51,953 bases of DNA, taken from assembly GCA_902782245.1 (NCBI GenBank), contig CACZMI010000012.1:1-51953 (forward strand), read 5' to 3'. Within the stretch, counting starts at the first letter, position 1. The number at the start of each line of letters is the position of its first letter. The position numbers and the translations under genes are program-made. The notes below the pieces were generated by a model. The model ran no database searches and was not told the DNA's origin. It was given only the letters and a program-made list of their open reading frames with translations. The stretch comes from an uncultured Bacteroidales bacterium (GTDB lineage Bacteria; Bacteroidota; Bacteroidia; Bacteroidales; Bacteroidaceae). Shown in pieces: positions 1-51,953 of this stretch.

Positions 1-1
1 T

Positions 2-1387
2 GCCGTACGCATACAGTTCTGGGATGACGAGATAGACTCCATAGAGGAGTTCGATGTACTGACCGGTGAACGGATAGACACATATGATTTCTACCGCATA
101 TATCCCGCAAATCTCTTCATGACCACCAAGGAAAGCCAGGAGCGCGCCATACACGCCATTCAGGACGATCTGGTGGAGCGCGTGGAATATTTTCAGGAGA
201 TAGGCAAGCCCCTGGAGGCAAAACGTCTCAAGGAGCGCGTGGAATATGACATAGAGATGATACGCGAACTGGGGCACTGCAGCGGCATAGAGAATTACTC
301 CCGATACTTTGACGGACGCCAGGCGGGCACCCGCCCCTATTGCCTGCTGGATTTCTTTCCCAAGGATTTCCTCACGGTTATAGACGAGAGCCACGTGAGC
401 GTGCCCCAACTGCACGCCATGTACGGAGGTGACCGCGCCCGCAAAACGGCACTGGTTGAGTACGGATTCCGTCTGCCGGCCGCCTTTGACAACCGTCCGC
501 TCAAGTTTGATGAATTCAAGGAACTCACCAACCAGACCATATACGTAAGCGCCACCCCGGCCGATTACGAACTTGCCGAGAGCGACGGCGTCGTAGTGGA
601 TCAGGTGATACGTCCCACCGGTCTGCTGGACCCGGAGATTGAGGTGCGTCCCAGCAAGAACCAGATAGATGACCTGATGGAGGAGATAGCCGTACGCTCC
701 GAACGCGACGAACGCGTGCTTGTAACCACCCTGACCAAACGCATGGCCGAGGAGCTGAACGAGTACCTGCTCAAGAACGGGGTCCGGGCCAATTACATAC
801 ACAGCGACGTGGATACGATGGAGCGCATCCAGATCATGACCGATCTGCGCAAAGGCCTCTATGACGTACTCGTGGGTGTCAACCTGCTGCGCGAAGGACT
901 TGACCTGCCCGAGGTGTCACTGGTGGCAATAATCGATGCCGACAAGGAAGGATTCCTTCGTGACCACCGTTCACTCACGCAGACTGCCGGCCGTGCCGCA
1001 CGTAACGTAAACGGAAAGGTAATCCTTTATGCCGATAAGATTACCGAGAGTATGCGTCTGACCATAGCCGAAACCACCCGCCGCCGTGAGAAGCAGATGC
1101 GGTACAATGCCGAGCACGGAATAACGCCCAAACAGATACAGAAGGCACTCAACACATCACTGCTTGTGCAGAGCACCCAGGAGGCAGAGCCCAAGCCATA
1201 CAACATGGAGGAGCGCACAAGGACAGTTGCAGATCCCGTAATAGCAGCTATGACTCCGCAGCAGCTTGACAAGGCCATAGCACGCACCAGACGTCTCATG
1301 AATGAAGCAGCCTCCAGAATGGACTTCATGGAGGCCGCTCAATATCGGGACGAGATGTTCAAACTTGAAGCTCTCAGAAAATCTTAG
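2..1387 (+). CDS. uvrB: UvrABC excinuclease subunit B, 5'-truncated by window edge
   Basis: This is the C-terminal two thirds (about 461 residues) of UvrB, the DNA-damage-verifying helicase-like subunit of nucleotide excision repair, which works with UvrA and UvrC in the cytoplasm. The frame is open from base 2, so the gene starts outside the window; the ATG at 119 is internal. Visible family signatures are VIDESHVS followed by the GDRARK and YGFRLP segment, the helicase motifs LVTTLTKRMAE, LLREGLDLPEVSLV and DADKEGFLR, and QTAGRAARN. The last 40 residues form the UVR domain that contacts UvrC (LDKAIARTRRLM to the end). Its TAG stop overlaps the convergent purU stop by four bases. Identification is very secure. 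Confidence 0.97.
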   Translation, partial: AVRIQFWDDEIDSIEEFDVLTGERIDTYDFYRIYPANLFMTTKESQERAIHAIQDDLVERVEYFQEIGKPLEAKRLKERVEYDIEMIRELGHCSGIENYSRYFDGRQAGTRPYCLLDFFPKDFLTVIDESHVSVPQLHAMYGGDRARKTALVEYGFRLPAAFDNRPLKFDEFKELTNQTIYVSATPADYELAESDGVVVDQVIRPTGLLDPEIEVRPSKNQIDDLMEEIAVRSERDERVLVTTLTKRMAEELNEYLLKNGVRANYIHSDVDTMERIQIMTDLRKGLYDVLVGVNLLREGLDLPEVSLVAIIDADKEGFLRDHRSLTQTAGRAARNVNGKVILYADKITESMRLTIAETTRRREKQMRYNAEHGITPKQIQKALNTSLLVQSTQEAEPKPYNMEERTRTVADPVIAAMTPQQLDKAIARTRRLMNEAASRMDFMEAAQYRDEMFKLEALRKS

Positions 1388-2235
1388 CTGAATACGACTG
1401 TCTTGTTCTTGTAAACCAGAATCTTGTGTTCTATGTGTTTCTGGACAGCGTGTGACAGGACTATCTTCTCCAGGTCCTTGCCCTTGTTCATCAGGTCCTT
1501 GGGCATATCCTTGTGTGATATGCGGACCACATCCTGACAGATGATAGGACCGGCATCAAGTTCAGCAGTAACGTAGTGGCTGGTAGCGCCGATAATCTTT
1601 ACGCCGCGGTCAAACGCAGCCTGATAAGGCTTGGCGCCCACAAACGCCGGCAGGAACGAGTGATGGATATTGATAATCTTATTGGGATAAGCGGCAATCA
1701 TACGGTCGCCGATAATCTGCATATAACGTGCCAGAACAATGAAATCGATATTGTTCTCCTTAAGCAGTTCCATCATGGCAGTCTCCTGCTCAAGTTTGTT
1801 CTCCTTTGTTATAGGATAGACATAATACGGTATACCGAACATATCGGCCACATGCTGCATATCGGGATGATTGCTCACAATCAGAGGTATCTCCACGTTC
1901 CACTCACCTGCGCTGTAACGGGCCAGCAGGTCAAACAGGCAGTGCGACATCTTTGATACGAATATGGCCATGCGGGGCTTGGTATCACTGAAGTAGAGGC
2001 GGAACTTCATGTCATACTTCTTGGCGTAAAGGGTACCGAAATAATCTGAAATCTTATCCTTTGGTATCAGGAACTCATCGATATTCCACTCAATACGCAT
2101 GTTGAACACGTTCTCCACATGGTCCACAAACTGAGCCAGGTAAACCACGTTTCCGCGGTTCTCGGTTATGAAATTGGTTATGTCTGCAATGATTCCCGGT
2201 CTGTCGGGGCAGTGCAATAAAAGTGTTACGGTCAT
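1384..2235 (-). CDS. purU: Formyltetrahydrofolate deformylase
   Basis: PurU hydrolyses 10-formyl-tetrahydrofolate to formate and tetrahydrofolate, supplying formate and balancing one-carbon pools. The 283-residue product has an N-terminal ACT domain (LLLHCPDRPGIIADIT at the start) followed by a formyltransferase-type domain with VSNHPD, ARYMQI, NIHHSFLPAFVGAKPY and GATSHYVT, the usual catalytic Asn-His region. I chose the ATG at 2235 because the ACT domain begins right there; the upstream extension to 2319 is not family-like and would run through the divergent promoter region. A TATTTTCG box (minus strand, 2257-2264) is a plausible -7 element. The stop overlaps the uvrB stop. Confidence 0.95.
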   Translation of the reverse strand: MTVTLLLHCPDRPGIIADITNFITENRGNVVYLAQFVDHVENVFNMRIEWNIDEFLIPKDKISDYFGTLYAKKYDMKFRLYFSDTKPRMAIFVSKMSHCLFDLLARYSAGEWNVEIPLIVSNHPDMQHVADMFGIPYYVYPITKENKLEQETAMMELLKENNIDFIVLARYMQIIGDRMIAAYPNKIINIHHSFLPAFVGAKPYQAAFDRGVKIIGATSHYVTAELDAGPIICQDVVRISHKDMPKDLMNKGKDLEKIVLSHAVQKHIEHKILVYKNKTVVFS

Positions 2236-2307
2236 TATCTTTTGTTTTTCAAGCCGCGAAAATACACAAAAAAACGTTATCTTTACAGCACAATAACATC
2301 CTTGTTT

Positions 2308-3171
2308 ATGAATAACCAAAGATATTTCTCTGATAAAGTAGCAATTGTAACAGGCGCCAGTTCCGGAATCGGACTTGCCACAGCCACCTTGCTTGCCAAA
2401 TACAAGGCCAAAGTAGTTCTGGCTGCCAGATCCATAGACAAACTTGAAGAACTCCGTAACGAGTTATCTCAATACACACAGGTAATCAGTGTAAAGACCG
2501 ATGTTTCCGTAGAGGCAGACTGCCGTAACCTGATAGAGACCACCGTAAAAGAATTCGGACATATAGACATCCTCATAAACAATGCCGGCATCTCCATGCG
2601 CGCCATGTTCAAGGACCTGGACCTCAGTGTCATAAGGCGCCTTATGGATGTCAATTTCTGGGGAACGGTATACTGCACCAAATACGCCCTGCCCTACCTC
2701 CTGGAGTCAAAAGGCTCAGTGGTAGGAGTAATCTCCACCGCCGGATACAAGGGTCTGCCGGGCCGTACCGGCTATTCGGCTTCAAAATTTGCCATAAACG
2801 GATTTCTGGACACGTTGCGTTCAGAGCATCTCTATGACGGACTGCATGTGATGATATATGCCCCCGGATTCACAGCCTCCAACATACGCAAGACAGCCCT
2901 TATGGCCGATGGCAGCCAGCAGGGAGAAACCCCGCGCGAGGAAGGAAAAATGATGACATCCGAGCGTGTTGCCGAAATCATGCTCAACCACATCCGCAAA
3001 CGCTCACGCCGAGCCACACTCACATTCACCAGCAAGCTGCTGCTCGTACTGACACGCCTCTTCCCCATTACCACGGACCACATGGAGTACTGGTATATGG
3101 CACGCGAGCCGGACTCGCCGTTCAAACGCCGCCGCGATATCATGCGCGAGCGCCGCAATCACCAGGCGTAA
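2308..3171 (+). CDS. Short-chain dehydrogenase/reductase (SDR) family oxidoreductase
   Basis: A 287-residue classical SDR enzyme, a cytoplasmic NAD(P)-dependent oxidoreductase of unknown substrate. Visible motifs are the nucleotide-binding TGASSGIG near residue 17, the structural NNAG, the catalytic Ser in ISTAG and the YSASK (YxxxK) active-site pair. The C-terminus has an Arg-rich stretch and a hydrophobic segment (KLLLVLTRLFP), as in SDRs that associate with membranes. The start at 2308 is chosen over 2242 because the SDR fold begins within ten residues of it and a TATCTTTA -7-like box lies at about 2277-2284. It is divergent from purU. Its 3' end overlaps the convergent gene at 3159 by 13 bases. 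Confidence 0.9.
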   Translation: MNNQRYFSDKVAIVTGASSGIGLATATLLAKYKAKVVLAARSIDKLEELRNELSQYTQVISVKTDVSVEADCRNLIETTVKEFGHIDILINNAGISMRAMFKDLDLSVIRRLMDVNFWGTVYCTKYALPYLLESKGSVVGVISTAGYKGLPGRTGYSASKFAINGFLDTLRSEHLYDGLHVMIYAPGFTASNIRKTALMADGSQQGETPREEGKMMTSERVAEIMLNHIRKRSRRATLTFTSKLLLVLTRLFPITTDHMEYWYMAREPDSPFKRRRDIMRERRNHQA

Positions 3172-4523
3172 TTAAAGTTGAGTGTAAGGAATTCCTTAAA
3201 CTGACTGTAACCCATCAGGTTGCCGTTCTTGTCTTTCTTGCGCTTTACGCTGTCGTCAAAGCGCCAGTGACAGAAGAACTGAAGTGACAGATACTTGGAG
3301 AGCCTGTAATCTATGGTATTCTCAAAGTTTATTTCAGTGCTCTCATATGTAGTATAGAACTGGGTCTTGTTGGTCCATGTAAAGTCCTCAAGGAAAGTCC
3401 ATTTAAGGTTTCCGTCAAACCTGGAACCGAAACTGTGCTTTATCTGCTTGCCTGCATCGATACCGAAAGAGGTGGCGATACTGTCCACAGCCGAGTATTT
3501 CAGGTTATACGAGAGAGGTGAAAGCAGCACGGAAAGCGTTATGCCCTTTTTCTTGAACTTGGGCTTGTAATCCAAACCGATTGAGAGGTTACCGTAAGCA
3601 GGAGCCATGAATCTGGATTTGAGTTTTTCCGGATTCTTGGTATCCCATACCGGTGCGAACTGCGTATATCCTTGAAACTGTGATGAATAGTACCAGTTGT
3701 CAAACGCCCTGAGTCCAAACTTCGATGTAAAACGGATAAGGTCCTCATTGGTCCGGAAAGTATTCTTGCCGTTTACCTGCGATGTGTTATAGTAACCCAG
3801 CTTGAGTTCCAGTTTGTTGTCCCAGGTAGTATGATTCTTAGCGTAGTCAGCCTCCAGGTTTATCTGTCCCAGAATGGAGTGGTTGCTCTCACCGCCTTTA
3901 TACCAGTTTTCAGAGTAGTAACTCTGGGTATACTTGCCCTGGAAGTTACCGAATGTCTTCCAGTATCTGAGTCTTGACTTGACCCTGTCCGGGCTCATGT
4001 CCGCCGGAGCATACCCCGACCTGTTATCCCGGAATTCTATTCCGCTGGCTATATCTCCCGATATGGGAATAACCGCAGGAACATTCATAAGTTCGGCCTC
4101 TGTCATCTCCACCAGTTCCGGATGATCCAGGTAAATCCTTACCAGAGCCTCATTGATCATTTTTGAAAGGGTACGCTCTTTTTCCGGCTCCAGAGGTCTT
4201 AGCGGGAGCAGGCTGTCCGTCTCACCTCCGGCAGATTCAGCGGGAGTGATGGCTTCCGATAAAGCCGACCGGTAAAGCACCATCGGCATGAAAAGCCTGA
4301 AATATAGCGGATTGTCCGATATATCCTCTATCAGGATATCGGCATCAGTGCGCTCATATTCAAGGGACAATGTATCAAGACGGGATCTCAACCTGTCGAC
4401 CACAATCGTATCTGGCAGTATCCTGTGGAGCGAATCCCGGGAATGCTGAGCGGAAACTCCATACGGCATAGCCAGTAATGCGATAACCGCAATACATATT
4501 ATGGTTGTAAGTTTTCGTGTCAT
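3159..4523 (-). CDS. DUF3078-like outer-membrane beta-barrel protein
   Basis: A 454-residue exported protein with an N-terminal signal peptide (hydrophobic IICIAVIALLAMPYG, then VSAQ). Residues 30-150 are a variable helical region with several Pro/Leu-rich repeats. From about residue 195 onward the sequence shows alternating aromatic and polar strands (NWYKGGESNHSILGQ, NKLELKLGYYNTS, NWYYSSQFQGYTQF) and ends in a C-terminal aromatic residue, NFNYAW, as outer-membrane barrels do. The NWYKGG signature resembles the Bacteroidetes DUF3078 family, whose function is unknown. The ATG at 4523 starts exactly at the signal peptide, and a TATTTTTG box lies on the minus strand at 4532-4539. It stands alone between convergent and divergent neighbours. 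Confidence 0.8.
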   Translation of the reverse strand: MTRKLTTIICIAVIALLAMPYGVSAQHSRDSLHRILPDTIVVDRLRSRLDTLSLEYERTDADILIEDISDNPLYFRLFMPMVLYRSALSEAITPAESAGGETDSLLPLRPLEPEKERTLSKMINEALVRIYLDHPELVEMTEAELMNVPAVIPISGDIASGIEFRDNRSGYAPADMSPDRVKSRLRYWKTFGNFQGKYTQSYYSENWYKGGESNHSILGQINLEADYAKNHTTWDNKLELKLGYYNTSQVNGKNTFRTNEDLIRFTSKFGLRAFDNWYYSSQFQGYTQFAPVWDTKNPEKLKSRFMAPAYGNLSIGLDYKPKFKKKGITLSVLLSPLSYNLKYSAVDSIATSFGIDAGKQIKHSFGSRFDGNLKWTFLEDFTWTNKTQFYTTYESTEINFENTIDYRLSKYLSLQFFCHWRFDDSVKRKKDKNGNLMGYSQFKEFLTLNFNYAW

Positions 4524-4633
4524 GACAAGTGCAAAAATACAATAAAAACCTATCATATCTGCTTGTGCATATAATAAGGTGTCTCTTTTTTATGTAATTT
4601 CGCAGTCCGTGAACGAATAATAACATTTTTACA

Positions 4634-6523
4634 GTGGACAGAAGATCATATTTAGGCCTTTTAATCATTACCGGCATACTGATGGTAGTATTGTTCTGGT
4701 CAGGCAGGAATCAAAAGAAAAACGCACCCGCCAAGGCACATTACGAGCAGGTTATAGACTCTGCCAGAGCAGCAGCCGATGACGCACAGGCAATTATAAG
4801 TGAGCCTGTAGCAATCTCACAGCAGGATTCCCTGTCACCTTTGTTCCCCGCCCTGAACGGAGAGGAAGAAATTACGGTGCTTGACAACGGACTCGTAAGA
4901 ATCGGAATAACATCAAAAGGCGCAGCTCCCTGCTTTGCCCAACTCAGCAGCTATAACGACCAGGAGGGCCGTGAAGTGACGCTTTTCGGCAAGGATGAGA
5001 TAAGTCTCAACTTCAAGATAGACGGCAAGAACCAGAATATCCAGAGTAAGAACCTCTATTTTGAGACAATAGACAACGGCTCCAATTCAGTAACCATGCG
5101 TCTCAACACCAACGGTTACGGTTATCTGGATTTCATATACACCCTGCTCCCCGAGAGTTATATGCTCAACCTGGACATCAAGTCAACAGGTATGGACAAT
5201 TTCTTCTCATCCAACCTCAACACACTTGCCGTTGACTGGATTCAGAACCTGCGCCAGCAGGAGAAGGGATTCGAGTTTGAGCAGCGATATACCACCCTCA
5301 CCTACAAGCGCAATGACAAGGTTAAGTCCAAGGTCATGAACGTTGCGCCCGCATCAGCCAAACCAGGCAAGCCTTCACAGAAAACCATTGAGGAACCGCT
5401 GGACTGGGTAGCATACAAGAACCAGTTCTTCTCATGCATAATGATTGCGTCCGATGCATATGCCGGCGGCACACAGCTCTCGGGCGTATCATATATGAAA
5501 GGTCTGGGTTATATGAAAAAGCTCATGGCAAAGACCCATACCGCCTTTGACCCTGAAGGTAACTCACCCACCCGTTTCCAGTTCTATTTCGGTCCCAATG
5601 ACTACAGGATTCTCAAGCAGAACAGCAAGCTGGCGCACGGTGACCATAAGATCCGTCTTAACCGCGTAATGGATCTGGGCTGGCCGATAGTACGTGAAGT
5701 CAACCGATTCCTCATCATACCTCTGTTCACCCTCCTCTCCAAGTGGAACCTGAACATGGGTATCGTAATACTGCTCATGACACTCATTGTAAAGATCCTG
5801 GTATTCCCCGCGCAGGTCAAGAGTTATATGTCATCGGCCAAGATGCGTGCTCTCAAACCTTATGTGGATGAGGTCAACGCCAAGTATCCCAAACCTGAGG
5901 ATGCCATGAAAAAGCAACAGGAGACCATGGCCGTCTACAGCAAGTACGGCGTAAGCCCCATGGGCGGATGTCTGCCTTCACTTGTACAGATGCCTGTATG
6001 GATGGCATTCTTCTTCTTTGTACCCAATGCCATCGAACTGCGTCAGCAGAGTTTCCTGTGGGCAACTGATCTGACAGGATTCGACGAACTTATAAGATGG
6101 AACACAAACATTCCGCTCATAGGCAACCACCTGAGTATATTCTGCCTGTTGTTCTGCATAACCAACATCGTCAACACCATCTACTCTATGCAACAGCAGC
6201 AGATGGCACCCGGACAGGAGGATAGCATGAAAATGATGAAGTGGATGATGTATGCAATGCCTGTCATATTCTTCTTCTCATTCAACAACTACTCATCCGG
6301 TCTGTGCTACTACTACTTCATATCCGGTCTGGTAGGTATCATCACCATGATATGGCTGCGCCGGTCAACCGATGACAAAGCCATCCTGGCCAAGTTGGAA
6401 GCCGATTATGAAGCCAGCCGCAATGACCCGAGCAAGCGCAAGACAGGCGGCAACAACATGATGGCCCGTCTGGAAGCCCTCCAAAAGGAACAGGAAAGAT
6501 TGCAGAAACAGCAGAAACGATAA
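4634..6523 (+). CDS. yidC: Membrane protein insertase YidC
   Basis: YidC inserts and folds inner-membrane proteins, alone or with SecYEG. The 629-residue product has the Gram-negative architecture: N-terminal transmembrane helix (residues 5-22), a large periplasmic beta-domain (about 75-350), then the conserved 60KD_IMP core with helices around LLSKWNLNMGIVILLMTLIVKILVFP, the positively charged hydrophilic loop SYMSSAKMRALKPYVDEV, and further helices ending with MMYAMPVIFFFSFNNYSSGLCYYYF. The tail is charged and coiled (LEALQKEQERLQKQQKR). Translation begins at a GTG codon, supported by the family's usual N-terminus (MDxxS/T). A TAATTTCG box sits at 4595-4602. A perfect terminator palindrome follows the stop. 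Confidence 0.96.
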   Translation: MDRRSYLGLLIITGILMVVLFWSGRNQKKNAPAKAHYEQVIDSARAAADDAQAIISEPVAISQQDSLSPLFPALNGEEEITVLDNGLVRIGITSKGAAPCFAQLSSYNDQEGREVTLFGKDEISLNFKIDGKNQNIQSKNLYFETIDNGSNSVTMRLNTNGYGYLDFIYTLLPESYMLNLDIKSTGMDNFFSSNLNTLAVDWIQNLRQQEKGFEFEQRYTTLTYKRNDKVKSKVMNVAPASAKPGKPSQKTIEEPLDWVAYKNQFFSCIMIASDAYAGGTQLSGVSYMKGLGYMKKLMAKTHTAFDPEGNSPTRFQFYFGPNDYRILKQNSKLAHGDHKIRLNRVMDLGWPIVREVNRFLIIPLFTLLSKWNLNMGIVILLMTLIVKILVFPAQVKSYMSSAKMRALKPYVDEVNAKYPKPEDAMKKQQETMAVYSKYGVSPMGGCLPSLVQMPVWMAFFFFVPNAIELRQQSFLWATDLTGFDELIRWNTNIPLIGNHLSIFCLLFCITNIVNTIYSMQQQQMAPGQEDSMKMMKWMMYAMPVIFFFSFNNYSSGLCYYYFISGLVGIITMIWLRRSTDDKAILAKLEADYEASRNDPSKRKTGGNNMMARLEALQKEQERLQKQQKR

Positions 6524-6526
6524 AAT

Positions 6527-6554
6527 AAAAAAGAGCCTCGCGAGGCTCTTTTTT
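6527..6554. terminator. Bidirectional rho-independent terminator
   Basis: A perfect 28-base palindrome (arms AAAAAAGAGCCTCG and CGAGGCTCTTTTTT) lies between the convergent yidC and AraC-family genes and gives a GC stem with a T-tract on both strands. The minus-strand gene's TAA stop is partly inside it. Confidence 0.9.
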
Positions 6555-7791
6555 ATTTGTTGCGCTCAATCCACTGTGTGGGTGTTTCGTTGTAGAACAG
6601 CTTGAAGTAGCGGTAGAAGGTCTGGATGGACCCGCATCCGCACTGCATGGCGATATTCTGGATTACTATATCGTCCTTGGGCATCTGTTTCATAAGTTCA
6701 ACTGCATAATCCAGTCTGAAACGGTTTACATAGTCCGGGAAATTGGCCCCTTTGGAATCCTTGATAGCCTTTGAAGCATAGGTACGGTTAGTACCCACTT
6801 TCTCACAAAGAAGAGTAAGTGACAGATCCGGCTGCAGGAACAGATTCTCATTCTTCATGACATAATCTATCCTTTCCATAAGAGTGGACGGAACCGGTTC
6901 CTCCTTCACCGCCCTGTTGACGGGCATACCGGGTTGAGGCCGTACAGGTTGTTGTACGAATGGTGCAGGACTGCGCATTACAGTCTGTAAAGGAGGATTT
7001 TCTGTCATTCCGCTTATATCCTCTGCAGAGAACTCCAGTTGCAGCACATTATGCGTAATAAGAGACACAAGCACAATCTGCCCCACTACGGCAATCGCCA
7101 CCAGCAATATGTGGTCAGTACTCTCATAAATTGGTATCGATGACATTATCAGACCTGTCAGTATCACTAGTATGGTCAGTACATGGATACCACGTATCTT
7201 TATCTTTTTATCCGACTGTGAATCCGAAGCGTATTTCTCCAGCATTCTCAGATAGGCATTCAGTCTGAATTCACCGTAAACCATAACCAGGATACCCTGT
7301 GCAGGCATAAATACGCTGAACAGTTTCTTACCTATCATCAGCATCCATGAATAAGCAACCGATGACTCCATCTGGATGTTCTGGCCCAATATCTCATTGC
7401 ATATGTATGCATGCCTTTCATCGCCGTTCATAAGTATCTGCGCCGATATCAGAAGCACGGCATAGATTACAGACGGAAGGAATGCAAGGACATTTACCAC
7501 AGGTCTGCGCGTAATATCCGTAAGGCAGTTAACGAACAGATAATAGAGAGGTGCACAGAACGGGGTTATGAAGCAATACAGGAAATCAAATCCCCATGAA
7601 TACCTCGCCGCCAGGTTTGCATTGTAATACTGGGCATAAAAAAGCATACTCAACGCCACCACCACCAGCATCGTAATCATGGAACGCCTTATTCTGGCAG
7701 CGCCCTTGCCACGGATACCCAAAATGGCAGATGCCATCAAGATAGTCAGGCTGGGAAGCGAGAAGAGTATGTAAATTACCGTTTGAGCCAT
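6553..7791 (-). CDS. AraC-family regulator with membrane-spanning N-terminus
   Basis: A 412-residue protein with six to seven hydrophobic segments in residues 1-255 (for example VIYILFSLPSLTILMASAIL, MITMLVVVALSMLFYA, HVLTILVILTGLIM and HILLVAIAVVGQIVLV), then a Pro-rich linker (about 260-310) and a C-terminal AraC/XylS-type double helix-turn-helix (LTLLCEKVGTNRTYASKAI and NIAMQCGCGSIQTFYRYFKLFYNETPTQW). The layout suggests a membrane-embedded sensor that binds DNA directly; the ligand is unknown. It starts inside the 3' end of the upstream S9 peptidase gene (16-base overlap), so the two are co-transcribed. A second gene of the same architecture lies at 13770-15074. Confidence 0.85.
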   Translation of the reverse strand: MAQTVIYILFSLPSLTILMASAILGIRGKGAARIRRSMITMLVVVALSMLFYAQYYNANLAARYSWGFDFLYCFITPFCAPLYYLFVNCLTDITRRPVVNVLAFLPSVIYAVLLISAQILMNGDERHAYICNEILGQNIQMESSVAYSWMLMIGKKLFSVFMPAQGILVMVYGEFRLNAYLRMLEKYASDSQSDKKIKIRGIHVLTILVILTGLIMSSIPIYESTDHILLVAIAVVGQIVLVSLITHNVLQLEFSAEDISGMTENPPLQTVMRSPAPFVQQPVRPQPGMPVNRAVKEEPVPSTLMERIDYVMKNENLFLQPDLSLTLLCEKVGTNRTYASKAIKDSKGANFPDYVNRFRLDYAVELMKQMPKDDIVIQNIAMQCGCGSIQTFYRYFKLFYNETPTQWIERNK

Positions 7792-9893
7792 CTGTCAAGC
7801 CAGTTGAAATAAGTTCTCTGCCACAGAACTCCGTTCTGCGGTTTCAGTACCCAGTGATTCTCATCGGGGAACAGCAGCAGTTGGGCCGGGACTCCCCTTA
7901 AACGTGCGGCTTGGAATGCCGATACAGCCTGCGAGTAGAGTATGCGATAATCCTTTTCTCCGTGTATGCAAAGAATCGGAGTATCCCATTTGTCGGCAAA
8001 CAGATGCGGTGATGTGGCATATGTGCTCTCTGTGACCTTGTTCCTATCCCAGTACGGACCGCCCAGATCCCACTGCGGGAACCACATCTCCTCAGTCTCA
8101 ACATACTGCTGCTCCAGGTTGAATATGCCGTCATGTGCTATAAAGCACTTGAATCGTCCCTCGTGGTGACCGGCCAGCCAGTATACGGAGAAGCCTCCGA
8201 AACTTGCACCCACACATCCCAGGCGATCCTTATCTACATAAGGCTCATTGCTAATGTCATCTATGGCCGACAGAAGGTCATTCATACACTGCCCGCCGTA
8301 ATCACCGCTTATATCCTCCAGCCATTTACGGCCGAATCCGGGAAGTCCGCGTCTGTTGGGAGCAACCACGATATAGCCCTGTGCCGCCATGATGCGGAAA
8401 TTCCATCGGTAACTCCAGAACTGCGACACCATACTCTGGGGGCCGCCCTCACAGAACAGTATGGTAGGATACTTCTTGTTCTCGTCAAAATCAGGCGGGA
8501 ACACCACCCAGGTAAGCATATCCTTACCGTCTGTGGTCTTTACGGCACGCGCCTCGACCTTTATATTAGGCATCTGGCCGAAAATATGGTCATTCTCATG
8601 TGAGAGTTTTTCTGCCAGGCCGCGTTTTATGTCAACGGCGTATATCTCGGTGGCGAACTTCATTGACTGGCGGGTCACAATCAGACGGTTCTTGTTACCC
8701 AACGCAAGTGAATTGTAGTCACAGGCCTCAGTATTTACAGGAATCACGTTCCCCTGAAGATCAGCGCTGAACAGCGACATGCATCCTTGCCAGGAGCCTA
8801 TGAAATAGAAATAATCCTTGTCACCGGCCCAAATAAAATCATCAACGTTGCTGTCAAAGTTCTCTGAAACGGACCACTTGCGGTTATCCTTCAGGTCCAT
8901 AACATAGAGGCGGTTTATATCACTCTCGTAACCGTCACGCTCCATACTCTGCCATGCGATGTAACGGCCGTCCGCACTGAACTTGGGATTGATGTCATAT
9001 CCCATATTCAAATCCTCGGTTCCGGGCAGTTTGCACAGATTCACGGTCTTGCCGTCCTCTATATTATAAAGGTATATGTCCGAATCGGTACTCTTTGTAT
9101 ACTCGGCGCCGGCTTTCTTGCGACATGTATAGGCTACGCCCTTCCCATCTGGACTCCACACAAACTGCTCAATTCCTCCGAACGGCAGCATCGGACTCTC
9201 ATATGGCTCACCGTCAAGAAGGTCAACAGCGTTATCGGCCACTTTCTTACCGTCAAATGCTGCAACATACGGATGCGGGAGAGCCGTAACCCAACTGTCC
9301 CAATGGCGGAACATAAGGTCATCGGCTATCATACCGCTGGCTTTAGGCAGATCCTCATACTGCTGCTCCTTTACCAACGGATTGGATACGCTCATTATCA
9401 TGAGAACGTTTTTAAGATCAGGAGAAAAAAGGAAGCCCTCCACATCCTTATCCATGAATGACAACTGCTTGCGGTGCTTGCCGTTTATATCCATTGAGAA
9501 TATCTGCTGCACGCCTTTGCTCACGGTAAGGAAAGCGATATGATCATTGTCTATCCATGCCGGACTATGTTCCGACTTGGCTGATGTGGTAAGCAGTTTA
9601 GGATTCTCACCGTTTTCATCCATTACATATATAACCGTATGACTGGCATTTTCCTGAACGCTGTAATAAGACACCTGGTATGCAATCCTGGTGGCATCGG
9701 GCGACACCGCCACTCCGCCTATACGTCCCATAGACCACAAGACCTCCGGAGTAAGACGTCCGTCTTCTATCCTGATATCACTCTTACCTATATTTACCTT
9801 GCTGTCTTCTTTTCTGGTCGTCATAAAAAGCAATACTATAACAAATGCTGCTGCAATCAGCAGATCCGGTGCTGTAAAACGTCTTTTATCCAT
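7776..9893 (-). CDS. S9 family prolyl oligopeptidase-type serine peptidase
   Basis: A 705-residue peptidase: an N-terminal signal anchor (residues 9-24, LLIAAAFVIVLLFM), then a TolB/DPP-IV-like beta-propeller (about 45-430, with repeated SPDATRIAY, SPDGKGVAY and SADGRYIAW blades), then an alpha/beta-hydrolase domain. The catalytic triad can be read as Ser564 in GASFGG, Asp648 in GEKDYRI and His680 in DENHWV. Such enzymes cleave peptides, often after Pro or Ala, in the periplasm. I chose the ATG at 9893 rather than 9938 because the signal anchor follows directly and a TATATTCG box lies at 9927-9934 on the minus strand. Its 3' end overlaps the AraC-type gene, forming a two-gene operon. Confidence 0.92.
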   Translation of the reverse strand: MDKRRFTAPDLLIAAAFVIVLLFMTTRKEDSKVNIGKSDIRIEDGRLTPEVLWSMGRIGGVAVSPDATRIAYQVSYYSVQENASHTVIYVMDENGENPKLLTTSAKSEHSPAWIDNDHIAFLTVSKGVQQIFSMDINGKHRKQLSFMDKDVEGFLFSPDLKNVLMIMSVSNPLVKEQQYEDLPKASGMIADDLMFRHWDSWVTALPHPYVAAFDGKKVADNAVDLLDGEPYESPMLPFGGIEQFVWSPDGKGVAYTCRKKAGAEYTKSTDSDIYLYNIEDGKTVNLCKLPGTEDLNMGYDINPKFSADGRYIAWQSMERDGYESDINRLYVMDLKDNRKWSVSENFDSNVDDFIWAGDKDYFYFIGSWQGCMSLFSADLQGNVIPVNTEACDYNSLALGNKNRLIVTRQSMKFATEIYAVDIKRGLAEKLSHENDHIFGQMPNIKVEARAVKTTDGKDMLTWVVFPPDFDENKKYPTILFCEGGPQSMVSQFWSYRWNFRIMAAQGYIVVAPNRRGLPGFGRKWLEDISGDYGGQCMNDLLSAIDDISNEPYVDKDRLGCVGASFGGFSVYWLAGHHEGRFKCFIAHDGIFNLEQQYVETEEMWFPQWDLGGPYWDRNKVTESTYATSPHLFADKWDTPILCIHGEKDYRILYSQAVSAFQAARLRGVPAQLLLFPDENHWVLKPQNGVLWQRTYFNWLDRWLKR

Positions 9894-9995
9894 TTGAATC
9901 CGGTTAGTATTATCATGTTTCCTTTGCGAATATATCATTAATTCCTGACAAACCGATACGTGATTTTTGATTATCTTCGCACAAACGATAAAAAA

Positions 9996-11876
9996 ATGGC
10001 CTTATTCCTTACAATCATATTAGCCCTGCTTCAGGCATTTCCGTTCGGCGCAAGTTCAAAGCCGATAGTAACATCACATAATCTGGAGCAGATTTCAACC
10101 GATACGGTCCGCCTTTCATTCAACCTCACCATTTCAGACGGATGGCACGTTTACTCTACCTCACTGCCTGACGGCGGCCCCATCAGCGCATCGCTTGACC
10201 TTGACTCCGTCAGCGGCATGCAGGCTGCATCACCTCTTCTTTTCAACGGCAATGAACTGAATGATTTCGATCAGGTATTCGGCATGACAGTAAGATATTT
10301 TGAGAAAAAGGTCACTTTCTATCAGAATTTCAGAATCTCGGACGCCGACTGGTATATCGCGGGGGCGCTCACTTACGGAGCGTGCAACGATGAGAGTTGC
10401 CTGCCGCCCCAGAGAATAGAGTTCAGTCACAAGGATCCTGCTGCAGCAACGGCCCCGGAGGATGACGTAGAAGAAGAGATTGACGGAATTGAAGGCTATG
10501 ACAGGTTACTGTGGGCACCTGTCAAATACGGCCAGTCAGACCAGATTGCCGACACAGGCAGTCTCTGGGGACTTTTTCTCACCAGTTTCATAGGTGGTCT
10601 GATAGCGCTGCTCACCCCCTGCGTATGGCCTATCATACCCATGACCGTCAGTTTCTTCCTGAAACGCTCATCAAACCGTCGCAAGGCTATACGTGATGCC
10701 ATATTATACGGACTCTCCATCATAGCCGTCTATGTAGCTCTGGCCCTCATCATCACGTTGTTATTCGGAGCCAACGCACTGAACGCACTGGCCACCAACG
10801 CCTTCGTGAACATACTGTTCTTCCTTATACTGGTAGCGTTCGCCCTCTCCTTCTTCGGAGTGTTTGAGATAACCCTGCCCTCACGCTGGAGCACCGGAAC
10901 AGACCGTAAGTCTTCATCGGCCGCAGGTCTGGGAGGCATATTCTTCATGGCACTCACACTGACCATAGTCTCATTCTCATGCACCGGTCCCATCATAGGA
11001 TTCCTGCTTGTCGATGCAGCCTCCACAGGCAGCATCCTGGCACCCACGGTCGGAATGCTGGGATTCTCAGTGGCCATGGCCATACCGTTCACCCTGTTCG
11101 CCATGTTCCCCGGCTGGTTGCAGTCAATGCCCAAATCCGGAGGATGGATGGACCGCGTGAAGGTAACACTGGGTGTGATAGAACTGGCCTTCTCGCTCAA
11201 GTTCCTCTCTGTGGCCGATATGGCATACGGCAAGGGACTCCTGCCGCGTGACCTTTTCATACTGCTGTGGATACTCATGGCTCTGTTTCTGGGCATCTAC
11301 CTTATCAGACGCCGTTCAGGCAAGGCAGGCCTGATAGCAGGCATAGTGTCGCTGGCATTTGCCGCATGGCTGGTTCCCGGCCTCTGGGGCGCACCGCTCA
11401 AGGCCATAAGCGCCTTCACTCCGCCCATGAGCACCCAGATATTCGGTCATAATGACCAGACCGTAGAGCCTCAGTTTACAGATTACAGCGAGGCCGTAAT
11501 AGCCGCCGAAAACAGCGGGAAGCCTATTCTGGTTGATTTTACAGGTTACGGATGCGTAAACTGCCGAAAGATGGAGGCATCGGTCTGGACCGATCCGCGA
11601 GTGGCTGATAAGATAAGGAAGAATTACATTCTGGTGTCACTGTTCGTGGATGACAAGACTCCGCTGCCCAAGAGCTGGCAGGTAACCGAAAACGGCAACA
11701 AAATCAAGATACGTACCGTCGGTGACAAATGGAGCCTGCTTCAGCGTCACAAGTTCGGCGCAAACGCCCAGCCCTTCTACGTAATAATAGACTCCAAAGG
11801 AAGACTTCTGTCAGGTCCTTACACGTTTGATCCGGATCCTGACCACTTCCTTAAGTTTATTTCCTCTCCCTTTTGA
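9996..11876 (+). CDS. dsbD: DsbD-type protein-disulfide reductase (cytochrome c biogenesis-like)
   Basis: DsbD moves electrons from cytoplasmic thioredoxin across the inner membrane to periplasmic thiol proteins. The 626-residue product has a signal peptide, an N-terminal periplasmic domain (to about residue 165, with YGACNDESCLPPQ), a central membrane domain of about eight helices whose redox cysteines lie in LLTPCVWPIIP and SFSCTGPIIG, and a C-terminal thioredoxin domain with C520-V-N-C523 inside FTGYGCVNCRKME. The ATG at 9996 is preferred over the GTG at 9960 because a TATCTTCG -7-like box lies at 9972-9979 and the signal peptide begins directly after this ATG. The last 20 bases overlap the convergent flavin reductase gene. 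Confidence 0.92.
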   Translation: MALFLTIILALLQAFPFGASSKPIVTSHNLEQISTDTVRLSFNLTISDGWHVYSTSLPDGGPISASLDLDSVSGMQAASPLLFNGNELNDFDQVFGMTVRYFEKKVTFYQNFRISDADWYIAGALTYGACNDESCLPPQRIEFSHKDPAAATAPEDDVEEEIDGIEGYDRLLWAPVKYGQSDQIADTGSLWGLFLTSFIGGLIALLTPCVWPIIPMTVSFFLKRSSNRRKAIRDAILYGLSIIAVYVALALIITLLFGANALNALATNAFVNILFFLILVAFALSFFGVFEITLPSRWSTGTDRKSSSAAGLGGIFFMALTLTIVSFSCTGPIIGFLLVDAASTGSILAPTVGMLGFSVAMAIPFTLFAMFPGWLQSMPKSGGWMDRVKVTLGVIELAFSLKFLSVADMAYGKGLLPRDLFILLWILMALFLGIYLIRRRSGKAGLIAGIVSLAFAAWLVPGLWGAPLKAISAFTPPMSTQIFGHNDQTVEPQFTDYSEAVIAAENSGKPILVDFTGYGCVNCRKMEASVWTDPRVADKIRKNYILVSLFVDDKTPLPKSWQVTENGNKIKIRTVGDKWSLLQRHKFGANAQPFYVIIDSKGRLLSGPYTFDPDPDHFLKFISSPF

Positions 11877-12441
11877 TAACCTTCTTTCTGCGGACTGACC
11901 AGCCGAAAAAACCGGCAGGATTCGTCACGTCAAAATACTCGCCGTGTGTGTAGGCTATAAGGTTCATAGCTGCCATATCGAGTTTGTCGTCCTCATCAAT
12001 ATACTTTGCATCAACGAGCACGTTCACAACCTCGGCCAGGAACATATCATGAGATCCCAGCGGCTTTATGTCAACCACCTTGCACTCAATCGACACAGGT
12101 GATTCCTCCACCGTGGGAGCGGCTACCACCTCAGCTTTTCCGGGTGTGATTCCGGCCTCCCTGAATTTATCCATATCACGTCCCGAGCGCACGCCGCAGA
12201 AATCTGTCGCACGAGCCAGAGCCTTATTGGTCAGGTTAATGACAAAGCAGCCGGTGCGCTTGATTATGTCATAGGAATGACGCTCCGGACGGATGGAAAC
12301 ATAGCACATAGGCGGATTGCTGCATACGGTTCCGGTCCATGAGGCAGTCATGACGTTATACTCTTCGGGGGTCACACCGCAGCTGACCAGGACTGCAGGC
12401 AGCGGATAAATCATAGTACCGGGCTTGAAGCTCTTTTTCAT
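11857..12441 (-). CDS. Flavin reductase-like (flavoredoxin family) protein
   Basis: A 194-residue cytoplasmic protein of the flavin reductase-like FMN-binding split-barrel family. Family features seen are the N-terminal PLPAVLVSCG, the FMN-binding region NVMTASWTGTVCSNPPMCYVSI, and the later SHDMFLAEVVNVLVD. These proteins bind FMN and reduce flavins or transfer electrons; the partner is not evident. It overlaps the upstream pseudouridine synthase gene by four bases (ATGA), which implies translational coupling. The C-terminus is basic (RRKKVIKRERK) and overlaps dsbD. Confidence 0.85.
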   Translation of the reverse strand: MKKSFKPGTMIYPLPAVLVSCGVTPEEYNVMTASWTGTVCSNPPMCYVSIRPERHSYDIIKRTGCFVINLTNKALARATDFCGVRSGRDMDKFREAGITPGKAEVVAAPTVEESPVSIECKVVDIKPLGSHDMFLAEVVNVLVDAKYIDEDDKLDMAAMNLIAYTHGEYFDVTNPAGFFGWSVRRKKVIKRERK

Positions 12442-13343
12442 TTGTCAGGCGAAGTCAGTTTTCTGAAAACGGGAGGAGTAGGCAAAGAAAAACGCATCAG
12501 CTCACCCGTTACGGGATGAATGAATGAGAGACGGTAATTGTGAAGCATCAACCGGCGGGCGGGATTGGTCTCGGCGCCGTATTTGATATCACCTGCAATG
12601 GGACAGCCCATCTCCGACATATGTACCCTTATCTGGTTTTTCTTACCGGTAAATATCTCCACATCAACAAGGGCATAACGTCCGCGTGTCTGAATAACAC
12701 GGTAATGGGTGATTGCCAATCGGCCGTTCTCCTCATCATTGGTTGAGAATACCTGCATACGGTCATTCTGGGTAAGAAGGCTCTCTATCGTATCCTCCTG
12801 TCTGGGGGGAATATTCTCGGTTACACATATATACTTGCGTTCCTTGACGTAGAAGTCCCAGTTGGAACGCAATTCAAGCATCATATCCTGATCCTTTGAA
12901 AACAGCAGTATACCGGATGTATACTGGTCCAACCTGTGGCAGACATAGAGTTCCGCCTCAGGGTTGGTATGACGTACATAGTCACGCATTATATGGAATG
13001 CGTTCTTTTCACGTGTATTGTCATTGGCAACTGAGAGCAGTCCCGATGCCTTTTCTATGACCAGAAGGTACTTATCCTCATATAGGACCTTCACCTGTGG
13101 ATTGTTGAACTTATAGAATGAACGGCCGAAATTGACTTCTACCGAGTCTCCCGGCATAAGAGGAGTATCAAACTGGGTTACCGCAGAACCTTTAATGGCT
13201 ACATGCTTGTATTTAAGCATAGATTTTATCTCAGTCCTGCTCAGATTTGAAAGAGTCCTGATAAGGAACGGGAGCAGAGTAGTCTCCTCATCCACCTTAT
13301 ATGATTTGATATTATCGGCTGTAAATTGTCTTTTTGTAGCCAT
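12438..13343 (-). CDS. RluA-family RNA pseudouridine synthase
   Basis: A 301-residue enzyme that isomerises uridine to pseudouridine in rRNA or tRNA. An S4-like RNA-binding segment occupies residues 15-75 (LLPFLIRTLSNLSRTEIKSMLKY region), and the catalytic domain carries HRLDQYTSGILLFSK, whose Asp is the family's catalytic residue, plus KNQIRVHMSEMGCPIAGDIKYG and LMLHNYRLSF. The exact RNA target (RluA, RluC or RluD type) cannot be told from sequence alone. A TAATTTTG box lies on the minus strand at 13372-13379, just upstream of the ATG. It is the first gene of a two-gene operon with the flavin reductase-like gene. Confidence 0.9.
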   Translation of the reverse strand: MATKRQFTADNIKSYKVDEETTLLPFLIRTLSNLSRTEIKSMLKYKHVAIKGSAVTQFDTPLMPGDSVEVNFGRSFYKFNNPQVKVLYEDKYLLVIEKASGLLSVANDNTREKNAFHIMRDYVRHTNPEAELYVCHRLDQYTSGILLFSKDQDMMLELRSNWDFYVKERKYICVTENIPPRQEDTIESLLTQNDRMQVFSTNDEENGRLAITHYRVIQTRGRYALVDVEIFTGKKNQIRVHMSEMGCPIAGDIKYGAETNPARRLMLHNYRLSFIHPVTGELMRFSLPTPPVFRKLTSPDK

Positions 13344-13399
13344 TCTTTTGCGTTGTAAAGCGTTCAGAGCACAAAATTATTAAAAAAACTCCATATCTC

Positions 13400-13430
13400 T
13401 TGGAAATAACGAAAGTGGAGTATATCTTTG
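13400..13430 (+). promoter_or_regulatory. Bacteroidetes-type promoter (-33 TTG, 20 nt, -7 TATCTTTG)
   Basis: TTG at 13400-13402 is followed after 20 bases by TATCTTTG at 13423-13430, matching the Bacteroidetes -33/-7 consensus (TTG, 19-21 nt, TAnnTTTG). No open reading frame follows; a strong terminator does, about 35 bases after the predicted start. Confidence 0.65.
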
Positions 13431-13436
13431 CCTTGT

Positions 13437-13503
13437 GTTTTTCATGGTATTAGATTTTATTTTAAGGGAAGCGGAACTGTGAAGTCCCGCTTCCCTGCTT
13501 TTT
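13437..13503 (+). ncRNA. Candidate small RNA of about 67 nt ending in a strong terminator
   Basis: A canonical promoter at 13400-13430 is followed by about 30 unstructured, U-rich bases and a terminator hairpin at 13466-13495 (arms GGGAAGCGG and CCGCTTCCC with a GTGA loop), then a T-run. There is no reading frame of meaningful length. Either this is a short independent transcript or the promoter-terminator pair is a coincidence. Transcription has not been shown. Confidence 0.4.
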
Positions 13504-13643
13504 GCAGGTCATATCTGCCCCCGACACACCAAAACCTTAACAGAATCACAAAACACATTCCCAAATCATAAAATATTTAAGATTTGGGTCGTTTTTTTTA
13601 AGATTGTGGTGTACACATCAAAAAATAGACTTATATTTGTAAC

Positions 13644-13755
13644 GCAAACAAGGAGAGAGAAGATTGGTTGTGAAACCGGTTCATCTAAATTTCAATTATT
13701 GGAAAAGGACTATTGAGAACGAGAGACCCGCTGTGTAGCGAGTCTCTTGTTTTCT
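13644..13755 (+). ncRNA. Candidate structured small RNA, copy 1
   Basis: About 68 bases, beginning GCAAACAAGGAGAGAGAAG, recur at 45814-45882 with two substitutions and one indel. A hairpin TTGGTT-GTGA-AACCGG (13664-13679), closed outside by AGA/TCT, is followed by a conserved single-stranded stretch and a rho-independent terminator (arms AGAGACCCGCT and AGCGAGTCTCT, loop GTGT, T-run from about 13748). The two substitutions between the copies both fall in the hairpin and turn a T-A pair into C-G, which keeps pairing. TATATTTG at 13632-13639 is a good -7 box. No gene follows on the plus strand, so this copy is likely a stand-alone RNA. Confidence 0.6.
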
Positions 13756-13769
13756 TTATACAACCCTTA

Positions 13770-15074
13770 TCAGGCCTCCTGATTCTTCAACAGCGCCAGC
13801 TGCCTGTCCTTCCAGATCTTAGGGGTAACTCCGTTCTTCTTGCTGAATGCCGAATTAAAAGATGATGCTCCCGAAAAACCGCACTCCAACGCAATCTCGT
13901 TCTGGGTTGCCCGGTCATGGCTCATAAGATACTTCTCAGCATAGCCTATACGCAGCATATTGATATAATTCTGGAATGACATATCATACTTGTAACTGAT
14001 ATAGTCCGACAATTCATCCTTGAAAACGCCCAGTTTATCGGCCACCGAATTTATCGTCAGGTCACGTTTCAGGAACATTTGCTCACCTATCAGATATCTG
14101 TCCAGCTTTTCGGCTATAGACTCACGCATTTTTTCCAATGCCTCCTGCCTGTCTGCATCCGGCACTTTCAACAAAGGTTCATGGGAGTTCAGGGCAGCGT
14201 CATACTGCTTGTCGAATTCCTTTTCAGAATCGGAGGTCTCTTCATTTTCCTCATCTTTTTCCTCCTCTATCATTCCGAAACGGACAGTTCTGAGGATTCC
14301 GGGGATGGACTGGAAATCAGATGTTCCGGCAGTTCCGACAAATGAAAGAAGAGAAATGAGGACAGCCAACAGGATACAGCCCGCAATCAGCAAAGGCAGA
14401 TTACCCATGACACTGCTCCTGTTCAAGACCAGAGCCGAAACCACCAGAAGCAAAAGCAGCAAGGCGATAAAGAACTGGACCGGTTTTACCGGAGCCTTCT
14501 TGCGTTTGAAAAAGAAACCCATAACCTGACTGAACCTGCATTTACCGCTTATAGCACATCTCATGAGATAAACGGAGAACATCAGGAAATCAAGCAGCAG
14601 CATCGCCCTAAACATATAGGTGTAGCCGGCATAGAATATCATCTGACTGCGATCCTGAAGGAACGGGAACATCGGCCCCTGGAAGGTATAAGAATCAATA
14701 AGAACAGTTACCGCATTCCAATAACCGACAGAGAACACAGACTCAATACCAACCACAAGCTGTATGTAAGGTGCAGCCGAAAGGACGGAATACAGAACCC
14801 CCGATGGACGCTCACCGTCGAGTGACTTGATATACTTAATAAAATAAGGTATTATAAGAAGCGCGCAAACCTGCTTGAAAAGGGTAAAATGAAGAAGCAT
14901 GAAAGCATCATCCTTTGCAGACAGTACTGCAAAAAGCAGGAATAGCGATGTTACGGTAAGAAACTGCGCAAAACGACGGTAAACGACGCCCTTAGATGCA
15001 AAAAGCAGATAAGAAAAAAGCCAGAAGAATCCGGCTATACAAGGTATCAGCAAAAAAATGGACTGAATGTTCAT
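13770..15074 (-). CDS. AraC-family regulator with membrane-spanning N-terminus (second copy of this architecture)
   Basis: A 434-residue protein with about seven hydrophobic segments in the first 260 residues (for example FLLIPCIAGFFWLFSYLLF, FLTVTSLFLLFAVL and FFIALLLLLLVVSALVL), an acidic linker (EEEKDEENEETSDSEKEF) and a C-terminal AraC helix-turn-helix pair (INSVADKLGVFKDELSDYI and IALECGFSGASSFNSAFSKKNGVTPKIW). Membrane-bound DNA-binding sensors of this kind are common in Bacteroidales; target and ligand are unknown. The ATG at 15074 is preferred over a TTG three bases upstream. TAACTTTG on the minus strand (15104-15111) is the likely -7 box. It converges on the small RNA at 13644. Confidence 0.82.
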   Translation of the reverse strand: MNIQSIFLLIPCIAGFFWLFSYLLFASKGVVYRRFAQFLTVTSLFLLFAVLSAKDDAFMLLHFTLFKQVCALLIIPYFIKYIKSLDGERPSGVLYSVLSAAPYIQLVVGIESVFSVGYWNAVTVLIDSYTFQGPMFPFLQDRSQMIFYAGYTYMFRAMLLLDFLMFSVYLMRCAISGKCRFSQVMGFFFKRKKAPVKPVQFFIALLLLLLVVSALVLNRSSVMGNLPLLIAGCILLAVLISLLSFVGTAGTSDFQSIPGILRTVRFGMIEEEKDEENEETSDSEKEFDKQYDAALNSHEPLLKVPDADRQEALEKMRESIAEKLDRYLIGEQMFLKRDLTINSVADKLGVFKDELSDYISYKYDMSFQNYINMLRIGYAEKYLMSHDRATQNEIALECGFSGASSFNSAFSKKNGVTPKIWKDRQLALLKNQEA

Positions 15075-15219
15075 CAATAATTATTTGGCTGTTGATTATG
15101 CCGCAAAGTTAGTAAAAAATTATTTGGGGAGCGGCATATCAACAGTAAAATAATTCAGAAAAATTTTTCAGAACGACCAATTCAAAATTTTACAATACTT
15201 ATAATCAGATATTTAAATA

Positions 15220-17007
15220 TTAAATAGATTGCGTCTTATACTTAAGCCACTCTTTCTCGTCAGGCGTCAGACAAGGAGACAGTTCTTCAAATACCGTACG
15301 GTTAAAATTATTCAGCCATTCGGTTTCACGCCTGTCCATCAGGGACAGAATTAGCGGAGCGGTATCGAGATATGTTCTGGTGAGAGTCTCAAATCCCAGC
15401 CATCTCCCGAATTCGTTCTCACCCATGCTACTGCAGAGAATCATATTCTCATGGCGGATGCCATGATAACCCTCGCGGTATATACCGGGCTCATCCGAAG
15501 TAATCATACCCGGCAACATAGGCTGATCCTTGAGGTTCTGACGTATGGACTGCGGTCCTTCATGCACAGAAAGCACATTACCCACTCCATGACCGGTTCC
15601 GTGACCGAAATTGCGCATAGCCTGCCAGAGCGGACGTCTGGCAATGGCATCGATACGGCAACCCGGAGTACCTTCGGGGAATATCGCCATGGCAAGGTCA
15701 ATCATAGCCATCATGTCCAGCGTATAATCCTCACGCTCCAGATCGGTCAAAGGTCCCATCGGCACGGTTCGTGTAATGTCGGTAGTTCCGTATTTATAGT
15801 GAGCACCGCTGTCATTCAGATAGAGTCCGTGCGGTTCAATGACGGCATCTTTTCCTCTAACGGTAGAATAATGCGGCAAGGCGGCATTCTTACCGTATGC
15901 CGATATGGTCTCAAAACTCTCGTCCAGGAAATCAGGCATTGCCGCCCGCAGTTCATGCAGTTTGTCCGATGCATCCGACTCGGTTATCTTACAGCCCGAT
16001 GATACAGATTCCTCAAGCCACTTGAAGAAACGCGTCTGAACTATTCCGTCCTGAATATATGCTTTACGGAATCCGTCAATCTCGGTCTCATTCTTCACAG
16101 CCTTGGCCAGTTCAACAGGTGAGCTGCCCTCAACAATATTCTCCTTCCCGAACGATTCGGCAATAGCCTTGCCCGTCTCGTAATTGAGCGACCCCGAGTC
16201 AATGAGTATCTTTCCGTCCGCTCTGAAGCATTTAATATAATCACCCACCTCCGCGTAAGGATGCAGGGTTACATTGTCTTCCTTGAGTCTGACACGCGTC
16301 TTATCGTCAAATTTTGAAACGTCAGCGAACAGATCCACGCATTCGGGACCGACAAGGGCAAAGGATATGACGAACGGACAGTACTCCACGTCGTTTGAAC
16401 GGATATTGAGCAACCATGCTATCTGGTCCAGACAGTTAAGGAACATATAACCGCAGCCCGAGCCGGCCAGTTCACCGCGCAGCCATGTCAGTTTGTCCTT
16501 CACGCTGCGTCCGGCAAACTTGTCCTCATGAATCCAGACCTTATCCTGGGGAAGCAGAGGACGGTCCGGCCACAAAGCCTCCAGGTAATCAGGCTTGGAA
16601 ACAACCCGTGCACCCTTACCGGCTATGGCGTTTTCAAGCTGAACAGCCTCGCCCATGCTCATGCAAAGCCCGTCAATACCCACCTTGCCTGCAGAAGGAA
16701 CGTTCTGCTCAATCCACCGTATCCAGTCCTTATCCTCGACCGATACCATCTTGTGCAACTCTATGCCGCTGCCCTCCAACTCCCGGGCAGCCTGAATCCA
16801 GTATCTGCTGTCAGTCCACAGGCCTGCATGGTCTTTTGTAACCACAACCACACCTGCAGATCCGGTAAAACCGCTTATGAACTCACGCTGACACCAGCGT
16901 TTGGGAGTATACTCACTGTTATGGGGATCCTCGCCTACAGTCACGGCAACATCCCATCCCCACTCCGCCATCTTATGACGGAGAGCATCTATTCTGTCTT
17001 TTATCAT
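15220..17007 (-). CDS. pepP: Xaa-Pro aminopeptidase (M24B family)
   Basis: A 595-residue cytoplasmic metallopeptidase that removes N-terminal residues preceding proline. Two creatinase N-terminal-like domains (about 1-300, with DSRYWIQA and WLLNIRSNDVEY) precede the pita-bread catalytic domain. Metal ligands can be read in LYLNDSGAHYKYGTTDITRT (Asp and Asp), GHGTGHGVG (His), the SDEPGIY segment (Glu) and GIRHENMI (Glu region). The length and the C-terminal extension after LGFETLT match the eukaryote-like aminopeptidase P subgroup. The ATG at 17007 lies one base after the gdhA stop, so the two genes form an operon; the extension to 17046 would run into gdhA. Confidence 0.93.
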   Translation of the reverse strand: MIKDRIDALRHKMAEWGWDVAVTVGEDPHNSEYTPKRWCQREFISGFTGSAGVVVVTKDHAGLWTDSRYWIQAARELEGSGIELHKMVSVEDKDWIRWIEQNVPSAGKVGIDGLCMSMGEAVQLENAIAGKGARVVSKPDYLEALWPDRPLLPQDKVWIHEDKFAGRSVKDKLTWLRGELAGSGCGYMFLNCLDQIAWLLNIRSNDVEYCPFVISFALVGPECVDLFADVSKFDDKTRVRLKEDNVTLHPYAEVGDYIKCFRADGKILIDSGSLNYETGKAIAESFGKENIVEGSSPVELAKAVKNETEIDGFRKAYIQDGIVQTRFFKWLEESVSSGCKITESDASDKLHELRAAMPDFLDESFETISAYGKNAALPHYSTVRGKDAVIEPHGLYLNDSGAHYKYGTTDITRTVPMGPLTDLEREDYTLDMMAMIDLAMAIFPEGTPGCRIDAIARRPLWQAMRNFGHGTGHGVGNVLSVHEGPQSIRQNLKDQPMLPGMITSDEPGIYREGYHGIRHENMILCSSMGENEFGRWLGFETLTRTYLDTAPLILSLMDRRETEWLNNFNRTVFEELSPCLTPDEKEWLKYKTQSI

Positions 17008-17008
17008 A

Positions 17009-18346
17009 TTATCCCAGGAAACCCTGCTCCAGCATTGCCTGAGCAACTTTCATGAAGCCCGCAATGTTGGCGCCCTTCATATAATTCACATAGCCGTCAG
17101 GCTCGGTACCGTACTTGACGCACTGCTCATGGATATCACTCATGATGGTATGCAGACGTGCGTCAACCTCATCGGCCGACCACGAAATATGCATTGCGTT
17201 CTGAGTCATCTCAAGGCCCGATGTTGCCACACCGCCGGCATTCACAGCCTTACCCGGTCCGTAGAGCACTCGGGCTGCGATGAAAGCGTCAATAGCCTCG
17301 GGGGTGCATCCCATATTTGAAACCTCGGCCACATATTTGACGCCGTTCTTTATCAGCATCGCGGCATCGTCGCCGTTCAGTTCGTTCTGGGTTGCGCAGG
17401 GCATAGCAATGTCCACCTTGCACTCCCAAGGTTTGTGTCCCGCAAAGAACTCTGCACCGAACTTCTTTGCATACGGCTCAATAACGTCATTGTTGGTAGC
17501 ACGCAACTGGAGCATGTATGCAATCTTCTCGTCGTTCAGACCCTCCTTGTCATATACGTAGCCGTCAGGTCCCGACAGGGTAACCACCTTGGCACCCAGC
17601 TGGGTAGCCTTCTTGGCAGCGCCCCATGCCACATTGCCGAATCCGCTTATTGCAATGGTCTTGCCATCGAGCGAATCGCCCTTATCGGCCAGCATCTGGC
17701 GCAGGAAATAGAGAGCGCCGAATCCGGTAGCCTCAGGGCGTATCTTTGAGCCTCCAAAGGTCAACCCCTTGCCGGTAAGCACGCCCGTATTCTCTCGCGC
17801 AAGCTTTTTATACATACCATACAGATAGCCTATCTCACGGGCGCCCACGCCTATATCGCCTGCCGGGACATCGGTATCGGGGCCGATGTTGCGCCACAGT
17901 TCCAGCATAAAGCTGTGGCAAAAACGCTCAATCTCGGCAGCCGAGCGTCCGCGGGCCGAGAAATCAGATCCTCCTTTGCCGCCACCCATAGGCAGTGTGG
18001 TCAGCGCATTCTTGAAAGTCTGTTCAAATCCCAGGAACTTAAGGATTGACAGGTTGACCGATGAGTGGAACCTCAATCCTCCCTTGTACGGTCCTATAGC
18101 GTTGTTGAACTGCACGCGGTAACCGGTATTGACATGAATCTCTCCGTTATCATCGGTCCATGGCACCTTGAAGGTAAATATACGGTCGGGCTCGACCATG
18201 CGTTCCACAATCTTGGCGTCCTCGAACTCGGGATGTTGGTTATAGATAGGTTCAACACTGATCAGCACTTCACGCACTGCCTGAAGATACTCTTTCTCAC
18301 CCGGGTGCCTGCGCTCCAGGTCAGCCATAATGTTGTTTATGTTCAT
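17009..18346 (-). CDS. gdhA: NADP-specific glutamate dehydrogenase
   Basis: GdhA aminates 2-oxoglutarate to glutamate with NADPH, a main ammonia-assimilation route in Bacteroidales. The 445-residue length is typical of the hexameric class. Motifs seen are GGLRFHSSVNLSILKFLGFEQ, the catalytic lysine loop LPMGGGKGGSDFS, the DVPAGDIGVG segment, and the nucleotide-binding ISGFGNVAWGAA. The C-terminus ends KVAQAMLEQGFLG. TATATTTG on the minus strand at 18378-18385 is the likely -7 box, giving a short leader. The pepP start follows the stop after one base. Confidence 0.96.
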   Translation of the reverse strand: MNINNIMADLERRHPGEKEYLQAVREVLISVEPIYNQHPEFEDAKIVERMVEPDRIFTFKVPWTDDNGEIHVNTGYRVQFNNAIGPYKGGLRFHSSVNLSILKFLGFEQTFKNALTTLPMGGGKGGSDFSARGRSAAEIERFCHSFMLELWRNIGPDTDVPAGDIGVGAREIGYLYGMYKKLARENTGVLTGKGLTFGGSKIRPEATGFGALYFLRQMLADKGDSLDGKTIAISGFGNVAWGAAKKATQLGAKVVTLSGPDGYVYDKEGLNDEKIAYMLQLRATNNDVIEPYAKKFGAEFFAGHKPWECKVDIAMPCATQNELNGDDAAMLIKNGVKYVAEVSNMGCTPEAIDAFIAARVLYGPGKAVNAGGVATSGLEMTQNAMHISWSADEVDARLHTIMSDIHEQCVKYGTEPDGYVNYMKGANIAGFMKVAQAMLEQGFLG

Positions 18347-18545
18347 ATCAGTTGCATTAATTGGTTTGTCTTAATCACAAATATAAGGTTATTCTGTAAT
18401 ATGTTGTTCACTGCCAATGCATATTAATCCGATAATATTTCATTTCCACAGCTAATAACCTGTTTATTCCGAGCCATTTGTTAAATAAGTCATATGAGTT
18501 GGAAAGAATTGGAACAATTGTTAACCCAATTGAAACAATCTTATT

Positions 18546-18575
18546 TTTGATTTAATAAACCTCAGTTTACATTTG
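18546..18575 (+). promoter_or_regulatory. Predicted susC promoter (TTTG, 18 nt, TACATTTG)
   Basis: The 386-base gap 18347-18732 between gdhA and susC is AT-rich and has no gene. TTTG at 18546-18549 and TACATTTG at 18568-18575 form a good Bacteroidetes promoter, predicting a 5' leader of about 150 bases. Further upstream, the short repeats GGAAAGAATTGGAACAATTG and CAATTGAAACAATC (about 18500-18540) could be regulator sites. No dedicated regulator gene is adjacent. Confidence 0.55.
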
Positions 18576-18732
18576 CACCGAGAGTTATCCTTTTCCGGCC
18601 ATTCCATTGAATGCCAGAATTATTAAACTGTTTGTACAATAATTGAAATATTGTTTGTCATTAAAAATCAAACTAAACTATTGTGTTTAACCTAATTATT
18701 TTTTTCAATCCTTTTTCCTTTAATTTTAACTT

Positions 18733-21700
18733 ATGAATTTTAGAAGATTCTGTGGCATGCTGCTATTGGCAGTAATGCCTATCTGTGCTTTTGCGCAGAA
18801 TGTGACTGTTAAGGGACAGGTTAAGGATGATGCAGGCGAACCGCTTGCTCTGGTCAGCATCGCTGAACAGGGAACCACAAACGGTACCGTCACCGATCTG
18901 GATGGTAACTACTCCATCTCGGTTCCGTCAAACTCAACCCTCCAGTTTTCATTCATGGGTTACACGACCGTATCCGAACAGGTAAACGGTCGTACAACCA
19001 TTAACGTTACCCTCTCCGAGGATGCTGAACTTCTTGAAGAAATCGTCGTTATCGGTTACGGCGTTCAGAAGAAGTCAGACCTTACCGGTGCTGTAGCATC
19101 AGTACGTGCAGACGACCTCAAAAACCGCGCCACATCCGACGCCGCAGCTGCTCTTATGGGTAAGGTATCCGGTATCCAGATCCTGACAGGTTCAGGAGCT
19201 CCCGGTACCGCTTCCGAGATCCGTGTCCGCGGTTACTCATCAAACGCAACTTCAGGCCTTGGCCCGTTGCTCATTGTTGACGGTCTGAAAGTGGACAACA
19301 TCCAGTATCTGGACCCCGAAATGATCGAGTCAATGGAGGTACTCAAGGATGCCGCATCGGCAGCCATTTACGGTGCTGAGGCAGGTAACGGTGTCGTACT
19401 CATCACCACCAAAAGCGGTGCAGGCGCAAAGGGCGCAGGACGCATTTTCTACAACGGTCAGTTCTCACTCGCCTCTCTTTCCCGTAAGCTTGACATCATG
19501 AATGCCCAGCAGTACATGGACTTCGGTGTCGCCAACGGCTACCAGACAAGAGAAGGTTTCAACAACATCTGGGACGGCACGACCGATACCGATTGGGGCA
19601 GCGAAGTATTCGTTCCTACATGGAGCCAGAAACACACTGTCGGTTTCCAGGGAGGCAATGATAACGGCAACCTCTTCGTGTCAATCAACGACGTTGACAA
19701 CAACGGTATCTTCAAAGGCGACAAGGATGTTTACAAGCGCCTTTCAATACAGATCAATGCAGATTACAAAATCAAGAAATGGCTGACAATAGGCACCAAC
19801 AACTCAATTGAGAAGTGGAGCACAAGATCAGTATCACAGCAGAACGATAACGGTTCAGCGATGCTTGCTGCCATAACATCAAGCCCGCTGTTCCCTGTTT
19901 CATGCACTTATGATGCCCTGCCCACCGATGTAAAGAACAAGGCTTCTAACCATAAGATACTTCAAGATCCTGACAACCCTGGAATGTACTGGTCACTCCC
20001 CACTGAGACTCAGTCCAGTAACCCGTTCGTTCAGCGCGACGCTACAGATTCAAACAGCGGCGGTATCAATGTACGCGGCGTGGCATACATGAACCTGACT
20101 CCGTTCCGCGGATTCACCTACACATCACGTTTCGGATACAGGATCAGCCAGAACACTCAGCACATTTACACTGAGCCTTACTATGCAAACTCTTTCGTAA
20201 ACAGTGACGTTTATACAATCTCCACAAGAGCCAACACAGGCTACTACTATCAGTGGGAGAACTTCATCAACTACGAGAAGACTATCGGTAAGAGCACCAT
20301 CTCAGCCATGGGTGGTATGTCATATATTGAAGACAACAATGACAACCTGTTCGCTCAGGCAACCGGTGAGAATATCCTCAAGAGCTATGAGCCCAACTTC
20401 CAGTACATGTCATACCTCTTGTCAAGCAACGATATAACAAAGACCATCACCAATGCTCCGGGCCGCTCAGCCAGTCTGTCATACTACGGACGTATAATGT
20501 TCAACTATGACAACCGTTACAGTCTGCAGGCAAACTTCCGTGCTGATGCATTTGACTCATCAAAACTCCCCAAGGAATCACGCTGGGGATACTTCCCGTC
20601 AGTATCAGCCGGTTGGACAATCTCCAATGAGTCATTCTTCAAGGAGAACATTGACCGCAACGTAGTATCTTTCCTCAAGCTCCGTGGTTCATACGGTGTC
20701 AATGGTAACATCAACGTTCTCCGTGACTACCCGTATTCAACCAGCATCAACTACAACAGCCTGTGGTATCAGTACACTGTCGGAGATCCCACCCTCACTT
20801 ACGGTTCCATCCCCGCAGGACTTGCCAATCCCGATCTCAAATGGGAGACCTCAACTCAGCTTGACCTGGGTCTTGATGCTCGTTTCCTCGACAACAGACT
20901 GTCACTCGGAGTTGACTTCTACAACAAGATCACCGATGACCTTCTCATTCAGGTAAGTCCTGTAATGGAAGTAGGTTCAACCGCAAACCAGACCATCAAT
21001 GCCGGTTCAATCTTGAACAGAGGTCTTGAGATCGAGTTGGGTTGGAGAGACCAGGTCGGTGACTTCGGCTATTCTGTAAGCGGCAATATGGGCTTCCTCA
21101 AGAATGAGGTCACATATCTGGATCCGGCTGTTGACCGAGTTCCCGGACGTATCCCGCAGGGCACAAAGATGTCAACCATCTGCGAGCAGGGTTATCCTCT
21201 CTGGTACATACTGGGTTACAAGACTGACGGATTCAAGAGTGATGGCAGCATAAATTATGTTGACGCCAACGGTGACGGCGGCTTCGATGACAACGACCGC
21301 GTATGTCTGGGTAGCGCCATACCTTCATTCACTTACGGTTTTACCATCAACATGAACTGGAAGAATTTCGACTTCACAGTATTCGGCACAGGTGTATCAG
21401 GCAATAAGATCTCTCAGCAGTCTTTCCGCTCTGACCGTCCCTTCTGCAACACCTACAGCTACTACTGGGAGAACTCCTGGAAGGAGGGTAATGAGGCCAA
21501 TGCCAAGTTCCCGGCTGCAAAGTTCTGGACTCAGGAAGCATTCAGTTCTGACTTGAACGTATTCAGCGGTGCTTATTTCAAAATCAAGCAGATACAGCTC
21601 GGTTACACTGTTCCCAAGAAGTACACTGCGAAGGCCCAGATGAGCCAGGTAAGACTCTTCGCTTCATTGGAGAACTACTTCACTTTCACCAATTACTTTG

Positions 21701-21807
21701 GTCTTGATCCCGAAACTGCAACAACAGGTGGCAATGCAGCCGCATTTGACATGGGTACCTATCCTACTTCAAAGCAGTTCATAATGGGTATTAATGTTTC
21801 ATTCTAA
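18733..21807 (+). CDS. SusC/RagA-family TonB-dependent outer-membrane transporter
   Basis: A 1024-residue outer-membrane transporter that, with its SusD partner, imports glycans or peptides using TonB energy. The order is signal peptide (residues 1-21), carboxypeptidase-D-regulatory-like domain (about 24-110: VKGQVKDDAGEPLALVSI), TonB-box-like EEIVVIGYG, plug domain (DLTGAVASVRADDL onward) with the SusC signature GAEAGNGVVLITTKSG, and a 22-strand barrel ending in the aromatic MGINVSF. The substrate cannot be assigned: no glycoside hydrolase, surface glycan-binding protein or hybrid two-component regulator is nearby. susD starts 15 bases downstream. Confidence 0.95.
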   Translation: MNFRRFCGMLLLAVMPICAFAQNVTVKGQVKDDAGEPLALVSIAEQGTTNGTVTDLDGNYSISVPSNSTLQFSFMGYTTVSEQVNGRTTINVTLSEDAELLEEIVVIGYGVQKKSDLTGAVASVRADDLKNRATSDAAAALMGKVSGIQILTGSGAPGTASEIRVRGYSSNATSGLGPLLIVDGLKVDNIQYLDPEMIESMEVLKDAASAAIYGAEAGNGVVLITTKSGAGAKGAGRIFYNGQFSLASLSRKLDIMNAQQYMDFGVANGYQTREGFNNIWDGTTDTDWGSEVFVPTWSQKHTVGFQGGNDNGNLFVSINDVDNNGIFKGDKDVYKRLSIQINADYKIKKWLTIGTNNSIEKWSTRSVSQQNDNGSAMLAAITSSPLFPVSCTYDALPTDVKNKASNHKILQDPDNPGMYWSLPTETQSSNPFVQRDATDSNSGGINVRGVAYMNLTPFRGFTYTSRFGYRISQNTQHIYTEPYYANSFVNSDVYTISTRANTGYYYQWENFINYEKTIGKSTISAMGGMSYIEDNNDNLFAQATGENILKSYEPNFQYMSYLLSSNDITKTITNAPGRSASLSYYGRIMFNYDNRYSLQANFRADAFDSSKLPKESRWGYFPSVSAGWTISNESFFKENIDRNVVSFLKLRGSYGVNGNINVLRDYPYSTSINYNSLWYQYTVGDPTLTYGSIPAGLANPDLKWETSTQLDLGLDARFLDNRLSLGVDFYNKITDDLLIQVSPVMEVGSTANQTINAGSILNRGLEIELGWRDQVGDFGYSVSGNMGFLKNEVTYLDPAVDRVPGRIPQGTKMSTICEQGYPLWYILGYKTDGFKSDGSINYVDANGDGGFDDNDRVCLGSAIPSFTYGFTINMNWKNFDFTVFGTGVSGNKISQQSFRSDRPFCNTYSYYWENSWKEGNEANAKFPAAKFWTQEAFSSDLNVFSGAYFKIKQIQLGYTVPKKYTAKAQMSQVRLFASLENYFTFTNYFGLDPETATTGGNAAAFDMGTYPTSKQFIMGINVSF

Positions 21808-21822
21808 TTCGCAGACATCATT

Positions 21823-23541
21823 ATGAAAAAGATATTTTATTCACTGATGGCCGTAGCTGCAGTCTTATTCGCCAGCAGTTGCGAGGACAGGCTCGACATT
21901 CCCCAGAAGGGTGTCGTCTCTCAGGAAGATTTTTATATCACTGATGCCGACGCACAATCAGCGCTTACATCGGCTTATTACACTATGGCAGGCTATTATT
22001 CACAGAACTGGCCCGAGATTGGTTGGAACGATTCTCCCTACCTTGCTCTCTGGTCATATGCAAGTGATGATATGTACGCTGCCGGACAGAACAAGACAGA
22101 CAACACCTCTCAGCAGGAGTTGAACTCTTTCCGTTTTGACAACAACAACCCGATGGTTTCAGGAGCCTATAAGTCATACTATCAGGCTATCTACCCCTGC
22201 AACCTGGTGATTGACAACTTTGACGGCCAAAAGGCCACATCTGACACCAAGAAGAAATGCGTAGCCGAGGCACGCGTTCTACGCGCGTACAGTTATCTTA
22301 TGCTTGCTCTCGGATGGGGAAATCCTCCTTTGATCGACCATTGCATCCTTGCTTCAGAAAGACCTTCAAACTGCGAGTCTCAGGAGTTCCTTCTCAATTG
22401 GGTTGCCGAAGAGTGCGACAAGGCTCTTCCCTTCCTTGATGCAAGGACAAGCCTGGATGACAAGAACTCGACCGTTAAGGTTACCAAGGCTTTCGCATAT
22501 GGAATCAAGGGTAAGGCTCTCCTTTCCATGAAGAAGTGGACCGAAGCCAAGGCTGCCCTTGCAAATGTCGTTAACGATACCCTTTACCAGCTGTTGCCTT
22601 CAAACAGAATGGAAGACCTGTTCCATGTTGAGGGTGACGGTAACTATGAGACCGTATTCGAGTTCAACCTTGTTTATGACGCAAGTGTATCAGGATATGA
22701 CGCCAGAGGTTGCCGCAACCTTCCCTACCTTTGGAACTGGCGTAATGACAAGATGCTCGGCCCTGACGGCCCCGGCACACTATATGTAAACCAGGGTTGG
22801 GGCGAGTGCGTTCCTTCAAAGAAGTTCATTGATCTTCTGATTGCCAACGACGGTATTAATTCAGCACGCCGCAAGGCTTGGGTTAAGACATATGATGAGG
22901 TCCTCTACGAGATGCCTTATTCAACCGATGACAGCTGCTCCACCAAGGAGATGAAGGAAGGCGACAGAAACCGTGGTATCACCGCCTCCGACGGTCTGTA
23001 CGGAATGGTTGGTTATTTCCCCTGGAAGCGTAATATCCGCGAAACCGATCTTGCTCCGGGCTGGGGAATGATCAAACAGAACTTCCCTCTTATGAGAGTT
23101 CCTGAGGTCTATCTCATGTACGCCGAGGCATGCGCAATGCTAGGCGAGACCACCGGTAAAGGACTTGAAGTCCTGAACAAGATCCAGACACGTGCTCAGT
23201 CACAGACCGTAAGCGCAACACTCAGCATGAATGCAGTCAAGACCGAGAAATATCTTGAGTGCTGGCTCGAGTGCACCCGTTTCCAGGATCTTATCCGCTG
23301 GGGAGATGCAGCAACAGAGCTTGCCGACAACGGTAAATACCTGCCCTCATACTGTGATGCAATGTTTACACTGGGTGAAAACAAGCACAGAGGATATGTT
23401 GATGAGTCCGATGCCGCATGGTGTCTGAACCTTTACGGAAGCAAAGTAGGTTTCCATACAGGAAAGAACGAGCTGTTCCCATTCCCGTTCGCAGAGACGC
23501 AGATCAACCCCAACATTACACAAAATCCCGGTTGGGAATAA
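21823..23541 (+). CDS. SusD/RagB-family nutrient-binding outer-membrane lipoprotein
   Basis: A 572-residue lipoprotein that caps the SusC barrel and binds substrate at the cell surface. The lipobox (ASSC, Cys at about residue 20) follows a short signal peptide. The SusD N-terminal TPR-like region (DADAQSALTSAYYTM, EARVLRAYSYLMLALGWGNPPL) and the C-terminal region (LMRVPEVYLMYAEACAMLGE, CTRFQDLIRWGDA) are typical, as is the ending FPFPFAETQINPNITQNPGW. It is co-transcribed with susC and followed by a strong terminator. Confidence 0.95.
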   Translation: MKKIFYSLMAVAAVLFASSCEDRLDIPQKGVVSQEDFYITDADAQSALTSAYYTMAGYYSQNWPEIGWNDSPYLALWSYASDDMYAAGQNKTDNTSQQELNSFRFDNNNPMVSGAYKSYYQAIYPCNLVIDNFDGQKATSDTKKKCVAEARVLRAYSYLMLALGWGNPPLIDHCILASERPSNCESQEFLLNWVAEECDKALPFLDARTSLDDKNSTVKVTKAFAYGIKGKALLSMKKWTEAKAALANVVNDTLYQLLPSNRMEDLFHVEGDGNYETVFEFNLVYDASVSGYDARGCRNLPYLWNWRNDKMLGPDGPGTLYVNQGWGECVPSKKFIDLLIANDGINSARRKAWVKTYDEVLYEMPYSTDDSCSTKEMKEGDRNRGITASDGLYGMVGYFPWKRNIRETDLAPGWGMIKQNFPLMRVPEVYLMYAEACAMLGETTGKGLEVLNKIQTRAQSQTVSATLSMNAVKTEKYLECWLECTRFQDLIRWGDAATELADNGKYLPSYCDAMFTLGENKHRGYVDESDAAWCLNLYGSKVGFHTGKNELFPFPFAETQINPNITQNPGWE

Positions 23542-23548
23542 CATTAAC

Positions 23549-23585
23549 AAAAAGAGTTCAGTCGTGAGGACTGAACTCTTTTTTT
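23549..23585 (+). terminator. Rho-independent terminator of susCD
   Basis: Perfect 15-base arms (AAAAAGAGTTCAGTC and its complement) around a GTGAG loop are followed by a T-run, starting eight bases after the susD stop. Confidence 0.9.
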
Positions 23586-23627
23586 ATGATAAAACACTAC
23601 CTTTGCCGTCGTTTACGGCAATAAGGT

Positions 23628-24101
23628 ATGAAAACATCAGCCAAACAATACAGGATCATTTTTTGCTGTCACGGCAACATCTGCCGTTCCCCTATGGCAG
23701 AGTTCATCTTCAAGGATAAAATCCGCTCACGGGGCTTAAACGAGCAGTTCTACGTGGAATCGGCGGCCGTATCGACCGAGGAGATAGGCAACTCTATCTA
23801 CCCGCCCGCCAAGCGCTGTCTGAACGCCCATGGAATACCGTTTGACAAAAACAAGACAGCCCGCCAGATAACCCGCGCCGATTACGACCGTTTTGACCTG
23901 ATAATCTGCATGGACCGCATGAACCTGCGCTGGCTCAAATACATCATCCCCAATGATCCCGCTGGTAAGGTCCGCCTGATGATGTCATACGCCGGCCAGG
24001 ACCGCGACGTAGCCGATCCCTGGTACACGGGTGACTTCGAGACCACCTACCGGGACCTTACGGAAGCCACCGGGAAATTATTGGAAGCGGTGATTCAGTA
24101 A
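23628..24101 (+). CDS. Low-molecular-weight protein-tyrosine phosphatase
   Basis: A 157-residue cytoplasmic phosphatase acting on phosphotyrosine. The P-loop C(X5)R is C14-HGNIC-R20 followed by SPMAEF, and the general-acid Asp lies in ADPWYTGDFE near residue 128, both as in the family. Length is normal. TACCTTTG at 23598-23605 is a -7 box, giving a leader of about 20 bases. Such enzymes often oppose tyrosine kinases that regulate exopolysaccharide assembly, but no such genes lie here. A REP-like palindrome begins 19 bases after the stop. Confidence 0.92.
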   Translation: MKTSAKQYRIIFCCHGNICRSPMAEFIFKDKIRSRGLNEQFYVESAAVSTEEIGNSIYPPAKRCLNAHGIPFDKNKTARQITRADYDRFDLIICMDRMNLRWLKYIIPNDPAGKVRLMMSYAGQDRDVADPWYTGDFETTYRDLTEATGKLLEAVIQ

Positions 24102-24120
24102 AATGCGGGGTTGTGCAAGC

Positions 24121-24149
24121 GTACAAAAGGGGACAGACCCCTTTTGTAC
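24121..24149. repeat. REP-like palindrome, copy 1
   Basis: Perfect arms GTACAAAAGGGG and CCCCTTTTGTAC enclose a five-base ACAGA loop. The last base is shared with the stop codon of the minus-strand dipeptidase gene. Near-identical copies lie at 24860, 27235 and 46816. Confidence 0.85.
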
Positions 24150-24817
24150 TATTTTACCGGGAAGGTAAAGTAGGTATCGGGATAAGGTTCATCCTTGAGG
24201 GTGAAATGCCACCACTCTGAATCCAGCGGCTTGAATCCGTGACGCAGCATTGCATCACGAAGGATCATGCGGTTGGCGAACTGAACATCAGTGATGCCGC
24301 GGTAATCAGGATGGCTCTCTGTTCCAAACCAGTCAAAAGTACCGCCCATGTCCACCTCTTTCTCGGTTGTCATGTCAAAAAGGGTCAAATCAACTGTTGA
24401 TCCGCGTGTATGCCCCGACTTGGCCATTATGTAGTCAAGTTCAAACAGGCGGCTTTTATCGACATCGGGATAGAAGTAGCGCCGCATGGTGGTATCGGCC
24501 ACATCGGCAGCCCATCGGACAAAATGGTCTACTGCACATTGCGGGCGGTAGGCATCATAAATCTTGAGCCGATAACCGAGGCCGATGACATCGTCACTGA
24601 CCGCCTTGAGGCTGTCGGCAGCCCTGCGTGTAAGCAAGGCCGTGGGAGCCATATATCCGTCAATACGGGTGCCTACAAAGTTGTAGGTGCCGTAATAGCG
24701 TATTTCCAGGATAACATCAGGAACCACATCTGTAATGGCAACAAAGTCACTTGAGTCCTGCTTGCAGGCAGAAAGAGTTAAGCAGACTCCCATAAATAGT
24801 GCTAAGTACTTTCTCAT
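24149..24817 (-). CDS. VanX-type D-Ala-D-Ala dipeptidase lipoprotein (M15D)
   Basis: A 222-residue predicted lipoprotein (lipobox LSAC, Cys18) with a D-alanyl-D-alanine dipeptidase domain. The zinc-binding motif is read as His and Asp in KSGHTRGSTVDLTL and His in EWWHF, with Arg in YDAYRPQ, all in the family's usual places. Most Bacteroidales homologues probably act in periplasmic peptidoglycan turnover rather than vancomycin resistance; no vanH or vanA genes are near. The ATG at 24817 is chosen because the signal peptide starts there. TATATTTG on the minus strand (24843-24850) is a -7 box. REP-like palindromes bound the gene on both sides. Confidence 0.9.
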   Translation of the reverse strand: MRKYLALFMGVCLTLSACKQDSSDFVAITDVVPDVILEIRYYGTYNFVGTRIDGYMAPTALLTRRAADSLKAVSDDVIGLGYRLKIYDAYRPQCAVDHFVRWAADVADTTMRRYFYPDVDKSRLFELDYIMAKSGHTRGSTVDLTLFDMTTEKEVDMGGTFDWFGTESHPDYRGITDVQFANRMILRDAMLRHGFKPLDSEWWHFTLKDEPYPDTYFTFPVK

Positions 24818-24859
24818 ATTCTTATTAGTCCTTTTATGATTCCAAATATACAAAAAAAA

Positions 24860-24903
24860 GTACAAAAGGGGTCTGTCCCCTTTTGTACTGTCCCCTTTTG
24901 TAC
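24860..24903. repeat. REP-like palindrome, copy 2, plus an extra half unit
   Basis: GTACAAAAGGGG (24860-24871), loop TCTGT, CCCCTTTTGTAC (24877-24888), then TG and another right arm CCCCTTTTGTAC (24892-24903). The loop is the complement of copy 1, so the element is inverted relative to copy 1. It lies upstream of the divergent dipeptidase and propeller genes. Confidence 0.85.
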
Positions 24904-24946
24904 CGGCAGTTCCACTTCAAGGATCTTCAGTGAGGACAGAGGGACA

Positions 24947-24978
24947 TTTGGGACATTGAAAATAAAACCATACATTTG
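24947..24978 (+). promoter_or_regulatory. Predicted promoter of the propeller lipoprotein gene
   Basis: TTTG at 24947-24950, 20 bases, then TACATTTG at 24971-24978 match the Bacteroidetes consensus exactly. The start codon follows at 25005. Confidence 0.7.
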
Positions 24979-25004
24979 CACATAGTCCTACTAAATTATT
25001 GCTT

Positions 25005-26186
25005 ATGAAAAAGTTTGCACTAGTCCTTGTTTCAGTGCTTCTTGTACTGTCGTGCGGTAACAGGAAATCGCGTCTGTTGTTTGAGGTCCATGAGGTTGAT
25101 TACAGGAATAAGTCCGATATCACTCTCAATGGTACTGAGGTTGAGGCGGAGTGGCCTCTGGAGATGCGGGCTATTGCCGTGTGTGATTCTTTCCTGCTGG
25201 TTAAGAGTGGTGATAATGAACATATTCTGTATGTGTATTCCGATGATTTGAAACTGAAGGGCCGGTTCGGTTGCATCGGACGTGCCCGAAACGAATTCCT
25301 TACAACGACGGTTCAGTGGTCATCGGCCCAGATTCTGCGGAATGAGCAGGGGGATGCAATGATTCCGCTTGTTGACATGCAGCAGGGTACCAAGCTGCTG
25401 GATCTGCAGAAATCGCTTGAGGCTCAGAGTACTGTCATTGCGGCGCAGAATGCTTTTTTGGGCCGTCACATTGTTGAATATACTGATCCGGACTACCCAG
25501 GCAGGACGGTGATGAGTACCGTTGTCCGTAACCAGTATCTTGATAATGACATAAACCACCGGTTTTGTTTTTTCCATCCCATAACTGATGGGTATGAGGA
25601 TAAGGTGTATACCGAACCTGTGTTTGCCATTACGCTTGATACTGCCCGGGTTAAGGAGATCAAGATGCTGTCGCGTTTTGAGGTTAAGGATGCGGACTAT
25701 GTTAACGGATTCATGATAAAGCATCCGTCCAGGAACATTGCGGTTCAGGTGTTGCATATTTTGGATTATATCCTGTTCTTTGATCTGGATAATGACAGGG
25801 CTTTTGCTATCCATCAGCCCGGTTCACCCACGTTTGACGACGATCTGCCCGCTATCGAATATACGTATACTGAGAATGCGGACGGAACCACAACTTATAT
25901 CGATACGCGCGTTCACTGTTTCCGCGATCTTGCCGCAACGGAATCATTCTTTATGGTGACGTACTATAACTGTGATTACTGTCATAATCAGACCGATGTG
26001 TCCGATATAGAACAAGCCGCCCCCGAACTGCTGTTCTTTGACTGGGACGGCAACTTTCTGAAATCGTTCAAACTGGATACTCACGTTGACGATATAACCT
26101 ACGACGAAAAGAATCAGATTCTCTACGGAATGGATGCTGCCAATGACCGCATCCTGCGCTTTGATCTGAAGAATGTGTGCCATTAG
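25005..26186 (+). CDS. 6-bladed beta-propeller lipoprotein (DUF5128/TolB-like type)
   Basis: A 393-residue predicted lipoprotein (signal peptide FALVLVSVLLVLSC, Cys17). The body has the layout of the Bacteroidales 6-bladed propeller family: an N-terminal strand segment, LYVYSDDLKLKGRFGCIGRARNEF, a central VFAITLD blade, FDLDNDRAFAIHQPGSPTFDD, and a closing LLFFDWDGNFLKSFKLD and ILYGMDAANDRILRFDL. A paralogue lies at 44605-45702 (shared GRARNEF and the FDxDND-FA-H-G-PTFDD pattern) and a broken relative at 27269. Function is unknown; these are cell-surface or periplasmic proteins. The ATG at 25005 is preferred to a TTG six bases upstream. Confidence 0.8.
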   Translation: MKKFALVLVSVLLVLSCGNRKSRLLFEVHEVDYRNKSDITLNGTEVEAEWPLEMRAIAVCDSFLLVKSGDNEHILYVYSDDLKLKGRFGCIGRARNEFLTTTVQWSSAQILRNEQGDAMIPLVDMQQGTKLLDLQKSLEAQSTVIAAQNAFLGRHIVEYTDPDYPGRTVMSTVVRNQYLDNDINHRFCFFHPITDGYEDKVYTEPVFAITLDTARVKEIKMLSRFEVKDADYVNGFMIKHPSRNIAVQVLHILDYILFFDLDNDRAFAIHQPGSPTFDDDLPAIEYTYTENADGTTTYIDTRVHCFRDLAATESFFMVTYYNCDYCHNQTDVSDIEQAAPELLFFDWDGNFLKSFKLDTHVDDITYDEKNQILYGMDAANDRILRFDLKNVCH

Positions 26187-26257
26187 GGTCAGACCCCAAT
26201 GGTATCATTTTGTGCTTATTGACGCAAAACGAAACGACCCCTTTGCGTCACCATTGG
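26186..26257. repeat. Compound hairpin element after the propeller gene
   Basis: Nested inverted repeats: GGGTC-A-GACCC (26186-26196), outer arms CCAATGGT (26196-26203) and ACCATTGG (26250-26257), and inner arms TGACGCAAA (26220-26228) and TTTGCGTCA (26242-26250). The GGGTC/GACCC core resembles the centre of the REP-like palindromes nearby. It may terminate transcription or be a decayed REP-type element. Confidence 0.55.
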
Positions 26258-26291
26258 TTACCGGCAGTTATATTATCATTTTGCCTATGTG

Positions 26292-27170
26292 TTACGGGCA
26301 GACGGGACGGACTGGCAGGCCTGAGGGACGTAAATTGCTGTTAATCAAATCCAAGTCTTGAGTGCTTAAGTATGAACGATACTCGTTGAATATGGATTCA
26401 GGGATGCTGTCCAGATTGACATTTCCTGAATGAAAATAGTTGAGGATCTTGTCAGCGAGTGATTGGGGCAATTCATTAATAAAGCTTTCCCCTTCATCAT
26501 CATGCCAATACCATAATTCACTTATGTAATCCACAATAGTATTATCCAAGGACGAGCCACACGAATCAAAGTATAAATGGCAGGCCGAAGTCTTAAGCAT
26601 TGAATTGGTACTTGACCAATAATCTCCACTTACTCCTGCAAAAAGATGTCTGGAGTCAATCCTGTATCCTGCTGCGGGCATGAAAATTGAACGGTCTGTA
26701 TAACCTTCAACTTTGCTTGTTATCTTGACACCTTTTACTCCGTTTTGCGTTGTCCAGACCCAATCACAGTTCCAGTTCAGCTCTTCAATCTCCTCCTTAG
26801 TCGGCATTCTCCAGTTGCCGCCCCATTTGACATTAGCTACGTCATCGGCCATGTCAAGAACTGTCTTTTTAAGATCGTCCAGAATCTCATCAGGATCATA
26901 TTTTGAGAGTTTTATATCGTGATACGATTCACCGCCGGCACGAAAACGGTAACCTTTCACCGTATAAATGGTCTTAGCTCTTGTTTCACCCCAGGCATAA
27001 AACTCTCCGTAATCCTCGGGACTCTGGGCACCGACATTACAGGTGGCCCATTTGACGCTCAAGCCAAGGTCAACATACTCATGGCCATTATGAGACGGCT
27101 GCTCCTTACAACCGGCCATTAGAAGTGCAAATGAAAGGATGCTCAACAAAGAAAAGCCTGACTTATTCAT
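26292..27170 (-). CDS. Lipoprotein with Fibrobacter succinogenes major paralogous (FISUMP-like) domain
   Basis: A 292-residue predicted lipoprotein (LLMAGC lipobox). The typical signature begins at about residue 30: GHEYVDLGLSVKWATCNVGA, then PEDYGEFYAWGET, WGGNWRMPTKEEIEELN, GYTDRSIFMPAAGYR and GDYWSST, and the family's closing SGLPVRPVCP. Between the HLYFDS segment and the closing motif lies an unusual insertion of roughly 70 residues, acidic and helical (DDEGESFINELPQSLADK onward). Function is unknown; many paralogues are surface proteins. The ATG at 27170 is preferred over a TTG six bases upstream. TATCTTCG (minus strand, 27200-27207) is the -7 box. Confidence 0.8.
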   Translation of the reverse strand: MNKSGFSLLSILSFALLMAGCKEQPSHNGHEYVDLGLSVKWATCNVGAQSPEDYGEFYAWGETRAKTIYTVKGYRFRAGGESYHDIKLSKYDPDEILDDLKKTVLDMADDVANVKWGGNWRMPTKEEIEELNWNCDWVWTTQNGVKGVKITSKVEGYTDRSIFMPAAGYRIDSRHLFAGVSGDYWSSTNSMLKTSACHLYFDSCGSSLDNTIVDYISELWYWHDDEGESFINELPQSLADKILNYFHSGNVNLDSIPESIFNEYRSYLSTQDLDLINSNLRPSGLPVRPVCP

Positions 27171-27234
27171 AAACAATTATTGGTTTGAAGAGTGATATGC
27201 GAAGATACATTTTTTCAACCAAAGTGCCAAAGCG

Positions 27235-27263
27235 GTACAAAAGGGGACAGACCCCTTTTGTAC
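27235..27263. repeat. REP-like palindrome, copy 3
   Basis: Same arms and ACAGA loop as copy 1. It lies six bases beyond the stop codon of the minus-strand propeller remnant. Confidence 0.85.
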
Positions 27264-27268
27264 TATTT

Positions 27269-27643
27269 TCAGTTTCGGGAGCGGAGGGTTATCTCCATTA
27301 TCACAGAGTTGTCATCATCTTTCAATCCCTCTACTATTCCAGTCATGGAAGAGGCGGCTATTGGAGTGATTATTACGTTGTCTCTGCGGTTGAGGTAGTT
27401 TACATTCAGTTGGACGGAATGGCCTTCATCAGAAACAATAATCGGGTTCATTCCATACTGGAAGGTGTTCAGGAAAAGAAGTTGTCCGGTGTCTCTGCTC
27501 CAGATTCCGGAATGCAACATTCCTCCATTATGATAATCTATGAAGACGTAATCCTTTGACAATTGGAACTGGTTAACATAAATCATTTGTTCCTTGCGTG
27601 AGAGAGGATCAGTCTCAGACTGTTTCATTGTGGGTTTCAGCTT
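27269..27643 (-). pseudogene. C-terminal remnant of a 6-bladed beta-propeller protein
   Basis: The last 120 or so codons of the minus-strand frame ending at 27269 look like the end of a 6-bladed propeller protein: KQSETDPLSRKEQMIYVNQF, IWSRDTGQLLFLNTF, GMNPIIVSDEGHS, RRDNVIITPI and the typical final DDDNSVIMEITL. There is no signal peptide or N-terminal half. The frame stays open upstream to 27835, but there it is antisense to a different coding remnant and has no family character. I read it as a truncated gene whose 5' part was replaced at about 27643. Confidence 0.6.
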
Positions 27644-28297
27644 AGCGGGAATATCCAGAATTATGGCCGTGTTGAGCCTGATACCGGTTATGTATCCTTT
27701 GATCACGGCGAGGAGTGCGAGATTGAGGCTGTGCCGTTCCAGGGCTACGAGTTTGTGCGCTGGAGTGACGGACGCACTGAGAACCCGAGAACGATTGTGG
27801 CTGTGAAGCAGTTTGAGCTGACGGCTATATTCCACTATGTAAGGACAGAGGAGTTCTGGCTTGAAGAGCGTCGCTGCTCAATCCAGGGCAACGGCACGGA
27901 GTTGCACTACGGCGATGAGATTGAGGTTACGGTTACGCCTGACAACGGTTTCCACTTTGTGGGCTGGAGTGATGACATGGCCAACACCAATCCTACCCGC
28001 CGGTTTGTGATGACCGAGAACTTTGACTGGGATATCTACCCGGTATGCGAGAGTAACGAGACCTACACGCTGGAGGTGTATGCGGATCCTGAGGAGGGCG
28101 GCACGGTTACGGTGAGCCCGCTGAAGGAGGAGTATCACATGGATGAGCGTGTGGATTTGGTTGCTACGCCTGCTGAGGGATGGCGGTTTGCCGGATGGCA
28201 CAGCCGGTACTGGTCTGATTCCGGCCGGGAGACTAGCGTTGATATTTACCGGGATATGACGATTGAGGCTCGGTTTGTGGAGATTGAGGGGGATTAG
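27644..28297 (+). pseudogene. Remnant of an InlB-B-repeat-like (divergent Flg_new) surface protein
   Basis: The frame is open from 27602 to 28297 but has no plausible start. From about 27647 it reads GNIQNYGRVEPDTGYVSF and then three repeats of the form V-x-P-x-G-[YF]-x-F-x-x-W: VPFQGYEFVRWSDG, VTPDNGFHFVGWSDD and ATPAEGWRFAGWHSRYW. These beta-repeats occur at the ends of large secreted or surface proteins. The N-terminal part is missing, so this is a 3' fragment joined head to head with the propeller remnant on the other strand. Confidence 0.6.
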
Positions 28298-28324
28298 AGC
28301 TAAGGGCTCTTGCCTGGTAATTTG

Positions 28325-28360
28325 AAAACTGCCGGTGTCCTTGGGGGCATCGGCAGTTTT
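28325..28360. terminator. Bidirectional rho-independent terminator
   Basis: Arms AAAACTGCCG (28325-28334) and CGGCAGTTTT (28351-28360), extended by GTG/CAT pairs, give a stem with T-runs on both strands. It lies after the InlB-repeat remnant. Confidence 0.8.
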
Positions 28361-28416
28361 GTTAATGAGGATATTTGTTAGACTTGTGGATGGGTTTGTT
28401 GTGGAGGCGTGAGCGT

Positions 28417-28728
28417 TTAGATGTCCATCAGGCGTAGAGAAGGCTTTGTAATTAACTCCATGACCGTCATTTCCATCCAGAAAAAATCTATTGAATTATT
28501 TTTATATAACATATGTGTGTCATCACTTCCTTGAAGGTCTTTTGAAAGCTAGCATCCATATTTTTCAATTAATGATGTGAATTGTCTTGAAGAACAATCC
28601 ACGATGGTAAGCAGATTACGTAATGATAATGTGATTACTTTATGAGATTGCCATGTTGTGTAATCTAATGTTGGTACAATTTGTTTCGGTGAAATAACCT
28701 AAAAGGAGGAAACTAATAAGGTTACCAT
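28417..28728 (-). pseudogene. Small reading frame with two in-frame TAG codons, downstream of the radical SAM gene
   Basis: An ATG at 28728, 14 bases past the radical SAM stop, opens a frame of 104 codons interrupted only by two TAG codons (28699-28701 and 28549-28551) and ended by TAA at 28417. The segments read MVTLLVSSF, then VISPKQIVPTLDYTTWQS onward for 49 codons to KYGC, then LSKDLQGSDDTHMLYKNN onward to LRLMDI. I recognise no family. Because TAG is an ordinary stop elsewhere in the window (uvrB, the dipeptidase, the propeller gene), a decayed fourth gene of this operon is more likely than recoding. The rest of the gap 28298-28742 holds only the terminator. Confidence 0.35.
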
Positions 28729-28742
28729 TATTTCCTTGTTAA

Positions 28743-30035
28743 TTAAAAAATATTACTAGAATATATGTTTATCAAACCATCAATGAAAGCCTCTTTCTCG
28801 TATTCACAAAAAGTTCCAGATTGATAGATGTCTTTACATTCATGATACGCACGAGCTCTACATGCCCCACCACAAACGTATTTTAAAAAACAGGTTGAGC
28901 AACCATTAATATTGTCAACTGTCATATGTCTGCATTTTTCTACAACTGGCGACTTAAAGTATAATTCATGTATACTAGACTCGTAAATGTTGCCTATATA
29001 GAATTCTGGATAATGTAGTAATTGGCACGGATACACATCTCCTGTTGATGATATACTTAATTCTGAATCACCAACTGCACATTTACAATTTCTGCATATT
29101 TGAGAGTTGTCCAATGATGATTCACAATATGAAAGAGGGTTGACACCTTCTGCATTAAACAAAGCATCATAATACTCTTTGCCAGTAATAGAAATATCTG
29201 TTTCTGATTTAATCGCATTACCTGCAGGAAATAAAGGAGCAAAACTAAGCAAGCTCCCATATTTCTGTGCCATACTACTAACATCATGGATATTTAATCT
29301 ATTAACTGTCATTGACAAAGATGTATTAACACCCTTCTGTAATAACAAATCTATATTATTGAGTGTTCTTTCATATGTATTAGGGCCACGGAAAGACTCG
29401 TGGAGTTCTTTGTAACTGCCATCCACGCTTATTGTAACTTTATCAAATACGGTTTTTATTTGATCTACAATAGTTTCATTAATTAATGTGGCATTTGTTA
29501 GAATATCCACATAATGACCTTTTGTTTTAATATAGCGAGCTATCTCTATGCAATCCTTATTCAACAATGGTTCCCCGCCTGTTAATGAAAATTTTATGGC
29601 CGATGAAATGTCGTGTATTTCATCAATTACTCTTTTATAATCTTTTAGTTGCATCTTAGGGTGTTTCGACTCAACCCTATCTGTAGCGTAACAATACCTA
29701 CAGTTTAAATTGCATTTAGCTGAAATAGATAATTGCACTATCGACAAACCACCTTTGTTACGAAGAACAGGAACTTCCCTGGGAGATGCTACATCAAACA
29801 ATTTTGATTGAATGCAATAATCCAAAAAACGAGCAACCTTTATAGAAGTATCTTTGTTAAAATGCTTTTCAAATAGTGCTATTATTTCTCCCTTTGTCAA
29901 AGAACCATTACACAATGATAGTATTTTACTACCGTTTTCATCGGTAACGACCCATGATGGAATATCAGTATTAAAAAAAATGACCTTGTCTTTTCTCTTA
30001 ATACAACTTACTGATGTAGGTAATGCTAGTTTCAT
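28743..30035 (-). CDS. Radical SAM/SPASM peptide maturase with PqqD-like N-terminus
   Basis: A 430-residue cytoplasmic enzyme predicted to modify the Cys-repeat protein encoded two bases upstream. Residues 1-85 resemble a PqqD-type RiPP recognition element (FFNTDIPSWVVTDENGSKIL). The radical SAM core follows with the cluster motif C108-NLN-C112-RY-C115 and GGEP at 153-156, plus ISVDGSYKELHE. The C-terminal SPASM domain has abundant cysteines for auxiliary clusters: C314, C317, C319, C337, C368, C379, C382, C388, C392, C400 and C410, including CSTCFLKYVCGGACRA. Enzymes of this layout form thioether (sactipeptide or ranthipeptide) or carbon-carbon links in peptides. The exact reaction is not predictable here. 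The AT-rich base composition sets it off from flanking core genes. Confidence 0.92.
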   Translation of the reverse strand: MKLALPTSVSCIKRKDKVIFFNTDIPSWVVTDENGSKILSLCNGSLTKGEIIALFEKHFNKDTSIKVARFLDYCIQSKLFDVASPREVPVLRNKGGLSIVQLSISAKCNLNCRYCYATDRVESKHPKMQLKDYKRVIDEIHDISSAIKFSLTGGEPLLNKDCIEIARYIKTKGHYVDILTNATLINETIVDQIKTVFDKVTISVDGSYKELHESFRGPNTYERTLNNIDLLLQKGVNTSLSMTVNRLNIHDVSSMAQKYGSLLSFAPLFPAGNAIKSETDISITGKEYYDALFNAEGVNPLSYCESSLDNSQICRNCKCAVGDSELSISSTGDVYPCQLLHYPEFYIGNIYESSIHELYFKSPVVEKCRHMTVDNINGCSTCFLKYVCGGACRARAYHECKDIYQSGTFCEYEKEAFIDGLINIYSSNIF

Positions 30036-30037
30036 TA

Positions 30038-31063
30038 TTAACTACCTGCGCAACCAAAGGAAGAACTACACTTACCACCGCCACCTGCACAATCAAAAGA
30101 AGAACTACATTTACCGCCACCGCCGGCACAATCAAAAGAAGAACTACACTTACCTTGACCACCTGATCCTTGGCCAGCACAATCAAATGATGAGCTACAA
30201 GCTCCGCCGCCACCCGAACAACTAAATGAAGAACTACATTTACCCTGGCCACCTGAGCCCTGACCGGCACAATCAAAAGAAGAACTGCATTTTCCGCTAC
30301 CACCGGCACAACTAAAAGATGAGCTACATCTTCCTTGAGCACCAGATTCACTGTTTTCTTCTGATTTGCCTAACGAAGTCTTACTGTGATCTTGACTATT
30401 AGGGCTATCACCAGCACAACTTATAGAAGAACTACATTTGCCGCCACCACCTGCGCAACTAATAGAAGAACTGCATTTACCCTGACCACCTGCACCTTCT
30501 CCAGCACAACTTATAGAAGAACTACAAGCACCGCCGCCACCTGAGCAACTTATAGAAGAACTACACTTACCCTGACCACCTGCGCCCTGGCCACTACAAC
30601 TTATAGAAGAACTACAAGCACCGCCGCCACCTGAGCAACTTATGGAAGAACTACACTTACCCTGACCACCTGCACCCTGGCCACTACAACTTATTGAAGA
30701 ACTGCAAGCACCACCGCCACCTGCACAGCTTATTGAGGAACTACATTTACCCTGACCACCTGTACCCTGGCCGCTACAACTTATTGAAGAACTACAAGCA
30801 CCGCCGCCACCTGCACAATCAATAGAAGCACTGCACTTACCCTGACCGCCCGTACCTTGACCGCCACAACTTATTGATGCACTGCACGTACCGCCGCCAC
30901 CTGCACAATCAATAGATGCGCTACACACACCCATAGCATTGAGCAATGAATTAGCAAATGAAGCTTTTGAACCTAAAAACAAGCTTCCAACAGAGAACCC
31001 TCCAATTATGGCTTTCTTAAAGAAGTCCCTACGACTAATATTATCATTATTATTTTTTTTCAT
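30038..31063 (-). CDS. Tat-leader Cys-rich repeat protein, likely radical SAM substrate
   Basis: A 341-residue protein with a leader of about 46 residues holding a textbook twin-arginine signal (ISRRDFFKKA, Arg11-Arg12, then hydrophobic IIGGFSVGSLFLG and KASFAN). The rest is 19 units of the form C-[SA]-[SA]-S-[IF]-[SDG]-C joined by Gly-rich spacers that alternate between six residues (AGGGGA type) and ten (SGQGAGGQGK type). Units 1-12 carry Ile and units 13-19 Phe, split by an acidic, Lys-containing linker (DSPNSQDHSKTSLGKSEENS). There are 38 cysteines, all in units. Tat export implies folding or modification before export. With the maturase directly downstream it reads as a RiPP-like precursor or modified surface protein. 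The core sequence matches no family I know. Confidence 0.9.
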   Translation of the reverse strand: MKKNNNDNISRRDFFKKAIIGGFSVGSLFLGSKASFANSLLNAMGVCSASIDCAGGGGTCSASISCGGQGTGGQGKCSASIDCAGGGGACSSSISCSGQGTGGQGKCSSSISCAGGGGACSSSISCSGQGAGGQGKCSSSISCSGGGGACSSSISCSGQGAGGQGKCSSSISCSGGGGACSSSISCAGEGAGGQGKCSSSISCAGGGGKCSSSISCAGDSPNSQDHSKTSLGKSEENSESGAQGRCSSSFSCAGGSGKCSSSFDCAGQGSGGQGKCSSSFSCSGGGGACSSSFDCAGQGSGGQGKCSSSFDCAGGGGKCSSSFDCAGGGGKCSSSFGCAGS

Positions 31064-31074
31064 TTCGTATATTT

Positions 31075-31812
31075 TCAGTTAGTAGCTTTCAGGATTTTCT
31101 CCCGCATATTCTTATATGTTTCATCCGATATTCTCCCATTCTCCTTAAGAGAATTGAGCTGTTGTAATTGAGTCTCAATAGATATATCAGGTGCGTTACT
31201 CTCCTTTTTTATAGCTTGATTCTTTTTCTCTTCAATTTTCTCTAATTCCTCTAATGTTCCTAGTTTACCACCTATTATTTCGCCATCGTCATCGACAATT
31301 GGAATGAAAATATATGGATGATTTTTAATATACTCCTTCTTTTCATCTTCGGAATAATCTGATCGGAATTGAATGTAATAAATCTGTTCTTTATATTCTT
31401 CTGATGTTCTTATGCGAGCCCTCAATTCTGGATCTACCGCAATATCCCCCTTTGTTCTAATACAATAGTTACGTGCGCCAGCAGGGTCATTATTCATCTT
31501 AGAATTAAAAGTGTCTGATATTTTTTGTTTGTATTTTTCAAACCATGACAACGTCTCTTTATCATTATTTAATCTATCGCCATAATCTGATAGTGTTATC
31601 ATAAGTTCCTTATACTCTTGATTAGCAGCCTCTATATTATTGCTAATGGTATTAATGGCCTGCTGATAAACTTGCAAGTTCATCCTTACTGGCTCCCTGG
31701 CTGGAACATATGATTGAGAAGAAACGGAAGTTGTAATAAAAAATGACACCAAAAGACTTGCCATCATTATTTTGAACAAAAACGAAATATTATTGTTTTC
31801 TTTTTGTTTCAT
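31075..31812 (-). CDS. Exported coiled-coil protein with SHOCT-like C-terminus
   Basis: A 245-residue protein of unknown function, first gene of the Cys-repeat operon (11 bases before the repeat gene). It has an N-terminal signal peptide (FKIMMASLLVSFFITTSVSSQ), a predicted helical/coiled-coil region (VYQQAINTISNNIEAANQEY onward), an acidic middle with FIPIVDDDGEIIGGKLGTLEELEKIEEKK, and a final 30 residues resembling a SHOCT oligomerisation motif (LQQLNSLKENGRISDETYKN). It could be a periplasmic partner or anchor for the modified repeat protein. An ATG three codons upstream (31821) is equally possible. TATATTTG (minus strand, 31849-31856) is the -7 box for the operon. Confidence 0.75.
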   Translation of the reverse strand: MKQKENNNISFLFKIMMASLLVSFFITTSVSSQSYVPAREPVRMNLQVYQQAINTISNNIEAANQEYKELMITLSDYGDRLNNDKETLSWFEKYKQKISDTFNSKMNNDPAGARNYCIRTKGDIAVDPELRARIRTSEEYKEQIYYIQFRSDYSEDEKKEYIKNHPYIFIPIVDDDGEIIGGKLGTLEELEKIEEKKNQAIKKESNAPDISIETQLQQLNSLKENGRISDETYKNMREKILKATN

Positions 31813-31967
31813 AATGACCATTATTAATGAATCCTAATTAACTGACTTCAAATATAATGTATTATTGAGAATAAGTTTTATAACTAGATTAAAAAGATTA
31901 CACCTTCTCTTTTTATATGAACGCTATGTACTCAATATTCCGACAAATTATATCTAGTAATAGCATT

Positions 31968-32639
31968 TTAAATTTTTATCCAATTGTTACGATATCCTGT
32001 TATAGCATCTATTAGACGATAGTGAAGATGTACTTTATAGTCTTCATAGTTTAAACAAGGAACATTGAAGACTAACTCATTCTGCTGGCCATGAATGCCT
32101 AAATAAATACGCATCTTACCCGGGTCACAGCCCACACCTGGGGCGGTAAGCTGTATTTTGGCTGATACGTGCCAGTGGGCGGGATTGTCTGTGTTTTGAA
32201 GTGTGAGACGGCAGCGCAGGGTAACGGAACCTGATGAGCCTCCGGAATCCACCTGCAGTAACTGGAGATGTGAGATTGGGAACAGCGGGTATGGTTGTGG
32301 TGCCGGGACATGTTCACGGCCCAGCTGGGCGAAGCCGTGGTAGGCACTGACGAAGAGGTTGTAGCCGCTGATGTGGTGGTTGTCATCATACGGCGGACGA
32401 TGGGACGGTACGGATTTGGCTAGTTCACGCCACTGCAGCTGGACTGCATGCGGTAGCTGCTGCCAGGCAAGTATGGCTCGGTGATGAACCTGGGCTTGGT
32501 CCAGCTGGGCTGTAGTACCACGATATTGGGTATAGGGCTTGCGCTTGTAGAAGCACTGGCCGTTACGGTGGTAGAAGGTGATGTTACCTATGGAGGACCA
32601 GCAGTCCTGGATTATAGGTGTGGGATGGAATTTGGGCAT
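31968..32639 (-). CDS. Hypothetical protein, 223 residues
   Basis: No signal peptide. The N-terminus (SSIGNITFYHRNGQCFYKRKPY, then TTAQLDQAQVHHRAILAWQQLP) has the flavour of Bacteroidetes proteins of unknown function that begin with a GN-x-TFY-x-RNG strand pair and a QLxxR helix. The second half (about 125-220) looks like a beta-sandwich (SVTLRCRLTLQNTDNPAHWHV, KMRIYLGIHGQQNELVFNV). His and Gln content is high and there is no catalytic motif. TAACTTTG (minus strand, 32666-32673) supports transcription from its own promoter. I cannot assign a function. Confidence 0.6.
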   Translation of the reverse strand: MPKFHPTPIIQDCWSSIGNITFYHRNGQCFYKRKPYTQYRGTTAQLDQAQVHHRAILAWQQLPHAVQLQWRELAKSVPSHRPPYDDNHHISGYNLFVSAYHGFAQLGREHVPAPQPYPLFPISHLQLLQVDSGGSSGSVTLRCRLTLQNTDNPAHWHVSAKIQLTAPGVGCDPGKMRIYLGIHGQQNELVFNVPCLNYEDYKVHLHYRLIDAITGYRNNWIKI

Positions 32640-32692
32640 GGTTTCATGGTGTTAGTGTTATAATGCAAAGTTACCCAAAAAAATGAGTGGAT

Positions 32693-32998
32693 TTACAGCA
32701 TCTCTAGGACCTCGGCAGCCTGGCTATAATAGTCCAGACGGTTCTGAAAGAACTCTGGGGATAGTTCATCCAAAGGCAGGCAAACGATTTCCTTAATTAG
32801 CGACTCATCTATTCCTGTCATTTCTGACAAACGAGTTGTTGCATAGCCTGTAGAGTAGCTAGTGTTTATGACATTAGCCAATGTCTCTACACTGACTCCT
32901 GAATCAATCCAAGCTTCAACTGCATTGGATTGAAGCAATGCATATTTGCGGCAGGCCTCTATGGCCTCCAGATAAGCGGATTCTTCTTTAAACTCCAT
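32693..32998 (-). CDS. Small helical hypothetical protein, 101 residues
   Basis: A short acidic protein predicted to be all-helical (YLEAIEACRKYALLQSNAVE, LSEMTGIDESLIKEIVCLPL, FFQNRLDYYSQAAEVLEML). The segment VSVETLANVINTSYSTGYATTRLSEMTGI hints at a helix-turn-helix, but no family is recognisable. It lies between hypothetical genes, is possibly co-transcribed with the gene at 31968, and faces the divergent gene at 33152. Confidence 0.5.
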   Translation of the reverse strand: MEFKEESAYLEAIEACRKYALLQSNAVEAWIDSGVSVETLANVINTSYSTGYATTRLSEMTGIDESLIKEIVCLPLDELSPEFFQNRLDYYSQAAEVLEML

Positions 32999-33151
32999 AT
33001 TACTGTTTAATATTTAGGGCAAAGGTCATTTATGGGTGTGCAAAAAGAATGCAGATGAAGAAATATTTTGAGAAAACAGAAAAAAAGATTACCTATGCAA
33101 TGATTTTGCACACCGGACCCATATTTTTGCGTCAAATTAAAGTAAAACAGT

Positions 33152-33628
33152 ATGATATTAAAAAAGGAAGAATTGCTGAAAATGGGGGCCTTTGAGGCCA
33201 GAGTGAAGGAGTGCCAGAAGAATGTATATCCTGAGATGAATGCGCTGGTGCGCGAGCGCTGGGAGCGCGAAATGGACTGGATCCGCTTGCAGCATCTGGA
33301 GGATGGATTCCTGGAGATGTGGAACATTGTGGACGAGGCCCGCACTACTATGAAGGCCACCATTGGCAATGCTCATCGCGGTCTGGAAAACAGTATGGTG
33401 GCATATTGCCTGGGGCTGACAGCCACGAATCCGCTCCCGGATGAGGGTCTGCCGGAGTTCCCCTTCCCTGACATCAACCTGCCTCTGAATGTGGGCGTGA
33501 CTATTGACAACGAGAACCGCAACCGCTTGGTGCAGCTGGCCGAGGTGGTCTATGGAAAAGCCATGATGCGCTACGGCCTGCCCATCCTGAAACTTAACGG
33601 CATAATACTGGAATTCTTCCGGTGTTAA
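33152..33628 (+). CDS. Hypothetical protein, 158 residues
   Basis: A soluble protein with a helical first half (KEELLKMGAFEARVKECQKN, EMNALVRERWEREMDWIRLQ) and a second half around LPEFPFPDINLPLNVGVTID and NRNRLVQLAEVVYGKAMMRYG. No motif I recognise. TATTTTTG at 33122-33129 is a -7 box placed right for this start. An overlapping minus-strand frame of similar length is His/Gln-rich and I take it as a shadow. An ATG at 33182 is an alternative start. Confidence 0.5.
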   Translation: MILKKEELLKMGAFEARVKECQKNVYPEMNALVRERWEREMDWIRLQHLEDGFLEMWNIVDEARTTMKATIGNAHRGLENSMVAYCLGLTATNPLPDEGLPEFPFPDINLPLNVGVTIDNENRNRLVQLAEVVYGKAMMRYGLPILKLNGIILEFFRC

Positions 33629-33691
33629 TGCCGGTATTCTTCGGATAATCATTACATTTACGAAACTGATTACTAACCAATCAAGATTATT

Positions 33692-34750
33692 ATGACTGAT
33701 AGAGCATTAAAAGCAAAAGGGCTGTATAGAAAAGACAAAGATCAAACCACTTATGAAAAAAAAGAGTTTATTGATCCATTAAAGAAAATGGTCAATAAAG
33801 GACTGTCAGGACGTTCCAGAGGAATAAAACTGCCAAAATATATTGTATTTAAACTAGATAACAATGGGCACTTACTTCTTGATATACAGGAGCAAATTGC
33901 AATAAAGCCTAACGGTGAAAGCAAAAGATTAAATGCCACATGCAATAATATGCAAACAGATAATGCAGCTTTTGAAGGATGGGCAGTTTGTTTAAAAGCA
34001 TGGTTTCCTGATAAGATACACACGGTATCGCTAAAATGGGATATTCCATCTGATGAAATGCGAAATCCGCACTACAATCGTTTCCTATTTCGCGCATGGC
34101 GTTTTGCACAGTTGTATGATTGGTTTACAATTGAAGAATCAAACTATGGAGAAATAATAACATTTGAAAATACCTATAATCATTTAAGTATAAACTGTTC
34201 TAATAGCGACCCACTACGGAAAGGAAATCTGGAAAACAGAACAGAATATGATTTTGTCAAAGTACCGTCAATTGCTGAAAAATTCAAATCGTTTTATGGA
34301 ATAAAGAACTTTGATCACCAACTGCACGTTGGAATAAAGAATAAAGGAAAGCAATTTTTCACAGGTGGACAATCAGCGATAGATTTATGGGGGCGCTCAA
34401 ACAATGTCCTAACCGTAATTGAACTAAAATACGACAATATTATGGTTGGTATTATCTCTGAGTTATTCCTTTATATCTGTGTGGTAATATCACTATCCAA
34501 GGGAGAAATTTCTGCTCCTGAATCTTGCATACTTGAACATGAGTCAGAACTCTATGCAAATATTAAATCAGTCAACTCTTTCAAAGCAGAAATGCTTGCT
34601 GATGAGTATCACCCGCTGCTTGAGAACAATGGAATACTTGATATTTTGAATAATAACAATGCCGAAGGAGAAGGCTTTAAACTACATTTTGGTAAAACCT
34701 CTTTTTCATATAACGAAATAACTAAAGCACTCCACCTTTCATGCGAATAA
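33692..34750 (+). CDS. PD-(D/E)XK nuclease-like protein
   Basis: A 352-residue protein, first of four tightly packed genes. The C-terminal third carries the pattern of a PD-(D/E)XK nuclease core: GGQSAID (Asp231), LWG, then VIELKYDN with Glu244-Leu-Lys246, followed by a helix GIISELFLYICVV. The N-terminal 200 residues are basic and rich in aromatic residues (for example FLFRAWRFAQLYDWFTIEE), possibly target recognition. Substrate may be DNA or RNA; this is inference. The gene is AT-rich compared with downstream genes, suggesting a different origin. Its last ten bases overlap the next gene's start. TACATTTA at 33653-33660 is a -7-like box. Confidence 0.6.
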   Translation: MTDRALKAKGLYRKDKDQTTYEKKEFIDPLKKMVNKGLSGRSRGIKLPKYIVFKLDNNGHLLLDIQEQIAIKPNGESKRLNATCNNMQTDNAAFEGWAVCLKAWFPDKIHTVSLKWDIPSDEMRNPHYNRFLFRAWRFAQLYDWFTIEESNYGEIITFENTYNHLSINCSNSDPLRKGNLENRTEYDFVKVPSIAEKFKSFYGIKNFDHQLHVGIKNKGKQFFTGGQSAIDLWGRSNNVLTVIELKYDNIMVGIISELFLYICVVISLSKGEISAPESCILEHESELYANIKSVNSFKAEMLADEYHPLLENNGILDILNNNNAEGEGFKLHFGKTSFSYNEITKALHLSCE

Positions 34751-36021
34751 CCTTATATAGACCCAATCAGATAGGCGGCTGCATCACGGAGATTGAATCC
34801 GCTGCCGGCACCAAGGTGTTCATTGATCTGGGGCATAACCTACCCAGGGGAGGTGAAGACGCCCCTGATGAATATGATTCGGATGAAGCCATAATGGAAC
34901 TTACCCTTGGAGCACAGGCTATCCTCTACACCCACATACACGGCGATCATATAGGATTGTTTAATCATGTACCCGATGGATTGAAGCAGTATGTAGGCCC
35001 ACTTGCAAAAGAGTTGATGCTCCACAAGTACAAACACATGAGTCATATTCCTGGAGAGGAAGAACTATATGAAGGGTATATCAAGCAGCTGGAACGATTT
35101 GAGGTCTATGATAAAGGACACGAATTCAAGATTGGTGATATTACTATAACTCCTTTCCAGGTGAGTCATTCTGCTGCAGACTCTTATATGCTGCTTATAG
35201 ACTGCGATGGAAAGACCGTGTTGCACACTGGTGACTTCCGTGACCATGGTTATATGGGAACAGGAGTCTTTAAAGTACTGGAGCCGTACCATATAAAGGA
35301 CAATGTTGATGTTATGATAACGGAGGGTACAAATATTGGCAACACCAGCAAATCTATGCGTAAGGAATCTACGCTGAAGAAAGAATTTGCTGATGTTATC
35401 AAACAGTACAAGTATGTTTTTGTTATGTGCTCATCGACCGATGCAGACAGGCTTGAGTCCATATATGGAGCGAATATGCAATCTGTCAAAAGGCCATTTA
35501 TTACAGATGGGTATCAGAAAGAAGCTATGATGATATTGGCAGGAGCAGCAGATAATAAACGCCCATTCTATCATTTTGACAGTGTTGAGCCATATAGTTA
35601 TTGTCCAACAAACGAAAAACTGAACTGGCTGATGAAGAACAAAGGATTTGTGATGCTTATCCGCTGTTCTGATAAGTTCAAAAGGTTTCTTGAAAAGATA
35701 TTTCCATTGTGTACTCCAGAACAGAGCTGTATAGTGTATTCACAATATCACGGCTATATTGATAACAGGAAAGATAACACGGCCTTTAATCCTATTGCTT
35801 ATGATTTCATTCAGCAGTTTAAAGAGCGAGGATTTGCTTTCCACGAAATTCATACTTCTGGGCATGCATCAGCTGAAACTATCAAGAAACTGATTGAAAC
35901 TGTCAATCCCAAGCAGTCTATTATTGGCATCCATAAAGACGAAAGACAAACATTAGAATCACTTGGCCTGAGCGATGAATTGAGAGGTAAAATAACCGCC
36001 AAACAGACCCTGGAACTATAA
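34741..36021 (+). CDS. Metallo-beta-lactamase/beta-CASP fold hydrolase, RNase J-like
   Basis: A 426-residue predicted nuclease. The metal-binding motif THIHGDH (residues 64-70) is followed by further ligand candidates His143 (QVSHSAADS) and Asp165 (LHTGDF). The 180-430 region fits a beta-CASP domain: VMITEGTN, VMCSSTDADR, the His motif HTSGHAS (371-377) and KQSIIGIHKD, which resembles motif C of RNase J and related RNA-processing enzymes. It is shorter than RNase J (about 550 residues). Coupling to the upstream nuclease-like gene (ten-base overlap) and the downstream phosphoesterase (two-base gap) points to one nucleic-acid-processing system. Confidence 0.82.
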   Translation: MRITLYRPNQIGGCITEIESAAGTKVFIDLGHNLPRGGEDAPDEYDSDEAIMELTLGAQAILYTHIHGDHIGLFNHVPDGLKQYVGPLAKELMLHKYKHMSHIPGEEELYEGYIKQLERFEVYDKGHEFKIGDITITPFQVSHSAADSYMLLIDCDGKTVLHTGDFRDHGYMGTGVFKVLEPYHIKDNVDVMITEGTNIGNTSKSMRKESTLKKEFADVIKQYKYVFVMCSSTDADRLESIYGANMQSVKRPFITDGYQKEAMMILAGAADNKRPFYHFDSVEPYSYCPTNEKLNWLMKNKGFVMLIRCSDKFKRFLEKIFPLCTPEQSCIVYSQYHGYIDNRKDNTAFNPIAYDFIQQFKERGFAFHEIHTSGHASAETIKKLIETVNPKQSIIGIHKDERQTLESLGLSDELRGKITAKQTLEL

Positions 36022-36023
36022 CT

Positions 36024-36674
36024 ATGCTGAGCATTCTGCACATTTCAGATACACATGGCCTTCACCGAAAACTAATGGATATGCCGGCAGCTGATGTCCT
36101 AGTTCATAGCGGGGACATTAGCAATAGTGGAACGGAGGCAGAGGTGTTGGATTTCATCAACTGGCTATCTGAACTGCCGTTCAAGTACAAGTTATTTGTT
36201 TGCGGGAACCACGACTGCTGTTTATGGGATGCTGAGGATATTGAAGATTTACCCGATGGCATTCACTTTTTACAGGACAGAAGTATCAAGATAAACGGTG
36301 TAGTTTTTAGCGGAATTGGCTATGATCATTCAGTAGATAAGATTGACCCAAAGGCGGATGTGGTTATTACACATGAACCTCCAACTATGATATTGGACTA
36401 TTCATCTGGAACTCACTGGGGGAACATTAAGATAAGGAAGCGGGTTGAAGAGATAAAACCCCGTTTCCACTTGTTTGGCCATACTCATGAAAGTTACGGC
36501 TTACAGATTATTGGAGCTACCAGATACTCTAACGCATCATTACTGAATGACAAACTTGAATTGGTAAACAAACCTAGAGCCCTATTGGGGTTCCCTACAG
36601 GGATAATGGGTAGAATGGCTATTAAGTATGTCGAAGAAAAAATTTTGAATAACGATAAACACAATGGGAAGTAA
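36024..36674 (+). CDS. Calcineurin-like metallophosphoesterase
   Basis: A 216-residue enzyme with a complete set of family metal-binding motifs: D9-x-H11 in ISDTHG, GD (30-31) in VHSGDIS, GNHD (61-64), ITHEPP and GHTHE. The size and motif spacing match the small cytoplasmic phosphoesterase group (MPPED-like) rather than the large exported nucleotidases. It may hydrolyse nucleotide or nucleic-acid phosphoesters; the substrate is unknown. It starts two bases after the beta-CASP gene and overlaps the WYL gene by 11 bases. Confidence 0.88.
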   Translation: MLSILHISDTHGLHRKLMDMPAADVLVHSGDISNSGTEAEVLDFINWLSELPFKYKLFVCGNHDCCLWDAEDIEDLPDGIHFLQDRSIKINGVVFSGIGYDHSVDKIDPKADVVITHEPPTMILDYSSGTHWGNIKIRKRVEEIKPRFHLFGHTHESYGLQIIGATRYSNASLLNDKLELVNKPRALLGFPTGIMGRMAIKYVEEKILNNDKHNGK

Positions 36675-37569
36675 GACAATAAACCGCTACGTATGGCTGC
36701 TGGACATACTGCTGCAGAAGAAAAAGCTGACGTTTGAGGAGATAAGCGGCCTGTGGGAAAGGAGTTGCCTGGGTGACGGCAACCCGTTGCCCTTACGGAC
36801 ATTCCATCAGCACAAGAGCGCTATTGAGGAGATGTTTGGCGTGGAGATAAAGTGCAATCCGTCTGACGGGTACCACTACTATATTGGCGAGCTGGACAAC
36901 TTCAGAAAGGACCGCACAAAGCAGTGGCTGTACAACTCTTTCACGCTGTCAAATATGATAATTGCCGGCCATAACATGAAGGGCCGGATTCTGTTTGAGG
37001 AGATTCCGCACGGTACTCAGTATCTGCAGACCATTATTGAGGCCATGCAGCAGAACCGGGTGCTGGAGATAGACTACCAGCCGTTTAAGGGCGACCATGC
37101 CATTTATCATCTGGCGCCGTACGCCATGAAGGTTTATAACAGGCGCTGGTATGTGGTGGGTAAGATGGATGAAGCAAACGGCATAAGGCATATTGCACTG
37201 GACAGAGTGATTGATCTGGCCGTGACAGATGTAGCCTTTAAGATGCCCAAGAAGTTTGATGCCGAGGAGTACTATGCCAACACAGTAGGCATATACGTGA
37301 GCGATGACCTTAAGCCCCAGACAGTACGCATACGCGTGTATGGTGATAAGGTTGATTATGTGCGCTCTCTGCCGCTACACAAGAGCCAGGAGGAGGTTGT
37401 GACCAAGAACGGCGAGTACAGCGAATTCAAGTATAAAGTGTGCCTTACTCCGGAGCTTACCACACAGCTGCTGTCCATGGGCGAATATGTGGAAGTACTG
37501 GAACCGAAGGAACTGAAAGACACAATGAAAGAACGCCTTAAAAAGGCCTTGAAAACCTACAAGGATTGA
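36664..37569 (+). CDS. WYL-domain transcriptional regulator
   Basis: A 301-residue predicted DNA-binding regulator. The N-terminal 90 residues form a winged helix-turn-helix region (INRYVWLLDILLQKKKLTFE, LPLRTFHQHKSAIEEMFGVE). The WYL domain is centred on residues 120-200 (VLEIDYQPFKGDHAIYHLAP, YNRRWYVVGKMDE), and a C-terminal WCX-like extension ends at DTMKERLKKALKTY. WYL regulators bind ligands such as nucleotides or nucleic acids and often control phage-defence operons (CapW/BrxR type). Being the last gene of the nuclease operon, it may autoregulate it or the divergent-function genes after it. Confidence 0.87.
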   Translation: MGSKTINRYVWLLDILLQKKKLTFEEISGLWERSCLGDGNPLPLRTFHQHKSAIEEMFGVEIKCNPSDGYHYYIGELDNFRKDRTKQWLYNSFTLSNMIIAGHNMKGRILFEEIPHGTQYLQTIIEAMQQNRVLEIDYQPFKGDHAIYHLAPYAMKVYNRRWYVVGKMDEANGIRHIALDRVIDLAVTDVAFKMPKKFDAEEYYANTVGIYVSDDLKPQTVRIRVYGDKVDYVRSLPLHKSQEEVVTKNGEYSEFKYKVCLTPELTTQLLSMGEYVEVLEPKELKDTMKERLKKALKTYKD

Positions 37570-37577
37570 AAAAAGCG

Positions 37578-37608
37578 CTATGCTGTGCAAGGTTTTTGCA
37601 TAGCATAG
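37578..37608. terminator. Inverted repeat after the WYL operon
   Basis: Arms CTATGCTGTGCAA (37578-37590) and TTGCATAGCATAG (37596-37608), one mismatch, with a five-base loop and a short T-run shortly after (ATTTTT at about 37613). It could be a weak terminator or an operator. Confidence 0.45.
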
Positions 37609-37643
37609 TAGGATTTTTCCATGAAAATGCACGTTTTACTACG

Positions 37644-37682
37644 TATATATATGGAGGGGTATAAACTTAAGCCATATATATA
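37644..37682 (+). promoter_or_regulatory. Perfect 11-bp inverted repeat overlapping the sigma-like gene start
   Basis: TATATATATGG (37644-37654) and CCATATATATA (37672-37682) are perfect complements separated by 17 bases. The right arm ends on the A of the ATG of the sigma-like gene. It could be an operator or an RNA hairpin that hides the start codon. Confidence 0.5.
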
Positions 37683-38251
37683 TGATGCAAAACGAAACTA
37701 TCAAGAATGAGGAACTGGAGATTATCCAGCGTGTAAAGAATGGTGTTGCCGGCGCAGAAGATGAGCTAAAGCAGTTTGAGGAACGCTACGTTGTAAAAGT
37801 TGCCGAGCAGTACAAAAACCAAGGTCTGGACCTTGCAGAACTAATTAATGATGGTAACAGCGGCCTGATAGAAGCAGCCAAGAGGTTTGATTCTACAAAA
37901 GGCATTATGTTCATGGCGTACGCCGTATGGTGGGTGCGTCAGTCAATCCTTGTGGCTCTGGCCAGAAAGTCTTATGATAAGAAAGAGCAGCTGGAAGAGC
38001 CCACACAAAAGAAACAGGAGACAAGCAACACGTCTCTTGATAAGGATATGGAGGACGCTCTGTCTATCCTGACCGACCGTGAGAGAGGCATAATCCAGAT
38101 GTTCTTTGGAATTGGCCAGAACGAGATGACCCTTGATGAGATTGCCGCTGCCTATAGCATCCCCCGGGAGCGTGTGCGCCAGATCAAGGAAAAGGCCATA
38201 CGCCGCTTGAGGAACAGCAAGAACAGTATCATTCGTGAATACATAGGTTGA
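37682..38251 (+). CDS. Compact sigma-70-family factor lacking region 3
   Basis: A 189-residue protein with a clear sigma region 2 (LDLAELINDGNSGLIEAAKR, residues 49-68, then FDSTKGIMFMAYAVWWVRQS) and a region 4 helix-turn-helix (LTDRERGIIQMFFGIGQ and LDEIAAAYSIPRERVRQIKE). These are primary-sigma-like rather than ECF-like, but the roughly 75-residue region 3 is replaced by a Gln/Lys-rich linker (KKEQLEEPTQKKQETSN). It would direct RNA polymerase to a special set of promoters or compete with RpoD. It heads a plus-strand run with the DnaE-like gene (27-base gap) and the FtsZ-like gene. Confidence 0.87.
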   Translation: MMQNETIKNEELEIIQRVKNGVAGAEDELKQFEERYVVKVAEQYKNQGLDLAELINDGNSGLIEAAKRFDSTKGIMFMAYAVWWVRQSILVALARKSYDKKEQLEEPTQKKQETSNTSLDKDMEDALSILTDRERGIIQMFFGIGQNEMTLDEIAAAYSIPRERVRQIKEKAIRRLRNSKNSIIREYIG

Positions 38252-38278
38252 TTAAGGAAACAAAACTGTATAAGGAAT

Positions 38279-39187
38279 ATGAATAATACGACTAGTGAAC
38301 AACTTAGAAAACTTGCGACCCTTGGCTTTAAATTGTGTTATGGAGCACATCCTGACAAGCAGGCTTTACTGAGACTGCTATGTGAATTAAGGCGTATTGA
38401 TGTGGCCGGATATGCTGGCTATTACCTTATGGCTTACATTATATTCAATGAAACAGCCCATTTATCTGGCATTAAAGTGTGGCCTAGAGGTGCAGTAGCA
38501 TCATCAATAGTTTGTCACATCATTTTGTTGACTAAAATGGATCCATTACGATACGGACTACATTCTGCCAGATTTGTGAACGAAGAGCCGCCAAGGTTCC
38601 AATTTGACATTGAGGAAGCGCGCTTTGATGAGTTCAAGGAGAAAGCAACAAAGGTATTGAAAAACAATCCAGACATTCTTGACTATGAAAGTGGCTGCAA
38701 ATATCTGCTTGGTGATTTACAATCTTCGAGCTACCTGAACGGGAGGAATGAAAGACCTTTTCCTAATAACATAGACGATGAAATAGCCGAATATGCCCTG
38801 AGTTTTCCGGGCACAATGACTCTGTATGAAACCTACAAAGAGAGGAAGAATGGCGCAACCTGGACACCTACCGGTATAACAAAGCTTGATGAGATCCTGG
38901 CACCCACTTACGGATTGCTGGCATATCAGGAACAGATGTTTGATATAATGAAGCTTTGTTTCAATGTGCATTGGACATTGCTGAACAAAGTAAGACTCTC
39001 AATACAGCGGGGTGAAACGGGACACATTGAAGAATACAAAAAGGAAGTGCAGCAAATGGTAAAAGACAATGATATTAATGCTGATGCATTTGAAACTATT
39101 TGGGGCGTACTTACCTCAAACCCTAAGGCTTTCTTAAAGGCCCATGCGGTTAGCAGGGTTGTATCTAGATGTTTTTATAACCAATAG
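38279..39187 (+). CDS. Miniature DnaE (DNA polymerase III alpha) relative, catalytically degenerate
   Basis: A 302-residue protein that lines up with two separated parts of the DnaE polymerase core. Residues 40-110 match the palm segment (AGYAGYYLMAYIIFNETAHL; WPRGAVASS where DnaE has GPGRGSxAGS; MDPLRYGLHSARFVNEE). Residues 166-300 match the later segment (DDEIAEYALSFPGTM, ERKNG, ILAPTYGLLAYQEQM, RLSIQRGETGHIEEYKKE, AFLKAHAVSRVV where DnaE has GYGFxKSHAVAYA). The PDxDxDF catalytic-Asp motif has become RFQFDIEEA, and the segment with the third Asp (KFDFLGL in DnaE) is absent, as are the PHP, finger-tip and clamp-binding parts. It is unlikely to polymerise; it may bind DNA, nucleotides or replisome partners. 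Confidence 0.7.
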   Translation: MNNTTSEQLRKLATLGFKLCYGAHPDKQALLRLLCELRRIDVAGYAGYYLMAYIIFNETAHLSGIKVWPRGAVASSIVCHIILLTKMDPLRYGLHSARFVNEEPPRFQFDIEEARFDEFKEKATKVLKNNPDILDYESGCKYLLGDLQSSSYLNGRNERPFPNNIDDEIAEYALSFPGTMTLYETYKERKNGATWTPTGITKLDEILAPTYGLLAYQEQMFDIMKLCFNVHWTLLNKVRLSIQRGETGHIEEYKKEVQQMVKDNDINADAFETIWGVLTSNPKAFLKAHAVSRVVSRCFYNQ

Positions 39188-39200
39188 AGAATTTGGGAAA

Positions 39201-39626
39201 ATGGAAAAGAAAGTTTTTAAAACGCAGGAGTTTCTGCGTCTAATCCAAAATGATGAGAACAGAAGGATTGAGTTCCTTGAAGATGTAATTAAGCCAGAAG
39301 GCGTTATTAGAATTGACATGAGGGATATAAACCTGGTATTGTCATGTGATGGTCAGATAGCAATAATCAAAGCTGAAGCCGACAATTTTGAAACTGCCTT
39401 GAATAACCTTTTAATAAACCCGCCATTAAAGAAAGACATTATCCTTAAGGCAAAAAGGTTACTGTTGTCTATTACTACTCAAAAAGATCTATTATTGGAT
39501 GATATGGCTTTTCTAAGAGCCTTTCTTGAAGGTTTTAAGAAATGCACTTATAATGCGTGGGGGTTGTTTATCAATGCTCATCAAAAAAGCGCCGTAAGTC
39601 TGGAATTATGGGCTGTGGGCGTTTAA
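39201..39626 (+). CDS. FtsZ C-terminal-domain-like small protein without GTPase domain
   Basis: A 141-residue protein. From about residue 22 it follows FtsZ from the end of helix H7 onward: FLEDVIKPEGVIRIDMRDIN corresponds to the H7-T7 loop (FtsZ INxDFADV), keeping the two acidic residues (Asp39, Asp42). Then AEADNFETALNNLLINPPLK matches the FtsZ GENRAxxAAxxAISxPLL helix, KAKRLLLSITTQKDLLLDDM matches GAKGVLVNITGGxDLxLxE, and the end LELWAVGV matches the xVSVVATGI strand. The nucleotide-binding N-terminal half is absent. The T7 loop contacts the neighbour's GTP in filaments, so this protein could cap or poison FtsZ. The start at 39201 is preferred because the upstream in-frame part overlaps the DnaE-like gene. 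Confidence 0.6.
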   Translation: MEKKVFKTQEFLRLIQNDENRRIEFLEDVIKPEGVIRIDMRDINLVLSCDGQIAIIKAEADNFETALNNLLINPPLKKDIILKAKRLLLSITTQKDLLLDDMAFLRAFLEGFKKCTYNAWGLFINAHQKSAVSLELWAVGV

Positions 39627-40249
39627 TGAGTGCGTAGCTCATCTGAATGCGTGCGATTTTGGACCGATGCGGGTTTGCCGCTGCGGTTTTGGACCGATGC
39701 GGGTTTGCCGCTGGTTTTAATCCGGACGTTTTAGGTCTGAAGCTCATGTGTGGCGGGCGCGAAAACGTCCGCCTTACGTTTGTACCAGGTGTGCGCTGGT
39801 TCTGAAAACGTGGACAGTTCATGTGAGGTGGTTTTGTGCCTGATATTAAAGCGTGCGTAGCTCAGCGATGCCGGAGCGATGGGTGGTCTGAAAGCGTAGG
39901 AAGATGGTGTGCCGCGGTGCAATATCCGGAGTGTTTGCGTACGTGGTTCATGCGATCCAGGTGTGTAGCTGGTGTAAGTGCGTGCGTCTTTTGTCCGAAG
40001 GTGCGATGTCCGGGCTGTGGCGGTGGTTTGTGAGATTTGGATATATGGCCCACTCCCCTACAGATGCATGTAAATACGGCAATTATGGAGGGTCTGGAGG
40101 ACTATTATAGCAGGTGTGCTGATACCAGGTACCACCTGGGATGAAAACACTACAAGTCTTATACTCAAAGGTAGCTCATCCGTACATCAAAGGGAACTCA
40201 CCCGAAAAACCTTAGCAATCTATTATAATGGATACGCTTCTGTTAGTCT
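39627..40249. other. Gene-free GC-richer stretch between two operons
   Basis: About 620 bases with only short frames whose products are low-complexity Arg/Cys/Trp mixes. It is rich in GTGCG and GCGTGCG words on the plus strand, holds a 30-base tandem duplication (39657-39713) and a small hairpin around ACCAGGTACCACCTGG (40113-40128). I see no promoter, RNA gene or recognisable protein remnant. Confidence 0.5.
39657..39713. repeat. 30-bp tandem duplication
   Basis: The unit TTTTGGACCGATGCGGGTTT followed by GCCGCTGCGG (39657-39686) is repeated directly at 39687-39713, the second copy lacking the last bases. There are only two copies. Confidence 0.8.
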
Positions 40250-40909
40250 TTATTTCAACAGAGTTGTCAAAGCATTAGAATGAGCCTCTATTGGACGAAA
40301 CTCTGGCCGATCTGTAAGTAAAACCTTCATTTTACCATCAGTAAAGATCGTTGCTGTGCAATCATATCCTCTGGATTCCGCCCATTTAATACTCTTTATT
40401 TCTTTTAGATTAGGAAATGCCTCAAAAAAAGGTTCTTCCCAGCGTGCTCCAGCTGTATTACCTGTTACCAAAACAACTATCTCTGGAGACAACAATTCTA
40501 CTTCTTTACGTATGATTTCTATTATGCTATCATACTGTGCATACCAAAGAGCGTTAGATGGATTTCCACCATCTGGGGCTATTTTACAAATGTTACTCCA
40601 TGCTACTTTAGAACGCCATGAATCACCATAGAAATCCCAAGCAAAATAGTATAAGAGATTGAAGAACGGTCGCCAATATTCTTTTTCAAGAACTGGCTCC
40701 AATTCATTAAATTTATCATCATCCCATCCATTTGTAGCACGACCATAAAAAATGATTCCTTTATTATGCTCTATTGGATATTCTCTACCGACTAAAGTAG
40801 TAAACACTCTCAACTTATCTATATCAAATTTATGAGAGTCATTCTTTATGGCATTCAACAACTTATCATATAGAGCCTTTATTTCCCGATTTTTCTTTAT
40901 GCTAATCAT
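40250..40909 (-). CDS. Possible uracil-DNA-glycosylase-fold protein
   Basis: A 219-residue protein, last of a three-gene minus-strand operon; its start overlaps the previous gene by four bases. The layout recalls the UDG superfamily: GIIFYGRATNGWDDD in the position of the water-activating loop, SNICKIAPDGGNPSNA like the NLxKCRPP region of family 4-5 enzymes, the helix-strand VELLSPEIVVLVTGNTAG, and a late DRPEFRPIEAHSNAL where UDGs have HPS. No exact catalytic motif is conserved, so assignment is tentative. The alternative is a conserved hypothetical with an unrelated Rossmann-like fold. Confidence 0.5.
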   Translation of the reverse strand: MISIKKNREIKALYDKLLNAIKNDSHKFDIDKLRVFTTLVGREYPIEHNKGIIFYGRATNGWDDDKFNELEPVLEKEYWRPFFNLLYYFAWDFYGDSWRSKVAWSNICKIAPDGGNPSNALWYAQYDSIIEIIRKEVELLSPEIVVLVTGNTAGARWEEPFFEAFPNLKEIKSIKWAESRGYDCTATIFTDGKMKVLLTDRPEFRPIEAHSNALTTLLK

Positions 40910-41937
40910 TTCTGGTAATTCCCTTCTTTTTTACTGTCATCTCTTTCAATATCACCTTTGTTTGAGCCAAACAACCCTCTTAGTCTTTGGCTGAATCTAC
41001 CTGGGAAATCAGAATAACAATATATAGCTGGACTGTCTTTGGAAAGGATTAAAGAATATTCTTTCTTACGATACTTATACATTATAACTATCAATGTTGC
41101 TACCTCTGCACGTATTGTTAATTCATTGAGTGCATTGTCTTTAGTTCCATTAATAGTGCCTATTTGGCCATCTATATCATTGATATATTCTGATGCTGTT
41201 TCTTGTCCTACATATTCAGCAATTCTTTCGGAAACCTTATCCACATCATTATACTCTATCTCTCTTGTTGTATGCATCTTCAAGCAACATCCATCATAAA
41301 TTACAAGTGTTGGTAACTTTTGTTTTTGGATCATCACAAGCATAGACTCATAAGAACAATACTCATAAGGGATTGTTACATCTTTTACATAAAGAGTCTT
41401 GTATGTCTGATATTCACCTGTAGTACCACAACTATAGCATGGCACCCTTCCAGAACCTTTGCAACTACTACACCATCCTGGATGATTAGTTAAACAATAT
41501 GGACATTTTGCCCCACTTGAAAGATATCCATGGTTACAATGTTTACAATAGCCTGTACCATTACAACTAGAACAACGAACTTCGCCCCTGCCATGACATT
41601 TTTCACATGTATGAGTATTTAATGTCGCGCCCAGCATAAAGTCTTTGTAACGGGGGATTTTATCAAATGCAGCGTCACCTATCGTCTTTAAATGAGTATT
41701 TACGGCTTCCTTGGAACTACCATTTAATCTGTGATCCTCATATGTATAGTTCACACACTTAAATTCCGTTTTTATATAGATTCCGGGGATATAATCAATC
41801 TTAATCAGGGTAGCATCATCGCCAACATTCAAGGCATTACCCATACGGTCTCCCAAAGCATTCAAGATTGCTCTCCAATCTTCGTTTTCCCAATATTTTG
41901 GAAAGCGGTCGTCCCTTTTACTTTTAAATGAACTCAT
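40906..41937 (-). CDS. DnaJ-type cysteine-rich zinc-finger protein
   Basis: A 343-residue protein with a central zinc-binding region (about residues 112-170) of CxxCxGxG type: CEKCHGRG, CSSCNGTG, CKHCNHGY, CPYC, CSSCKGSG and CYSCGTTG. There is no J-domain, so it is not a DnaJ cochaperone; similar modules occur in many uncharacterised proteins that bind unfolded protein or partners. The flanks are mixed alpha/beta (N-terminal WENEDWRAILNALGDRMGNA; later YEYCSYESMLVMIQKQKLPT). It lies 15 bases after the membrane-protein gene and overlaps the downstream gene by ATGA, so the three act together. Confidence 0.75.
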   Translation of the reverse strand: MSSFKSKRDDRFPKYWENEDWRAILNALGDRMGNALNVGDDATLIKIDYIPGIYIKTEFKCVNYTYEDHRLNGSSKEAVNTHLKTIGDAAFDKIPRYKDFMLGATLNTHTCEKCHGRGEVRCSSCNGTGYCKHCNHGYLSSGAKCPYCLTNHPGWCSSCKGSGRVPCYSCGTTGEYQTYKTLYVKDVTIPYEYCSYESMLVMIQKQKLPTLVIYDGCCLKMHTTREIEYNDVDKVSERIAEYVGQETASEYINDIDGQIGTINGTKDNALNELTIRAEVATLIVIMYKYRKKEYSLILSKDSPAIYCYSDFPGRFSQRLRGLFGSNKGDIERDDSKKEGNYQK

Positions 41938-41952
41938 AAAGTATCTATTATT

Positions 41953-42489
41953 TTAAGCTGGCCAGGTGAAAACCAGTATAATTTCTATAAACCAGCCAAA
42001 GAATAACATAAAGCCTGCGAATTGTCTGTTAAAGGTATAGCGCCATCTTTCCTGGAAAACAGCAACGTTACTATTCCGGTATAAGAAACGTCTCGAAATA
42101 ACTTCATCAAAGTGTTTATAAGCATAGATAGCCATAGCTACCCCTCCTGAAAAAGCGATAATTGCAAACACTAATAAGGAACGTAAATGCTGACAAATCA
42201 CATGAAAAGACATAATAAAAGGTTGGAAAAGTTCTAAGTCTTCTTCTGTTTTTTCAGGCATAACAAAACAGACCAATATGAAAACCAACCATGATATTAG
42301 CCCTATAAAACCACGTTTTATGCTTGCGATGGAAATGATTATCAATAACACGGAGAATAGTATTATATTAAACCAATCACCAGGATTGATATCACGAGCT
42401 AACGCGCCTATTATCTGAATCAATATTAAGATCGGAATGAAAACTATTTCCATATTGGCTACGAACCAACTTTTAAATGTATCACTCAT
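41953..42489 (-). CDS. Small multi-spanning membrane protein
   Basis: A 178-residue protein with about five hydrophobic helices (IVFIPILILIQIIGALA, FNIILFSVLLIIISIASI, GLISWLVFILVCFVM, LLVFAIIAFSGGVAMAIY, AGFMLFFGWFIEIILVF). No family recognised. It is the first gene of the minus-strand operon with the zinc-finger and UDG-like genes and may anchor that system at the inner membrane. CAAATATA at 42534-42541 gives a minus-strand TATATTTG -7 box. Confidence 0.7.
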   Translation of the reverse strand: MSDTFKSWFVANMEIVFIPILILIQIIGALARDINPGDWFNIILFSVLLIIISIASIKRGFIGLISWLVFILVCFVMPEKTEEDLELFQPFIMSFHVICQHLRSLLVFAIIAFSGGVAMAIYAYKHFDEVISRRFLYRNSNVAVFQERWRYTFNRQFAGFMLFFGWFIEIILVFTWPA

Positions 42490-42544
42490 ACGAATAAGTT
42501 ATTAAAGCAATTCTGTGGAAGTATTTTTGAGAACAAATATACCA

Positions 42545-42975
42545 ATATCTTCAAATAAGCACTATTCCTTTCCCATTTTTACACGAACTACACTACAAGT
42601 TGATGACGATAGAGTAATTGAGGAGCACCGGCAGCACAATGTGCCTGGCACGCCGGCAGGAGCGAGGACTGCTTCCCAGCGAGCCGAGGCAGGCGGTCTC
42701 AGACCGAGGGGCTGGGCCGCAGTGGAGCGCAGGTGCTGGCGGTCGGTGAAATGGAGGACGGACGGCGCAGTGGAGTGTGTACTGAGTGTTGCAGCGTTGG
42801 TTCCGCGTGTCTGGTCCAGGTGCCTGGTGTTGATAGCGGAAACACCCTGTACACACGTAACGGAGACGGCCTGCCGGAATGGAACTGGCCACCAGTACCG
42901 GAGCGGAACCGCGGGCCAGACGCCGGTATGAGACGGCCGGGGAAAACCTGCAGAATGTCTCTGTCCAGATTATGC
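42545..42975. other. Gene-free GC-rich stretch
   Basis: The gap 42490-43018 holds the promoter of the minus-strand operon at its left end, then about 400 bases of purine-rich, GC-rich DNA. A 138-codon plus-strand frame crosses it, but its product (Arg/Ala/Cys-rich, no hydrophobic core pattern) does not look real. No RNA gene is recognisable. It resembles the gene-free stretches at 39.7-40.2 and 43.65-44.6 kb in texture. Confidence 0.5.
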
Positions 42976-42981
42976 GCCCGC

Positions 42982-43012
42982 GAGGGAAAAGAAAACCCCG
43001 CTGGCGGCGGGG
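42982..43012 (-). terminator. Rho-independent terminator of the 43019 gene
   Basis: On the minus strand, CCCCGC-CGCCA-GCGGGG (43012-42996) is followed by TTTTCTTTT, seven bases past the stop codon of the gene at 43019. Confidence 0.85.
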
Positions 43013-43018
43013 CTTCTG

Positions 43019-43591
43019 TTAGAGTTGATCCTTCTCGTATTGTCTGATCTTTTCTTCAACTGAAGAGCTCCAGTACTTTAGAACGACAGTGTCAAAATGC
43101 CTTTCCTGACCCAATGCTTGGGATAGCGTTGACACCGAATCATCTGATGGCACTTCTATTCTATATTCCAAGCGGACGTTCACTCCGTTCTTACCGGTCC
43201 ACTGATGAATTGTCTTATCTGTCATTTCTGGCTCACCGTATTTCTCAGTTAATGTTGCCAGTAATTCTTCATACCTTTTTTTAAGGCTAGTGGATACGGT
43301 TCCTGTTTGAGTGAACTCAACACCCTGGAACTTCTGCATGGGCTTATAGATGATAATGTTGGTCTGCTCCCATTTGTAACCACCAAAATTAATACCTTTA
43401 ACCCTACCTATCATTCTAGGATGGTCATTATAGAATCCAATATGGTTTGAATATTTTGTTTCAATAGTGTAACTTATATCATTCTCTTTTAGGTTGTTAT
43501 CTAGTTTATAACCGAAGAATGAATCCTGAATGTCTTGGGCTACAGCAATCGTTGATGCAAATAATAGTGCTAAGAAGAATACTTTTCTCAT
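43019..43591 (-). CDS. Exported hypothetical protein, 190 residues
   Basis: It has a clear signal peptide (KVFFLALLFASTIAVAQ) and a mature part of mixed strands and helices: IQDSFFGYKLDNNLKE, INFGGYKWEQTNIIIYKPMQ, a helix KKRYEELLATLTEKYGEPEM and strands NVRLEYRIEV. The helix followed by YGEP is common in small periplasmic proteins of Bacteroidales with unknown roles. It has its own promoter (TACATTTG on the minus strand, 43620-43627) and terminator, so it is monocistronic. Confidence 0.75.
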   Translation of the reverse strand: MRKVFFLALLFASTIAVAQDIQDSFFGYKLDNNLKENDISYTIETKYSNHIGFYNDHPRMIGRVKGINFGGYKWEQTNIIIYKPMQKFQGVEFTQTGTVSTSLKKRYEELLATLTEKYGEPEMTDKTIHQWTGKNGVNVRLEYRIEVPSDDSVSTLSQALGQERHFDTVVLKYWSSSVEEKIRQYEKDQL

Positions 43592-43639
43592 TTTGCTCTT
43601 TATTTAAAATGCATTTGTGCAAATGTAAGCCTTTTCCTT

Positions 43640-44604
43640 TAATATTTTGGAGTGGACAGGAAAGTAATGTTTAGCGCACCGGATGGCGGGATGCGGGCCG
43701 TGATGGACCGCACCCTAAAATGAGCCCGGGACGGGTACCGCTGGCGGCTGTGCCGCCGGGGGTGCGCGGCACGATACCTTGGAGTGAAGTGGAGGCTGTA
43801 CCTTATGGAGGCTGCCGTGCAGACCCATAAGGTTCTGGTGGAACGTAACGACCCAGCACCCGGAAGGGTTGCGCCTGACGCATGCGGCAGGAAGCGCAGG
43901 TGCAATGCATTTGTTTAGGAAGGGTGACCGCCTGATGCTGTAGATATTTATACATAACGGATATTATTTTAAAGGGACTGAGTGCGGGAGGGCGCTTTAA
44001 TATAATACCGCTCCGTTATGTTAAATATCCGGTAAAGCCTGCAGTAATGTCTCTAAGCGAACTTCACTGAGTTGCGGATGTTACCGCAACTAAAACAAGG
44101 CGTGGAGCACGATTGCTATATCTATGCCTGGAACAGTGCTTGCACCGTGGAGGGTGTATATATAGTAATGGTGCGGAACTCCTTATTGAGTAATCCGGAC
44201 TGATGCCTGAATTGCGCAGGGAGGTTTCATTTATGCAGACTGGTGGAGGGAGGATTGGGGTTTGATGCGGCCGGTGACTTGCAGACGGCTTCACGGGAGG
44301 GCACAGACGGGGACTGGAACTGATGTGGTTTGAATAACGCTCTATACCTTTATTTCCAGGCCCTGACTGTGCCGGGTTAAACAAGCCAGACAGTGGCATT
44401 TCTATTTGCTTTGAGGTGGTTGCGGGTGACAGTGTTTAGTCTATTACTATGGGGTGTGCGGGAGGGCCACTGGCTGCTACCTATACAGGGAGGGGCCGTA
44501 AGTAAATCCCGGCTGCCATCTGCAGACTGTTTGCTGATACCCACTTAACAGCCCGCGATATGGGGATCATCGGCCGTAAGGACATCGGTTTATACCGGAT
44601 AAGC
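43640..44604. other. Gene-free GC-rich stretch of nearly 1 kb
   Basis: There is no convincing coding frame on either strand; short frames give Arg/Pro/Cys-rich products. The plus strand is strongly G-rich (many GGAGGG, GGTGG and GTGCGG words). It contains one large imperfect inverted repeat (43943-44029). A hairpin-like CCGGTTTATACCGG-type sequence lies near 44585-44598, close to the stop of the minus-strand propeller gene. I see no recognisable transposase or phage remnant. Confidence 0.5.
43943..44029. repeat. Large imperfect inverted repeat (MITE-like)
   Basis: The left arm from GATATTTATACATAACGGA through ATTATTTTAAAG pairs with the right arm CTTTAATATAATACC through TCCGTTATGTTAAATATC, with two small bulges and a G-rich loop of about 20 bases. 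The AT-rich arms contrast with the GC-rich surroundings. Confidence 0.6.
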
Positions 44605-45702
44605 TCAGTTTAGGAAACCGTTCAAGTCAAACTTGTAGAGTTTTTCTGTTGCGGTTTCACGGGGATCATACTCTTCCCATCCATAGAGGACATTCTGTTT
44701 CTCGTCATATACGAATGAGAGCACAGACGGGCTGTATTTTGCGCCGCCTTTAAAGTTCCCTTCCCAATCAAAAACAAGCAGATAGTCTTCTTGTTTATCA
44801 TCGCCCACTTCGACAAGATAGTTAGCAAGCACATAATCACTTGTGGCGAATGTGTAACGGCTGTATATCAGATGGCGCCCATCGGGAGCTAGATCATCAA
44901 AGGTTGGCTTGCCTTCTCTGTGGACTGCAAACACTTTGTCATTATCAATATCAAAGTAGATGATATAGTCCATAAGTTGACAAGGCTGGGCAAAAAGGTT
45001 CTTCTGGGGATGTTTGATGAAAGCGCCATATGAAAAATCATTAACGCCCTCATCATCCTTATCCATCGGCTTGGAGAATACATCAATCTTTTTTGTGTAG
45101 TTATTCACTTTATCATCAACCCAATATTCAAGGTAAAGTTCATCATCGGCATGCTGCTCGTTGTGGTTGGTCTTAAACAGTTGCCTGATATTATTATTGA
45201 GATACAGAACGTTATGGTTATCGTAGAATGAAGGAGTCTCTGCCATATCAGAGACTACGGTAGTCCCTTGAGCCAGTGACTGGGACAGATTTATCTCCTT
45301 TACATAATTAGCCTTATCTACCACCAGAATGAATGTTTCGCCATCCCGCTGGTAATACTGGGTAAGAAGCTTGAACGGGAAGCTGAACTCATTGCGTGCA
45401 CGGCCCAACGGACAGAGTGTAGTCTTAAGACTGAAGTTACTGAGCCGATAGACGTTGATATAACCTTCCGGTTCCTCAACCTGGCAGATAAGAAGGGAAT
45501 CTATAATCAGCGACTCTTCTACAAAGCCTTCATATTCCAGGCCTGTAGGAACGCCGGTGAGAACACGTTCGTTCTCATTGAAAGAGAACTCCTTGACCTG
45601 ATGAAGGAAACGGGACTTGGAATTGGAGCATGATGCTGCGGAAAACAAGACTACGGCCATACTTACTATGCCAGCAACGGAAACAAAGAGATGTTTTCTC
45701 AT
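44605..45702 (-). CDS. 6-bladed beta-propeller lipoprotein, paralogue of the 25005 gene
   Basis: A 365-residue predicted lipoprotein (lipobox SAASC, Cys about residue 25). It shares the plan of the gene at 25005: an N-terminal strand region ending in LLICQVEEPEGYINVYRLSN, the signature CPLGRARNEFSFP, a central propeller and IIYFDIDNDKVFAVHREGKP followed by TFDD, then LLVFDWEGNFKGGAKYSPS and YGWEEYDPRETATEKLYKFD at the end. Function unknown, likely periplasmic or surface. A TACATTTG -7 box (minus strand, 45736-45743) with CAA (TTG on the minus strand) 19 bases further out at 45763-45765 gives a good promoter. Confidence 0.8.
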   Translation of the reverse strand: MRKHLFVSVAGIVSMAVVLFSAASCSNSKSRFLHQVKEFSFNENERVLTGVPTGLEYEGFVEESLIIDSLLICQVEEPEGYINVYRLSNFSLKTTLCPLGRARNEFSFPFKLLTQYYQRDGETFILVVDKANYVKEINLSQSLAQGTTVVSDMAETPSFYDNHNVLYLNNNIRQLFKTNHNEQHADDELYLEYWVDDKVNNYTKKIDVFSKPMDKDDEGVNDFSYGAFIKHPQKNLFAQPCQLMDYIIYFDIDNDKVFAVHREGKPTFDDLAPDGRHLIYSRYTFATSDYVLANYLVEVGDDKQEDYLLVFDWEGNFKGGAKYSPSVLSFVYDEKQNVLYGWEEYDPRETATEKLYKFDLNGFLN

Positions 45703-45813
45703 AAACTTTGTTGTTTAATTGATTAGGACCAGATGCAAATGTATTTATTAATCATCAGCAATCAATGTGTATCAGCGTGATTATCTTGATAATTTGTTGT
45801 AATTTTGACCATT

Positions 45814-45913
45814 GCAAACAAGGAGAGAGAAGATTGGTCGTGAGACCGGTTCATCTAAAATTTCAATTATTGGAAAAGGACTGAGGAGGCTGGTTGTGGA
45901 ACCGGCCTTTTCT
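45814..45913 (+). ncRNA. Candidate structured small RNA, copy 2 (or leader of the acetyltransferase gene)
   Basis: Second copy of the element at 13644. The conserved GCAAACAAGGAGAGAGAAG start is followed by hairpin TTGGTC-GTGA-GACCGG, the shared stretch TTTCAATTATTGGAAAAGGA and a terminator (arms AGGCTGGTT and AACCGGCCT, loop GTGG, then TTTTCT). The terminator stems of the two copies differ completely in sequence yet both form, and the first hairpin shows a T-A to C-G change. TAATTTTG at 45800-45807 is the -7 box. It lies 63 bases before the acetyltransferase start, so it could also act as an attenuator. Confidence 0.6.
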
Positions 45914-45976
45914 ATTGTGTGGTGGGAAGATGGGGAAAATCAGTATATTTGTTCCTGCAAAAAGAAACATGGCATC

Positions 45977-46627
45977 ATGAACAAGATTACAAACAGGCCC
46001 GACCCTAATGCGGTGTTCCCGAATCCCAACATTCCAAGCCTCTGCTTCATTAAAAATGTGGTGAAGAATCCCCGTATCATCATAGGAGATTATACCTACT
46101 ATGACGATGTGGATGGTGCAGACCAGTTTGAGAAGCACGTTACTCATTTCTACGATTTCATCGGCGACAAACTTATCATCGGTAAGTTCTGCGCCATCGC
46201 AAAAGGTGTAGAGTTTGTGATGAACGGCGCTAACCATAGGATGGATGGCGTGACCACCTATCCCTTCTACGTTATAGGCGGTGATTGGGGTTCTGCTATT
46301 GCTCCGGTGAAGGATGAACTCCCCCTGAAGGGTGATACTGTTGTAGGTAATGATGTCTGGATTGGTCAGAATGTAACTATCATGCCTGGTGTTCATATTG
46401 GCGACGGTGCCATTATAGGTACCAACTCTGTTGTGGCAAAGGATATTCCTCCTTATACGGTTGCTGTAGGTAATCCGTGCCGGGTGGTAAGGAAGCGTTT
46501 TGATGACGAACTTATAGCATTTCTGTTGGATCTGAAATGGTGGGATTGGGACATCGAGAAGATTGAAGCAAACTTTAAGGCCCTGTCAAGCGGCGACCTC
46601 TCGCTTATCAGAAAGATTGATAAATAG
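45977..46627 (+). CDS. Vat/XAT-type hexapeptide-repeat O-acetyltransferase
   Basis: A 216-residue trimeric left-handed beta-helix acetyltransferase using acetyl-CoA. Signatures are IGDYTYYDD, FCAIAKGVEFVMNGANHRMD, VTTYPF, then hexapeptide repeats VVGNDVWIGQNVTIMPGVHI and GDGAIIGTNSVVAKDIPPYT, VGNPCRVVRKRF and a C-terminal helix KWWDWDIEKIEANFKAL. The family includes streptogramin A (Vat) and chloramphenicol (CatB-like) acetyltransferases and many housekeeping members, so resistance should not be assumed. The upstream open frame to 45812 runs through the small RNA and its terminator; the ATG at 45977 begins the family homology. Confidence 0.9.
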   Translation: MNKITNRPDPNAVFPNPNIPSLCFIKNVVKNPRIIIGDYTYYDDVDGADQFEKHVTHFYDFIGDKLIIGKFCAIAKGVEFVMNGANHRMDGVTTYPFYVIGGDWGSAIAPVKDELPLKGDTVVGNDVWIGQNVTIMPGVHIGDGAIIGTNSVVAKDIPPYTVAVGNPCRVVRKRFDDELIAFLLDLKWWDWDIEKIEANFKALSSGDLSLIRKIDK

Positions 46628-46647
46628 ATTCTTTTTAGGGTGTATAG

Positions 46648-46694
46648 AAAAGGTGCATCGGCTATCATCGGACGGCCAGATGCACCTTCTTTTT
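46648..46694 (+). terminator. Rho-independent terminator of the acetyltransferase gene
   Basis: Arms AGGTGCATC (46651-46659) and GATGCACCT (46679-46687) with a branched 19-base loop, followed by TCTTTTT, 20 bases past the stop. Confidence 0.75.
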
Positions 46695-46734
46695 GGCCGC
46701 CCCGTAATTATCGGCTTTCGTGAAAGGTGATAGT

Positions 46735-46816
46735 TACTTAATATAGTTGTTAATGAATTATCTGATATAAGTTAAGCCTTGTTATATCAGTCACGCTATT
46801 TGACAATTTTGAATAA
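46735..46816. repeat. 82-bp direct repeat, left copy
   Basis: It matches 48543-48624 in the same orientation at 80 of 82 positions (start TACTTAATATAGTTGTTAAT, end ACAATTTTGAATAA). It lies directly before REP copy 4, downstream of the thioredoxin-domain gene. Confidence 0.9.
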
Positions 46817-46844
46817 TACAAAAGGGGTCTGCCCCCTTTTGTAC
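46816..46844. repeat. REP-like palindrome, copy 4
   Basis: ATACAAAAGGGG, loop TCTGC, CCCCTTTTGTAC. It lies four bases beyond the stop of the minus-strand thioredoxin-domain gene, with the same orientation of loop as copy 2. Confidence 0.85.
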
Positions 46845-46848
46845 TGCC

Positions 46849-48492
46849 CTACTTCTGGTTGGGGTCAGGGTTATTGGGATCAACTTCCAACATTCCGGGA
46901 ACACGGGTCAAGGCACGGCCATCGGGAGTGATAAGCTCGTGATGCGGGATTGCCGTAAAGTTGAAGAGACCGCTCAGGGCATTGTAATCATCAGTTGATA
47001 TACGATATGATTCCGCACCTTCAAGCCACTCTTTGCGGAACGGTTCATACCGGCTTTGAGAATCATCGGTTATAAAGACCATAACGAAATTATCATATTT
47101 CCGGGTCATTATATAATGGCGGTTATTGAAGGTATTCTTGATCCCAGAGATACAAGGTCCGCAGGTGGTGGACCAGAAGTCCAGATAGACATACTTGCCG
47201 GGGTATTTGTCAAGGATGGTCTGCAAGACTCTCTTGCCGGTGCAATCGGGCAGTTCCTTGTAGGGGACGCGACTCAGGTTAAATTGCTCATATACGGCAT
47301 CGGCCATTGATTCAAGGCGCTTGTCTTTTATCTGGCTGCGGGCCGATGTAAAGTAGCGTGCTATAACCTCATCGGCCGTAGTTGACGGTTCATCTTTAAG
47401 TATGCTTGCATACAATTCGATATTATCACCTATCCACTGGATAAAGCATATCTTACCCATCAATGACGGTTCATCGGAATTAAAGAGACGGCTGTCATTG
47501 GCAAGATAGTATGCTCCGTTGATGATATCCGCATCACAGCTGGTATTGGCGTATATCACACGGTCATTATTCCACACTCTTGAGACAGAATCCCTATAAT
47601 AAACCGGATCATACTTGTACCTGTTGAAAAGGGCCCATTTGTAAGGCATGGCCAGCATCAGTGTGTCATTATAGGGGAATTCACGCATGAGGCTGTAAAA
47701 TGTAGTATCGGTGAGATAGGCTTTTGAGATGGAATCCAATTGATGGTATCTGTCCATATCAGAAGCACCGAAACGGAGGTAATGCTGGTCTGCCATATCC
47801 CTCACCTGATTGCGATAGCTAAGGAGGCAGGTGATTAACTCCATGTCATTCATCAGGCTCTCATACTGATATTCAAAGGCAGTATAGTGATACTTACGGG
47901 CATTATTGTTAAGGATTTCACGGCATTGCTCCTTACACTGACGTGCATACTCCACTACCTGAGTTATGTTGTGGGAGTCATCATAACGGAACATGCTGTT
48001 ATCAAACTTAAGTCCGCTGCGGGACACCTGGTCAATATGTTCCAGAAGATACGGGCGGCCATCAGACAGGGAGAAAGTACAGTTTCCCAGCAAGCTGAAC
48101 TCGGCAAGCAGCGTATCGCCTGCCTGGGCAATGAAATTATGCCATTTGTCACGGCTGTCAACTATGCAGCCGCCTATGGTAAAGGGAACATCAAATGATA
48201 CCTCAAAGTGACCAAGAGAGTCAATGTCAAGTGTCTTTGAGTTATGTATATCATCAAAATAATTGCAATAGTACAACTGGTAGGTCTTGACACCGAGTTT
48301 ACTGTTGTATCCTTTTATGGTGCCGCGTATTGTTACTGAGCCAGGGGTGAAAAGGTTGTTGCGTATCTGTTCTGCCTGCTGCAGCTCTGCTGCGCTGAAT
48401 TTGGGAGCTTTAGTGCTACTTGACTGGTTGATGCAACCTATCAGCAAACTGAACAGGATGATGTAGATTGGGATTAACAGGCGTTTCTTCAT
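46849..48492 (-). CDS. Thioredoxin-like (TlpA/AhpC-TSA type) lipoprotein
   Basis: A 547-residue predicted lipoprotein (signal IPIYIILFSLLIGC, Cys20). The first 140 residues form a beta-rich domain of the DUF4369-like kind (GTIKGYNSKLGVKTYQLYYC, FEVSFDVPFTIGGCIVD, AQAGDTLLAEF). A long helical middle follows, and the C-terminal 130 residues are a thioredoxin fold with WSTTCGPCISGI (CGPC active site) and a cis-Pro loop at NFTAIPHHELITPDG. It probably acts in periplasmic disulfide reduction or isomerisation. The ATG at 48492 begins the signal peptide. TACCTTTG (minus strand, 48523-48530) is the -7 box. The gene is bracketed by 82-bp direct repeats. Confidence 0.88.
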   Translation of the reverse strand: MKKRLLIPIYIILFSLLIGCINQSSSTKAPKFSAAELQQAEQIRNNLFTPGSVTIRGTIKGYNSKLGVKTYQLYYCNYFDDIHNSKTLDIDSLGHFEVSFDVPFTIGGCIVDSRDKWHNFIAQAGDTLLAEFSLLGNCTFSLSDGRPYLLEHIDQVSRSGLKFDNSMFRYDDSHNITQVVEYARQCKEQCREILNNNARKYHYTAFEYQYESLMNDMELITCLLSYRNQVRDMADQHYLRFGASDMDRYHQLDSISKAYLTDTTFYSLMREFPYNDTLMLAMPYKWALFNRYKYDPVYYRDSVSRVWNNDRVIYANTSCDADIINGAYYLANDSRLFNSDEPSLMGKICFIQWIGDNIELYASILKDEPSTTADEVIARYFTSARSQIKDKRLESMADAVYEQFNLSRVPYKELPDCTGKRVLQTILDKYPGKYVYLDFWSTTCGPCISGIKNTFNNRHYIMTRKYDNFVMVFITDDSQSRYEPFRKEWLEGAESYRISTDDYNALSGLFNFTAIPHHELITPDGRALTRVPGMLEVDPNNPDPNQK

Positions 48493-48542
48493 ATTGGAAT
48501 TCATTAGGTTTATTGATTGACGCAAAGGTAAGGAATAATAAG

Positions 48543-48624
48543 TACTTAATATAGTTGTTAATGAACTATCTGATATAAGTTAAGCCTTGTTATAACAGTC
48601 ACGCTATTTGACAATTTTGAATAA
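48543..48624. repeat. 82-bp direct repeat, right copy
   Basis: Right copy of the repeat at 46735, lying just upstream of the thioredoxin-domain gene's promoter and in the divergent region before the barrel-protein gene. Confidence 0.9.
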
Positions 48625-48724
48625 GATACACTCTGTTTAACGCAGATGATAATGTGACAGATTAGGTACATTCCTATTTTTGTTCAACAAAAAGACCATC
48701 ACCAACTTTAAAACTGTTTTTTAT

Positions 48725-49432
48725 ATGAGAAAAACCTTGTTGCTAATTGCATTAATGACGGCATGTTCCTTTGTTAATGCCCAGACTGTAGATGCTGTCT
48801 CAGAAGGAGTAACTGAATGTGAAATAGTCCTTGAACCAGGTTCTAGCCATAAGGGAGATTATCGTTACTATCAGCCTTTTGAGTTCTCTGTAAACTTAGG
48901 TTATACCACAGCAGGTATCCTTTATCCTGATACCCATGTTTCAACTGGCAATGGCATAGGTTGGAATGCAGGTTTCAGAGCCCAATTCAACAAAAACGCC
49001 TGGGGGCTCAGAACCGGTCTTTCATATGAACTGAACAAATCATTCGTAATTGATCAGATTAACCCTTTTGGGTCAGATTTCTCATTCCGCCAATCTGTTG
49101 TTAACATACCTGTGACATTTATGTATCACGGTAACCGCCAAGAGGCTTTCGGCTTTTACTGTGGCGCAGGTTTCAACATGCGTTATTCATTTGATTCATC
49201 ATTGCAGACTCTAGACTATAAGACCAACAACTTGCAGTGGTACGGACATGGTGTATTTGGTTTCAGATTAGCCAATATCTATATTGAGGATGAAATCAGC
49301 ACCCAGATTAACAGCTTGTTCAAAACGGGTACAGGTGTTCCAAAAGCCAACCTTTCGACCGTATCTTTGAAAATTGGTTGGATACTCCCACTTGATTTCG
49401 GAAAAAAACGACACAAGAAGTTAAGACTATAA
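48725..49432 (+). CDS. Outer-membrane beta-barrel protein (PorT/OmpA-like porin family)
   Basis: A 235-residue exported protein with signal peptide (LLLIALMTACSFVNAQ). The mature part has alternating barrel strands: YQPFEFSVNLGYTTAGILYP, GIGWNAGFRAQFNKNAWGLR, TGLSYELN, VVNIPVTFMYHG, FGFYCGAGFNMRYSFD, TVSLKIGWILPLDFG. It belongs to the small eight-strand barrel proteins common in Bacteroidales; function unknown. I chose the ATG at 48725 because the signal peptide starts there; TATTTTTG at 48675-48682 is the -7 box. The upstream in-frame start at 48680 lies within this promoter. Confidence 0.8.
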   Translation: MRKTLLLIALMTACSFVNAQTVDAVSEGVTECEIVLEPGSSHKGDYRYYQPFEFSVNLGYTTAGILYPDTHVSTGNGIGWNAGFRAQFNKNAWGLRTGLSYELNKSFVIDQINPFGSDFSFRQSVVNIPVTFMYHGNRQEAFGFYCGAGFNMRYSFDSSLQTLDYKTNNLQWYGHGVFGFRLANIYIEDEISTQINSLFKTGTGVPKANLSTVSLKIGWILPLDFGKKRHKKLRL

Positions 49433-49440
49433 AAAAGTAA

Positions 49441-49470
49441 CCGCCTCAGACGTATATCTGAGGCGGTTTT
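49441..49470 (+). terminator. Rho-independent terminator after the barrel protein
   Basis: CCGCCTCAGA and TCTGAGGCGG arms around CGTATA, followed by TTTT, nine bases past the stop. Confidence 0.88.
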
Positions 49471-49474
49471 CAGG

Positions 49475-49548
49475 TGATTCCGTTGGGATTCGAACCCAAG
49501 ACCCACAGCTTAGAAGGCTGTTGCTCTATCCAGCTGAGCTACGGAACC
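49475..49548 (-). tRNA. tRNA-Arg (anticodon TCT)
   Basis: The minus strand folds into a full 74-base cloverleaf: acceptor GGTTCCG with CGGAATC, D-arm GCTC-AGCTGGATA-GAGC, anticodon arm ACAGC-CTTCTAA-GCTGT giving anticodon TCT (reads AGA), a five-base variable loop GGGTC and T-arm TTGGG-TTCGAAT-CCCAA, discriminator A. CCA is not encoded (CCT follows). It stands alone with no other tRNA nearby. The 193 bases upstream to 49741 contain only short inverted repeats. Confidence 0.96.
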
Positions 49549-49741
49549 GAGCCTTGAGCCAAACGAACAAAGCAACGCAGTTGCTTTGGATTATTTTGGA
49601 GTAACGGGAAAAAGGAACTCGTTCATTTTTCACGTTAATCCAAAAGAATCAAGTAAGCGACAGCTTACTTTGTCGTGGCGCCGCGAGGTCGACGAAGTCA
49701 ACCTTTAAGCGGCTGCAAAATTAGCGCAATAATTCAACATT

Positions 49742-50479
49742 TCAAACCTCTTTCCCCGATTTTTGATACCAAACCAAAATTATAGGCAACGGCAACCAAT
49801 AAACCAGGAAAGAAATGATACGCATTGCATTATCTGTTATGCCTAACAGCACATCAATATTGGTATACTCCAAAGTCTGAAGCAACTGAGCCCCCACAAG
49901 CATGGTAACCAAAAAATGCGCGAACGGAGGCAGTATGGTGCAGAAAGCATTAACGCAGTCTCCTGCGGTGCGGAAAGTCTCGGTTGAAAGACCGTACACC
50001 AGTGATGGCAGGCCGATGCCCAGCATAACCAGGAACATGAATCCGTCGTACAGAGGGCTGCCCTTAAGCGTTCCGGTAATGCCCAGCAGCAGGTGGCTGC
50101 CGGCAAAAACTCCAAGTACTATCAGGAATATGTAAATGGCCAGAACAACCAGACTGATGTAGAAAGCGGTGCTCTCCTTAGGTGACAGATTGCGAAGGCG
50201 TGACAGGGCACGGAACAGCCCGCTGCCTCTACCCGCTCCGATGGCCATGAAGAGCATCAGTGCGTTACCCACCGGAGCATTGCCCAGACACGACGCAGCA
50301 GTCCTCACAGCCCACCTGAGTCCGGGCACGCCCAGCACGCTGCGTAATGCCAGTTCATCATTGCCGCCGGCCCTGCCAATCTCCATGATGCTGCCTATCC
50401 AGGACACCACAATGACCAGGATGAGCATGATCAGATAGATGACGGCGGGATGCAGCCAGCCAAGGGAACGCTTATTCAT
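49742..50479 (-). CDS. Multi-spanning inner-membrane protein (weak AbgT-like character)
   Basis: A 245-residue protein with six to seven hydrophobic helices (AVIYLIMLILVIVVSWIG, GNALMLFMAIGAG, AFYISLVVLAIYIFLIVLGV, FMFLVMLGIGLPSLVYGL, FAHFLVTMLVGAQLL, IISFLVYWLPLPIILVWY). The opening WLHPAVIYLIML and GNAPVGNALMLFMAIGAG recall AbgT-type transporters but it is far shorter than that family, so I leave it unnamed. The ATG at 50479 overlaps the end of the response-regulator gene by eight bases, so it belongs to the signalling operon; it may be a partner of that system. Confidence 0.65.
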   Translation of the reverse strand: MNKRSLGWLHPAVIYLIMLILVIVVSWIGSIMEIGRAGGNDELALRSVLGVPGLRWAVRTAASCLGNAPVGNALMLFMAIGAGRGSGLFRALSRLRNLSPKESTAFYISLVVLAIYIFLIVLGVFAGSHLLLGITGTLKGSPLYDGFMFLVMLGIGLPSLVYGLSTETFRTAGDCVNAFCTILPPFAHFLVTMLVGAQLLQTLEYTNIDVLLGITDNAMRIISFLVYWLPLPIILVWYQKSGKEV

Positions 50480-51191
50480 CGGCCTCAAGGTTTGCGGGAT
50501 CTATTATGTGCAATTCTATTGCGCGAACCACAAGACGTGTCACGTTGACGCCGCGCTGCTCACCCTCGGGGAACAGACGTGCCACCAGATCTGCCTGACG
50601 TTTCTCAAGCGATTTGGTGCTGAACGGCATGGTGCGCAGTTCGCTTATCATATCCTTGGTATAACCCAGGGCCAGATGACGCAGAAAACGCTCATCGTAC
50701 TCGTCAATCTCATACTGCATTGTGGCGCTGCGGCGCAGTCCCTCATCGGTCACGGCCTTGCGGAAACGCTCCACAAGTTTTTCCAGGACGGGCTGGTTGA
50801 ACACAAAGTTCTTGCCACTCATCACATCCATTATCTCATTGCGGGTAAGCAATTCGCCGGTCTTAAGAACTATGCCGTTCGCTCCGGCATCAAGCACATC
50901 GGCCCAGAGTTTCTCGTTAAGCAGTTCGCCGGTAAAAACAAGAACCCTTACCCCACCTTTCCCGGTGAGTTTGCGGCAGATGTCGACACCTACGGTTGTG
51001 GAGCCGCCCAGGCCCAGGTCCAGCAGGACCAGATCGGGCTGTGCGCCGCCGTCCATCAGGGCCCAGAATTCACGCTCGGTCTGCGCGGTGCCGATAACCT
51101 CCACCTCGGGGATGTCATTACGGATTATGGACAGTGTCCCTTTAAGTTCAAGTGACACATCCTCAACAACGATAGTCTTGAATTTCTCCAT
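50472..51191 (-). CDS. Response regulator with receiver domain
   Basis: A 239-residue protein with an N-terminal receiver domain: acidic pair in VVEDVSLE, phospho-acceptor Asp in LVLLDLGLGG (about residue 57), Thr in VLVFTGEL and Lys in GIVLKTGELL. The C-terminal part (about 150-239) resembles a degenerate LuxR-type helix-turn-helix (YDERFLRHLALGYTKDMISE followed by STKSLEKRQADLVARLFPEG). It lies 12 bases after the sensor gene and overlaps the membrane protein gene, so the three form an operon. Confidence 0.85.
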   Translation of the reverse strand: MEKFKTIVVEDVSLELKGTLSIIRNDIPEVEVIGTAQTEREFWALMDGGAQPDLVLLDLGLGGSTTVGVDICRKLTGKGGVRVLVFTGELLNEKLWADVLDAGANGIVLKTGELLTRNEIMDVMSGKNFVFNQPVLEKLVERFRKAVTDEGLRRSATMQYEIDEYDERFLRHLALGYTKDMISELRTMPFSTKSLEKRQADLVARLFPEGEQRGVNVTRLVVRAIELHIIDPANLEADE

Positions 51192-51203
51192 ATGCTGTTT
51201 CTT

Positions 51204-51953
51204 TTATTTCCTTACCATGGGAACGGTGAACCATATCACCATTCCGTCCTTTTCAGCCTCGGCATTGATGCGGCAGCCGGGATGACCGAACGCCTCGTCA
51301 TGCTCACGTATTATCTGGCGACACACCACGTATGCCATATTATCCTTGTTCATGAGCGGAGTGAACAGTCCGTCCAGCACTTCCTGCGACGGAGTCTGGC
51401 ACTTGCGGTGCAGTTCAAAGCGCGCAAAGCCGCCGTCGGCCAGAACATCGACCTTCATATCACCGCCCTCCTCCATTCCGCGGCCAATCAGGCTCTCCAG
51501 CAGATAAGCCAGCATCACACGGTCAGCGCTAACCTTCAGGTCCGATGCCTCCACACCGATACTACCCTTATACCTGCTCTTGCCCTGCATCCTGGCAGCT
51601 GTCTTATGGACCTGATCCAGAACCTCGCTGACGGCAAACACCTCACGATGCAGCAGCTGCCCCGTAGTCTGGGACAAAGCATACTGGCTCAGAATGCCGA
51701 ATATCTCGCGGTAATAGTCCACAAGTTCCTGCATATCGGCCACCTGTCCGCTTTCAACCAGCTGGACAATCCTGTTGGGATACCACACCGTCTCGTGTTT
51801 GAGCGTTGACAGACAGTTGTCAAGTATCAGGTTGCTTACGTGCAGGCGGTTCTCCTCATAACGGATTCGCTCCGACTCCTCCTCAATCTGCTCTATGTCG
51901 CGGAATCCCGACTCAAAGCGTATCACGCAACTGTACAGGGCGGTTGCCAGATA
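51204..51953 (-). CDS. Sensor protein (DUF5112/DUF5113-like histidine kinase relative), cut by window edge
   Basis: The frame runs open to the window end (YLATALYSCVIRFESGF at the edge), so the gene starts outside; the start at 51926 is only an internal GTG. At least 250 residues are present. The segment LHVSNLILDNCLSTLKHETV lies where the dimerisation and phospho-acceptor helix would be, with His in KHET, and the C-terminal region (LMLAYLLESLIGRGMEEGG, then MNKDNMAYVVCRQIIREHDE) resembles a divergent HATPase domain without clear N/G boxes. This layout is seen in Bacteroides proteins annotated with DUF5112/DUF5113. It likely signals to the adjacent response regulator. Confidence 0.75.
   Translation of the reverse strand, partial: YLATALYSCVIRFESGFRDIEQIEEESERIRYEENRLHVSNLILDNCLSTLKHETVWYPNRIVQLVESGQVADMQELVDYYREIFGILSQYALSQTTGQLLHREVFAVSEVLDQVHKTAARMQGKSRYKGSIGVEASDLKVSADRVMLAYLLESLIGRGMEEGGDMKVDVLADGGFARFELHRKCQTPSQEVLDGLFTPLMNKDNMAYVVCRQIIREHDEAFGHPGCRINAEAEKDGMVIWFTVPMVRK

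Follow-up and report, generated by a model that had tools for sequence, protein, structure and literature searches.

A Tat-type leader, a C-x5-C repeat and an adjoining radical SAM/SPASM maturase form a candidate two-gene RiPP-like cassette in anaerobic bacteria

A gene for a cysteine-repeat protein with a Tat-type leader lies next to a gene for a radical SAM/SPASM enzyme in anaerobic bacteria of several phyla. We propose, with a probability of roughly 60%, that this pair is a RiPP-like cassette in which the maturase sets thioethers in each repeat unit and the locked chain is exported by Tat. The two-gene system is patchy and probably mobile. The pair was identified in a 51,953-nucleotide stretch from an uncultured Bacteroidales bacterium (hereafter the window), where three adjacent minus-strand ORFs are separated by gaps of 2 and 11 bases, with the coordinates, strand and spacing that had been predicted from the sequence (Table 1).

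Table 1. Coordinates of the predicted genes and protein features of the locus in the window.
Feature	Position	Strand	Remarks
Precursor, 341 residues, Tat-type leader, 19 C-x5-C units	30038..31063	-	
Tat-type leader, residues 1-37	30953..31063	-	SRRDFFKK, hydrophobic stretch, SFA (A-x-A-like) site; putative cleavage point; RRxF[LF]K in 7/7 distinct complete leaders
Repeat array, residues 47-338, 19 C-x5-C units	30050..30925	-	Spacing mostly alternates between 13 and 17 residues
Polar linker, 29 residues (217-245), between units 12 and 13	30329..30415	-	
Radical SAM/SPASM maturase, 430 residues	28743..30035	-	
PqqD-like (RiPP recognition element-like) N-terminal part of maturase, about residues 1-80	29796..30035	-	Pfam below cut-off; strands and helices in model
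Radical SAM core, residues 103-256; CX3CX2C = C108, C112, C115	29268..29729	-	
SPASM region, seven invariant Cys: C319, C337, C379, C382, C388, C392, C410	28806..29081	-	
Upstream secreted coiled-coil/SHOCT-like protein	31075..31821	-	Possibly co-transcribed; not a conserved cassette part

Translation of the precursor gene bore out the predicted length of 341 residues, with 38 cysteines and 19 Cys-bracketed units; all 38 lie inside exact C-x5-C units and none outside. Shuffling the precursor core did not reproduce this arrangement in any of 20,000 trials. When the 19 units were compared, synonymous differences were much more frequent than non-synonymous changes (pS 0.63, pN 0.13); the repeat is therefore under selection at the protein level and is not a young DNA expansion. 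The pattern extends to the other loci, as all cysteines of every precursor fall in C-x5-C units, and C1, C7 and G9 are invariant in all 69 units. The number of units per precursor ranges from 4 to 19. The great length that had been ascribed to the system is thus a property of the window member, while the other complete precursors contain 4 to 12 units. Searching viral contigs and plasmids with the precursor returned nothing, a weakly informative result because the low-complexity filter of BLAST masks most of the repeat.

The usual Tat motif reads [ST]RRxFLK. Originally described as a perfect twin-arginine leader, the N-terminus of the window precursor is indeed of Tat type, but its SRRDFFKK comes near this motif without matching it perfectly. 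All seven distinct complete leaders have RRxF[LF]K followed by a hydrophobic stretch, and they contain the R-R-x-hydrophobic-hydrophobic motif found in the N-terminal signal of Tat substrates (PMC10924467). Pfam and NCBIfam scans listed no Tat model for the window's own precursor; TIGR01409 scored above its cut-off in two of the six orthologous precursors scanned (L054 and L154). TatC is present in the window's genome and, among the cassette genomes, in seven of eight. Two observations count against Tat export of a locked chain: the genome that carries locus L056 (G819) yielded no TatC, and a leader was not seen in L156, where stops lie in frame upstream of the repeat.

The radical SAM/SPASM identity of the neighbouring enzyme held up, as both Pfam domains pass their cut-offs (Radical_SAM, 94.1 bits; SPASM, 36.0 bits) and, together with the CX3CX2C triad, mark it as a peptide maturase of this type. 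SPASM domains with seven cysteines follow the pattern CX9-15GX4C ... CX2CX5CX3C ... C, which the window enzyme fits (C319-X12-G332-X4-C337, C379-X2-C382-X5-C388-X3-C392, C410). The radical SAM triad and the seven SPASM cysteines are invariant in all nine enzymes. The PqqD-like recognition domain proved weaker than claimed, scoring 13.9 bits against a cut-off of 23.4 in the window enzyme and 19.7 and 19.3 bits, again below cut-off, in two of three orthologues scanned, with no listing in the third; the maturase model draws strands and helices at residues 9-76 in this part. The best NCBIfam model for all four maturases scanned was StsB (NF045574; StsB/GggB of the GGG family of streptococcal RaS-RiPPs), yet its scores of 168-184 bits (168.1, 183.6, 175.8 and 183.6) stay far below the family cut-off of 625. 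The top solved matches in Foldseek were the peptide maturases CteB, TigE, SuiB and SkfB, together with anSME.

To find the repeat elsewhere, we used a degenerate DNA pattern that is blind to the enzyme. The scan yielded 20 genome stretches and two viral stretches. Four of the genome stretches encode further Tat-led repeat proteins, from Prevotellaceae, Desulfocapsa and another Deltaproteobacterium, and an orthologous maturase adjoins each of the four. In five of the remaining 16 a stop interrupts the matched frame; the other 11 are open and Cys-rich but have no Tat leader, and we judged these by eye to be chance matches. One viral stretch has a stop inside the match; in the other, which lacks a Tat leader, a stop lies a short way upstream. 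No maturase relative (E ≤ 1e-3) was found in any of these 18 stretches. Conversely, searching with the maturase revealed four more loci, all with an adjoining C-x5-C gene. The nine maturases form a single clade (support 97/97), below which the score drops from 509 to 217 bits. Pairing in both directions (four of four each) agrees with the original prediction of a maturase dedicated to the Tat-led repeat protein; repeat proteins lacking the maturase, which had been named as the case that would speak against it, were looked for and none was found.

The third ORF, upstream of the pair, fared differently. It had been predicted to encode a SHOCT-like member of the same system, but SHOCT scores 16.2 bits against a Pfam cut-off of 27. 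The best match of this ORF in the eight other cassette loci, to the extent fetched, has an E-value of 2.1, and on this ground we rejected it as a conserved part of the cassette.

Two cysteines cannot be thioether-linked to each other, so each would require a carbon acceptor. The best precedent, with the same C-x5-C spacing, is the sactipeptide streptosactin. In the passages that treat it, its two cysteines lie six positions apart and each is bonded to the third residue after it, so that two distinct four-residue rings arise, the enzyme making them in a set order (PMC8172795, PMC13361665, PMC8326336). Its links, given as Cys25-Ser28 and Cys31-Gly34 in one passage of a review (PMC8172795), imply the layout C-x2-S-x2-C-x2-G, that of C-S-S-S-I-S-C-A-G-G. 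Another review passage prints Cys15-Ser28; we prefer Cys25, which is consistent with a product of 14 residues and with rings of four, as described in the relevant part of PMC13361665. This small two-ring precedent refines the earlier idea of one link per unit. Some features of the units speak against the analogy. Only 33 of the 69 combine S or T at position 4 with G at position 10, as the streptosactin layout would require (26 with S at position 4). In L147 and L148 the fourth residue is G or A, and the fixed glycine of the units is at position 9, not at 10 as in the streptosactin layout.

We suggest that the maturase binds the precursor in the cytoplasm, probably via its PqqD-like N-terminal part, and works its way along the repeat, bonding each cysteine sulfur to a carbon that lies a few residues further downstream. 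If the chemistry resembles that of streptosactin, each unit would acquire two small thioether rings: one would join C1 to residue 4 (S, T, A, G or N), the other C7 to either G9 or residue 10. Tat would then export the stiffened chain, and signal peptidase would cleave at the A-x-A-like site shortly upstream of the first unit. With Tat and signal peptidase handling export and cleavage, a dedicated transporter or protease would be unneeded. The mature product would be almost pure repeat, working in the periplasm or at the surface, and would more likely be a rigid structural or binding polymer than a small antibiotic.

Alternatively, as in ranthipeptides, the acceptors may be beta or gamma side-chain carbons rather than alpha carbons; residues 5 and 6 of the unit, frequently Asp, Ser or Glu, are examples. 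CteB, the best solved relative by both profile and fold, makes a SCIFF thioether peptide, a class listed with beta and gamma links in the relevant section of PMC8326336, and QhpD is described in part of PMC7876137 as making Cys-Asp/Glu thioethers in a protein that is later periplasmic. CteB and other ranthipeptide maturases share the radical SAM and SPASM architecture with a putative RRE-like part, but CteB acts on a different precursor and has about 20% identity in the fold match, and the window enzyme scores 78.7 bits with the SCIFF model (cut-off 425) and 94.4 with PapB (cut-off 340), both below the level of a ranthipeptide maturase. StsB, an alpha-thioether maturase, outscores both models in all four maturases. 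An acidic residue (D or E) occupies position 6 in 35 of the 69 units; the remaining 34 have G, S, N, T or A there. We consider side-chain linkage unlikely.

The fixed spacing of the paired cysteines would also suit disulfides formed after export, which would staple a beta-structure of one strand per unit while the enzyme makes another change, such as epimerisation or a single modification. Disulfide rungs with comparable C-x5-C spacing occur in beetle antifreeze proteins. The structure model of the precursor does draw one strand per unit, but at a pLDDT of 48 its confidence is too low for use, and the precursor matched no solved-structure sequence (best E-value 0.34, to a nanobody). A maturase adjoins every repeat gene found, and we regard the disulfide reading as quite improbable. 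An exported metal-binding or metal-buffering repeat with cysteines tuned by modification, on the model of bufferins, which the relevant part of PMC12452194 describes as signal-bearing, Cys-rich precursors modified in the cytoplasm, is highly improbable here, as the units contain no conserved His or Met and a Pfam scan of eight window neighbours listed no metal-handling gene, the neighbours at other loci being read by eye from ORF lists.

Several known systems resemble the proposed thioether cassette in part. Streptosactin is a 14-residue, one-unit product whose leader the protease GggC removes (PMC8172795, passages on streptosactin); our precursors have 4-19 units and a Tat-type leader, and the pair lacks a protease gene. 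In the QhpC/QhpD system of quinohemoprotein amine dehydrogenase, a radical SAM enzyme likewise forms several intraprotein thioethers in the cytoplasm before the protein reaches the periplasm; in the account consulted, however, the protease QhpE cuts the leader, the ABC transporter QhpF translocates, and there is no repeat or Tat signal (PMC7876137). Bufferins are also RiPP precursors with a general export signal, but as portrayed in part of PMC12452194 they use Sec and MNIO enzymes, where we find a Tat-type leader and a radical SAM partner. In the TvgA/TvgB pair, too, a radical SAM enzyme modifies its tandem-repeat precursor over and over, although the section describing it gives a TVGG repeat, cyclopropylglycine, no Cys chemistry, and peptidase and transporter genes in the cluster (PMC9062424).

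Our searches of open-licence PMC papers returned no Tat-exported radical SAM RiPP. A typical bacterial RiPP is a short peptide that is served by a leader, a protease and a transporter of its own. A passage of PMC12452194 describes it as highly unusual for such a precursor to carry even a Sec signal. With a Tat leader and as many as 19 units open to cross-linking, the precursor would unite radical SAM peptide chemistry with folded-protein export, and the cassette would allow long thioether polymers to be made with very few genes. It also raises the question of whether the maturase sets the timing of its substrate's Tat export. More tentatively, this may be the first Tat-exported RiPP class, a two-gene pathway in which the Tat signal would serve both as maturase-bound leader and as export ticket. 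The maturase would act as a Tat proofreading chaperone, keeping the signal hidden until cross-linking of the repeat is complete, so that only the finished rigid polymer of 4 to 19 streptosactin-like units exits; Tat and signal peptidase would replace transporter and protease, in a cassette that would cross between phyla.

Used as the sole query, the window enzyme retrieved distant relatives only, at 26-34% identity among the genus and order matches listed, and the viral search gave one locus at 26% identity. Its plasmid search gave 55 records, all below 60% identity and, among the 20 of 55 listed, below 30%; the L056 enzyme had no plasmid match at E ≤ 1e-25. A viral origin was rejected within the scope of the matches listed (600 stretches, 79 loci kept), among which the best identity was 36%, over a short stretch. 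We also rejected a defence role as a prokaryotic viperin: the PADLOC pVip match (90.5 bits) covers residues 100-257 only, which is the shared radical SAM core.

We searched for the cassette, that is, the Tat-led precursor of C-x5-C repeats and its adjoining radical SAM/SPASM maturase, outside the window. With the maturase as query, a set of 61 related genomes and a set of 37 from the genus, each including the window's own genome, both gave best non-self matches of 26% identity. Over 393 genomes of the order, the best non-self matches reached 27-34% identity, and a precursor query of the same genomes (E <= 1e-8) returned only the window itself. A degenerate two-unit DNA pattern, with 10 matches in the window versus 0 expected from shuffles, matched 20 stretches in the genome_contigs collection. 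Four of these encode Tat-led proteins of C-x5-C units: L064 and L065 from Prevotellaceae MAGs, whose loci are nearly identical and hence not mutually independent, L054 from a Desulfocapsa MAG, and L056 from a Deltaproteobacteria MAG that the tree tool placed in Myxococcota. The original prediction, that repeat protein and maturase occur together, held in all four cases: an orthologous maturase with 37-57% identity to that of the window adjoins each repeat gene. No maturase relative was detected at E <= 1e-3 in the remaining 16 genome and two viral pattern stretches. Since the pattern scan is blind to the enzyme, this pairing constitutes an independent test.

A profile built from five of the enzymes recovered L147 and L148 among 395 genomes of the window's phylum, L156 among 345 genomes of L054's phylum, and L154, a second cassette within the genome of L064. 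A C-x5-C repeat ORF adjoins all four enzymes, although for L156 the repeat alone was seen and the same frame has stops upstream. The genome with two different cassettes measures 5.7 Mb, a size at which it is possibly a mixed MAG.

By sequence, the cassette maturases form a bounded family. The nine enzymes, five of which built the profile, score 509-800 bits against it, while the next score is at most 217, and in a tree of 23 enzymes a single branch (97/97) sets all nine apart from the others. Among 132 other loci, fetched mainly as distant radical SAM matches with flanks of 1.5 to 6 kb, so that more distant genes would escape detection, two phage contigs (L095 and L096) have an open frame of at least three C-x5-C-x-G units. 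The repeat in both differs from that of the cassette and is of C-x2-C type. Their Cys-repeat gene, two genes upstream from a gene for a radical SAM enzyme, sits amid phage-structural-looking genes and perhaps encodes a phage-borne modified Cys-repeat protein. The next-nearest enzyme, in L149, overlaps an exported-looking protein close to an ABC transporter gene, possibly another maturase-substrate pair.

Coordinates of cassette genes and of other features in the window and at fetched loci (L-numbers)
Feature	Locus	Position	Strand	Remark
SHOCT-like ORF (coiled-coil)	window	31075-31821	minus	11-base gap to precursor gene
Precursor ORF, 341 residues	window	30038-31063	minus	2-base gap to maturase gene
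Maturase ORF	window	28743-30035	minus	Radical_SAM and SPASM pass Pfam cut-offs
188-residue ORF	window	27731-28297	plus	InlB B-repeat-type domain, 81.4 bits
Four-gene run	window	33692-37569	plus	
Sel1-type-repeat gene	L147	3173-3835		directly upstream of precursor; domain-scanned
Sel1-type-repeat gene	L148	3304-3750		directly upstream of precursor; seen as ORF only
Tyrosine integrase	L154	3168-4208		adjoins cassette
299-residue CTGC/CTSC-type Cys-repeat protein	L095 (viral contig 3300031673_000187)	3180-4079		likewise in L096
Radical SAM enzyme	L095	4956-6314		likewise in L096
Radical SAM/SPASM enzyme and overlapping 285-residue protein	L149	528-2967		enzyme at 217 bits
790-residue ORF	L008	1384-3756		apparently two tandem radical SAM/SPASM halves

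All 38 cysteines of the window precursor lie inside its 19 C-x5-C units, which are mostly spaced by 13 or 17 residues, with a single 29-residue linker. Comparison among these units gave a pS of 0.63 versus a pN of 0.13, and the precursors of L064 and L065 are separated by 18 synonymous and two non-synonymous changes. The latter two have 12 units each, the others 10, 8, 6, 5 and 4, and the L156 fragment has five. For each of the nine precursors (L156 as fragment), none of 20,000 core shuffles paired all cysteines in this way. Across 69 units from eight precursors, C1, C7 and G9 are invariant, and position 2 holds either G or S. Position 4 is occupied by S (47 units), T (10), A (7), G (4) or N (1). 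At position 8, 67 units have A, S, G or T, and at position 10, 42 have G. All seven distinct complete leaders carry RRxF[LF]K followed by a hydrophobic stretch, and an A-x-A-like site that precedes the first Cys by 1 to 9 residues. TIGR01409 scored above cut-off in two of six orthologous precursors scanned; apart from the Tat signal, no NCBIfam or Pfam family did so in the seven precursors scanned. TatC was found in seven of the eight cassette genomes, the exception being the MAG that holds L056.

The radical SAM triad, the seven SPASM cysteines and C42 of the PqqD-like part are invariant in all nine enzymes; in the window maturase this N-terminal part falls below the Pfam cut-off. The two genes are also 2 bases apart in L064 and L065, 12 in L156, 79 in L147 and L148, and 70 in L054 if the first ATG is taken. 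They overlap by 4 bases in L154, and in L056 the order is reversed, with the enzyme 20 bases ahead of the precursor.

StsB, the streptosactin maturase, was the top NCBIfam model for all four maturases scanned, at 168, 184, 176 and 184 bits against a cut-off of 625, and the match spans nearly the full length in three. The nearest solved structures to the maturase model (pLDDT 78) were CteB (the SCIFF peptide maturase), TigE, SuiB, anSME and SkfB. Passages of PMC8172795 place the alpha-thioethers of streptosactin at Cys25-Ser28 and Cys31-Gly34 (one prints Cys15, which we take as a misprint), and the GGG family to which it belongs takes its name from a precursor motif (PMC13361665, in part). The resulting layout, C-x2-S-x2-C-x2-G, is that of the cassette unit C-S-S-S-I-S-C-A-G-G. 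It describes 33 of 69 units if S or T is allowed at position 4, and 26 with S, a fit that is suggestive but falls short of proof. The fixed residue of the cassette units is G9 rather than position 10, units of L147 and L148 have G or A at position 4 instead of Ser, and rings with a single intervening residue are described for the QMP family (PMC13361665, in part).

Tat cargo consists of folded proteins (PMC10924467, in part). A chain of small thioether rings would be hard to thread while unfolded, and every leader seen is Tat-type rather than Sec, as would follow if the ring chain resists such threading. The PqqD-like part of the maturase may bind the Tat signal and so delay export. A similar masking of a Sec signal has been proposed by the authors for bufferins, which are Sec-led Cys-rich RiPPs (PMC12452194, in part).

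Among open-licence papers, we found no radical SAM/SPASM RiPP with a twin-arginine precursor, and co-mentions of SPASM and twin-arginine were unrelated, judging by title. In the passages of PMC10924467, which mentions both Tat and radical SAM, the latter term names only a neighbouring gene; a term search of the Bacteroidales RiPP survey PMC10352776 returned neither Tat nor twin-arginine. As no literature match and, beyond the Tat signal, no precursor family above cut-off was found, we class the cassette as a new form within radical SAM RiPPs, as far as open-licence papers show.

The cassette occurs in one of 37 genomes of the window's genus and in two of 86 genomes of L148's family; most cassette genomes are apparently MAGs. 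L147 and L148, although from the window's phylum, cluster with L056 (100/99) rather than with the clade of the window in a tree whose root is arbitrary. This distribution and the tree fit horizontal spread. In the window, the enzyme and SHOCT-like genes have 33% G+C versus 46% for the window as a whole; the precursor has 47%, and third-position G+C is 0.25 for both enzyme and precursor. The contrast is opposite in L154 (57.5% versus 39.5% in its short flanks), while six other cassette loci are only 0.02 to 0.08 off their flanks.

None of the eight other cassette loci holds a relative of the SHOCT-like gene (best E 2.1); in L147 and L148 the Sel1-type gene takes its place. Eight window neighbours searched against Pfam included no protease or transporter judged connected with the pair; neighbours at the other cassette loci were inspected in ORF lists only. 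The four-gene run in the window comprises a family-less gene, a metallo-beta-lactamase/RMMBL gene, a calcineurin-like phosphoesterase and a WYL-domain protein, and PADLOC gave no match for the first two. The 188-residue ORF on the other side of the cassette is perhaps a surface-protein remnant.
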